This document shows, one piece after another, positions 1 through 40,771 of a DNA stretch of 40,771 nucleotides. The number at the start of each line of letters is the position of its first letter. Position 1 is the stretch's first letter. The notes beneath the pieces were generated by a model. The model had not been told where the DNA came from, did not search any database, and saw only the letters and a list, made by a program, of their open reading frames with translations. Position numbers and translations under genes: made by a program. Source of the DNA: Candidatus Aminicenantota bacterium. GTDB lineage: Bacteria; Acidobacteriota; Aminicenantia; Aminicenantales; UBA4085. The stretch covers positions 1-40,771 of the forward strand of contig PLMN01000027.1 in the NCBI GenBank assembly GCA_003141555.1, written 5' to 3'.

Positions 1-35
1 CATAACATGTAACTAGCCAGCTGGGAGCTGTTTTA

Positions 36-1010
36 ATGACTGGCATTTCTTCCCCGGTAAAGAAATTCCCTCCAAGATGGGAAGAATTTCTGAAAGCGTT
101 TACCAATTACTTATCGAAGCCATCTTCTTCGTTGCCTGGTGTTCGATGCATAACGGAAAAGTCTCTATCACACGTTTTTGAGGAAATCCGTATTAATCTC
201 CACTTGCCTACCACCTATCCAAGTGGCATAAAGATTCTGAATCATTTGCTTTCCATGGGATTGGCTTTCGAAATTCCTTTGGATGACGAAACGAATCCCA
301 CACCATCGCATAGATTTTTTCTCCTCGGGCTGGAGGGATTAAAGGAATCGATCATCGATCCCTTAGAGCTATTACAGGCCTATCAGCCTTCAGGTGTGAT
401 CTGCTATTTCAGCGCGTTGGCGCATCTTAGCTTGACGACCCAAACTGCAACTCATCATCATGTCGCGACTTTGACAAAGAAAGGGAATCAACCCCAGTAC
501 CGCTCGATTGAAAGCCATAAGGTATCTTCGCCCTCAACGGAAAAACCAGAAAGATCTCGACTCGGATCGAAAGCCTTCGAGTACCAAGGCATTTCCTATT
601 TTTTAACCAAGAGATTTACACATTCCATTCCAGGGATCCAAACCCGAATCCTATCCCCTCGGACAAAGATACGCATAACGACGCTTGAGCAAACACTCCT
701 GGATACTCTCCAATTTCCTTTTCATTGCGGCGGCCCGGAGACCGTTTTCGAAGTTTGGGAGAAGCAATACTTCAGGCTCGATGAGGATGTCCTTCTGAGC
801 TATATAAAAAAAATCCGCATTCCTCCGCTCCTGAGACGCGCGGGAACCATGCTAGACCTTTTCGGCCGTAAGCCCCAAAAAGCGCTCTCTCAATATTTCG
901 ACAAGTCAAAGAAAGATCTCATCGCAAGCTCCGAATTCAACCAGATTTCATTGTTGAGGGGAGTCGAATACTCCCGACAAAATTCCGATTGGAATGTTTT
1001 AATCCCCTGA
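36..1010 (+). CDS. abiEi: AbiEi-type antitoxin / transcriptional regulator
   Basis: Predicted antitoxin of a type IV (AbiE) toxin-antitoxin pair; in this family the protein neutralises the partner nucleotidyltransferase and represses its own operon. The 324-residue protein has an N-terminal helical part (about 15-95) that would hold the winged-helix DNA-binding domain. A central region begins with a 'PSGVICYFSAL' segment (about residue 117), the family's 'PxGYVSxxSAL'-like signature. Later it has 'ITTLEQTLLDTL' followed by an 'HCGGPE' turn, matching the ErTLlD...GG block. The stop is followed one base later by the toxin ATG. Only 35 bases of upstream DNA are visible; they hold a GGGAG ribosome site and a CAGCT-GGG-AGCTG inverted repeat (18-30), possibly part of an operator. 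The DNA is clearly more AT-rich than everything after 1.9 kb, suggesting transfer. Confidence 0.8.
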   Translation: MTGISSPVKKFPPRWEEFLKAFTNYLSKPSSSLPGVRCITEKSLSHVFEEIRINLHLPTTYPSGIKILNHLLSMGLAFEIPLDDETNPTPSHRFFLLGLEGLKESIIDPLELLQAYQPSGVICYFSALAHLSLTTQTATHHHVATLTKKGNQPQYRSIESHKVSSPSTEKPERSRLGSKAFEYQGISYFLTKRFTHSIPGIQTRILSPRTKIRITTLEQTLLDTLQFPFHCGGPETVFEVWEKQYFRLDEDVLLSYIKKIRIPPLLRRAGTMLDLFGRKPQKALSQYFDKSKKDLIASSEFNQISLLRGVEYSRQNSDWNVLIP

Positions 1011-1011
1011 T

Positions 1012-1899
1012 ATGAACCAAAACGACTTCGAGAAATGGAAATTTGAAGTCTTATTAGAACTGCTCCAAGCTTTAGCTGAGAACAAGTTCTTAAAAAAGAA
1101 CTTAATTCTTAAGGGAGCCATCATACTGAATCAATATCTACCGAATTCGCGAAAATCCCTGGACATTGATACAAATCTCTCTCGCAAATTTGTCAATGTC
1201 AATCCCAGCCGTGAACGACAAAAAAGCATTTTACGCGAACATCTTGAACTCGCCATTTCCCGCCACTTCGAAGGCCAGGATCCGGTAAGATATGAGCTTT
1301 TGAATCTTAAAATCGAATCTCATCCAAAAGGCCTCCATCCCCGCGGCTGGGAAGGATTTCAGATCACTATATCTATCAAGGACAACAATCATGCGAGCGT
1401 CCGAGGCTTGCCGAATTTGACAATAGACGTAGCAGCGCCTGAGCCCTTATCGGAAGATTCTTTAACGGAGATCTCTATTGGTCGATCAAAAATTCAAGTG
1501 TATTCCCTGGAACGCATAGCAGGAGAAAAAGCGCGTGCTTATCTAAGTTCGCTCCCAACATACAGAGAAAAAGTCCGCGCTTCCGATAGGACGCCTCGAG
1601 TCAGAGATCTTTATGATCTGGCGAATATTCTTCATCACAAGAGAATATCGGATAGAGCCTTCTGGAATGCCGCTGGACGAGAATTTAGGCTTGCATGCGA
1701 GTCACGTTATGTGGATTGTCCTGGAATCGACTGCTTTTTTGAGGATTGGTCAAAAATAGAAGGGCTCTATTCAAAAACCCCGATCATTCCAGCGGACATC
1801 TTGTTCAACGAAGTCGAGAAATCCATATTAGCGATATCAAGATATTGGAAGAAGAAAGGCATTATTCCTTTCTCTTTTCCTTTGCAGAGTGCGTCTTGA
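1012..1899 (+). CDS. abiEii: AbiEii/AbiGii-family nucleotidyltransferase toxin
   Basis: Predicted toxin of the AbiE pair, a DNA-polymerase-beta-like nucleotidyltransferase; family members act on nucleic acids such as tRNA acceptor ends. The 295-residue protein shows the family blocks in order: 'LKGAIILNQYL' (33-43) followed by R47-K-S49-LDID with D51 and D53 as metal ligands; a third acidic position in 'LTIDVA' (D139); then 'LERIAGEKARAYL' (K173, R175) and 'RVRDLYDLANIL' (D199, D202). It begins one base after the antitoxin stop, so the two are almost certainly translationally coupled. Base composition is AT-rich like its partner. The classical GG before the first motif is replaced by KGA, a tolerated variant. 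Either phage defence or plasmid-like maintenance is possible; the sequence does not decide. Confidence 0.85.
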   Translation: MNQNDFEKWKFEVLLELLQALAENKFLKKNLILKGAIILNQYLPNSRKSLDIDTNLSRKFVNVNPSRERQKSILREHLELAISRHFEGQDPVRYELLNLKIESHPKGLHPRGWEGFQITISIKDNNHASVRGLPNLTIDVAAPEPLSEDSLTEISIGRSKIQVYSLERIAGEKARAYLSSLPTYREKVRASDRTPRVRDLYDLANILHHKRISDRAFWNAAGREFRLACESRYVDCPGIDCFFEDWSKIEGLYSKTPIIPADILFNEVEKSILAISRYWKKKGIIPFSFPLQSAS

Positions 1900-1908
1900 T
1901 TCGCATTC

Positions 1909-1938
1909 TTGACATCGCGCCGCGGCCGGCCATATAGT
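1909..1938 (+). promoter_or_regulatory. sigma-70-like promoter for the GGT gene
   Basis: A perfect TTGACA (1909-1914) is followed by an 18-base GC-rich spacer and TATAGT (1933-1938). Transcription would start near 1945, 25 bases before the ATG at 1970. It lies right at the boundary where the AT-rich AbiE DNA ends. Confidence 0.6.
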
Positions 1939-1969
1939 CGTTTCACGATCGGAAAGAGTAGAAGAAGAC

Positions 1970-3898
1970 ATGAACCATCCGCGAAATCCAATAATAATAA
2001 TCCTCGCCGTCGTACCGGCAATCGGCCTTTTGGCGGGAGCAGCGCTCGCCCAGCAAGGCAGGCCGGCGCAATTCGGCTCGCAAAATCCGCGCTGGCCGCG
2101 AACCGAGAAGCCGCCGCTGCACGGCAAGCATTGGGTCGCACTCACGGGCAAGCCCCTGGGAGCGACCGCCGGAGCGATGATCTTCGAGCGCGGCGGAAAT
2201 GCCGTCGATTCCGCTTGTGCCATGCTCGCCGTCGTCTGCACGATGGTCGATACGCTGAGCTGGGGCGGAGAGACCCAAGCCCTGATCTATAACCCGAACA
2301 GCAAAAAGGTGATCGCCATCAACGGCCTGGGAGTGGCGCCCACCGGAGCGACAGCGGAATTTTTCAAGAAAAAGGGCATGGCGTTCCCTCCCAGCGAGGG
2401 TCCCCTTGCGGCAGTCACGCCGGGAACTCCGGGCGGCCTCATGACGATGTTGGCCGAGTTCGGGACCATGAGCCTGAAACAGGTCCTCGAGCCGGCTCTC
2501 GAGATGGCCCGAAACGGATATCCCGTGGAAGCGCAAGCCGCCAATGCCTGGGAGAATTCGAAGAAGACCCTCGCTCAATGGCCCTACTCGAAAAAAGCGT
2601 TCCTTGCGCATTTCGATGCCGCGGATGAAAAGAAGCGCTGGGCTCCGGAGCCGGGCGAGATCTGGACGCAGCCGGATCTTGCCGATACGCTCCAAAAGCT
2701 GATCGACGCCGAGCAGGCGGCATTGAAGGCGGGGAAAGGCCGCAAGGAGGCCATTTACGCCGCCTACGAGCGTTTCTATAAAGGCGATATCGCCATCGAG
2801 TATTGCCGCGGCTCGCAAGAACAAGGGGGCCTGCACACCCCGGCAGACCTGGCGAACTGGAAATGTTATGTCGAGGAACCTGTAAAGACGACCTACAAGG
2901 GGATCGACGTCTATAAGCTGAACTGTTGGCAGCAAGGACCGGTTCTCCTGCAAGCGCTGAACATTCTTGAAGGAATCGACCTCAAATCCATGGGCTACAA
3001 CAGTCCAAAATACCTCCACACGTTGTACCAGGTGATGAATCTCGCATATGCCGATCGCGACTTTTATTATGGCGATCCGTATGTAGCTCCCGAGGAGCCG
3101 ATGAAGGGATTGCTATCCAAGGAATATGCGGCGGAACGACGCAAGCTGATCAACTGGGAGAAAAACGATCCCAACGTAAAACCGGGCGATCCTTACCCGT
3201 TCCAAGGGGGGGTGAATCCTTACAAAAACCTGCTCGAAAATTGGAGCAACGTCGGCGCCGTGGGCCGCGCCCCCCAGACCGAAGCGGAGCTGGCTGAGTG
3301 GTACAAACAGTTCACGGCCGGCACCACCTCCATTCAAAGCGCCGACGAAAAAGGCTGGGTCGTGTCGGTGACGCCGAGCGGCGGCTGGAATCCCGCCTGC
3401 ATCGCGGGCAATACCGGCATCGGCATGAGCCAGAGGATGCAGGCTTTTGTCCTTGACGAGGCGAAGAATCCTTTCAACGTCCTGCATCCCGGGCAGAGGC
3501 CGCGCTCGACCCTGACGCCGAGCCTGGCGCTCAAGGACGGCAAGCCGTTCCTCTCCTGGTCGATCCAAGGCGGAGACGAACAGGACCAGCACTGCCTGCA
3601 GCATTTTCTCAATATCGTAGAATGGGGAGCCACGGTGCAACAGGCGTGTGAAGCTCCGGACATTACCAGCGGCCAGATGCAGAGCACGTTCGGCACCCAT
3701 ATTGCCACGCCCGGCGACATGAGGGTGGATTCGCGGACGCCGCTTGACATTATCAAGGCGCTGGAAGGGATGGCCTACAAGGTGTTGCCTGCCCAACGCA
3801 ATTCCGGTCCCATGAATTCCATTTTCTTCGATTGGAAGCATGGAAGCTTCTGGGCGGGTTCAAGCAACAATGGTGAGGATTACGGCGTCGTCTGGTAA
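1970..3898 (+). CDS. gamma-glutamyltransferase-family Ntn hydrolase, exported
   Basis: Exported member of the gamma-glutamyltransferase superfamily, normally a self-cleaving Ntn hydrolase that removes or transfers gamma-glutamyl groups in the periplasm. The first 28 residues form a signal peptide with a hydrophobic core (9-27) ending AALAQQ. The body has 'GNAVDSACAM' (76-85), 'PGTPGG' (151-156) and the nucleophile region G451-T452-T453-S454, where autoprocessing would make T452 the new N-terminus; 'SGGWN' and 'PRSTLTPSLAL' follow as usual. Length 642 is slightly above the family norm. One thing is odd: where true GGTs have an Arg (R-x-x-A-P) that binds the substrate carboxylate, this protein reads N-G-L-G-V-A-P (118-124), so it may act on another amide. 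It has its own promoter at the edge of the AbiE island. Confidence 0.85.
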   Translation: MNHPRNPIIIILAVVPAIGLLAGAALAQQGRPAQFGSQNPRWPRTEKPPLHGKHWVALTGKPLGATAGAMIFERGGNAVDSACAMLAVVCTMVDTLSWGGETQALIYNPNSKKVIAINGLGVAPTGATAEFFKKKGMAFPPSEGPLAAVTPGTPGGLMTMLAEFGTMSLKQVLEPALEMARNGYPVEAQAANAWENSKKTLAQWPYSKKAFLAHFDAADEKKRWAPEPGEIWTQPDLADTLQKLIDAEQAALKAGKGRKEAIYAAYERFYKGDIAIEYCRGSQEQGGLHTPADLANWKCYVEEPVKTTYKGIDVYKLNCWQQGPVLLQALNILEGIDLKSMGYNSPKYLHTLYQVMNLAYADRDFYYGDPYVAPEEPMKGLLSKEYAAERRKLINWEKNDPNVKPGDPYPFQGGVNPYKNLLENWSNVGAVGRAPQTEAELAEWYKQFTAGTTSIQSADEKGWVVSVTPSGGWNPACIAGNTGIGMSQRMQAFVLDEAKNPFNVLHPGQRPRSTLTPSLALKDGKPFLSWSIQGGDEQDQHCLQHFLNIVEWGATVQQACEAPDITSGQMQSTFGTHIATPGDMRVDSRTPLDIIKALEGMAYKVLPAQRNSGPMNSIFFDWKHGSFWAGSSNNGEDYGVVW

Positions 3899-3935
3899 CG
3901 GCATGACTTCAAGTACTCAGAAAAAGGAGCCACGC

Positions 3936-4133
3936 ATGAAAGAAGTGACATACAGCTGTTCGGTCTGCGGGAAGGAAAAGAAGGTCGCGGCGGGAAAGCC
4001 GATCCCCTTATGCTGCAAGAAAGAGATGGAGCCGCTCGCCGCCTGCACGGGACCGGTATCGGCCGAGACCGCCCGCGCCGCCAACGAAGACGCGCCTTGC
4101 GCCGACGGGACGACTCCCCGCAGGAAGAAATAA
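3936..4133 (+). CDS. small Cys-rich (zinc-ribbon-like) protein
   Basis: A 65-residue protein starting at an ATG preceded by AAAAAGGAG with good spacing; a longer reading frame upstream runs into the GGT gene and has no ribosome site. Near the N-terminus it reads C-S-V-C-G-K, and about 18 residues later L-C-C-K-K, giving four clustered cysteines that could hold zinc or iron. The C-terminal half is Ala-rich and ends in basic residues; two more cysteines occur there. I do not recognise a specific family beyond a rubredoxin-like or zinc-ribbon-like knuckle. It sits 37 bases after the GGT gene and probably shares its transcript. Confidence 0.6.
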   Translation: MKEVTYSCSVCGKEKKVAAGKPIPLCCKKEMEPLAACTGPVSAETARAANEDAPCADGTTPRRKK

Positions 4134-4209
4134 AGGTTCGGTTCGATTTATTTTAGCGCGGCAGCGCGCGGCACGCCGACCGCTCCCGCCCCCGGTAATC
4201 CGGCAACCC

Positions 4210-4776
4210 TCAGACCTGCCGGTGCCGGAAACAGCTCACGATGTGGTCGTTCACCATCCCGGCGGCCTGCATGAAGGCGTAGCAGATCGTCGGCCCGACG
4301 AACTTGAAGCCGCGGGCCTTGAGGTCGCGGCTCATGGCCTCGGACTCGGGGCTCTTCGCGGGAAGGTCCGTCATCTTCCGATGCCGGTTCCGGATCGTCT
4401 TCCCTCCGGTGAACTGCCAGATATAACGGTCGAACGTCCCGAATTCTTTTCGAACCTCTAAAAAGTGCGCGGCGTTGTTGATCGCGGCCTCGATCTTCAG
4501 CCGGTTGCGGATGATGCCCGCGTCGGCGAGCAAGCGCGCGACGTCCTCCGCCTTGAACGCGGCCACCTTGCGCGCGTCGAATTTGCGGAACGCCCGCCGG
4601 AAATTCTCGCGCTTGTTGAGCACGATGGACCAGCTCACGCCCGCCTGGAAGGCGTCGAGGATGAGGTGCTCGAACAGCTTTTGATCATCATGGACCGGCA
4701 CGCCCCACTCGGTGTCGTGGTAAGCGAGCATCAGGGGGCTGATGACACCCCAGGCGCAGCTCGTTTTGGCTTTCAT
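4210..4776 (-). CDS. tag: DNA-3-methyladenine glycosylase I
   Basis: Base-excision repair enzyme that removes 3-methyladenine from alkylated DNA. The 188-residue protein aligns with Tag over its full length. C7 and H20 near the N-terminus and H178 and C182 near the C-terminus are the four ligands of the zinc 'snap' (known in E. coli as Cys4, His17, His175, Cys179). 'YHDTEWGVP' (19-27), 'FEHLIL', 'AGVSW' and 'RNRLKI' (90-95) are the other conserved blocks. No Shine-Dalgarno precedes the ATG. Instead TATTGT lies nine bases upstream inside the repeat at 4777-5100, so the mRNA is probably leaderless. Its 3' end at 4210 faces the small Cys-rich gene convergently. Confidence 0.95.
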   Translation of the reverse strand: MKAKTSCAWGVISPLMLAYHDTEWGVPVHDDQKLFEHLILDAFQAGVSWSIVLNKRENFRRAFRKFDARKVAAFKAEDVARLLADAGIIRNRLKIEAAINNAAHFLEVRKEFGTFDRYIWQFTGGKTIRNRHRKMTDLPAKSPESEAMSRDLKARGFKFVGPTICYAFMQAAGMVNDHIVSCFRHRQV

Positions 4777-4785
4777 AATGGAGAC

Positions 4786-4814
4786 ACAATACCTATTTCC
4801 CTATTTCGTTTCAA
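4786..4814 (-). promoter_or_regulatory. promoter inside repeat, leaderless start of tag
   Basis: Read on the minus strand: TTGAAA (4814-4809), a 17-base spacer, TATTGT (4791-4786), then nine bases to the tag ATG. Initiation 6-8 bases after the -10 box would leave only 1-3 bases before the ATG. The same arrangement, with near-identical sequence around the -10, precedes the decarboxylase gene at 6521. Confidence 0.55.
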
Positions 4815-5015
4815 CGGAAGCACGAGCCGGAGCATTTTCCGGAGCGGAAATCAGTGACACGAACCGAATTCGGCATTGCCTTCGATGGAAATCGGTGATA
4901 GTAGAAATCGGTGACACGAACCGTATTCAAGAGAATACGGATCGCGTCACCGATTTCCGCGGGTTTGTGTCACCGATTTCCGCGGGTTCGCGTCACCGAT
5001 TTCCGGTAAAACGAG

Positions 5016-5086
5016 CGGAATTGGGGACACCAACCACTAGATGCGTGAACGATACTTGAATCCTGCGGTTGGTGTCCCCAATTCCG
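5016..5086. repeat. perfect 20-bp inverted repeat
   Basis: CGGAATTGGGGACACCAACC at 5016-5035 is exactly complementary to 5067-5086, with a 31-base spacer. It ends two bases before the decarboxylase stop codon, so on the minus strand it could also act as a transcript-end hairpin, though no U-tract follows. Confidence 0.85.
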
Positions 5087-5087
5087 T

Positions 5088-6521
5088 TCATGTCCCCAAT
5101 TTCCTGATCTCCTCCAACAGATCGGCTAAATCGCCCAGCGTCGTCCGGGGATTAATCAGAGTGCAGCGGAGCCAGGTCCGGCCGCGCAATTCGGCCTGGA
5201 CGACGTAGAAGCGGCCGTTCTCGAGCAGCCGGCGCCGGACGCGGCGCTGCAGACCGTCGAGATCAGGCTCGCCCGGCTTGAGATAGCGGAAACAGACGAT
5301 ATTGCTCTCGGGCTCGGTAGCGATCTCGAAATCGCCCGCCTCCCGCAGCAGGCGGGCGAAGTCGCGGGCAAGGTCATAAGCGGCGGTGACATACCCGGCG
5401 AAGAAATCCGTGCCGTAGGCGGCGAGCGAGACGAACAGCCGCAGGCCCATCATCGTCTTGGTGCACTCCACCGTGCGATGGGCGAAGTTGTACCACTCCT
5501 CGCGCGCGTCCTTCTCGAACAGGTACGACGCCTTCTGCGAGAACGCCTCGTAAGAGTGCCCGCCGTCGCGGAAGAGCACCGCCGTGATCAGGGCCGGCAT
5601 GAGCATGTTCTTGTGCGCGTCCCAGATCACGGAATCGGCCCGCTCCAATCCGCGCACAAGATACCTGTATTTCGGCGAAAGCAGGGCGGCGGCGCCGTGC
5701 GCCCCGTCCACGTGGAGCCACAAGCCGTGCGCCTCGGCGAACGCGGCCGCCGCCTCGAGGTCGTCGTAGCTTCCCGTCGCCGTCGAGCAGGCATTGGCCA
5801 CCAGGACGATCGGCCTGCGCCCCGCCCTGACCGCCGCCGCGTGGGCCGCCTCCAGTCCGTCCGGCCGCATGTGGAAGCTCGCGTCTACCGCCACCGGGAC
5901 GGCGGCATCCTCGCCGAGGCCGATCACGGCTGCGGCGCGCTTGACGCTGTAGTGGCACTGCTCCGAAACGAGGACCGCCAGGCCGGGCTCGGCCGCCACG
6001 CCCGCGGTCCAGACGTTGCGCTCGGCCATGACCTGGCGGGCGGCGAGCAGGGCGGTGAGGTTTCCGATCGACCCGCCGCTCGTGAAGACGCCGTCCGCGG
6101 CCGGCCCCCAGCCAGCAAGCCCCGTCATCCACCGGACGAGCTGCCGCTCCATGGCCACGTTGACCGGCCCCATCTCGTAGATCGCGGACCCGTTGTTGAG
6201 GAATTGGCCGGCCATCCCGGCGAGGGCCGCGAGCGGCAGGCTGGTCGTGCACTGATGGCCGACATAGCGCGGGTGGAGGAGGTCATTCGACCGGGCGAGG
6301 ATTTCGGGGAGTAAGTCGGAAAACGCGGCGCGCGGGCCGGCGCCGAAGCGGTCCGCCCAGGACGCAGCCATCGCCTCGGGCTCCTCGAAGGGCAGGACTT
6401 TCGCCCGGCCCGCGGGATTCGATGCCGCCAGGTGATCGGCCAGGAGATCGACGACGCGGTGCCCCTCGCGGCGGAATTCCCCGGGATCGAAGGCTTTTTT
6501 TAAAAGCTCGTCGTATGGCAT
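5088..6521 (-). CDS. PLP-dependent group II decarboxylase (aromatic-amino-acid / glutamate decarboxylase-like)
   Basis: Cytoplasmic pyridoxal-phosphate decarboxylase of the group II (pfam Pyridoxal_deC) family, removing the carboxyl group of an L-amino acid. The 477-residue length is typical. Visible motifs: 'TSGGSIGN' (147-154) for phosphate binding, H190 in 'SEQCHYS' that stacks on the cofactor, D272 and H275 in 'HVDGAHG', and the Schiff-base lysine K304 in 'DAHKNML'. 'LHPRYVGHQ' (82-90) is a substrate-side region. Substrate cannot be named: aromatic amino acid, diaminobutyrate and glutamate are all possible. Both ends touch repeats. The ATG is nine bases from a repeat-borne TATTGT and has no Shine-Dalgarno; the last residues (K-L-G-T) and the TGA are encoded by a GGAAATTGGGGACATGA repeat unit. 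Confidence 0.9.
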   Translation of the reverse strand: MPYDELLKKAFDPGEFRREGHRVVDLLADHLAASNPAGRAKVLPFEEPEAMAASWADRFGAGPRAAFSDLLPEILARSNDLLHPRYVGHQCTTSLPLAALAGMAGQFLNNGSAIYEMGPVNVAMERQLVRWMTGLAGWGPAADGVFTSGGSIGNLTALLAARQVMAERNVWTAGVAAEPGLAVLVSEQCHYSVKRAAAVIGLGEDAAVPVAVDASFHMRPDGLEAAHAAAVRAGRRPIVLVANACSTATGSYDDLEAAAAFAEAHGLWLHVDGAHGAAALLSPKYRYLVRGLERADSVIWDAHKNMLMPALITAVLFRDGGHSYEAFSQKASYLFEKDAREEWYNFAHRTVECTKTMMGLRLFVSLAAYGTDFFAGYVTAAYDLARDFARLLREAGDFEIATEPESNIVCFRYLKPGEPDLDGLQRRVRRRLLENGRFYVVQAELRGRTWLRCTLINPRTTLGDLADLLEEIRKLGT

Positions 6522-6726
6522 AAGGGAGACACAATACCCATTTCCCTAATAATTTTCAACGGCGGTAAGGGCGCGGAAATCGGTGATAGTAGAATTCGGT
6601 GACACGAACCCAATATGAGCAATTACCCGAGTTGAAATCGGTGACACGAACCGTATTCAAGAGAATACGGATCGCGTCACCGATTTCCGCGTGTCCCCAA
6701 TTCCGTTCGTGTCACCGATTTCCGGT
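6522..6726. repeat. composite intergenic repeat, copy 2
   Basis: It holds the same ordered parts as copy 1: GGAGACACAATACCC-ATTTCCCT next to a start codon, a TCAACGG segment, GGAAATCGGTGATAGTAGAA, then the identical hairpin (6634-6687). One GTGTCCCCAATTCCG unit and one GTCACCGATTTCCGG unit follow. The right edge coincides with the -35 box of the esterase promoter. Together with copy 1 it brackets the decarboxylase gene. Confidence 0.8.
6531..6559 (-). promoter_or_regulatory. promoter inside repeat, leaderless start of decarboxylase
   Basis: On the minus strand TTGAAA (6559-6554), a 17-base spacer, TATTGT (6536-6531) and nine bases to the ATG at 6521. Geometry and -10 flanks (GGTATTGTGTCTCC-type) are shared with the tag promoter, although the two genes are unrelated. 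Confidence 0.55.
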
Positions 6727-6755
6727 TTGACCCCGTCCCAGGCCTCTGATATAAA
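6727..6755 (+). promoter_or_regulatory. promoter of esterase operon
   Basis: TTGACC (6727-6732), a 17-base spacer and TATAAA (6750-6755); the start point would lie about 55 bases before the ATG at 6819. The -35 box directly follows the last repeat unit. Confidence 0.5.
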
Positions 6756-6818
6756 ACTGGTTTCCGCGCCGAAGCGCGTCCCACGGCCGCGGGCCCGGCG
6801 CCCCGGCAAAGGAGTCCC

Positions 6819-8414
6819 ATGATGCGGCATAAAGACGGATTCGCTCGCGGACGATGGTCCGCCCGCTCGTTTTTCTCCGCGCTTCCCGCGATTCTGGCTC
6901 TCCTCGCGCTCCTAGCCGTTTTGGCCGTCGACGCCGCGGCCCAGGCCCGGCCGAACCTGGCGCTCGCCAGGGTGATGTACAACTCTATGAAGGCGGACGC
7001 CAACCCCAAGGGCGAGCTCAAGGCTCAACTCGACGCCCTCGACAAGGAGCTCGCCGAGGCGAATGCCGCCAGCCGCACGGGCGAAGTCCGCCATCTCCTG
7101 GCCAAGGGCATCGCCCTCCTGTCGAAGCGGGAATGGACGGACACGATCGAGTTCTCGACCTCGCTCGTCCTCCGGGCCGAGGAGACCTACGTCGATCCGG
7201 GGCGGCCGTACGCGGTCCGGCTGGAGCAGATTTACGTTCCCCGCGTCGTGTTGACGGGCTCCCTCACGGTCAAAGCCGCACTCTACAACACGGAACGCTC
7301 CGTCCTGACCGGCCTCCAGCTGCGGGAAAAGGTCAAGGACCTGAGCGTCCGCGAAGGCGTGAGCCGCGACCTGCTCGACGAGCCGTGCCGCATCGATCTC
7401 GACCTCTCGGGTGTCCCGGACGGCGCCTACGCGATCCTGACCTCCGTCTCCGCGAAGGACGCCCACGTGGGCTCGGCCGTGCTCCCCGTCGAGATCAGCC
7501 GGGGGCTGGGCGCCCGGCTGGCCGCGCTCGAATCGGGCTTGAAGGACGTGAAGGGATTCGACGCCCTCCGGGCCGAGGTCCTCTACCCGGCCGACCGCAT
7601 CCGCTGCGTGAACCGCGGCCTGATCGAGATGGGCGCGTTCAAGCTCGAAGCGGAATTGAAGGCCGCCGAGGAGACGCTGGCCGCGCTCAAGGCCGGCCGC
7701 GACCCATTCGCCGGCCGCACGGGCGGCATGAAGCGGCATTATCTCCTGGAGGAGGCGGGCGAGATCATGCCCTATCGCCTCTACGTCCCGACGAAATACG
7801 ACGGCAAAGCCGCCTATCCCATGATCCTGGCCCTTCACGGCCTCGGCGCCACCGAGGATTCGCTGCTCGACGATTACGGCCCGAATTTCATCAGGCTGGC
7901 CGAACAGCACGGCTATATCGTCGCCGCGCCGCTCGGCTACCGCGTGGACGGGGCCTACGGCCGCCCGCTGTTCGAGGCCGACCCGGACGAGGCCCTCCGC
8001 CGCAAGGTGGAGCTGAGCGAGAAGGACATTTTCAATGTCCTGGCCCTGGTCAGGAAGGGCTACAAGATCGACGAATCGCGCATCTTTCTCATGGGCCATT
8101 CCATGGGCGCCATCGGGACGTGGTATCAGGGGGCGAAGCACCCCGAAATCTGGGCCGGCCTGGCCCCGTTCTCCGGCTTCGGAAACCCGGCGACCGTCGC
8201 CGCCATGAAGAATATCCCCGAGTTCGTCGTCCACGGCGACGCGGACCCGACCGTCCCGGTGGCCGGCTCGCGGACCATGGTCGCGGAGATGAAGAAGCTG
8301 GGGGTCGATCACGTCTACATCGAGGTCCCCGGCGGGAACCACCTGAACGTCGTGACCCCGAATCTGGCGGCCATGTTCGATTTCTTCGACAAGCACAAGA
8401 GAAAGATCCCATGA
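6819..8414 (+). CDS. exported alpha/beta-hydrolase (esterase / peptidase-like)
   Basis: Secreted serine hydrolase of the alpha/beta fold, related to dienelactone-hydrolase and PHB-depolymerase-like esterases. Residues 18-42 form a long signal segment ending in 'AAAQA'. Residues 50-300 are a helical and beta-rich domain I do not recognise. The catalytic domain starts near 310: 'MILALHGLG' (335-343) with the oxyanion region, nucleophile S428 in G-H-S-M-G, acid D476 in 'GDADPTVP', and H508 in 'GGNHLN'. Start ATG at 6819 is preceded by AAAGGAG. A second ATG follows immediately (MM). The stop overlaps the next ATG by four bases, so the pair is coupled. Substrate is unknown; a role in degrading esters or peptides outside the cytoplasm is inferred. 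Confidence 0.75.
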   Translation: MMRHKDGFARGRWSARSFFSALPAILALLALLAVLAVDAAAQARPNLALARVMYNSMKADANPKGELKAQLDALDKELAEANAASRTGEVRHLLAKGIALLSKREWTDTIEFSTSLVLRAEETYVDPGRPYAVRLEQIYVPRVVLTGSLTVKAALYNTERSVLTGLQLREKVKDLSVREGVSRDLLDEPCRIDLDLSGVPDGAYAILTSVSAKDAHVGSAVLPVEISRGLGARLAALESGLKDVKGFDALRAEVLYPADRIRCVNRGLIEMGAFKLEAELKAAEETLAALKAGRDPFAGRTGGMKRHYLLEEAGEIMPYRLYVPTKYDGKAAYPMILALHGLGATEDSLLDDYGPNFIRLAEQHGYIVAAPLGYRVDGAYGRPLFEADPDEALRRKVELSEKDIFNVLALVRKGYKIDESRIFLMGHSMGAIGTWYQGAKHPEIWAGLAPFSGFGNPATVAAMKNIPEFVVHGDADPTVPVAGSRTMVAEMKKLGVDHVYIEVPGGNHLNVVTPNLAAMFDFFDKHKRKIP

Positions 8415-10888
8415 GCCAAGACACCGCACCCGCCGCGTCGGCTTCCCCGGCCGCCCCGCGCTTCCTGCCCCTGATCCTCGTCCTCTTCGCCGGGAGCGGC
8501 TGCGCCGCCCTGATCTACGAAGTCGTCTGGCTCCAGCTCCTCCAGTTCGTGATCGGCTCGACGGCCGTGTCGATGGCCGTCCTGCTCGGGACGTACATGG
8601 GCGGCCTGTGCCTGGGGAGCCTCCTCCTCCCCCGCCTCGTCCGCGCGAGCCGCCACCCGCTGCGCGTCTATGCGACGCTCGAGCTCGCGGTCGGGGCGAT
8701 CGGGATCGCGGTCCTGTTCGTGCTCCCCGCCATCGGTTCGATCTATTCGGCCAACGCCGGCCACGGCCTCCTCGGCTTTCTCCTGCGGGGCGCAGTCTGC
8801 GCGGCCTGCCTCCTGCCGCCCACCGCGGCCATGGGCGCCACGCTGCCCGCCCTCGCCCGCTGGGTCGAGACGACGCCGCGCGGCGTTTCGTGGCTCGGGT
8901 TTTTCTACGGCGGCAACACGACCGGGGCGGTTTTCGGCTGCCTCCTGGCCGGCTTCTATCTCCTCCGCGTCCACGATATGGCCACGGCCACATTCACCGC
9001 GGCGGGCATCAACGCCGCGGTCGCGCTGATCGCCCTCGCGGCTGCGGGGCGGCTGATTTACGAGCCGCGCGGCTCCGATTCGGACGGAACGAACGCCGGG
9101 GGAGGCGAAGACACGGGCGCCGCCCCCGACGCCCCTGCCGCCTCCCGCCCACCCCACCCCTGGACGATCTACGTGACGATCGGGCTTTCGGGCCTGACCG
9201 CCCTGGCCGCGGAAGTCGTCTGGACGCGCCTCCTGTCGCTCATGATGGGCGCCACGGTTTACACCTTCTCCATCATCCTGGCCGTCTTTCTGACCGGGAT
9301 CGCGCTCGGCAGTGCGGCCGGCTCGGCCGCCGCCCGCACCTGGAAGAACCCCCGCCTCGCCCTGGCCGCCGGCCAGCTCCTCCTGGCCGGGGCCATCGGC
9401 TGGACGGCATTTCTCATCGGCAAGTCGCTGCCGTTCTGGCCGATCAATCCCGCCCTGTTGCCCGGCCCGGGGATCGGCTTCCAGCTCGACCTGGCCCGCA
9501 GCCTCCTGGCGATCCTGCCCGCGGCCCTGTTCTGGGGCGCGAGCTTCCCGCTGGCCCTGGCCGCAGCCGCGCGCCCCGGCCAGGACGGCGGCCGGCTCGT
9601 GGGGCGGGTCTATGCCGCGAACACCGTCGGGGCCATCGTCGGCTCGATCTGGTTCAGCCTGGTCGTCATCCCCGTTCTCGGCTCCTTCCAGGCCGAGCGC
9701 CTGATGATCGGGCTGGCCGTCGCCGCCGCCCTCGTCGCCGCCGCGCCCCTGCTCCGGGCCAACAAGCGGATCGCGACCTGGTTCGCGCTCGGGACCGCGG
9801 CCGCGGTCTTCCTCCTGGCCGTCCTGCCGCCCGTCCCCTGGCAGCTGGTGGCCTACGGCCGATACATGCCCCAACGGCTCAACGACGGCACCAAGCTGCT
9901 GTTCGAGGGCGAGGGGATGAACTCCTCGGTCGCCGTGACCGAAAACACGGACGCGACGCGCAACTTCCACGTCAGCGGCCGGGTGGAGGCCTCGAGCTCC
10001 GCCCAGGATATGCGCGTCCAGCGGATGCTGGGCCACCTCCCCGCGCTGCTCCACGGCCAGCCCGAGTCCGTGCTCGTCGTGGGCTGCGGGGCGGGCGTCA
10101 CCGCGGGCTCGTTCATCCTTTATCCCGGCGTCAAGCGGATCGTGCTGTGCGAGATCGAGCCGCTCATCCCCAAGGTCGTGGCCAAGTTCTTCGGGCCGCA
10201 GAACTACGACTTCCAGAAAGACCCGCGCGTCGAGATCGTCTACGACGACGCTCGCCACTTCATCCTCACCACCAAAGAGAAGTTCGACGTCATCACCTCC
10301 GACCCGATCCATCCTTGGATCAAGGGCTCGGCGATGCTCTACACGCACGAATATGTGGAGCTCTGCAAGAAGCGCCTGAACCCCGGCGGCGTCGTGGCCC
10401 AGTGGGTCCCCTTCTACGAGAGCACGGTCGCCACGGTCAAAAGCGAGCTGGCGACGTTTTTCGACGTGTTCCCCAACGGGACGGTCTGGAGCAATGACCT
10501 CTCGGGACTGGGCTACGATGTCGTGCTGATCGGAAGCGACGGAGAGATGAAGATCGACATCGACGCGCTCCAGGCCAAGCTCGACAGCGAAGGCTACGCG
10601 CGCGTTACCCGCTCGCTCAAGGACGTGGGACTGGGAGCGGCGGGCTGGCTCCTGGCTACGTTCGGAGGACGGGCCGCGGACCTCGCGCCCTGGCTCCGCG
10701 GGGCGGAGACCAACCGCGACCGCAACCTCAGGCTGCAATACCTGGCCGGCCTGGGGCTCAACAGCCACGACAGCAACCGAACATTCGAAGAGATGTTGAC
10801 TTACGTCAAGTTCCCGGACGGCCTCATCACAGGCTCGCCCGAGCGTATCGCCGCGCTCAAGAAGGCGCTGGGGCTGGAGAAGAAGTAA
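8411..10888 (+). CDS. membrane-fused spermidine-synthase-like protein
   Basis: An 825-residue fusion. Residues about 17-480 hold roughly a dozen or more hydrophobic helices in two halves separated by a Gly/Asp/Ala/Pro-rich linker (about 218-245). Both halves begin with similar motifs (an 'AALIYEVVW' and an 'LAAEVVWTRLLS' helix), as in the membrane half of this family. From about 490 the protein is soluble and resembles spermidine synthase / Rossmann methyltransferase: 'VLVVGCGAG' near 555 is the nucleotide loop, 'CEIEP' near 580 the ribose-binding acid, 'DVITSDPIHPW' near 630 the region of the catalytic aspartate, and 'NPGGVVAQW' near 660. Membrane-fused forms are common in acidobacterial-type genomes, but their product is unproven. 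It overlaps the esterase stop by ATGA and faces the S9 peptidase convergently. Confidence 0.8.
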   Translation: MSQDTAPAASASPAAPRFLPLILVLFAGSGCAALIYEVVWLQLLQFVIGSTAVSMAVLLGTYMGGLCLGSLLLPRLVRASRHPLRVYATLELAVGAIGIAVLFVLPAIGSIYSANAGHGLLGFLLRGAVCAACLLPPTAAMGATLPALARWVETTPRGVSWLGFFYGGNTTGAVFGCLLAGFYLLRVHDMATATFTAAGINAAVALIALAAAGRLIYEPRGSDSDGTNAGGGEDTGAAPDAPAASRPPHPWTIYVTIGLSGLTALAAEVVWTRLLSLMMGATVYTFSIILAVFLTGIALGSAAGSAAARTWKNPRLALAAGQLLLAGAIGWTAFLIGKSLPFWPINPALLPGPGIGFQLDLARSLLAILPAALFWGASFPLALAAAARPGQDGGRLVGRVYAANTVGAIVGSIWFSLVVIPVLGSFQAERLMIGLAVAAALVAAAPLLRANKRIATWFALGTAAAVFLLAVLPPVPWQLVAYGRYMPQRLNDGTKLLFEGEGMNSSVAVTENTDATRNFHVSGRVEASSSAQDMRVQRMLGHLPALLHGQPESVLVVGCGAGVTAGSFILYPGVKRIVLCEIEPLIPKVVAKFFGPQNYDFQKDPRVEIVYDDARHFILTTKEKFDVITSDPIHPWIKGSAMLYTHEYVELCKKRLNPGGVVAQWVPFYESTVATVKSELATFFDVFPNGTVWSNDLSGLGYDVVLIGSDGEMKIDIDALQAKLDSEGYARVTRSLKDVGLGAAGWLLATFGGRAADLAPWLRGAETNRDRNLRLQYLAGLGLNSHDSNRTFEEMLTYVKFPDGLITGSPERIAALKKALGLEKK

Positions 10889-10920
10889 TCGTCATTGGAT
10901 CGGCATACCTGTCACCAAAA

Positions 10921-13170
10921 TTACTTACGTAGGAATCGGTTGAAAAAGTCATCGGCCGCGTTGAACGTCCGCAGCCACTTCGCGTAGACCAGGAAATCGT
11001 GCACTTCGTCGGGGTAGACGATGAGCTCGTAATGGATGTTCCGCGCCCGGAGGAGCTGGACGAGGCCGGTCGTCTGGGAAAAGGCCACGTTGCGGTCGTC
11101 GTCGCCCTGGACGAGGAGGACGGGCGAGGTCCACTTGTCCACGGTCGCTACGGCCGACGCCTTGAACGCGGTGCTGTTTGTGTCGATGGTGTTGCCCCAC
11201 AGGTGGACGCCGGCGATGTCCACGCCCGCCTTGAAAATATCCGAGTTCCGCGAGAGCCCCAGGGCGGTCAGGAGCCCGCCGTACGAGAGACCGTAGATCC
11301 CGATGCGGTCGGAATCGACGTCGGGCCGCGACTGCAGATATTTGGCCGCGGCAACGACGTCCATGTATTCCGACGAGCCCGCGGCGCCCCGGTTGGGCGC
11401 GGTCCGGAACTCGCGGCCATAGCCGATCCCCGATCGGTAGTTCACCGAAATGACGACGTAGCCCTTGGCGGTGAAATACTCGTTCATGGCGTAGGCCATG
11501 TGGTAGAAGAACATGTAGTGGTAGCCGAGCAGCATCTGCCGGCCCGGTCCCCCGTGAGCGAAGAGGATCGCCGGGCGCCGCTCGCCGGGCTTGATGTCCT
11601 TGGGGACGAAGAGCTGCGTGTGGAACTCGAGCCCGTCCTCGGCCTTGAGGATGACGGCCTCGGGGACGACCTGCGCATCGAGGGGGAAGCCGGCGGGAAG
11701 CGCCGGGTTGACGATCTTCGCCTCGCCGCCCGCGGACGGCACCAAGGCCACGCACCGCGGCCGCCTGGCATCCGCGTAAAGCACGGCGACCTTGTCGCCC
11801 GAGGCGAGCGGGGCGGGCTCGGTCTCGATCCCGTCGCCCTTGGTCAGCTGCGTCGCCGCCCCGCCAGCGGTCGGCGTCTTCCACAGGTCGCGGCGGTCGA
11901 TGTCGCCTACGTTGGCGGAGTAAAACAGCGTCCGGCCGTCCGCCGAATAGCTCACCCATTCGGCCTCGCCTTCGCCCGGCGTCAAGTCGACCGGGACGGA
12001 ATCCGCCGGCCCCGCCGTCGGCACGGAGAAATAATGTTGCCAGTTGGCTTTTTCCTGGACGAACACCAGGCTGTCGCCCGCCCACGTGATCGCCCGAATA
12101 TTGCCCACCGCCGTATCGTCGAGCGGATCGTGCCAGACCATCTCGGCCGCGCCCTTCTCGACGTCGGCCGTCCAGAACGACATCACCCGACCGTCGGCGA
12201 ACTTGGCCGACAGGAATCCGGGACTCGTCGCCGGCTGGGGCGCGGCGGCCGGCTGGGGCGTTTGGGCCGCGGCTTGAGCCGGGGCGGCCGCTCCGCCCCT
12301 CGCGCCGGGCGCGGTTTGGGCCGCCGGGGCCGCGGGCCGATAGGACGGGCCGCCCGCATTGGCCTGGGCTTGGGCCACGATCTGGCCGAACGCCGATCCG
12401 GGCCGGCGGATGAAGGCGATCTTCTTCCCATCGGCCGACCAAGTCGGGCTCGTGTCGCGATCGACCGACGGCGCCAGGTAAGTGATCCGGCGCGAGGCGA
12501 GATCATAGACGCCGATGAAGCCATGGTCCTGACGGTCCGTGACGAAGGCGAGCTTGCGGCCGTCCGACGACCAGACCGGGGCGCTGTCCACGCCCCACGT
12601 CCTAAACAGCGGCTCGAGCCCGGCCTTTTCGCCGGTTTCCGATTTTTTCGCGGGGGCCGCCACGGCCGCCCCGTAGATCCGGCCTTCCCGGGCGAACGCC
12701 ACCCACTTCCCGTCGGGCGAGAGCGCCGGCGAAGCGCCCGCGGCCACGCGGAACGGTCTTCCTTCGCGCGTCCGAACCGCCCAGATGGCCTGCTCGCTGC
12801 CGTCGGGGAATTGCGACGGATTGGCCACCCAGCCCTTGGAGTTGGGATCGCTGCCCCGGACGAAGACGACGACCGCGCCGTCGTCGGAGATCGCGAGGCT
12901 CGTGAGGTCGGTCCCGTCGTCGTCCATGAACGAGGTCAGGCGGACGGGCTTGAAATCAGGCGCCGCGGCCGTGAAGACGTTCCGTCGCCCCTGTTCGTAC
13001 TCGAACCAGGCGATGCGGTCGGCCTTGCGCGCCGAGGCGAGCTCGTAGGAATACGGATAGCTCAGGATTTTCTCGATCGAGAACGGCTGCTGGGCGGCCG
13101 CGGGCGCCGCGGCGGCGGCCAAGGCGTTGAGTATCACCGCAAAAAGCAGGAGCCTATTGATTTTTTTCAT
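10921..13170 (-). CDS. S9-family (prolyl oligopeptidase-type) exported peptidase
   Basis: Exported serine peptidase of clan SC, family S9, cleaving oligopeptides outside the cytoplasm. The 749-residue protein starts at the second of two ATGs, because GGGAGGAGG is six bases from this one and adjacent to the other (13176). A signal peptide (about 1-27, ending 'APAAAQQ') precedes a beta-propeller with WD40/TolB-like repeats such as 'SPDGKWVAF', 'SSDGRKLAF' and 'SADGKKIAF'. An Ala/Pro/Gln-rich insert (about 280-315) lies within it. The C-terminal hydrolase has S629 in 'GLSYGG', D692 in 'QGDDDRNV' and H724 in 'DEVHDF'. The upstream side is occupied by repeat copy 3 starting about 27 bases before the ATG. 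Confidence 0.9.
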   Translation of the reverse strand: MKKINRLLLFAVILNALAAAAAPAAAQQPFSIEKILSYPYSYELASARKADRIAWFEYEQGRRNVFTAAAPDFKPVRLTSFMDDDGTDLTSLAISDDGAVVVFVRGSDPNSKGWVANPSQFPDGSEQAIWAVRTREGRPFRVAAGASPALSPDGKWVAFAREGRIYGAAVAAPAKKSETGEKAGLEPLFRTWGVDSAPVWSSDGRKLAFVTDRQDHGFIGVYDLASRRITYLAPSVDRDTSPTWSADGKKIAFIRRPGSAFGQIVAQAQANAGGPSYRPAAPAAQTAPGARGGAAAPAQAAAQTPQPAAAPQPATSPGFLSAKFADGRVMSFWTADVEKGAAEMVWHDPLDDTAVGNIRAITWAGDSLVFVQEKANWQHYFSVPTAGPADSVPVDLTPGEGEAEWVSYSADGRTLFYSANVGDIDRRDLWKTPTAGGAATQLTKGDGIETEPAPLASGDKVAVLYADARRPRCVALVPSAGGEAKIVNPALPAGFPLDAQVVPEAVILKAEDGLEFHTQLFVPKDIKPGERRPAILFAHGGPGRQMLLGYHYMFFYHMAYAMNEYFTAKGYVVISVNYRSGIGYGREFRTAPNRGAAGSSEYMDVVAAAKYLQSRPDVDSDRIGIYGLSYGGLLTALGLSRNSDIFKAGVDIAGVHLWGNTIDTNSTAFKASAVATVDKWTSPVLLVQGDDDRNVAFSQTTGLVQLLRARNIHYELIVYPDEVHDFLVYAKWLRTFNAADDFFNRFLRK

Positions 13171-13196
13171 GCCCATCCTCCTCCCGGCGATGGGCG

Positions 13197-13270
13197 GAAA
13201 TCGGTGACACGAACCCAAATCCAGAGAATTGGGATCGCGTCACCGAATTCCGCACGTCACCGAATTCCGC
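13197..13270. repeat. composite intergenic repeat, copy 3 (short)
   Basis: A 54-base hairpin (13197-13250) homologous to those at 4904 and 6634, followed by one more GTCACCGAATTCCG unit. The outer arms and the internal-loop bases (ACGAA and ATCGC) are conserved. The inner stem differs (CCCAA.../...TTGGG instead of CCGTATTC/GAATACGG) but still pairs. The next bases on the minus-strand side form TGA, as at the decarboxylase stop. Confidence 0.75.
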
Positions 13271-13443
13271 TCAATACTCCTTCGAGAGAGTCACGCTCTC
13301 CACCTTATCGCCGTCCCCGGCCGACGTCAAGCCGGCGCCGCGGCCGGCGCCGCCGCGCCTCACCTTCAGGGGGGAGATAATAATCCCGCCGGGGGCTAGC
13401 CATCGCGGCCCATTATCACCTCCTCGGTCACTGCTAGAGGGGG

Positions 13444-13472
13444 TTGCCAAGAAACGGGCTGGACATTATGAT
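13444..13472 (+). promoter_or_regulatory. promoter of the minor-pilin operon
   Basis: TTGCCA (13444-13449), exactly 17 bases, TATGAT (13467-13472). Initiation near 13479 gives a leader of about 33 bases before the first pilin ATG. Confidence 0.6.
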
Positions 13473-13511
13473 AACAACAGAGTTAGAAGACTGATTTCAC
13501 GTATCGGGAGA

Positions 13512-14036
13512 ATGAAGATCGTGACCGGAAACAAAAGACGGGCGGCGCTCACGAGGGGCTTCTCGGCCCTCGAGATGATCGTCGTCGTCGCCCTCCTGGG
13601 CATCGCCGTGGGCGAGGCGATCCCCCAGATCCGGAATGCCCTCGAGATAAGAGCCCTGGAGGGCGCGGCGCGTGACATCCACCAGGCCTTGCAGACGGCC
13701 AAATGGAAGGCGACGGCGGACAAAATCAATTATCGGGTCAGGTTCTCCGTCTCCGGGACGACAACGTCCTACATCGTCGAGCGGCAGCTCACGGCCGGGA
13801 CTTGGACGACCGCGCCCAGCTCCGTCCTGAAATCCATTCCGAACAAGCTGACCGTCACCCTGACCCTGCCCTCGACGAAGGACGTGATTTTCACTCCCAC
13901 GGGCTTCGTCGACAGCTACGACAGCACCAAGAATTCGATCGTCATCTCGAGCGCGAAGCTCTCGCTCCTGCGCCAGCCGGCCAACCGGACGATCCGGTTC
14001 TACGCCGGCGGGTCGATCCAGTATCTGAAGAGCTAG
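13512..14036 (+). CDS. FimT/GspH-type minor pseudopilin
   Basis: First gene of a type IV pilus minor-pilin operon. Minor pilins are processed in the inner membrane by prepilin peptidase and prime pilus assembly. The 174-residue protein has a class III leader: a basic stretch ending R-G at 15-16, then F17-S-A-L-E21 with the key Glu at +5, and a hydrophobic helix (17-40). The C-terminal half is beta-rich without cysteines, like FimT/GspH. The start at 13512 has GGGAG only one base upstream, so a GTG three codons later is an alternative; this does not affect the cleavage site. Nine bases separate it from the next gene. Confidence 0.85.
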   Translation: MKIVTGNKRRAALTRGFSALEMIVVVALLGIAVGEAIPQIRNALEIRALEGAARDIHQALQTAKWKATADKINYRVRFSVSGTTTSYIVERQLTAGTWTTAPSSVLKSIPNKLTVTLTLPSTKDVIFTPTGFVDSYDSTKNSIVISSAKLSLLRQPANRTIRFYAGGSIQYLKS

Positions 14037-14045
14037 GGATTGCGC

Positions 14046-14507
14046 ATGCGGCGAAGAATCCGAACCCCGCGAGCCCCGATAGGGCGGCAGGCGGGCTTCA
14101 CCTTCATCGAAGCTCTCCTCAGCATCGTTCTCCTCGGCGGCGCCGTCATCGGGCTCGCCCAACTGTTCCTGCTGTCCGTCCGGAACAACCAGCACGGCGG
14201 GGAGATCAGCCAGGCGATGTATCTCGGCCAGCAGCAGATCGACTACCTCAGGACCCTGACCGGGAGCGAGCTCGGGAGCTTCCCCTCGAGCGCCCGCGGC
14301 GAATCGTCCGACGAGGCGATCGACGTCAACCATGACGGGCTGAGTGAATTCCGGCGCCTGACCCAGGTCACGGTGTCCGGGACCACATACACCGTCAAGG
14401 TGCTGGTCTTTCCCCCGAGGGAGATCGCCACGTCGGCGTCCGTTCTCTACGCCGACCCGGCCGGCCACTTGGTCCGAGCGAACATGAACACGGTGATCAG
14501 CCGATGA
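14046..14507 (+). CDS. pilV: PilV-type minor pilin
   Basis: A 153-residue type IV pilin-like protein. The leader is 'RRRIRTPRAPIGRQAG', cleaved between G17 and F18, giving F-T-F-I-E with Glu at +5, followed by a hydrophobic helix with 'LLGGAVIGLAQLF'. 'MYLGQQQIDYLR' after the helix is typical of PilV proteins. I place the start at the ATG at 14046, seven bases after an AGGGAT ribosome site; a TTG two codons earlier is possible. It overlaps the following gene by four bases (ATGA). Confidence 0.8.
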   Translation: MRRRIRTPRAPIGRQAGFTFIEALLSIVLLGGAVIGLAQLFLLSVRNNQHGGEISQAMYLGQQQIDYLRTLTGSELGSFPSSARGESSDEAIDVNHDGLSEFRRLTQVTVSGTTYTVKVLVFPPREIATSASVLYADPAGHLVRANMNTVISR

Positions 14508-15619
14508 GCCGCCTCCGCCTCGCGATCCCCCCGGCGCCGCGCCGGCGACAGGCCGGCTTCACGATCATCGAAGTCCTGATCGCCAGCCTGATCATGGCCG
14601 CCGTCGTCATCGGGGCCCTGTCGATCTACGTCAAGACCAACAAGACCGCGTCCGACCAGCAGCAATACGTCCAGATCCAGCAGGATGTCCGGGCTGCCAT
14701 TTACTACGTTTCCCGCGATGTCCGCATGGCCGGGGCGGGCCTGCCTTCGAACTACTTCCAGGCGGCGATCCAGGGCACGGACAACGAGGATCAGGGCGGA
14801 ACCGTCAAGCCCGACCGCATCCAGATCATGGGCAACATGGAGGCGCCGTTCAGCCTGACCATCCAGAGCTGCAACGGCAGCGGAACCAAGATCACCCTGG
14901 CCGACCATAGCTTCGAGCAATACCCATACCCCGACAGTTACTATGTCGGCCAGATTTGCCTGCTCCTCCCCAAGTCCAGTTCCACGTGCACGGGAGCGGC
15001 CGTCCGCCAGATCACGGGGGTCATTCACAACTCCGGGGGGACGAACGAAGCGTTCCAGTTCTCCCACGGCCAAGCCAAGGACATCAATCCCCCGGGCGGG
15101 CTCAAAGATGTCTGCGCGGACACCGAATACGTCGGCGGGACGGTCCTTTTCGCCGACTTCTACGAGTATTGGCTGGACGTCACCGGCAATTACACCGGGC
15201 TCACGGCGGGCACGAACGGCTACATCGGCGGCGGGACGGCCGGCGTCCTCTACCAGACGCACGACAACACGTACAGCCCCATCGCCATGAACATCGAGGA
15301 CTTCCAGGTCCAATACGACGGCAACTTCGACGGGGATTCCTCCGGGACGCTCGACGGGTTCACGGACTGGAACAGCTCCTGGACGGCGACCCAGATCGCC
15401 AGCATCCGCCGGGTCCGGATCTGGGTGGTGGGCAAGACCCCGAGCCGATTCACCAGCATCTCGGCCGCGCCCCAGTCCAGCGGCTCGATCTACCGCCACC
15501 CGGCCATCGCCAACTCGGCGGCCGGAACGACCGACGACTGGTGCAAGCGGTTCGTGCTGGAGACGACGTCCAACATCCGGAACCTGTCCCTGGGGATATA
15601 CAACACGGGAGTCCGATAA
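14504..15619 (+). CDS. pilW: PilW-type minor pilin
   Basis: A 371-residue minor pilin of PilW type, large for a pilin as expected for this class. The leader ends R-R-R-Q-A-G18, and the mature form starts F-T-I-I-E-V with Glu at +5. The post-helix segment 'DVRAAIYYVSRDVRMAGAG' is the PilW hallmark (helix ending in R-D-x-R-x-A-G). The rest is beta-rich with aspartate/glycine-rich loops ('DGNFDGDSSGTLDG') that could bind calcium. It overlaps both neighbours by 1-4 bases, indicating strict coupling. Confidence 0.85.
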   Translation: MSRLRLAIPPAPRRRQAGFTIIEVLIASLIMAAVVIGALSIYVKTNKTASDQQQYVQIQQDVRAAIYYVSRDVRMAGAGLPSNYFQAAIQGTDNEDQGGTVKPDRIQIMGNMEAPFSLTIQSCNGSGTKITLADHSFEQYPYPDSYYVGQICLLLPKSSSTCTGAAVRQITGVIHNSGGTNEAFQFSHGQAKDINPPGGLKDVCADTEYVGGTVLFADFYEYWLDVTGNYTGLTAGTNGYIGGGTAGVLYQTHDNTYSPIAMNIEDFQVQYDGNFDGDSSGTLDGFTDWNSSWTATQIASIRRVRIWVVGKTPSRFTSISAAPQSSGSIYRHPAIANSAAGTTDDWCKRFVLETTSNIRNLSLGIYNTGVR

Positions 15620-16200
15620 TGCGCGCGCGGCGATGGGAAAGCGGGGCGGGGCTGATCATCGTGATCCTGATCATCGCCTTCCTGATCGCGATCGGCATCC
15701 CCCTCCTGGTGCTGACCGAGACCGGCCCCAAGGTCTCGGGCAGCTTCCGCCTCCACGACGAGGCGCTCAACGCCGCCGAGGCGGGCTTCGACGCCGCGCG
15801 GCGGGTCATCGAGAACCATTTCATCGCGAACGAATGGGTCAACTTCACCGGCCACTACGTCACCCAGCCGACCAATATCGATACCCCGCTCGACTCGGGC
15901 GGAAATCCCAATGCGGCCTATTTCCGCCGGCAGACCGACCAGGCGCTGCTCTCCGCCTTCGACACGAACGGGGACGGGACGCCGGAAGTCTCCAATCTCC
16001 TCTTCTTCCAGCAGACGTTCGCCCTGGACGGCCAAGGCAACACCGACACCCGCTGGGCCTATACGGTCTTCCTCATCGACGACGAAGCCGGAACGGGGAC
16101 GACGGACCCGTCGGACGCGCTCATGGTTTGCATCGGCGTCGTTCGGGCCGGGACCCGCATCCTGGACTCGGTCCGCGTGGAGGTTAAAGTTGGCCTATAA
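15619..16200 (+). CDS. pilX: PilX-type minor pilin
   Basis: A 193-residue protein beginning at an ATG that shares one base with the pilW stop (TAATG). The N-terminus 'ESGAGLIIVILIIAFLIAIG' is the PilX pattern: a short basic leader, Gly, a hydrophobic helix and no Glu at +5. It is followed by 'NAAEAGFDAARR' (about 51-62), the conserved AEAG motif of PilX proteins. An acidic loop 'DTNGDGTPE' resembles an EF-hand-type calcium loop. It overlaps the start of the pilY1-like gene by 11 bases. Confidence 0.8.
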   Translation: MRARRWESGAGLIIVILIIAFLIAIGIPLLVLTETGPKVSGSFRLHDEALNAAEAGFDAARRVIENHFIANEWVNFTGHYVTQPTNIDTPLDSGGNPNAAYFRRQTDQALLSAFDTNGDGTPEVSNLLFFQQTFALDGQGNTDTRWAYTVFLIDDEAGTGTTDPSDALMVCIGVVRAGTRILDSVRVEVKVGL

Positions 16201-19200
16201 ACATTCATGGGCGGCGGCAAACCCGGGCCGGCGCGGCCTGCTGACCCTCGTCCTGGGCGTTTTGGCCTGCTCCCTCGCGGTCCAGGTTCTCTTCCCCCAG
16301 CAGTCCTGCAACACATACACCGGCGTCTTTTCGGACACCTTCGCCGACACATCCAACATCGACCTGACCAAGAGCGCGGCCAAGTTCTGGTACAACGACA
16401 AGACCTCGCCCCAGAGCATCGTGACCATGAACAAGCAGGGGGCTCAGTTTGCCGTCTCCAACCCCGCCTACGTTCCGAGCTGGGTCAATACCGTCGCCGC
16501 CGGCGACTTCGACCTCGACGGCTGGCCGGACTACGTCGCCTCGAGCAGCAGCTTCAGCAACGTCCTGGCCTTCGTTAGGAACATGGGCGGGCAGGGCCAA
16601 GTCGGGACCTTCAAGGTCAGCCAGTGGATCGACGGCAGCGCCGGCGACTCCACCGGCTGGCCGACGCTGGGCGTGGGCGGGACGGCCATCGACACGACCG
16701 GCAACTGCGGCATGACCGCCGGCGATTACGACGGCGACGGCGACATCGATTTCCTGTTCATCGCCTCCCCCGATTCCGCTCCCTACACGCCCAAGCGGGT
16801 CTGGCTCTACCGGAACAACCTCATCACCAACGGGGTGAACACGGGCGTCCTGAGCTTCACCAAGATCGACCTGACTTCGGCCTGGGCGTCCGCCCTCGTG
16901 GGCATCGCCTGGTCCTCGACGATGATGACCTCGATCGACATCGACGGCGACGGCGACATCGACATCATCATGGGCAACTGCGCGGGCAACGTCCTCAAGT
17001 TCACGAACACCGGCAACAAGGCGATCAACGCCTCGACCTTCACCGTCGAGACGACCCCGATCATCGACACGTCCTGGGGGCTCCGGGGCGTGAGCACGGT
17101 CTCGGTCGCGGACTTCAACAACGACGGGTTCCTGGACATCGTCCTCGGGAGCGTCAGCTACGGTTCGCTGCTGTATTACCGGAACGACGGCCACGGGATT
17201 TTCAACCTCTACGCCACGTATAGCGACCCGTCCGGAAATACCAGCAACAACCTCTTCGACGGCGCCGCCACGGCCACGATCGTGGGCGACTTCGACGGGG
17301 ACGGCTGGGTGGACCTCGTCGTCGGGTGCGACAACTGGAACTACGACGCGGGCGCCATCGGCGGCCAGATCTATTTCTTCAGGAATGTCGGCGGCGATTT
17401 CGTCCAGACGCTTATCTACAGCGGCCATTCCAAAACCCCTCAGCTCGAGGACATCGACCTCGGCCTGGCCTTCGACTACAACAACGACGGCCTGCTCGAC
17501 TTCCTGATGGCCGACGGCAACGACTCCCAGAGCTACGTCGTCTTCACCAACCAGACGGCCAACGTCTACAACATCACCGGGACCGCAACCTCGGCCAACG
17601 TGACGCCGACCCTGTCCTCGGCCCAGTACGCCATCACCCAGGTCCAGGCCACGAGCCTGACCCAGCGCTATCTCGGGAGCTCACCGACGGGTCTGACCCT
17701 GACCTACTACGTCTCCAACAACAACGGCAAGACCTGGGAGCTCTACGCGACGTATTCGGGGAGCGGGATCGCCAACGTCACCAACCAGACCGTCCACAAC
17801 TTCAGCTCCTTCGGGACCGCCCTCCGCTGGAAGGCCGTCTTCGGCGCGGTGGCGGACGCCATCACGGGATTCGCCAACGCGTCCTACGAGACGCCGCTCA
17901 TCGATCAGGTCCAGCTCACCTACACCTACGTCGACCGGAAGGAATATTCCCGGACCTCGGACGCGGAAACGACGATCGTCGTGAGCGGCCAGACCCGGAA
18001 GATGCTCGTCTCGGCCACGTTCATGTTCCCCGGCTATCAAGGCCAGCTCCGGTGCTACGACGTCACCAGCCTGAGCGCCTTGAACGTCGCCTATTCGGCG
18101 CTCCAGACGGTCTCGTCGTCGAGCACTTCGACCACGGGCGGCCGCGTGCTGACGTCGGGAGTGACGCTGGCCTGGGACGCCGGCCAGCTCCTCGCCAGCC
18201 AGAGCTCCGACAGCCGGACGATTTACTGCGGCTATCGCGCTTCTTCGGGGGCGACCCTCCAAAGGAAGGACTTCACGACGGCCAACGCCTCGACGCTGGC
18301 CTCGCTCCTCGGCGACGTCAACAGCGACAACGCGGGGCTGATCGACTTCATCCGGGGCAAGGGCCGGGACTGGAAGCTGGGCGACATCCAGCACAGCAAT
18401 CCCGTCATCGTAGGCCCGCCGAGCGGCAACGCGACCCTCATGGGAACGGGCTACTCGACCTTCGTCACAACCTGGGCGGCGCGGCAGAAGGTCATTTTCA
18501 TGGGGGCCAACGACGGCATGCTCCACTGTTTCGACACCGCGACCGGGACCGAGCTCTGGGCGTTCATCCCCTATAACCTCCTGCCCAAGCTGAAAAACCT
18601 GTCCATCTACGACAGCACGACCGGACAGCGCACGCTCAGCAACGACTCCTACGTCGACGGAACCCCGTCCGTGGCCGACGTCCAGATCAACGGGGCCTGG
18701 AAGACCATCCTGATCTGCGGCCAGGGCAAGGGCAAAGGCAGCTCGGTCGGCGGCGGGACCAACTACTATTTCGCCCTGGACGTGACCGACGTCACCAATC
18801 CCCAGGTCGTGTGGGAAATCACGGCCAGCTCTATGGGCGAGACCTGGTCGGTCCCGGCCATCGGCCGGACCCACTATTCCACGGCGCCGTGGACCGCCTT
18901 CATGGGCTCGGGATACAACAACACCGGCTCGGGCACGGTGGGCAATGTCTTCAACGCCGTTCGGGTGGATACGGGGGCGACCCTCAAGACGTTCACCGCC
19001 AGCAACGTCAACACGGCCTCGGGCATCGCCAAGCCCTATACCGACATCCCCAACTCGATCCCCGGCTCGCCGACGGCCCTGGACACCGACAGCGACGGGA
19101 ACGTGGAGTCCGTTTATGTCGGCGACCTCGACGGCCGCCTCTGGAAGGCGAACGTGTCGAACTCCAGCACGAGCAATTGGACGTTCACGGCCATCTACAC

Positions 19201-19819
19201 CGACCGGCTCAACTATCCGATCATCACCCAGCCCGCGGTCTGGCTCGATACCCTCACTTCGGGCGCCCCGCCCCGGATCTACTTCGGCACGGGCGGCGAC
19301 GACAACGCGCCGACCGACCGCAATTACTCCTTTATCTGCCTCAAGGACCTGACGGCGCCCGCCGTTGAATGGTTCATCGGCGACCCGACGGACCTCGGCC
19401 TCTCCTCCTCCATCGACATGGGGACGTTTGGGGTCGGCGAGAAAGTCTGGGCCGATCCGGTGATCTCGGACAATATCGTCTACTTCAGCACGCTGACGGG
19501 CAGCATCGAGAACGTCAACCCCTGCGTGAATCTGGCGAATGCCGGCTACCTCTACGCCCGCTACATTCAGACCCTGTCCGGCGGCACGCTGGGAACCACG
19601 GCCCTCAAGGGCATGGGCAACACCACCACGCCAAGCGTCCAGCTGACGAGCAAAGCCAGGAGGGCGGTCACGCTCGGAGAGCGCCAGTCGGGCGGCGGGA
19701 CGACCAAGCGGGAGGTTTACATCCAGGAATACGACTCCAGCATCCAGCGCCTGGAACAGGGCACGGGCAGCTTCCTGAGGATCCTCTGGTGGCGGGAAGT
19801 CTACAAGATTATCCGATGA
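16190..19819 (+). CDS. pilY1: PilY1-type pilus tip adhesin with extra FG-GAP propeller
   Basis: A 1209-residue exported protein expected at the pilus tip, where PilY1 proteins mediate adhesion and regulate retraction through calcium. The start is a TTG with GGAGG seven bases upstream; no ATG fits. A signal segment spans about 17-35. The N-terminal half carries six D-x-D-x-D-G-like calcium loops spaced about 60-70 residues apart (near 106, 179, 250, 308, 366 and 429), each in an FG-GAP/VCBS-type repeat, which suggests an integrin-like propeller. A middle beta-rich part follows. From about 730 is the PilY1 propeller: 'FMGANDGMLHCFDTATG' near 769, 'YVDGTPSVADV', and the calcium loop D965-T-D967-S-D969-G-N-V-E973, equivalent to the known PilY1 site. 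Confidence 0.85.
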   Translation: MAYKHSWAAANPGRRGLLTLVLGVLACSLAVQVLFPQQSCNTYTGVFSDTFADTSNIDLTKSAAKFWYNDKTSPQSIVTMNKQGAQFAVSNPAYVPSWVNTVAAGDFDLDGWPDYVASSSSFSNVLAFVRNMGGQGQVGTFKVSQWIDGSAGDSTGWPTLGVGGTAIDTTGNCGMTAGDYDGDGDIDFLFIASPDSAPYTPKRVWLYRNNLITNGVNTGVLSFTKIDLTSAWASALVGIAWSSTMMTSIDIDGDGDIDIIMGNCAGNVLKFTNTGNKAINASTFTVETTPIIDTSWGLRGVSTVSVADFNNDGFLDIVLGSVSYGSLLYYRNDGHGIFNLYATYSDPSGNTSNNLFDGAATATIVGDFDGDGWVDLVVGCDNWNYDAGAIGGQIYFFRNVGGDFVQTLIYSGHSKTPQLEDIDLGLAFDYNNDGLLDFLMADGNDSQSYVVFTNQTANVYNITGTATSANVTPTLSSAQYAITQVQATSLTQRYLGSSPTGLTLTYYVSNNNGKTWELYATYSGSGIANVTNQTVHNFSSFGTALRWKAVFGAVADAITGFANASYETPLIDQVQLTYTYVDRKEYSRTSDAETTIVVSGQTRKMLVSATFMFPGYQGQLRCYDVTSLSALNVAYSALQTVSSSSTSTTGGRVLTSGVTLAWDAGQLLASQSSDSRTIYCGYRASSGATLQRKDFTTANASTLASLLGDVNSDNAGLIDFIRGKGRDWKLGDIQHSNPVIVGPPSGNATLMGTGYSTFVTTWAARQKVIFMGANDGMLHCFDTATGTELWAFIPYNLLPKLKNLSIYDSTTGQRTLSNDSYVDGTPSVADVQINGAWKTILICGQGKGKGSSVGGGTNYYFALDVTDVTNPQVVWEITASSMGETWSVPAIGRTHYSTAPWTAFMGSGYNNTGSGTVGNVFNAVRVDTGATLKTFTASNVNTASGIAKPYTDIPNSIPGSPTALDTDSDGNVESVYVGDLDGRLWKANVSNSSTSNWTFTAIYTDRLNYPIITQPAVWLDTLTSGAPPRIYFGTGGDDNAPTDRNYSFICLKDLTAPAVEWFIGDPTDLGLSSSIDMGTFGVGEKVWADPVISDNIVYFSTLTGSIENVNPCVNLANAGYLYARYIQTLSGGTLGTTALKGMGNTTTPSVQLTSKARRAVTLGERQSGGGTTKREVYIQEYDSSIQRLEQGTGSFLRILWWREVYKIIR

Positions 19820-20463
19820 CCCCGCTCACCCCCTCTTCTACCCGCGGGCGGAAGCCCGGACGAACGTCGATGATGATCGCCACAGTCCTCCTGACCGCGG
19901 CCTTATGGCCCCAGGCGGCGCGGGGCCAAAGCCTGGCCGAGGCCGCCCAAAAAGAGAAGGACAGGCGCGAAACCTTGACGGCCGGCAAAGCGGTCGTCGT
20001 CACCAACGCCGACCTTTCCAAGGTGAAGAAAAAATCCGCTGTGGCGCCCCCCTCGGCGCCGGCCCCCGGCACGCCGGAGGCGGCCGGCGAATCGGCGCCG
20101 GGAGCCGCTACGACAGCCGCCGCCCCCGCGCGGGCAGATACGGCCGCCGCCCTGGCCGCGGTAAGAGCCGCAGAAATCCCTTCGTCCGTCCTGGAAGGGA
20201 ATCCGCGGGCGGTCTTCGATCAGAAAAAGTCGGACCTCGAAGTCCAATGGAACGCCGCCCGGGAGCGGATCAGCCTCCTCGAGGTCAAGCTCCTCGGTCT
20301 GCAGCAACAGTCGGCGCACGCGGTCAACGCCGACGCGAGGGACGCGGTGGCGAAAGACATCGAGAGCGCGAATCAGACGCTCGCCGATGCCCGGCTCGAA
20401 GAAAAGAAAGCCAAGGCCGCGCTCGACAAGTTTTTAGCGTCGCCGGTCGAGGCCAAGAGATAG
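19816..20463 (+). CDS. exported coiled-coil protein of pilus operon
   Basis: Last gene of the operon, joined to the PilY1-like gene by an ATGA overlap. The 215-residue product has a hydrophobic segment at about 19-36 ('MMIATVLLTAALWPQAARG') that looks like a signal peptide; a start at the internal MM is possible and would make it a standard one. Then come a charged helix ('AAQKEKDRRETL'), an Ala/Pro-rich low-complexity linker (about 75-120), and a C-terminal helical part (about 135-210) with heptad-like spacing suggesting a coiled coil. I do not recognise a named family. Its position suggests a periplasmic role with the pilus machinery. Confidence 0.65.
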   Translation: MTPLTPSSTRGRKPGRTSMMIATVLLTAALWPQAARGQSLAEAAQKEKDRRETLTAGKAVVVTNADLSKVKKKSAVAPPSAPAPGTPEAAGESAPGAATTAAAPARADTAAALAAVRAAEIPSSVLEGNPRAVFDQKKSDLEVQWNAARERISLLEVKLLGLQQQSAHAVNADARDAVAKDIESANQTLADARLEEKKAKAALDKFLASPVEAKR

Positions 20464-20595
20464 GCTCGCTCCGTCGCGATCAACGCCCCCGCCGCCGTTC
20501 GCGGCCAATCCGAAGACAAAGGTTAGACGTTTATCGAAGGGTGATTTTTAAACGGAATACGACAGAGCGCTCCTAAAGCGCCTTTTCGAGGGGGG

Positions 20596-20637
20596 AAAAG
20601 GGCCCGGTCCCCATTGGAACCGGGCCCTTGGTTTTCT
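20596..20637. terminator. bidirectional terminator between pilus operon and RRM gene
   Basis: An 11-bp stem (AAGGGCCCGGT at 20598-20608 with 20619-20629) and a 10-base loop. On the plus strand it is followed by GGTTTTCT and on the minus strand by TTTTCCCC, so it can serve both convergent transcripts. A smaller AGCGC/GCGCC hairpin with TTTT lies just upstream at about 20570. Confidence 0.7.
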
Positions 20638-20656
20638 CGGGTTCTTACGAACCGGC

Positions 20657-20941
20657 TTAGTAGCGCCGGTTGCCGAAGCCGCCGCCGCGGGGGCTGTCCG
20701 TCCGGGGCTTGGCCTCGTTGACCGTCAGATTGCGGCCCTTGAGGTCCCGGCCGTTGAGGGCCGAAATGGCCTTCAGGGCTTCTTCCCGGTTCGGCATCTC
20801 AACGAAGCCGAAGCCGCGGGATTCACCGGTCATCTTGTCCTTGATGACGGCCGCGGTCTGGACCGTTCCATGAGCCGCGAAAGCATCCCGGAGTTCAGCC
20901 TCGGTGACGTTGCGAGAAAGGTTGCCAACATAGATGTTCAT
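20657..20941 (-). CDS. RRM-domain RNA-binding protein, paralogue 1
   Basis: A 94-residue single-RRM protein of the glycine-tailed bacterial Rbp type. RNP2 is 'IYVGNL' (3-8) and RNP1 is 'RGFGFVEM' (42-49), both intact with the aromatic residues that stack on RNA. The C-terminus is a short Arg/Gly tail ('SPRGGGFGNRRY'). The start at 20941 follows AAGGAGACGAGT; an in-frame upstream ATG lacks a ribosome site and would fall in the leader. Cyanobacterial relatives are cold-induced and controlled through their 5' leaders. Two close paralogues lie at 21386 and 38904. Its own leader (20942-21070) contains the conserved switch-like element. Confidence 0.9.
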   Translation of the reverse strand: MNIYVGNLSRNVTEAELRDAFAAHGTVQTAAVIKDKMTGESRGFGFVEMPNREEALKAISALNGRDLKGRNLTVNEAKPRTDSPRGGGFGNRRY

Positions 20942-21070
20942 ACTCGTCTCCTTCGACGTGGGCTTGATCCCGGGTGGCAAACCACGGGACCGCCCTTAAA
21001 AAGATGTGATCCGAATAAAGGAGAGGAGTATGTGACCGATAGGGCCCGCGCCCCTTCCTTTATTGAGTCC
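20942..21070 (-). promoter_or_regulatory. structured 5' leader of RRM gene 1
   Basis: On the minus strand a TATAAT (21082-21077) predicts a start near 21070. The leader then has AATAAAGGA (21064-21056) and, 33 bases later, its exact complement TCCTTTATT (21022-21014). The second arm extends to CATACTCCTCTCCTT (21032-21018), which is also complementary at 14 of 15 positions to the gene's own AAGGAGACGAGTATG (20953-20939), covering ribosome site and start codon. Two mutually exclusive structures are therefore possible. The same parts occur in the leaders of both paralogues. Confidence 0.65.
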
Positions 21071-21157
21071 AGTTGTATTATAGGCCAAATTCAAGAGAAA
21101 ATCCACCAAATATTTTTGAAGGCTCAGCCTCGGACGACGGACCGCTCCGGGCCGGGG

Positions 21158-21364
21158 TCAGGGAAGATCGGTCGGGTCCGGGATTTTGGGAACCGCCGGC
21201 ATCCCCGTTTCCGGAGCCGTTTCGGCCGGAGGCGTCGTCTCCTCGCCGTCCTCGGCCGGCGCTTCGACGCCGAGGCGCCGGAGCCGCTTCTTCTCCTGCT
21301 TCTTCAGGCGGTCCAGCTCCCGGTTTCTTTTCGCGCTCTTGTACGCTCGCTTGGTCTTGGGCAA
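21158..21364 (-). CDS. small highly basic protein in RRM cluster
   Basis: A 68-residue protein. The first half is strongly basic and helical ('KTKRAYKSAKRNRELDRLKK', then 'EKKRLRRLG'); the second half is acidic and Pro/Thr-rich ('AEDGEETTPPAE'). It starts at a TTG with GGGAGG five bases upstream and lies 21 bases after the stop of RRM paralogue 2, so it is probably cotranscribed with it. I recall similar short Lys/Arg-rich proteins beside bacterial RRM genes but cannot name a family. RNA or ribosome binding is inferred from composition only. Its stop is followed by about 75 bases leading to the leader of RRM gene 1. Confidence 0.6.
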   Translation of the reverse strand: MPKTKRAYKSAKRNRELDRLKKQEKKRLRRLGVEAPAEDGEETTPPAETAPETGMPAVPKIPDPTDLP

Positions 21365-21385
21365 AGGTCCTCCCTCTCGACCCGC

Positions 21386-21676
21386 TCAGAACCGCCGGTC
21401 GCCGCCGAACCCGCCGGTCCGGGGCTTGCTGTCGGTCCGGGGCCGGGCCTCGTTGACCGTCAGGTTACGGCCCTTCAGGTCCTTGCCGTTGAGCTCGGCG
21501 AGGGCCTTATCGGCCTCGTCCTTGTTCGGCATCTCGACGAAGCCGAAGCCGCGGGATTCTCCGGTGAACTTTTCCTTGATGATGGCCGCGTTCTGCACGG
21601 TGCCGAATGCGCCGAAGGCTTCTTTGAGATCGCTTTCGGTGACATCCCGGGAAATGTTGCCGACATAGATGTTCAT
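21386..21676 (-). CDS. RRM-domain RNA-binding protein, paralogue 2
   Basis: A 96-residue single-RRM protein with RNP2 'IYVGNI' (3-8) and RNP1 'RGFGFVEM' (42-49), and a short Arg/Gly tail. It is very similar to paralogues 1 and 3, with most changes at helix surfaces ('FGAFGTVQNA' against 'FAAHGTVQTA'). The ATG follows AAGGAGACAAGT. Downstream it is followed after 21 bases by the small basic protein. Its leader (21677 to about 21832) carries the conserved switch-like element, suggesting shared control. Confidence 0.9.
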   Translation of the reverse strand: MNIYVGNISRDVTESDLKEAFGAFGTVQNAAIIKEKFTGESRGFGFVEMPNKDEADKALAELNGKDLKGRNLTVNEARPRTDSKPRTGGFGGDRRF

Positions 21677-21832
21677 ACTTGTCTCCTTGCGACGACGGAT
21701 CGAACCGGTTTTTTCCGGTCCGTCCGGAGAAAAATGTGATCCAAATAAAGGAGAGGAGTATGCGACCGAGAGGGCCCTCGCCCCTTCCTTTATCCGTTCC
21801 GAAAAGGAATTGATCTCCCCCCCTTGGGGGAC
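21677..21832 (-). promoter_or_regulatory. structured 5' leader of RRM gene 2
   Basis: Contains ATAAAGGA (21793-21786) and, 33 bases later, TCCTTTATT (21752-21744). The second arm CATACTCCTCTCCTT (21762-21748) is complementary at 13 of 15 positions to AAGGAGACAAGTATG (21688-21674) at the gene start. A TATAAT on the minus strand (21844-21839) is a candidate -10. The distance from arm to start codon (67 bases) is almost the same as in the other two copies. Confidence 0.6.
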
Positions 21833-21885
21833 GGAGGAATTATAAATTTTTTCGCCGCCGATTTCAAGCCATCCCGCGCCGGGGG

Positions 21886-24435
21886 TCAGCGCCCGGCGCT
21901 CCCCCGGGGATCCAGGGCCAGCGATATCTGGTCCTTCAGGTCGTCGAGGTGGATCCGGGTGATCTTGTCCCCGGCCAGGCCGGCGGCGGCCCCCAGAATG
22001 CCCTGGAGAGTCTTGAGCTCGGCCCGGATGGCCCCGCGGCTGTCGTCGCGCAGGCCCGCGGCGGCACTCACGGGGGCGGCCGCGCCCGCGGCGGCCGGCG
22101 CCGGCGAGAGGCGGGCGACGAGCAGGTCGACATACGAGCGCTGGAGGTTGCGGCGGAACGCGTCGATCTTGACCGAATCGGCCGAAAGCTCGGTGAAGAT
22201 CCCCGCCCGCAGATCGGCCAGGAGCTGGACGATGGTATACGCCTTGTCGCCCAGGATAGCCTCATGCTCCTGGAGACGGGTCAGGCGCGCCGCGGCGAGC
22301 ACGCCGGCCAGCACGCGGGATTGGAGGGCCGCCAGGCGGGCCTGGCCGCTCGTCGGCTCGATCTTTCGCAGGATGTCGACCGGCGCGAGCCACGTGGGCG
22401 TTTTGAACACGTTCTCGTTCAGGAACAGGACGGCTTCCTGCTGGCGGGTCTTGGCGAGCGGGGTGAACCGTACCCCCGGCGCGAGGCCGGCCTTCGGCTC
22501 GCTGTCATAGCCGCCGACTACGTTGGCCACATGCCCCATCTCGAGGGCGACCTGGTTCCAGACCGCCGTGTAGATATGATCGAGGAGCTCAAAGTCCTCG
22601 CCCGGCTTGAGGACGGCGCCCGGCACCATGTCCATCACCCGCTTGAGGTTCTTCAGGCCGAGCCCGGTCGCTTTCACCGCGTCGATGTCGCCCACGGCCT
22701 CGGTCTCCTCGCCGGGGTCGCTGCCCCGCGCGCCCGCCGTGCTGAAGCGCAGCCAGGGGGTCGTGTCCTGGACCTTGCACAATTCGTTGAGGGCGGGCTT
22801 TTCATCGTCCGGGGTCTTGGCCGAGGGGATGGGCGTATAGCCCCACTTGATGGCGAAGATGTCGTAGGGGCCGATCTTGGGAATCAGGTCCTTGGGATCG
22901 ATGTTGTCCTCGGGCTGGGCCACGTAGTTGAAACGGCTGTAGTCCATGATCGAGGGCACATGGCTGTTTTTCTTGACCCACTCCTTGTCGCGGATCTTCT
23001 CGATGGGATAATTGGCGCTGGCCTTGAAGTTGTGGGGCAGGCCGAGGGAGTGGCCGACCTCGTGGGTGACGATGAAGACCAGGATGTCGCCCATGACCTC
23101 GTCGGGGATGGGCAGGGTCTTGACCCGGGGATCGAGGGGCGCGACCTGGGTCCAGTACCAATCGCGGGCGAGCTGCTGGACATTGTGGTAGATCTCGACG
23201 TCGGCCCCGATGATCTCGCCGCTCCGCGGGTCGGAGACATGGGGGCCCATGGCGTTGGCCGTGGTCGACGGCACCCACCGGATCACGGAGTAGCGCGCAT
23301 CGTCGGCGCTCCAGTCGGGATCCTGCTCGGGCGTCGGGGGGTCCTTGGCCTGGATGGCGTTCAGGAACCCGGCCTCCTCGAAGGCGGGCTTCCAGGCCTC
23401 GATGGCCTTTTTGATGTAAGGAACCCACTGTTTCGGCGTGGCGGGATCCACGTAGAAGACGATGGGCTTGACCGGCTCGCTCTTCGCGGCGCCCGGGTTT
23501 TTCTTTTCAAGACGCCACCGGGCGATGAAGTCCTGGGCTTTCACCTCCTGGTCGCGGCGGCTGTAATCGATGTGGTTGTGGGTGAAGTAGCCCACCCGGT
23601 TGTCCATCAGGCGGCCCATCATGGGCTTCTCGGGGAGCTTGACGAACGAATAGTGGACGCCGGCCGTCGGGCTCGGCGGGGAGGGGACCATATCCGCGTA
23701 TTGCGGCGGAAAGCCCGGGGACAGCTGCGCCGGCTTGGGATTGAACGTCTGGGTGGCTTCGACGTTGATGTTGATCGGGTAGGCCCGGACCTTGTCGAGG
23801 AACGTCCGGGAGGCGTCGAGGCTCGTGCCGGCGACGACCTTCTTCACCGGGATCTCGTTCACGTCGCTGGTGAACAGGCGCGTGGCGTCGATGATCGGCG
23901 AGCCGTCCTTGACGTCTTTGGCCCAGGCCTCGACCGGGAAGGCCATCATGATCGTGGCCGTGTTCATAGCCTCGACGGCCCGGCTGATGGGGTTGCTCGG
24001 ATCGGCGATATTGGCATAGGTCTCGATGCGGAGCAGCACTTTCGCCTCGCGGAGCTCCCAGCGGACAACCATGTCCTCCACGGACTCGCCGGGATAGCTC
24101 GAGCCGGATGGGCTCTTCATGATCTGGACCACCAACAGCTGGTCCTTGCCCAGCTCCTCCTTGGGGATCTCGAAGAGAACCTTGCCTTTGTTGGTGTGGA
24201 CCTTGAACAGGCCCGCCTGCGTCTTGAACTCTGGGGTCACGACCTTATCGTAGGGCTTGGGCTCTCCCTCGGGCGGCTTGGCGGCCGGCTCGGGGGGCTT
24301 GACCTGGGCCGCGTCCGGCTTGGCCGGGGCTTGAGCGGGCGCCTTGGGATCCTGGGGCGGGGTCTGGGGTTTGTCTTGGGCGAATGATCCGACCGCCAAC
24401 AGGGCGATCAGGAGAACGGGCAGCCAGCGTTTCAT
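21886..24435 (-). CDS. exported zinc-dependent metalloprotease (DUF5117/DUF5118, Met-zincin type)
   Basis: A large secreted metallopeptidase of the family carrying DUF5118, DUF5117 and a metzincin-type catalytic domain. The ATG at 24435 has GGAGG with good spacing; a longer frame from 24480 overlaps the promoter. The 849-residue protein has a signal peptide (1-19), a Pro/Ala/Lys-rich linker (about 20-60), then a beta-rich N-terminal domain with 'LFKVHTNKGKVLFEIP'. The zinc site is H458-E-V-G-H462-S-L-G-L-P-H468. 'SIMDYSRFNYV' about 45 residues later supplies the Met-turn. The C-terminal part is helical. It probably degrades extracellular or periplasmic protein. It lies 209 bases upstream of RRM gene 2 on the same strand. 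Confidence 0.9.
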   Translation of the reverse strand: MKRWLPVLLIALLAVGSFAQDKPQTPPQDPKAPAQAPAKPDAAQVKPPEPAAKPPEGEPKPYDKVVTPEFKTQAGLFKVHTNKGKVLFEIPKEELGKDQLLVVQIMKSPSGSSYPGESVEDMVVRWELREAKVLLRIETYANIADPSNPISRAVEAMNTATIMMAFPVEAWAKDVKDGSPIIDATRLFTSDVNEIPVKKVVAGTSLDASRTFLDKVRAYPININVEATQTFNPKPAQLSPGFPPQYADMVPSPPSPTAGVHYSFVKLPEKPMMGRLMDNRVGYFTHNHIDYSRRDQEVKAQDFIARWRLEKKNPGAAKSEPVKPIVFYVDPATPKQWVPYIKKAIEAWKPAFEEAGFLNAIQAKDPPTPEQDPDWSADDARYSVIRWVPSTTANAMGPHVSDPRSGEIIGADVEIYHNVQQLARDWYWTQVAPLDPRVKTLPIPDEVMGDILVFIVTHEVGHSLGLPHNFKASANYPIEKIRDKEWVKKNSHVPSIMDYSRFNYVAQPEDNIDPKDLIPKIGPYDIFAIKWGYTPIPSAKTPDDEKPALNELCKVQDTTPWLRFSTAGARGSDPGEETEAVGDIDAVKATGLGLKNLKRVMDMVPGAVLKPGEDFELLDHIYTAVWNQVALEMGHVANVVGGYDSEPKAGLAPGVRFTPLAKTRQQEAVLFLNENVFKTPTWLAPVDILRKIEPTSGQARLAALQSRVLAGVLAAARLTRLQEHEAILGDKAYTIVQLLADLRAGIFTELSADSVKIDAFRRNLQRSYVDLLVARLSPAPAAAGAAAPVSAAAGLRDDSRGAIRAELKTLQGILGAAAGLAGDKITRIHLDDLKDQISLALDPRGSAGR

Positions 24436-24475
24436 GAAATCCTCCTCGTTGGACGATGATCCGATGAAGGCAGAG

Positions 24476-24505
24476 AACATAGCACCTGCGGCGAACGCCT
24501 GTCAA
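24476..24505 (-). promoter_or_regulatory. promoter of metalloprotease gene
   Basis: On the minus strand TTGACA (24505-24500), an 18-base spacer, TATGTT (24481-24476). The leader would be about 35 bases. Confidence 0.6.
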
Positions 24506-24620
24506 CGGCCCGCCCGCAACCCCAGGCGCGAGAGAGTGCGGCGGACCAAGATCCCCTAGAGAGGGCTGAGGCACCTGCGGTCCGGGGGTGCGGGCCGAAG
24601 CGCCCCCCCTTCCGCCGATC

Positions 24621-24650
24621 TTGCAAGGCCCGGGGCGGCCGTGATATAAG
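24621..24650 (+). promoter_or_regulatory. promoter of lipid-kinase operon
   Basis: TTGCAA (24621-24626), an 18-base spacer, TATAAG (24645-24650). Initiation near 24657 gives a leader of about 17 bases with a GAGG ribosome site. A six-codon frame starting at 24657 ends in a TGA that overlaps the kinase ATG. Confidence 0.5.
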
Positions 24651-24673
24651 CGGCCCATGATCGGAACGAGGCC

Positions 24674-25588
24674 ATGAGCTCGAACGCGCGGACCGTCCTG
24701 ATCGTCAATCCCGCCGCCGGGCACGGGCTCGGGCTAAAGTGCTTCCATCGCCTGGAGCCTCGCCTGAGGCGGGATTTCCTGGGCCTGGACATCCGGATGT
24801 CCGAATACCCGGGCCAGGCCGTCGAGCTCGGCCGGAAGGCGGCCGAGGAACGCGTCCCTCTTCTGATCTGCCTCGGCGGCGACGGGACGCCCTTCGAAGT
24901 CGTCAACGGGCTCTATGCCGAGGGGCGCCCGCCGGTCGTCCCCGAGATCGGGCTGATCCCCGCGGGGACGGGCAATTCCTTCCTCCGCGATTTCGAAGTC
25001 ACATCGGCCGACCAGGCTCTCGCCGGCATCCTGGCGGGACGGCGGCACCAGGTCGACCTCCTGGATTTCGAATACCGCCGGGAAGGCCGCGCGGAGCGGC
25101 GGCGCGCCCTGAATATCATCGGCGTGGGACTGATCACCGACATCCTCAAGCTGACCAACGAGCGGCTCAAGTTCCTGGGCGCGGCCGGCTACAGCCTGGC
25201 CGTCCTCCTCCGGCTGGCCAAAGGCATGGACAACCGGATCGACCTCACGGCCGATGGCCGGAGCTGGACGATCCGCGACAGCGCCCTCGTCATCTCCAAC
25301 TCCCAGTTCACGGGCGGGAAGATGAGGATCTCGCCTCGGTCCGACGTCGCCGACGGCCGCGCGGACCTTGTCGTGTTCCGCGAGGTCAACCGCCGCGAGA
25401 TCCTCGCCATCTTCAAGGGCGTGTTCGCCGGGACGCACATGTCGCATCCGAAGGTCGAAACGACGGCCGCGGCGGAGATCGCGATCGAGGCCGCGCCCGC
25501 CCAGATCCTCATGGCCGACGGCGAGCTCCTCGGCGAGACGCCGCTCCGGGTGAAGGTCCTACCCCGCGAGCTGACGATCCTGGCATGA
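24674..25588 (+). CDS. diacylglycerol/sphingosine-kinase-family lipid kinase
   Basis: Cytoplasmic lipid kinase of the DAGK catalytic family (YegS/DgkB relatives), phosphorylating a diacylglycerol-like lipid. In 304 residues: N12-P-A-A-G16 nucleotide loop, G68-G-D-G-T72, V-V-N-G-L (76-80) and 'IPAGTGNSF' (95-103), all diagnostic. The C-terminal domain is beta-rich ('ISNSQFTGGKMRISP', 'VADGRADLVVF') as in YegS. The stop overlaps the acyltransferase ATG by four bases; the pair would supply and acylate phospholipid precursors. Confidence 0.9.
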   Translation: MSSNARTVLIVNPAAGHGLGLKCFHRLEPRLRRDFLGLDIRMSEYPGQAVELGRKAAEERVPLLICLGGDGTPFEVVNGLYAEGRPPVVPEIGLIPAGTGNSFLRDFEVTSADQALAGILAGRRHQVDLLDFEYRREGRAERRRALNIIGVGLITDILKLTNERLKFLGAAGYSLAVLLRLAKGMDNRIDLTADGRSWTIRDSALVISNSQFTGGKMRISPRSDVADGRADLVVFREVNRREILAIFKGVFAGTHMSHPKVETTAAAEIAIEAAPAQILMADGELLGETPLRVKVLPRELTILA

Positions 25589-26316
25589 GATCCGTCTTCG
25601 AACGCCTCCGCTCCGCGGCTCACTGGATGGTCGGATTGCCGGTCTTCGCTCTGTGCTGCCTCGCGGTCTGGAGCGCGAGCTTCCTTCTCCGGGTGCCGGC
25701 CTTCGAACGGCTGGTCAAGGGCGCCTGCCGCCTCGTTCTCACGGCGGCCGGCATCAGGCTCAAGGTCGAGGGCCGGGAGAACGTCGTCCCTGGCCGGCAG
25801 TACATCGTGATGATGAACCACGTGAATTTCTTCGACCCGTTCGTTTTCTACGCCGGGTTCCCGGGCCGGGCGCGCGGGGTCGAGGAGGAGAGCCACTTCC
25901 GATGGCCGGTCTACGGGCCGACGATCCGGCGCCTGGGCCAGATCCCGATCAGCCGGACGGACACGCCCCGGGCGATCGCGAGCCTGGACAAAGCGGCCGG
26001 GATCATCCGCGACCGGAAGGATTTCTCGATCCTCATCCTCCCGGAGGGCACGCGGACGCGCGACGGCGAGCTGGGCAGGTTCAAGCGGGGGGGATTCCTG
26101 CTGGCTCTCTCCACCGGCCTCGAGATCCTGCCGATCATCCAGGAGGGCGCCTTCCGGATCAACCGCAGGGGAAGCCGCCTCATCCGGCCGGGGACGGTCC
26201 GCTACGTCATCGCCCCCGCCGTGTCCGTCGCCGGGTATTCGCGCGACAACCAGGCCGCCTTGATCGAAAAGGTCCGTTCCGTTTTCCTCGCTCCGCCCGT
26301 CAGCGGAGGGACTTGA
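25585..26316 (+). CDS. 1-acyl-sn-glycerol-3-phosphate acyltransferase family (PlsC-like)
   Basis: Membrane-associated acyltransferase of phospholipid synthesis. The 243-residue protein has a hydrophobic N-terminal segment (14-36) anchoring it to the inner membrane, then the acyltransferase blocks: N-H79-V-N-F-F-D84 (HX4D catalytic motif), 'GQIPISR' (118-124), 'LPEGTRTRDGE' (152-162) and a late 'ILPIIQEGAF' Pro motif. It starts inside the kinase stop (ATGA), so the two are coupled. The last 17 bases overlap the 3' end of the MFS gene on the other strand. Confidence 0.88.
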   Translation: MRSVFERLRSAAHWMVGLPVFALCCLAVWSASFLLRVPAFERLVKGACRLVLTAAGIRLKVEGRENVVPGRQYIVMMNHVNFFDPFVFYAGFPGRARGVEEESHFRWPVYGPTIRRLGQIPISRTDTPRAIASLDKAAGIIRDRKDFSILILPEGTRTRDGELGRFKRGGFLLALSTGLEILPIIQEGAFRINRRGSRLIRPGTVRYVIAPAVSVAGYSRDNQAALIEKVRSVFLAPPVSGGT

Positions 26317-27547
26317 GGCTCAAGCGCCGGAGAAGCGGGGCGACTTTCGCCGTGACGGCCACGACCAGCAGGGTCATCCCCCCCCCAAACACGACCGACG
26401 GCACCAGGCCCATGAGCTTGGCGGCGACGCCCGACTCGAACGCCCCGATCTCGTTCGAGGAGCCGATGAAGATGCTGTTGACCGAAGCCACCCGCCCCCG
26501 CATCTCGTTCGGCGTCGCGAGCTGCAGGATCGTGGCCCGGATGACGACGCTGACGTTGTCGAACAGGCCGCTCAGGAAGAGCATCGCCATCGATAAGGCG
26601 AAATTCCGGGACAGGGCGAAGAGGATGATCGAGGCGCCGAACCCCGATACGGCCGCAAAGAGGATTCGCCCGGTCCGGCGCATCGGGGGATGGTAGGCCA
26701 GGAAGAGCGACATCAGGACCGCCCCGGCCATGGGCGCGGCCCGAAGGAACCCAAGCCCCTGCGGCCCGACGTGAAGGACCTCGGCGGCGAAGATGGGAAG
26801 CATCGAGGCGGCCCCGCCGAACAGCACGCCGAACATGTCGAGCGACATGGCCGCCAACAGGATCTGGTTTTTGAAAACGAAATGCAGGCCGGTCGCCAGG
26901 CGCCGGCCGAGGGACTCGTCCTGATCGGACTTCAGGGCCGGCCGGCCGGCGACGCCCGCCAGGAGGCCGATCGATACCAGGTCGAACGCCAGGATCATCA
27001 CATAGGCGATCCGGACGCCGAAAAAGCCGTAGGCCAAGCCGCCCAGGGCCGGACCGGTGATGGCCCCGACCTGCCAGGTCACGCTGTTCCAGGTCGAGGA
27101 ATTCGGGTAGAGCTCCCGGGGCACGAGCTGGGCGGACAGGGCCGTCGCCGCGGGCGTGATGAACGTCCGGGCGATGCCCGTGAGGGCGACGACGGCGTAG
27201 ATCGGGATCAGGCCGAAAGCCCGATAGAAGCGCCCGAGGTCGAGACTGAACCCGAAGAGAAGCAGGGTCCCGACCATGAGCAGCAGCAGGAAGCCGAAGA
27301 TGATTCTCTTCCGGTTGCGGAGATCGGCGATATGGCCCGCGTAGAGCGCCGCGGCGATGAACGGCACGGCCTCGCTCAGGCCGACGAGGCCGAGCGAGAG
27401 CGGGTCGCGGGTGAGATCGTAGACCTGCCAGCCGATGATGAGCCCCTGCATCTGGCTGGCGAGCGTCATGAAGAAGCGGAAGCCGGCATACAGCCGGAAG
27501 TCCCGGATCCGCAGGGCGGCGAACGCGTCGGCCCTAGGCGCCGGCAT
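26300..27547 (-). CDS. MFS transporter (EntS/multidrug-exporter-like)
   Basis: A 415-residue major facilitator with twelve predicted helices. 'FRLYAGFRFFMTLASQMQG' at the start, 'GWQVYDLTRDPLSLGLVGL' and 'AGHIADLRNRKRI' (motif A between helices 2 and 3) match the enterobactin-exporter/macrolide-efflux-like branch. Substrate is unknown. The ATG at 27547 has only a weak GAGGAT ribosome site and lies inside a short upstream frame (27635-27534) that looks like the N-terminus of another MFS protein. Translation may therefore depend on coupling to that frame. The promoter at 27672-27644 is a perfect consensus. The 3' end overlaps the PlsC-like gene convergently. Confidence 0.9.
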   Translation of the reverse strand: MPAPRADAFAALRIRDFRLYAGFRFFMTLASQMQGLIIGWQVYDLTRDPLSLGLVGLSEAVPFIAAALYAGHIADLRNRKRIIFGFLLLLMVGTLLLFGFSLDLGRFYRAFGLIPIYAVVALTGIARTFITPAATALSAQLVPRELYPNSSTWNSVTWQVGAITGPALGGLAYGFFGVRIAYVMILAFDLVSIGLLAGVAGRPALKSDQDESLGRRLATGLHFVFKNQILLAAMSLDMFGVLFGGAASMLPIFAAEVLHVGPQGLGFLRAAPMAGAVLMSLFLAYHPPMRRTGRILFAAVSGFGASIILFALSRNFALSMAMLFLSGLFDNVSVVIRATILQLATPNEMRGRVASVNSIFIGSSNEIGAFESGVAAKLMGLVPSVVFGGGMTLLVVAVTAKVAPLLRRLSLKSLR

Positions 27548-27635
27548 GATCCTCGTCCCCGAGGACGGAAACGAGCTGGCCGTGCCAGAGGATGAGGAAA
27601 TCGCGGTTCCAGACCTTTGATGCGGGCGCGTTCAT
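27534..27635 (-). pseudogene. remnant N-terminus of a second MFS transporter / upstream ORF
   Basis: A 33-codon frame reading M-N-A-P-A-S-K, then 'VWNRDFLILWHGQLVSVLGD', which is the typical start of an MFS exporter (N-R-D-F-x-x-L-W-x-G-Q-x-V-S-x-x-G-D). It breaks into 'EDHAGA' and a TAG that overlaps the start of the intact MFS gene by 14 bases. The ATG lies eight bases from a consensus TATAAT, so the frame would be read leaderlessly. I see it as the remains of a deleted gene, now serving as leader of the MFS gene; a functional upstream ORF is the alternative. Confidence 0.55.
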
Positions 27636-27643
27636 CAGGGCGA

Positions 27644-27672
27644 ATTATAGAGGCCGGGCCCGCGGCTGTCAA
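27644..27672 (-). promoter_or_regulatory. consensus promoter of MFS transcript
   Basis: On the minus strand TTGACA (27672-27667), exactly 17 bases, TATAAT (27649-27644): a perfect sigma-70 consensus. Predicted start near 27637, two bases before the remnant ATG. Confidence 0.7.
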
Positions 27673-27720
27673 AAGAGGGCTTCCCACTCCGCGTCCGGCG
27701 AGCTGAAGAAGCCGAAACCA

Positions 27721-28437
27721 TCAGCTCCCTGAGCCGGACTCGACCACACCGCTCCGGCCCGCAGGCGGCCGCCGCTCGCGGAGGACGAGGAAGAACAGCG
27801 AGGCGGCCAGGACGGCGGCGAAGTGGCACATGACTGAGGGAAGGATCCCGTCCGACTCGGCCAGGAGCAGGCGGACCGCCAGCGCGGGCAGCAGGAAGCC
27901 CAGAAGCCCGGTCTGGAGATTGGCCCAGTGCTTCCGCCTCACGACATCATCGGCCGCGACCATGCCCGCCGCCGCGCCGAAGATCGTTATGAGCAGGCTG
28001 AGCTGATAAAAAAGCGCATAAGAGAAGTCGAACACGCCCGCGGAAAAGTACCGGGCGATCACCAGCTCGCACACGGACATGGTGATCGCGCCCGGTGCGG
28101 CAAGGATCCAAGCCGAGAACGCCAGGGCCAGAGCCATGTCGGCCAAGGCAACCGTCCTGAGCCAGCGCAGGCGCGGCGCGCTGAGCTGATATCCCAGCCA
28201 CAGCCCGAGCGGCGGGAGCCAGGTGATGTCCAGGAAGGCGAGCTGCGTCCAGATCTTGTGCTCCGGGGTCCGGCAGACCGCCACCTCGGCGAACTGGTAG
28301 CCCGCGAGAAGGAGAAAGATCAGTCCGGTTGGGAAGAGGATGCGCTTTCGCCCCGGGCTCCGGCTGATGAAAACCCACGCGCCCGCGCCGACTTCGAAGA
28401 GCCCGGTCAGGACGGCGAGGATCGGCGAATAATTCAA
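27721..28437 (-). CDS. seven-helix integral membrane protein of unknown function
   Basis: A 238-residue hydrophobic protein with about seven transmembrane segments and short loops. I start it at a TTG at 28437, with GGAG five bases upstream, one base after the DUF3788 stop; the longer open frame upstream only shadows DUF3788. Features include 'TPEHKIWTQLAFLDITWLPPLGLWLGYQL' in the middle (given as positions about 67-95) and a conserved-looking 'MCHFAAVLAASLFF' helix near the C-terminus. The pattern recalls small sensor-like or histidine-kinase membrane modules, but I cannot assign a family. It is translationally coupled to DUF3788. Confidence 0.65.
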   Translation of the reverse strand: MNYSPILAVLTGLFEVGAGAWVFISRSPGRKRILFPTGLIFLLLAGYQFAEVAVCRTPEHKIWTQLAFLDITWLPPLGLWLGYQLSAPRLRWLRTVALADMALALAFSAWILAAPGAITMSVCELVIARYFSAGVFDFSYALFYQLSLLITIFGAAAGMVAADDVVRRKHWANLQTGLLGFLLPALAVRLLLAESDGILPSVMCHFAAVLAASLFFLVLRERRPPAGRSGVVESGSGS

Positions 28438-28438
28438 T

Positions 28439-28858
28439 TCAGCTCCGGACCTTGAATCCGACGAGCGCCGCGGCGATCGCGGCATCCTCCGGCGTCCGGA
28501 CCTCGAGGCGAAGACCACGGCCTTCGGCGTATTTTCGCGCGTCCCGGAGTTCGGCGATCAGCGGTTTCGGCAGGCCGCTGCGCTCGACGGCGGCGACCGC
28601 CTTGTCCCCGAAAACGAAGCCCAGGGTGAAGGCGCCCTCGCCCGGGATGAGAAACAAGAGATTCCGCGTCCCGCGCAGGAGCTTCATCGTCCAGCCGGAC
28701 TTGGGACCGTAGTATTTCCATTCTTCGACCACGGGCCCGTGCTCCGCCGCGACGGCCGCTTTCAAATCCGTCCACAGGTGGAAAGAATCCCCGAGCGCCG
28801 CCGCGAGCTGAGCGTCTCCCGGCTTTAGCCCTTTGTCTATCAAGGCGCGGCGGATCAT
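28439..28858 (-). CDS. DUF3788 family protein
   Basis: A 139-residue soluble protein matching DUF3788 in length and layout: an N-terminal helix with 'LGDSFHLWTDLKAAV' (23-37), 'EEWKYYGPKSGWTMKLLRG' around 45-63 with the conserved W and K-x-G-W, 'LLFLIPGEGAFTLGFVFGDKA' around 67-87, and the terminal 'YAEGRGLRLEV...DAAIAAALVGFKV' block. Function of the family is unknown. It has a promoter at 28904-28876, and the membrane protein downstream starts one base after its stop. Confidence 0.8.
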   Translation of the reverse strand: MIRRALIDKGLKPGDAQLAAALGDSFHLWTDLKAAVAAEHGPVVEEWKYYGPKSGWTMKLLRGTRNLLFLIPGEGAFTLGFVFGDKAVAAVERSGLPKPLIAELRDARKYAEGRGLRLEVRTPEDAAIAAALVGFKVRS

Positions 28859-28875
28859 GTCTTCGGCCCGTGGAA

Positions 28876-28904
28876 ATCGTACGCCCGCGGCCGGCCGCCG
28901 TCAA
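28876..28904 (-). promoter_or_regulatory. promoter of DUF3788 operon
   Basis: On the minus strand TTGACG (28904-28899), 17 bases, TACGAT (28881-28876); the start point lies close to the ATG at 28858. Confidence 0.45.
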
Positions 28905-28952
28905 CCGGGACCTATCCCTGCTCGTCAACTCGGAAGAAGCGCCGCCCGCGCC

Positions 28953-29030
28953 TCAGATCTGGAAGCAGCACGAGAACTTGACCAGGAAGACGTTTTCGGG
29001 GTGGATGTCGAACAGGCCGGCCCGAATATT
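28953..29030 (-). pseudogene. C-terminal fragment of an outer-membrane barrel protein
   Basis: A 25-codon frame on the minus strand, directly after the barrel gene at 29039, reads 'GLFDIHPENVFLVKF' and ends S-C-C-F-Q-I and TGA. The alternating hydrophobic pattern ending in an aromatic-rich strand is typical of the last beta-strand of TonB-receptor-like barrels. An in-frame TGA immediately upstream cuts it off from any start. Best read as a 3' remnant of a lost gene; it is short, so chance is possible. Confidence 0.35.
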
Positions 29031-29038
29031 TCAGCGAT

Positions 29039-29911
29039 TTAAAAGAAGATCTTCAGCCCGGCCGCCGCATAGACGCCGGATAGATCGATCGCCGCGTCGC
29101 GGAGGCCGCGGACGATGCCCTGAGCATAGGACCCGGGAAGGTTGAGCTCCCGGTACGTCGCCGGGACCCAGTCCACGTAGTCATGATACGAGAAGAGGCG
29201 GAAGGGCGCCGGCGCGGCCGCGACATTGTAATCCGTCTCCTGGTACGTGCCCTCGAAGCCGGACGTTCTCGCGTTCCGCCAGCCGGCGTCGATGGTCAGC
29301 GCAAGCCGCGATCCGAGGGCGACATCCAGGGACGCGCCGAGCGTCCAGCCGATATTGAAGGCCGTGGCGTCGGCGGTCCACGCCAGATCGGTGCTCGGGG
29401 CCTGGTCCGTCCATGTGGAGATCTCGGCCCCGTCGTCGTGGAACGTCGTCCAGTAGCCGTCCAGGGACGCATGGGGCCGGAGCGTCAGGACGCCCGACAG
29501 GGGAACCGCATAGGACAGGCCCAGGCGGGCGACGGTCGCCCGGATCGCGTCGTTCCTCTTATAGGTATACGTGCCGTTGTAAACGCCCGCATCGATGACG
29601 TTGCCGTTTCGCGTCGTGCCGACCCGGCCGACCGAGACGAATGCCGAGACACGGTCGCCCAGGGGGACGGATACGGCCGCTTCGAATCCATCCGCCCAGT
29701 CCAGGGTTTTGAGGCCGGCGTCCGGCAGGGCATATCCGATGTCCCGGCGCCACCGCACGAAATCCCCCAGGAATTCGTTGAAATCGTGGGGGAAAATGCG
29801 AGCCGCGCCGTACGAGAAGCTCAGGGAAAACCTCTCCTCCCCCGCGAGCGCGGGCAGCGCGCAGAAAAGGACGGCAAGAACCCGAAGTCCCATTTTTCGG
29901 CCCGCCGGCAT
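29039..29911 (-). CDS. outer-membrane beta-barrel-like protein A
   Basis: A 290-residue exported protein. Signal peptide about 1-23 (ending 'LPALAGEE'), then alternating amphipathic strands with many Tyr/Trp/Gly residues ('FSLSFSYGAARIF', 'AFVSVGRVG', 'LGLSYAVPL', 'LALTIDAGWRNA') and a C-terminal phenylalanine ('AAGLKIFF'), as for outer-membrane barrels of 10-12 strands. I cannot name a family. The ATG at 29911 follows AAAGGAG. It is divergent from barrel-like protein B with 90 bases between, so the two may be regulated together. Confidence 0.65.
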   Translation of the reverse strand: MPAGRKMGLRVLAVLFCALPALAGEERFSLSFSYGAARIFPHDFNEFLGDFVRWRRDIGYALPDAGLKTLDWADGFEAAVSVPLGDRVSAFVSVGRVGTTRNGNVIDAGVYNGTYTYKRNDAIRATVARLGLSYAVPLSGVLTLRPHASLDGYWTTFHDDGAEISTWTDQAPSTDLAWTADATAFNIGWTLGASLDVALGSRLALTIDAGWRNARTSGFEGTYQETDYNVAAAPAPFRLFSYHDYVDWVPATYRELNLPGSYAQGIVRGLRDAAIDLSGVYAAAGLKIFF

Positions 29912-29934
29912 TGACGTTTTGCTCCTTTATGCGC

Positions 29935-29964
29935 ATTATATACGCGAGAAGGCCCGGAAAACAA
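29935..29964 (-). promoter_or_regulatory. promoter of barrel protein A
   Basis: On the minus strand TTGTTT (29964-29959), 18 bases, TATAAT (29940-29935), with the AAAGGAG ribosome site shortly after. TATATA on the plus strand overlaps it and may serve the divergent gene. Confidence 0.5.
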
Positions 29965-30001
29965 CGGCTTCCGCCGTCGCGGCCGTCTCGGAGAGAAATT
30001 C

Positions 30002-30892
30002 ATGCCTCGATTTCGGAGATGCATCGCCGCCCTGTCGGCGGCGGCCTTCCTCGCCGTCCTCGCGCTTCCCGCACGGGCGCAGGAGCCCTTCCGATTCGAA
30101 TTCTTCGTCAAGGGAGCGCTTGCCCCGTCCGGAGCGCTCGCGACCTACGACAGCAGCTACGACCCCCATCCGGGATACGAAATCCCCGGCTCGTACGCCC
30201 GCCAGACACTCAATATCGATCCTATGTCCGGCTGGGGCGTCCGCGCGGGAGTAACCGCGCATCTCGGAACAATGCTCGGGCTGAGGCTCTCGGCGGGCTG
30301 GGACGAGACGCCCCTCGGGGGGAACAATCCGGATTTCCAGCTTTTCTATAAATATACGGCCTGGCTCCCGCCCATGACCAACCCGACCTACGGCTCTCGG
30401 CTGACCACCGTCGAGTGGCCGGCCACGTCGGGCCGGCTCCGCCGCATGACGGCCTCGCTGGAGATGAATTTCCGCATTCCGCTCTCGCCGCTGTGGACGC
30501 TCAACCTCTCAGCCGGCCCGCTCCTCTCGTTTTTTAACGGCAAGGTCGATCCGCTCGGATACGAGGAGTTGGTCTATGAGCGCTACGGGGCGCAGATCTT
30601 CAGATATTATTTCGTCCTGCTCCGTCTGCCGCCGCTGACGGCATTCGGATTCAACGGCGAAGCGGAGGTCGCCTTCCGGATCGACCGGCACGTCTCTCTG
30701 CTCCTCGGCGCGGCCTTAAGGAGCGGGACCTACGCCGCGACGCCGGAAATCGCCTCCTGCCTCGACTACCATACGCTTCAGGAAGCGCCGGCGGAGGTCA
30801 TGACCCGTCTCAAGGCGTGCATCATCCCCGCTCCCCTGACGCTGAGGCCATCGCCTTTTCTCTTCAGCCTCGGCTTCGCCGTGGGCTTCTGA
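30002..30892 (+). CDS. outer-membrane beta-barrel-like protein B
   Basis: A 296-residue exported protein with signal peptide (about 1-26, ending 'LPARAQEP') after GGAGAG at correct spacing. The rest consists of alternating strands ('FRFEFFVKGAL', 'LGLRLSAGWDETPL', 'MTASLEMNFRI', 'FLFSLGFAVGF') and ends in F, as in outer-membrane barrels. Two cysteines (in 'ASCLDYH' and 'LKACIIP') near the C-terminus may form a disulfide. It is not obviously homologous in sequence to its divergent neighbour but has similar size and design. Function unknown. Confidence 0.65.
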   Translation: MPRFRRCIAALSAAAFLAVLALPARAQEPFRFEFFVKGALAPSGALATYDSSYDPHPGYEIPGSYARQTLNIDPMSGWGVRAGVTAHLGTMLGLRLSAGWDETPLGGNNPDFQLFYKYTAWLPPMTNPTYGSRLTTVEWPATSGRLRRMTASLEMNFRIPLSPLWTLNLSAGPLLSFFNGKVDPLGYEELVYERYGAQIFRYYFVLLRLPPLTAFGFNGEAEVAFRIDRHVSLLLGAALRSGTYAATPEIASCLDYHTLQEAPAEVMTRLKACIIPAPLTLRPSPFLFSLGFAVGF

Positions 30893-30907
30893 CCGCCGGT
30901 ATGCGAC

Positions 30908-31264
30908 TTACTTGATCTCGGCGATGGGCTTGCCGTCGACGATCTTCAGGGTCAACTCGGTAATCTTGGTCAGGTCGAGATCCTCCCAAACCAGCCCCGT
31001 GCCTTCGACGTCGCCGACCTTGAGGTCCCACTTGGCCGCCGTTTCGTGCGCGCCGAACTGGATGTGGATGGACCCGCCGTCCTCCAGGACTTCCTTGAGG
31101 ATGTTTTCTTCCCAATCGGTTTTATCGGCCGGGGAGATATGGATGGCATGGATGTCGACGCCGGTCTTGTTGTGCAGGGTGAAATCGAGCGCCTTGTTCT
31201 GGGCGAACGCCGGCAGCATCAGGAGAAGGCTCAGGGCGAGAACGGGAACGATTCTTTTTAACAT
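30908..31264 (-). CDS. small exported beta-sandwich protein of unknown function
   Basis: A 118-residue protein with a clear signal peptide (1-21, ending 'LPAFAQNK'). The mature part has the pattern 'FTLHNKTGVDIHAIHISPAD', 'GGSIHIQFG', 'WDLKV' and 'EWEDLDLTKITELTL'-like strands (here 'VWEDLDL'). I recognise this as a widespread small periplasmic protein usually left as hypothetical; no function is established that I know of. Start and ribosome site (AGGAGG) are clear, and it has its own strong promoter at 31353-31325. It faces barrel protein B convergently with 15 bases between. Confidence 0.75.
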   Translation of the reverse strand: MLKRIVPVLALSLLLMLPAFAQNKALDFTLHNKTGVDIHAIHISPADKTDWEENILKEVLEDGGSIHIQFGAHETAAKWDLKVGDVEGTGLVWEDLDLTKITELTLKIVDGKPIAEIK

Positions 31265-31324
31265 TTTATAGATCCTCCTGGAATCGCGGATCCGGAAACC
31301 AAAAATCCGGACCGCGGACGCCGG

Positions 31325-31353
31325 ATTTTAGCCTTATGCGCCGCGGGTGTCAA
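31325..31353 (-). promoter_or_regulatory. promoter of small exported protein
   Basis: On the minus strand TTGACA (31353-31348), exactly 17 bases, TAAAAT (31330-31325), with initiation about 55 bases before the ATG. Confidence 0.65.
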
Positions 31354-31407
31354 CCGGGAGGAGCGAGCCGCCCGGCCGCAGGCAAGGCAGATGCGCAGCC
31401 CGTTCTG

Positions 31408-31500
31408 GACGGTGCCGTTGTTCAGGTTGAGAGAGTTGCGGTCCAGGGCGAAGGCCTGCCGGATCTCGAACCAGAAATCTTCGTCGGCCGCGATCCGCTC
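31408..31500 (-). pseudogene. fragment of class-V aminotransferase-like gene
   Basis: Immediately after the patatin stop, and in another frame, the minus strand reads 'ERIAADEDFWFEIRQAF', then 'ALDRNSLNLNNGTV'. This is the segment near the start of isopenicillin-N-epimerase-like class-V aminotransferases (D-x-x-F-W-x-x-V/I-R-x-x-F...L-N-N-G). It has no start codon, and similarity is lost after 'NNGTV'. Such enzymes often carry a Tat leader just before this segment, and a Tat leader remnant lies 2.3 kb upstream on the same strand (33871-33770). Confidence 0.5.
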
Positions 31501-32374
31501 AGGAGGAGAGGATCGAGGCGATGAGGGACTGGGCTTTCTCCGCCTCCTCGTAGCCGCGCTTCATGATCGCCGGACCATTATGAAACTCCAGCATCCCGAA
31601 TTCCTCGATGGCCGGCGTGAGGAGAGCGTTCGGCCGGGCATGCTCGAGGCGCTGGACGATCAAATTGGACGTGCTGATCGTCAATGTTTGGAGGAACACG
31701 TCCAGGAGCGTCGGCCTCGTCGAATACGGCAGCTTGAGGCCGCCCGGCACGATCTTTCCCAGCCGCTTCAACTTCGAGTCCCGCCGGCCGCGGAGGAGCT
31801 CGCCGACTTTCGCCGGATCGGGGGAAACGTTGACGGCGATCGAGGGCGCGGCCGAAAGGCGCTGCGCGACGCTGACGGGCAGCGGATTGCTCAAGCCGCC
31901 GTCCACCAGATAACGCCCCTGATGCAGGACCGGCTTGAAGAGGACCGGAATGGCGATGCTGGCCAGGATGGCCTCGATGAGAGAACCTCTGTCGAAGACG
32001 ACCTCTTCGCCGCTGATCAGATCCGTCGCCACGGCCCGGAAGGGAACCGGGAGGTTCTCGATGGCCTTCGATCCGATCAGGTCCCTGAGGAACTTCACGA
32101 CCCGGCCGCCGTCGACGATGCCGGACAGGGGAATTCCGGGCCGGAAGATCCTGGCCAGGGCCAGCATATCCACGGACTTGAGGATGCCCTCCATGTCCGC
32201 GACGCGCAGGCCGGACGCATAGGCTCCGCCGATCAGCGCCCCGATGCTCGTCCCGACGATAGCCTCCGGGACGACGCCCTCCTCTTCGAGCCGTTTGATC
32301 ACCCCGATGTGAGCGAGCCCCCGGGCGCCGCCGCCCCCGAGGACCAACGCGATTTTCCCGCGCGCCGGGATCAT
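31499..32374 (-). CDS. patatin-like phospholipase (RssA-type)
   Basis: Lipid acyl hydrolase with a Ser-Asp dyad. The 291-residue protein has the oxyanion loop G13-G-G-G-A-R-G, nucleophile S43 in G-T-S-I-G (41-45), and D158 in 'LVDGGLSNPLPV'. It has no signal peptide, as for bacterial RssA/YlbK-like members, so it acts on the inner face of the membrane or in the cytoplasm. The ATG overlaps the stop of the glycosidase-like gene by four bases, indicating translational coupling, although the functions look unrelated. Confidence 0.88.
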   Translation of the reverse strand: MIPARGKIALVLGGGGARGLAHIGVIKRLEEEGVVPEAIVGTSIGALIGGAYASGLRVADMEGILKSVDMLALARIFRPGIPLSGIVDGGRVVKFLRDLIGSKAIENLPVPFRAVATDLISGEEVVFDRGSLIEAILASIAIPVLFKPVLHQGRYLVDGGLSNPLPVSVAQRLSAAPSIAVNVSPDPAKVGELLRGRRDSKLKRLGKIVPGGLKLPYSTRPTLLDVFLQTLTISTSNLIVQRLEHARPNALLTPAIEEFGMLEFHNGPAIMKRGYEEAEKAQSLIASILSS

Positions 32375-33741
32375 TTCGTCACATCGAGGAGCCGGCCGGC
32401 CCGGCCCAGGCTCAGATACGGTAGGGCGACCGTGGCGACATAGAGCGGATTATTGTTTTTCCCCGTGTCCGGGTTGAACCACTCCCAGGCTTCGGCCATG
32501 CCGTCCGGCCGCCTGTGGCTCTTGAGGAACCCGACGAAGTCGGCCGCCATCCGAGCCGCGGCCGGCCGGTCGACGAGGGCGATCGCGGCGATCGCCCAGC
32601 CGGACGGCGTCCCCCAGTAGCCGCCGTTCTGGTACTCTCCCAGCTTGACGATCGAGATCTGCCAGCCGCCTTGGAACATCCGGTCCGTGGTCAGGATCTG
32701 CCGGACGCAACCCTCGCGGACCGCCGTTTGCTCAAGGTAGGCGCGTCGCAGAGAAAGGGCGACCTTTCTCCCCGCGGGACCGTCCACGGCTCCGGCGGCG
32801 AGGGCATAGGCGCTGCCCCAGACGTCCGCCTGATCGCCCACGCCGGTCGCGGAATGGAGCCACCCCTCCGCCCCATCCGGGAATGCGCGGAAAAATGCCG
32901 CCGCGATCGCGGATTTGATCCGAGCAGCGTCGTCCCGGAAGCGCAGCGCCTTATCCGGACGGCCGGCCGCCCGAAACATCTCGCTCAATTGCCCGGCCGC
33001 AGCGAACTTGAGGACGGAGGGAAAGAGGAGCTTGCCGCTCTTGGACTCGGCGTCGCAGAACCCCCAGTCCTTGGCGTTTTCCGTTTCGACGTCGCCCGCG
33101 ACGACCAGGCCGGTCGCGGCGTCGCTCGAGGGGACGCGATAGATTTTTTCGCACAAATCGTCCAGCCGCTCTTCTCCGAAGGACGTCTTCAAGGCCGTTT
33201 GGAAGAGGGCGAGGTTGCCGGTCGCCTTCCAATGTCCGTAAACCATTCCGATGAAATAGAACGCATCGTCGAGCGGCGGATATTTTCCCCAGGGCGGCCC
33301 GCCCTGCTTGTCGCCCGAGTCGTAAATTCCGGAATAAAAAACGGGCTTGCCGTCGAAGTTGATGTGATCCGCGACTGAATAGGCCGGGACGACGACACCG
33401 GAGCGGATCAACCGGTCTTTGGGACCGGGCAGCGTCGAGACGATCAGCCGGATCCAGCCTTCGATCTCGGCCGCGGGGATAAAGTCGCCGCCGAGCATCA
33501 TCGCCGCGTCGCGGACCCAGAATGCCGGATAGCCCATGTTGCCGCCCGGGACGTGGAGGTCGTAAGGCGTGGTGTTCCGATACGAGCCCGACGCGCCGCC
33601 CGCAGGCAAACCGGCCGAGGCGACGATCAGCCGGGCTTGGTCCTTCCAAAAGGCTTCATCGGCCCGGGAAAGGAGGCCTTCCTCCCCGGCCGAGAGAGGG
33701 GCGGCAAGAGCTGCGGCCATCAGGACGAGGGGGATGATCAT
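32371..33741 (-). CDS. exported six-hairpin (alpha/alpha-barrel) glycosidase-like protein
   Basis: A 456-residue exported protein with signal peptide 1-19. The start at 33741 follows AAGGAG by seven bases; an ATG 36 bases upstream lacks a ribosome site. 'GGNMGYPAFWVRDAAMMLGG' near 65-84 (W-V-R-D) matches the first conserved helix pair of six-hairpin glycosidases. 'PLDDAFYFIGMVYGHW', 'DQADVWGSAYALA', 'YQNGGYWGTPSGWAIAAIAL' and 'AEAWEWFNPDTG' are spaced as in successive hairpins. Acidic residues in W-V-R-D and W-E-W are candidate catalysts. Substrate and GH family are not assignable from the sequence alone. It is upstream of, and coupled to, the patatin gene. Confidence 0.6.
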   Translation of the reverse strand: MIIPLVLMAAALAAPLSAGEEGLLSRADEAFWKDQARLIVASAGLPAGGASGSYRNTTPYDLHVPGGNMGYPAFWVRDAAMMLGGDFIPAAEIEGWIRLIVSTLPGPKDRLIRSGVVVPAYSVADHINFDGKPVFYSGIYDSGDKQGGPPWGKYPPLDDAFYFIGMVYGHWKATGNLALFQTALKTSFGEERLDDLCEKIYRVPSSDAATGLVVAGDVETENAKDWGFCDAESKSGKLLFPSVLKFAAAGQLSEMFRAAGRPDKALRFRDDAARIKSAIAAAFFRAFPDGAEGWLHSATGVGDQADVWGSAYALAAGAVDGPAGRKVALSLRRAYLEQTAVREGCVRQILTTDRMFQGGWQISIVKLGEYQNGGYWGTPSGWAIAAIALVDRPAAARMAADFVGFLKSHRRPDGMAEAWEWFNPDTGKNNNPLYVATVALPYLSLGRAGRLLDVTK

Positions 33742-33769
33742 GTTCGCACTCCTTTTCCGGCGCGGGGGC

Positions 33770-33871
33770 TCAGACATGCTTCAGCCGCAGGATCGTTGTT
33801 TGGCCCGCTGGCAGCCGATAGCGCGCGCAACCGGCCAAGGCGGAATCCCGGATGAATTGACGGCGGTTCAT
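33770..33871 (-). pseudogene. Tat signal-peptide remnant
   Basis: A 33-codon frame beginning M-N-R-R-Q-F-I-R-D-S-A-L-A-G, a classical twin-arginine leader start, which then degrades (C-A-R-Y-R-L-P-A-G-Q) and ends after L-K-H-V. No mature protein follows; the glycosidase-like gene begins 28 bases after its stop with its own Sec signal. I read it as the 5' end of a deleted gene, possibly the aminotransferase whose next segment survives at 31500-31408. Confidence 0.5.
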
Positions 33872-34167
33872 GCCCTGAGGATATCAGAGGACTTTCCCGG
33901 GACGCAAGACGGCGGGTGATGAAACAAGCCGGCGCGGCGGGCGGCGGCGCGATGACAAAGCGCGCCCGCGCTCTTCTATATAGGCAAATTTCCAATTCCA
34001 AAGGCGCCCCTAGTTTTAACGTTATAACCTAAACAATAACGGCCTCAGTGTAGGTTATGATTGAATAAAAATCTAAAAATCTCCTCGCGTTTCGAGGTTA
34101 CTTTATAATAATATATAAAGAGCGGTGGTTTTAATGTTAAAACATAACGCTTTCCGGCGCGGATAAA
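33872..34167. other. AT-rich intergenic region before the GT39-like gene
   Basis: From about 34005 the sequence turns sharply AT-rich compared with its surroundings. It holds two palindromic sites (34013-34028 and 34128-34143), an ATAACCTA/TAGGTTAT inverted pair (34023-34030 and 34051-34058), a CCTCG-CGTTT-CGAGG hairpin (34083-34097) and TATAAT (34104-34109), without a clear -35 box. No coding signal apart from the Tat remnant next door. Confidence 0.55.
34013..34143. promoter_or_regulatory. paired palindromic operator-like sites
   Basis: GTTTTAA-CG-TTATAAC (34013-34028) and GTTTTAA-TG-TTAAAAC (34128-34143) are two versions of one palindrome; similarity runs on for four more bases (17 of 20 identical). 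Centres are 115 bases apart, about eleven helical turns, so both sites face the same side of the DNA. They flank TATAAT at 34104, and the second lies just downstream of the predicted start of transcription. This fits a repressor that loops DNA to control the gene at 34168; the regulator is not in the window. Confidence 0.45.
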
Positions 34168-35877
34168 ATGGAAACGACCACGCCAGAAGAATACCGGCAA
34201 AGCCAAGAATCTCGGACAATCAGCCGGGCCATCATCGTCGCCCTTGGCGCCATGTTCTTCGGATACGCGGTTCTCCGCGCCCTGCGCGTCTCGCTGACGA
34301 TCGACGAGGCCATCACCTTCAACGAATATGTCAGCCGGGGCTTTGGGGGCCTCTTCCGGATCGACACGGCCAACAACCACATCCTCAACACCCTGTTGAC
34401 CTGGCTGACCACGCGGATCGCCGGAACGGGAGTATTTGCCCTCCGCCTCCCCAACCTCGCCAGCCACATCCTCTACCTCGTCTTTTCGGTCCGGCTTCTC
34501 GACCGGTACCTTCGCGGCGCCGCCGCGGTCGCCGGATTCGTCGTCCTGAACGCGAACCCCTACGTCCTCGAATTCTTTTCTCTGAGCCGAGGCTACGGGA
34601 TTTCGCTCGGGCTCCTGATGGCCTCCCTCTATTACCTCTTCCGCTTCATGGACGAGCTGAGGTCCGGCGAACCGCTCGCTTCAAGGACGCTGGCGAAGGC
34701 GCTCTGGACTGCGGGAGCGGCGGTCCTCGCCGACATGGCCCTTCTCTTCGTGTTCCTCGCGATCGCGGTCCTGGCCTTCGTCATCATCGCGATCCAAAGC
34801 CGGGCGGTCCGCAGGACGCCCCGAGCCGTCGAGCCGCCCCTCCGAACCCGGCGGCATCCCCTGCTCGCGGCCGGACTGGGCGTCCTTATCCTGTTGATCA
34901 ACGGTAGCAATCTTCTCCGCTGGAAAGGAGACGGCCCGTATCTTGTACGCCTCGGAGAGAGGGTTCTGATCGTCGTCCTGCTCTTCGGCCTTCTCGGGCT
35001 GGCCCTTCGGGCGGCCGGCCGGCTCGGGGCCCGGCTTCATCTCATCGCGCCGGGCCTGTCACGGGTTCTCTTGGGTGGGATATGGATCCTGGCGGCCTTC
35101 GTCGCCGTTCCGATCTATTTCCTGCATTCCGGCGAAGAGCTGTATTGGGGCGGGAAGATCGGCTTTTTCCATGATACCTTGCTGGGCCTCATCCAGGACG
35201 TTCTCTATGGACATTCCTACATGTCCGGCCAGGAGTATGTCGTTTTCGGCCTCCTTGCCGGCGTCGTCATCCTATTCCTGGTCGCGGCCCTGATCAATCG
35301 CCCGATCCGCCGATTCACGTCAAGCGGACCGGCTTTCGCCCTCCTCGCTCTCATTCTCGCCACGTGGGGCTTCTTCATGGGAGAACGCCCCTTTTTCGGA
35401 CTGCCCTATCTGTTGGGCCGAACGGCGATATTCTTCGTGCCCCTCGCGGCGCTGTCATTCATCTTCGCCCTCAACTCATTCCAGGCCCATCCGCGCCTCC
35501 GGCCCGCCGTGATCGGGATTCTCGCCGCGGCCGCCATGATCGTGGTTGTTCATTTCACCCTGTCCGCGAACACGTCGTTCGCCTCCGAATGGATGCCGGA
35601 CGCCGACAACAAAGCCGTGATCTCGGACCTTCTAGCCCTGCGAGACAAGATCGGCTCTCCCGATCGAACCGTGGCTCTGGCCGTTCGCTGGCAATCCTAT
35701 CCCGCGCTCCGCTATTACGTGCGGCAAGAGCGCCTGTCCTGGTTGAAGCTGGGAATCATCCCGGGCACGGAAGGTTGCGACGCCTATTATCTGGACGAAG
35801 CGTTCGATCCCCGCCGGATGGTGCTCCTCAAGAGCTATCCCCTCTCGGGTCATATCCTGGTCACTCCCCAGCAATGA
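34168..35877 (+). CDS. GT39/ArnT-like membrane glycosyltransferase
   Basis: A 569-residue polytopic protein with about ten to twelve transmembrane helices, of the GT-C fold family that transfers sugars from polyprenyl-phosphate donors outside the inner membrane. 'LTIDEAITFNEYVSRGF' (about 43-59) contains the catalytic-type D-E in the first periplasmic loop. 'TANNHILNTLLTWL' (about 67-80) and 'ALRLPNLASHILYL' follow exactly as in this family. The C-terminal part is a soluble periplasmic domain. The acceptor (lipid A, protein or other) cannot be told. The ribosome site is weak. Upstream DNA is AT-rich with operator-like palindromes. Confidence 0.75.
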   Translation: METTTPEEYRQSQESRTISRAIIVALGAMFFGYAVLRALRVSLTIDEAITFNEYVSRGFGGLFRIDTANNHILNTLLTWLTTRIAGTGVFALRLPNLASHILYLVFSVRLLDRYLRGAAAVAGFVVLNANPYVLEFFSLSRGYGISLGLLMASLYYLFRFMDELRSGEPLASRTLAKALWTAGAAVLADMALLFVFLAIAVLAFVIIAIQSRAVRRTPRAVEPPLRTRRHPLLAAGLGVLILLINGSNLLRWKGDGPYLVRLGERVLIVVLLFGLLGLALRAAGRLGARLHLIAPGLSRVLLGGIWILAAFVAVPIYFLHSGEELYWGGKIGFFHDTLLGLIQDVLYGHSYMSGQEYVVFGLLAGVVILFLVAALINRPIRRFTSSGPAFALLALILATWGFFMGERPFFGLPYLLGRTAIFFVPLAALSFIFALNSFQAHPRLRPAVIGILAAAAMIVVVHFTLSANTSFASEWMPDADNKAVISDLLALRDKIGSPDRTVALAVRWQSYPALRYYVRQERLSWLKLGIIPGTEGCDAYYLDEAFDPRRMVLLKSYPLSGHILVTPQQ

Positions 35878-35967
35878 GGGGCGGGGACTCGAGGGGCGCC
35901 CGGCTCGCGCGCCGGTGATTATTTTGTCCGATAGCGGCCGGGTTCGTCGAAAAACGTCTCGTTTCGT

Positions 35968-36693
35968 TTATCGATATGCTCCCGCAAAATCCATCACGCA
36001 CATATGCCCATAGACGGAATGCGTTCCAACGGAAACACCCACGAACTTGAAACGGGCGTCGAGCAGGTTCATCCTATGTCCCCGCGAAGGCGCTCCGTCG
36101 TCGATCAGCAGCGAAATCACGATTCTTCGGGGGACTCCGTTACCATAGTCGATATTTTCTACCGCAGCTATGTCCCATTTCCCGTATCGGCCTATTCTAT
36201 CGATGGGAGTTGAGTTGTCGCTCCCGATGTGTCCGATCGCCCCCGTCATAGCCTGGTCCTTGACATGAGCCCGCGCGGCAAGGGCGAGCCCCTTCGCCGG
36301 GGACAGAGGGGAAACGGGCTTTGCGGCTTGAAGCGCGCCGATACATTCCTCCAAGGCGGATGCTCCTTCATGGGTCAAAATGGCGATCTCGCCGGGATAT
36401 TGGAGGAGCGTCCGGTCATAGAGCGATCGAAGCGGCACAAGGAAGCGGCGGGCATATTCCGCCGGGTTGGTCCGGACCATGTTGATTTCGATGATAACTT
36501 GGCCCTCAATCTCCGTCAGGTATTCGGCGGCTACCGGCGTGGATTCTTGGCCTTCGGCGCGACTGGCCAATGGAGGCACGAAGCGATGGACCTCCAACTG
36601 GGGGCGAAGTGCGGGCCCGCAAGAGACCGACAGGGCGAGAGCGATGAGAACGCTACCACGCTCTTTATGCATCGGCAACCTTGAAGACACCAT
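35968..36693 (-). CDS. CAP-domain (SCP/PR-1-like) lipoprotein
   Basis: A 241-residue extracytoplasmic protein. The leader 'SVLIALALSVSC' is a lipobox ending in Cys, so the protein is probably a lipoprotein. The CAP domain shows 'EINMVRTNPAEYA' (first helix), 'LALAARAHVKDQAMTGAIGHIGSD' with the conserved His, 'VENIDYGN' (the E-N-I block) and 'GHRMNLLDARFKFVGVSV' (last block with His). Bacterial CAP proteins often act at the envelope or bind lipids; some have peptidase-like sites. AGGAGG lies two bases before the first ATG and five before a GTG next to it; an ATG at 36672 is also possible. It is divergent from the GGDEF fusion. Confidence 0.85.
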   Translation of the reverse strand: MVSSRLPMHKERGSVLIALALSVSCGPALRPQLEVHRFVPPLASRAEGQESTPVAAEYLTEIEGQVIIEINMVRTNPAEYARRFLVPLRSLYDRTLLQYPGEIAILTHEGASALEECIGALQAAKPVSPLSPAKGLALAARAHVKDQAMTGAIGHIGSDNSTPIDRIGRYGKWDIAAVENIDYGNGVPRRIVISLLIDDGAPSRGHRMNLLDARFKFVGVSVGTHSVYGHMCVMDFAGAYR

Positions 36694-36735
36694 ACCCTCC
36701 TAGGCTCGAACCGCCCTTTTTGCGGGCTGGCCGAC

Positions 36736-36764
36736 ATCATACTTCAAGGACCATACAAAACCAA
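36736..36764 (-). promoter_or_regulatory. promoter of CAP lipoprotein gene
   Basis: On the minus strand TTGGTT (36764-36759), 17 bases, TATGAT (36741-36736). Confidence 0.45.
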
Positions 36765-36780
36765 CCGCGACCGGGTTTTC

Positions 36781-36810
36781 TTGACACGTATGGCCGGCCG
36801 GGAATAGTAT
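36781..36810 (+). promoter_or_regulatory. promoter of GGDEF-fusion gene
   Basis: TTGACA (36781-36786), 18 bases, TAGTAT (36805-36810); initiation close to 36817 leaves a very short leader with a GGGGGG ribosome site before the ATG at 36827. Confidence 0.55.
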
Positions 36811-36826
36811 TTTCTTAACAGGGGGG

Positions 36827-38731
36827 ATGGTGGTTCAAAAAAGATCGCCGGCGAATCCAAAGAGCGGACACCTGAGGAAGAGGCTTTTAACCCTGATTTC
36901 TTCCGCGGTCGAACAAGACAAGGGGTTGAAAAAAGCCCTCCGGATGATCCAGCCGGTTTTTAAATTCAACGGCGTCGTCGCGCTTCATTTCAATGAACAG
37001 GATAATTCTTTCCGGATCATCGAGCAGACCGGCCTGACAACGAAACAACGTCGGGGCTTAAATACCATACTTACCTGTGTCTCCGACTTTGTAAGCCAAA
37101 GCAAGAAAACCCGCCGCCTCACCAGAAGCAACGGCGCCGTTATCATTTTCACGGAAAGCGAGGTTCGGAGAAACGGAATCCATTCGGTTTTTCTGTATTT
37201 CCTCGTCAAATCCGATCGAGTCATCGGCGCCCTGGTCTTTTGCCGGAACGAAGGTCAGTTCGATAAAGCCTCCTTCAAAATATTGGATTCCATCGCTTCC
37301 CTTATGGCCCTCCTCGTCGAAAACAAATTTTATAAGGAAAAAGCGCGCAGCATCGCCGGTTTCGTCAATCTTGACGGACTGACGGGACTCTACAACCATC
37401 GATATTTCCAAGAAAACCTCTCCAATGAACTGCTCAAATCCCAGCGGTTCAATTATCCGGTCTCGCTCTTGATGATCGACGTCGACCATTTCAAGAACTA
37501 CAACGACAAATACGGTCATCCCCAAGGCGATTCCGTATTGAAGGAGATTACGAGGATCGCGAAGGAGACCATCCGGGCGTATGACGTCCCGACCCGATAC
37601 GGCGGCGATGAGTTCGCGGTGATCCTGCCCTATGCCGACCATGATCAGGCTCTGCGGGTGGCGGAGCGCGTCAGAAAAAGCGTGGGGGCCCGAATGTTCC
37701 CGGGCCGGGGCGTTCACGAGCGGCTGCGGTTGACGGTGAGCATCGGGGTGGCCACCTACCCCATCAACGCAAAAGCCAAGACCGATCTGATCGACAGGGC
37801 GGATCAGGCGCTGTATCTGGCCAAGTCGGAAGGACGCAATAGAGTTTGCCTGTCGCTGGCCAGCTCCTCGGATCTTATCAGAGTCGGATTTTGTCCGTCC
37901 GCGTTCACGAGCTCGTATTACGGGGATATCCAGGCGGGATTGGAAGACGTGATCAAGGAAATCAAGAGAATCGAATTATCGGTTCGCGCGCCGGAACAGG
38001 AATCCGATTACCATATGCTGAAGCGAATTTTCCAATACTTCGCGGACGAGAAACTGGACGCGGTGGCGGTCTGCACCCAGTCCAAGAAGGCCATCCAAGA
38101 CCTGAAAATTCTGCACCAAGCCAAAATCCCCGTATTCTTTTTCAACGTCCCTGAAGAAATCGCTGATCGCACGATCTGCTCGTACGTGGGGTATGACCAG
38201 CGGGAAGCCGGGAGAACCGTGGGGAGGTATCTGGCAAGGCTTATAAGACGAAAAGGGAAAATCGGCCTTCTGGAAGGGCTCCCGGAGCCGACGAACCGAC
38301 AAAGAGTGGCCGGATTCAGGGAAGCGATCCAGGCGAATCCGGGGATGAGTATCATCGCCGCGGAACGAGCCGATTGGGTACGGAGCAAGGCCCAGACGGT
38401 GACGGAGCGCATCCTGAAGCAACATGGAGATCTCGACGCGATTTTCGCGGTCAACGACGAGATGGCCTTGGGCGCGATCGAGGCGGCGAAGGCCATGGGC
38501 AAGCTGAATGAGATCTTTATTATCGGACTCGACGGGACCAAAGAGGCGCTTGAGTCGATCAGAGACGGCCGGCTTACGGCGACGCTGAATACCAACCCGC
38601 GCGAAATGGGCCGAATCCTGTTGCGGACGATCGTTCGCGGCCTCATCAAGGAAGAAAAGATCGACAGTCAGATCCTATCGCCGATCAACATCGTGGACTT
38701 GGAAAACGTCGATCAGGCGATGAACCCTTAA
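36827..38731 (+). CDS. GAF-like - GGDEF diguanylate cyclase - periplasmic-binding-protein fusion
   Basis: A 634-residue protein with no signal peptide or transmembrane helix, hence cytoplasmic. Residues about 15-170 look like a GAF-type sensor ('FKFNGVVALHFNEQ', 'VIGALVFCR', 'LDSIASLMALLVENK'). The GGDEF domain spans about 180-345: D218 binds metal, G259-G-D-E-F263 is an intact active site, and R250-A-Y-D253 five residues before it is the inhibitory I-site, so c-di-GMP synthesis with product feedback is expected. Residues about 350-634 match type-1 periplasmic sugar-binding / LacI-type ligand domains ('AKIPVFFFNVPE', 'YVGYDQREAGRTVG', 'DAIFAVNDEMALGAIEAAK', 'IFIIGLDGTKEAL', 'DGRLTATLNTNP'). 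The order suggests a small ligand in the cytoplasm controls the cyclase. This is unusual, since such domains normally sit outside. Confidence 0.9.
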   Translation: MVVQKRSPANPKSGHLRKRLLTLISSAVEQDKGLKKALRMIQPVFKFNGVVALHFNEQDNSFRIIEQTGLTTKQRRGLNTILTCVSDFVSQSKKTRRLTRSNGAVIIFTESEVRRNGIHSVFLYFLVKSDRVIGALVFCRNEGQFDKASFKILDSIASLMALLVENKFYKEKARSIAGFVNLDGLTGLYNHRYFQENLSNELLKSQRFNYPVSLLMIDVDHFKNYNDKYGHPQGDSVLKEITRIAKETIRAYDVPTRYGGDEFAVILPYADHDQALRVAERVRKSVGARMFPGRGVHERLRLTVSIGVATYPINAKAKTDLIDRADQALYLAKSEGRNRVCLSLASSSDLIRVGFCPSAFTSSYYGDIQAGLEDVIKEIKRIELSVRAPEQESDYHMLKRIFQYFADEKLDAVAVCTQSKKAIQDLKILHQAKIPVFFFNVPEEIADRTICSYVGYDQREAGRTVGRYLARLIRRKGKIGLLEGLPEPTNRQRVAGFREAIQANPGMSIIAAERADWVRSKAQTVTERILKQHGDLDAIFAVNDEMALGAIEAAKAMGKLNEIFIIGLDGTKEALESIRDGRLTATLNTNPREMGRILLRTIVRGLIKEEKIDSQILSPINIVDLENVDQAMNP

Positions 38732-38782
38732 GCCGAGAACGGCCTCTCAGACAGCAAATCCTCTCGTAGAGACGCCGATGCC

Positions 38783-38822
38783 AAAAAAAAGGGCGGACCT
38801 CCCCTTGCGGAGAGATCCGCCC
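38783..38822 (-). terminator. intrinsic terminator of RRM gene 3
   Basis: On the minus strand a long stem (GGGCGGA...TCCGCCC closing, then CTC/GAG and CC/GG with single mismatches, at 38822-38791) with a GCAA loop is followed by eight U residues (38790-38783). Confidence 0.85.
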
Positions 38823-38903
38823 GATTGTCCTTGGTTGAAGAACGGGTCCGCGCTTCCGGCGATATCACCGGAGGCCGGTTCCGCGTTCCGCGGACGCGTC
38901 CGG

Positions 38904-39194
38904 TCAGAACCGGTTGCGGCCGCCGCCGAATCCGCCGCCGCGCGGGCTGTCGGTCTTGGGCTTGGCTTCGTTGACCTTGAGGGCCCGGCCCTTGAGTTCG
39001 ACGCCGTTGACCGCCCCGATGGCCTTCATGGCCTCTTCCCGGTTCGGCATCTCGACGAAGCCAAAACCGCGGGACTGGCCGGTGAGCTTGTCCGTGATGA
39101 CGGCGGCCTTTTCGACCATCCCGTGGGCCTGGAAAGCCCCGCGGAGATCTTCCTCGGTCACGTTGAACGACAGGTTTCCAACATAGATATTCAA
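38904..39194 (-). CDS. RRM-domain RNA-binding protein, paralogue 3
   Basis: A 96-residue single-RRM protein with RNP2 'IYVGNL' (3-8) and RNP1 'RGFGFVEM' (42-49), and a Gly/Arg tail ('SPRGGGFGGGRNRF'). It is very close to the two paralogues 17.5 kb away. The start codon is TTG, where both paralogues use ATG, but it has the best ribosome site (AAAGGAGACGAGT). It lies between the 5S rRNA gene and a strong terminator, has its own leader with the conserved element (39195-39318), and might also receive read-through from the rRNA operon. Confidence 0.9.
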   Translation of the reverse strand: MNIYVGNLSFNVTEEDLRGAFQAHGMVEKAAVITDKLTGQSRGFGFVEMPNREEAMKAIGAVNGVELKGRALKVNEAKPKTDSPRGGGFGGGRNRF

Positions 39195-39318
39195 ACTCGT
39201 CTCCTTTGACGAAGGATTCGCCGGACATCCATCCGGTCGAACCTTTAAAGCATCGAGCGAAATAAAGGAGAAGAGTAGGTCGTCGACGGTCTGGGCCGGT
39301 GCCCACGGTTCCTTTATT
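39195..39318 (-). promoter_or_regulatory. structured 5' leader of RRM gene 3
   Basis: AATAAAGGA (39318-39310) pairs perfectly with TCCTTTATT (39269-39261) across 40 bases. The second arm, ACTCTTCTCCTTT (39276-39264), is complementary at 12 of 13 positions to the ribosome site AAAGGAGACGAGT (39207-39195) just before the TTG start. The loop sequence is unlike that of the other two leaders, while both arms are kept. Confidence 0.65.
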
Positions 39319-39376
39319 CGTTTCGGCTGCGACGGAGTGGGGCGCCTATGGCGCCTTCTCCGGTTTTCTCTTCATA

Positions 39377-39407
39377 AAGAAAAAGGGCCGGCTTTAAACC
39401 TGACCCT
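39377..39407 (-). terminator. terminator of rRNA operon
   Basis: On the minus strand about 25 bases after the 5S gene: AGGGTCAGG, short A/T loop, CCGGCCCT (stem with one wobble and one mismatch) followed by TTTTTCTTTA. Confidence 0.65.
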
Positions 39408-39430
39408 CTGTCTTTTGCGGAAAAAATGAA

Positions 39431-39546
39431 CCCGGCAACGTCCTACTCTCCCACAAGGCTGCCCTTGCAGTACCATCGGCACCCTAGGGCTTAGCTTCCG
39501 TGTTCGGAATGGAAACGGGCGTCTCCCCTACGTCATGGTTGCCGGG
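39431..39546 (-). rRNA. rrf: 5S ribosomal RNA
   Basis: A 116-base 5S gene on the minus strand. The ends CCCGGCAAC (39431-39439) and GTTGCCGGG (to 39546) form helix I, and the interior has the usual conserved blocks (for example the complement of CCTACTCTCCCAC and of GTTCGGAATGG). It lies about 100 bases after the 3' end of 23S in normal order. Confidence 0.95.
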
Positions 39547-39650
39547 ATTTAATGCAATCCCAGAAAAATTTAAAGCAATCGATAGATGAAGGAAACCGGA
39601 TTTCCGACCGAATTCCTTCTGCGGCAAGTTTTTGTCGAGAATAAACTTTA

Positions 39651-40771
<1,121 letters not shown>

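Follow-up and report, generated by a model that had tools for sequence, protein, structure and literature searches.

The type-I periplasmic-binding-protein (PBP) fold is used intracellularly by the regulators of the LacI/GalR group, where the output is DNA binding. Among c-di-GMP enzymes, a 2022 census found domains of the PBP clan to be common and called them periplasmic; only SBP_bac_3, the domain present in RmcA, had been studied, and the type-I Peripla_BP domain appeared only as a putative sensor, with no experiment behind it (PMC8846402). Sugar control of c-di-GMP is described there for EIIA-Glc/PdeS of Vibrio cholerae, and in that case it is indirect, namely through PTS phosphorylation of a partner acting on a phosphodiesterase (PMC8846402). 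Here, we describe a GAF-GGDEF-PBP fusion gene located in the window, by which we mean the whole 40,771-nucleotide stretch of DNA that was analysed. On balance, we take its product, the window protein, to be a diguanylate cyclase that is soluble and cytoplasmic and is controlled by a hexose-like ligand inside the cell. In the open-access literature, no description of a cytoplasmic GGDEF-PBP fusion was found: the parts are known, and it is their arrangement, i.e. a cytoplasmic, C-terminal Peripla_BP_4 domain, a GGDEF output and siblings in sugar operons, of which we found no report.

The window protein resembles several of the described systems in part and departs from each of them. As in the LacI/GalR regulators and RbsR, a type-I PBP core would serve as an intracellular small-molecule sensor; unlike them, the window protein lacks a helix-turn-helix (no HTH match in Pfam, the N-terminus having a GAF fold), has GGDEF as its output, fits Peripla_BP_4 best and carries its PBP domain C-terminally, behind the cyclase. 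With RbsB, MglB and GanP it shares the fold across the full domain, but it has no signal peptide and is fused to a cyclase. RmcA likewise places a PBP-clan ligand domain within a c-di-GMP enzyme, whereas the PBP domain of the window protein is cytoplasmic, lies C-terminal to GGDEF and belongs to the type-I sugar group. In the Leptospira GAF-GGDEF cyclase Lcd1, as here, a GAF domain and a helix precede GGDEF, but the window protein has an extra PBP domain behind the cyclase. Finally, sugar state feeds c-di-GMP in EIIA-Glc/PdeS as it would in our case, except that the window protein would have its sugar receptor built into the cyclase. The features of the gene, with the evidence for each in brackets, are as follows.

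36781..36810, plus strand: sigma-70-like promoter, TTGACA-18-TAGTAT, directly upstream of the fusion gene (consensus scan, 10 of 12 matches)
36827..38731, plus strand: GAF-GGDEF-PBP fusion gene, 634 residues, single, without a same-strand partner (ORF and Pfam)
36860..37324, plus strand: N-terminal GAF domain, residues 12-166 (AlphaFold model, Foldseek, weak Pfam)
37265..37366, plus strand: long GAF-to-GGDEF helix, a typical signalling helix, residues 147-180 (structure models)
37367..37849, plus strand: GGDEF diguanylate cyclase domain, residues 181-341 (Pfam, NCBIfam TIGR00254)
37574..37585, plus strand: inhibitory I-site RAYD, residues 250-253 (sequence)
37601..37615, plus strand: active-site motif GGDEF, residues 259-263 (sequence)
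37877..38716, plus strand: type-I PBP (Peripla_BP_4) domain, about residues 351-630 (Pfam, Foldseek, VIA-align)
38144..38146, plus strand: pocket residue N440 (invariant Asn in all fusions; MglB Asn91; Asp in RbsB and the solo relatives)
38375..38377, plus strand: pocket residue W517 (invariant; MglB Trp183, sugar-stacking)
38531..38533, plus strand: pocket residue D569 (invariant; MglB Asp236, RbsB Asp215)

The fusion appears to be a single gene, both of its flanking neighbours, a CAP-domain gene and an RRM gene, lying on the opposite strand and being followed by 5S/23S rRNA. The promoter-like sequence in front of it is only suggestive of a promoter of its own, about 1.3 such sites being expected by chance per 3 kb. 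The stretch 38791-39194 comprises the RRM-domain gene, which encodes an RNA-binding protein (38904-39194, minus strand, beside the 5S/23S rRNA), and a strong terminator-like hairpin with a 14-bp stem and a run of eight T.

In the GGDEF domain (match at residues 181-339, Pfam E 1.7e-48; TIGR00254, NCBIfam, 5e-54), the cyclase motif is present as RYGGDEF and the I-site R250-A-Y-D253 stands intact five residues upstream of GGDEF. D218, N226, D235, K333 and R337, judged against the near-invariant columns of a 38-sequence alignment, are all kept as well, and by its residues the domain is predicted to be catalytically intact. Behind it, Peripla_BP_4 matches at 353-604 (Pfam E 2.7e-47) over positions 1-252 of the 258 in the profile, i.e. 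as a complete two-lobed domain (residues 350-634), with weaker matches to the LacI-type Peripla_BP_1 and Peripla_BP_3 in Pfam and a match to RbsR in NCBIfam. Foldseek aligned the model of this domain along its full length with binding proteins for ribose, arabinose and glucose/galactose (TMt about 0.85), VIA-align gave Z of 30-33 and an rmsd of 1.9-3.7 Å against sugar-binding proteins over most of the domain, and the inositol-binding protein 4irx is also among its structural matches. By sequence, the GAF domain of the window protein is sub-threshold (Pfam E 0.009-0.02); the N-terminal 180 residues modelled alone (pLDDT 82.6, pTM 0.78) match the solved GAF domains 5w10 and 3ci6 in Foldseek, with the GAF domain of the Lcd1 cyclase among the best, and the sibling L136 gives a GAF_2 match at E 2e-5. 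The AlphaFold model of the whole chain has a mean pLDDT of 84.9 and a pTM of 0.51, and because of the latter the arrangement of the domains in it is uncertain. The intact GGDEF and I-site, the complete type-1 PBP-like domain, the GAF-like domain in front and, as described next, the lack of a signal or membrane helix had all been part of the original prediction, and all of them held.

A scan of the window protein found no signal peptide and no hydrophobic N-terminus, and a Kyte-Doolittle scan of the whole protein found no 19-residue stretch resembling a membrane helix, the highest mean, 1.63, belonging to a GAF beta strand (121-139) that contains charged residues. In the model, the last GGDEF residue is close to 342 and the PBP domain opens with a strand at 351, and a linker of approximately 10 residues leaves no room for a helix to cross a membrane between the two domains. 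Diguanylate cyclases use GTP. Since the cyclase needs GTP and the short linker has no membrane helix, the PBP domain must be cytoplasmic, which is a stronger argument than the earlier one from the missing signal. Solo PBP relatives from other genomes of the phylum (L109-L112, L114 and L116) have signal-peptide-like starts, unlike the fusions, with such starts being noted only for those solo relatives whose N-termini were read.

What kind of ligand would such a domain bind? In RbsB, ribose is contacted by Asn13, Phe15, Phe16, Asp89, Arg90, Arg141, Phe164, Asn190, Asp215 and Gln235 (PMC2630998), and in MglB, which binds glucose or galactose, Asn91, Arg158 and Asp236 form hydrogen bonds with the sugar, while the rings of Phe16 and Trp183 are stacked against it (PMC5101532). 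Compared with RbsB, Asn13, Asp89, Arg90 and Gln235 are not kept in the window protein (S362, N440, V441 and T589), and Asp89, Asp215 and Gln235 are kept in the solo PBPs of the phylum. In RbsB numbering, all fusion members have Asn in place of Asp89 (N440) and Trp in place of Phe164 (W517), Gln235 is represented by Thr, Ala or Gly, Ser103 by Tyr or Phe, and Phe16 by Tyr (Y365); Y365, N440, W517 and D569 are common to the fusion members. The comparison with MglB is closer in some respects. Namely, its Asn91, Arg158, Trp183, Asn211 and Asp236 correspond to N440, R493, W517, N543 and D569 of the window protein, with Tyr replacing Phe16, and the strand end FFN is common to the fusion PBPs and MglB. 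On the other hand, Asp14, Lys92 and Asp154 of MglB have no equivalents in the pocket of the window protein (S362, V441 and T489), and for this reason hexose binding is not assured; in two fusion members, the position of R493 is occupied by Met. N440 is the telling change, since the Trp also occurs in solo PBPs. The invariant pocket columns (3 of 10) are not significantly enriched relative to the rest of the domain (p about 0.15); the argument rests on the identity of the kept residues and not on their number. The pocket of the fusion family is neither degenerate nor simply ribose-like, the change from RbsB being toward MglB. The two refuters that the original prediction had named, a hidden membrane segment and a degenerate pocket, were thus both tested and neither was found, and its LacI-like logic of intracellular sensing is supported by a PBP domain that is cytoplasmic and has a conserved pocket.

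Turning to the distribution of the architecture, a scan of the genome collection gave one relative spanning both domains (L001/P0002, 35% identity over 174-632). It comes from a MAG labelled 'Clostridia', a label that is doubtful because the genome, G337, falls in a phylum with six genomes in the collection. G337 contains further full or partial fusion members as well as fragments, and the related G338, from the same small phylum, contains five members. Altogether, among the 1,693 genomes counted, the fusion is found only in the source genome (G000), G337 and G338, in line with the rarity originally suspected. No further fusion was found in 59 relatives and 297 genomes of the source's own phylum, elsewhere in its class (the other 141 of 142 genomes, including one other genome of the genus), in 50 diverse genomes, or in samples of five other phyla with 9 to 345 genomes each, in one of which the domains were also searched reversed; in the large samples, few candidates were scored per genome, and absence there is not proof. 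Phage and viral contigs encoded no close relative, with the solo-PBP profile scan giving two PBP loci, and among the 5,000 best-scoring plasmid records none had a single place covering 80% of the query. The long-looking plasmid matches in Acetoanaerobium (PAS-GGDEF-hemerythrin) and Salinivibrio were rejected as alignment overruns past ordinary cyclases. The GGDEF-PBP architecture is, in other words, rare and not unique, and its true phylogenetic range is probably wider than what we found.

The members fall into two classes. Those of class 1 combine a GAF-like N-terminus with an intact active site and RxxD, the motif being RYGGDEF in the window protein and L129, RYGGEEF in L136 and RYGGEEI in L137. 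In class 2, the PBP domain is complete throughout, but the members with a preserved 5' end (L128, L134 and L138; L130 is cut by the contig end) have no GAF domain, and the active site is broken in L128, L130, L134 and L138. In L138, the active-site motif is gone and the I-site is kept as RFED. A 72-residue stretch (L143:3078-3293, G337:C35) that matches only the C-terminal end of the fusion-family PBP, without GGDEF, looks like a remnant or pseudogene. When the nine fusion PBPs were placed in a tree together with fetched solo PBPs and E. coli RbsB, they grouped as a single clade (100/100), and the eight fusion GGDEFs did likewise (100/97) in a tree with 66 other GGDEF domains, in which the bootstrap had not quite settled. 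As both domain trees give one fusion clade, a single origin of the fusion is most likely, with the intact cyclase apparently as the ancestral state. The two trees conflict on one point, in that the window PBP is sister to that of L138 (98/91), whereas the GGDEF domain of L138 is grouped on a long branch with the other degenerate copies. The active site may therefore have been lost twice, or the grouping may reflect long-branch attraction. As for the source genome, the fusion gene has a GC content of 54% against 62.6% for the window and a GC3 of 69% against 79-90% in two other window genes, which, together with its absence from the rest of the class, suggests that it was acquired laterally.

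The copy in the window has no adjoining sugar genes. Among the siblings, L138 (L185) has galE on one side and galK on the other, within a plus-strand run, lacZ-galT-galE-X-galK, that is uninterrupted and whose gaps measure tens of bases. A signal-peptide-like start is present in the LacZ of this operon. As an entity of its own, the stretch L185:585-8936 (G338:C250) is a Leloir operon that encloses a cyclase-dead GGDEF-PBP with a kept I-site, and the protein is possibly a sugar and c-di-GMP co-receptor. Because its GGDEF is dead, the gal-operon context supports the sensor and not the cyclase output. Elsewhere, the end of a ROK sugar-kinase gene and L136 (L183) overlap, and L132 (L144) is preceded by genes for a sodium-solute symporter and for a ROK kinase. 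Downstream of L129 (L140) come a GH2 enzyme, in which an exo-glucosaminidase Ig domain is present, and NagB, and a GH116 gene is found 4 kb downstream of L130. L128, L134, L137 and L139 adjoin mur/fts genes, a radical SAM gene, dnaK and murC. As a raw count, sugar-catabolism genes stand beside 4 of the roughly 9 placeable siblings, one of these being inside the Leloir operon, and about half of the copies have as neighbours dnaK, murC, genes of the mur/fts cluster or others not linked to sugars. Judged from gene content, this context is the strongest of the independent hints that the ligand is a sugar.

Taken together, the following mechanism can be proposed. The C-terminal PBP (Venus flytrap) domain would read a small intracellular ligand, most likely a free, imported hexose-like sugar, which would enter unphosphorylated, as the symporter, ROK kinase and GalK next to siblings suggest. 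Closure of the PBP lobes would then change the contact between the paired GGDEF domains in a dimer and in this way turn c-di-GMP synthesis on or off, with the GAF domain and its signalling helix as a second input and feedback by the product through the intact I-site. A sensor located C-terminal to GGDEF is an uncommon order. That the PBP domain persists in paralogs without GAF and active site argues for ligand reading as the conserved function. The parts of this proposal differ in strength: we find it likely that the ligand is a sugar, and equally likely that it controls the cyclase, but that the sugar is a hexose of the galactose/glucose type is a tentative suggestion. Similarly tentative is a more general possibility, namely that we are dealing with a distinct family of sugar receptors that act inside the cell and drive c-di-GMP through a LacI-like flytrap, a family which has been duplicated and retuned per sugar within a genome, and whose cyclase-dead, GAF-less paralogs have been kept in matching sugar operons as sugar-binding partners or receptors. 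If true, this would constitute a direct link from metabolite to c-di-GMP without membrane receptors or the PTS. With a sugar pocket of its own, a soluble cyclase would join the intracellular sugar level to c-di-GMP in one protein, would be directly assayable in vitro and would be simple enough for a sugar-to-c-di-GMP biosensor. What is more, the set of siblings would amount to a natural experiment, in which a cyclase fusion decays into a cyclase-dead sensor.

Would a ligand other than a sugar explain the data equally well? The same architecture and logic could serve for an AI-2-like furanose, a nucleoside, inositol or another polyol, and we note that 4irx, an inositol-binding protein, is among the structural matches and that the Asp-Arg pair and hinge Gln of RbsB are replaced in the fusions. 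The AI-2 receptors LuxP and LsrB, too, are in Peripla_BP_4 (PMC12268683). However, the siblings adjoin lacZ/galT/galE/galK, ROK kinases and NagB, and the key pocket residues match those of MglB, and we consider such a ligand unlikely. It could also be argued that the PBP domain is a module for dimerisation or partner binding and that the switching is done by GAF and signalling helix, as in the GAF-GGDEF cyclase Lcd1. The cores of the LacI family do dimerise, and GGDEF domains are usually regulated by a GAF domain plus helix placed immediately ahead of them; yet it is the PBP domain that all paralogs keep, and class 2, having lost both GAF and active site, retains the pocket. This makes the role of a mere module rather improbable, and we continue to favour control of the cyclase by a hexose-like ligand that the PBP domain reads.

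Two further readings concern the gene in its present genome. Its absence from the other 141 genomes of the class that were searched, including the genus mate, and its low GC could mean that it is a laterally acquired and possibly non-functional orphan. This we regard as quite improbable, as its 634 codons contain no frameshift or stop and every catalytic residue is kept; with only 33-50% identity to the nearest kin, frame and sites must have been maintained over a long time, although not necessarily in the source host. The original prediction had, in addition, connected nutrient state to surface behaviour through the PilY1/minor-pilin operon of the same region. Its nutrient half has gained independent support, with siblings found in sugar-catabolism operons that the original prediction could not have seen. 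As to the surface half, c-di-GMP often controls type IV pili, and PilY1 and minor-pilin genes are indeed on the same contig, but PilY1 is 17 kb away at 15911-19819, genes on the other strand intervene, and pilus genes are not among the genes read in the sibling neighbourhoods examined. On account of distance and orientation we have rejected this link, which we hold to be very improbable, and keep to a nutrient input by way of the PBP domain.

Several other genes were recorded along the way. The stretch 13500-19819 of the window holds the minor-pilin genes (N_methyl/PilW-like at 14504-15619) and, after them, the gene of the PilY1-like protein, which has 1302 residues and FG-GAP repeats. At 21886-24480, on the minus strand, an 864-residue protein carries the domains DUF5118, DUF5117 and DUF4953 (Met-zincin). 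Finally, a 1344-residue protein encoded at 6854-10888 has a spermine/spermidine-synthase domain near its C-terminal end, and a protein matching MFS and spermine-synthase is encoded near a fusion member in L182 (892-3432).
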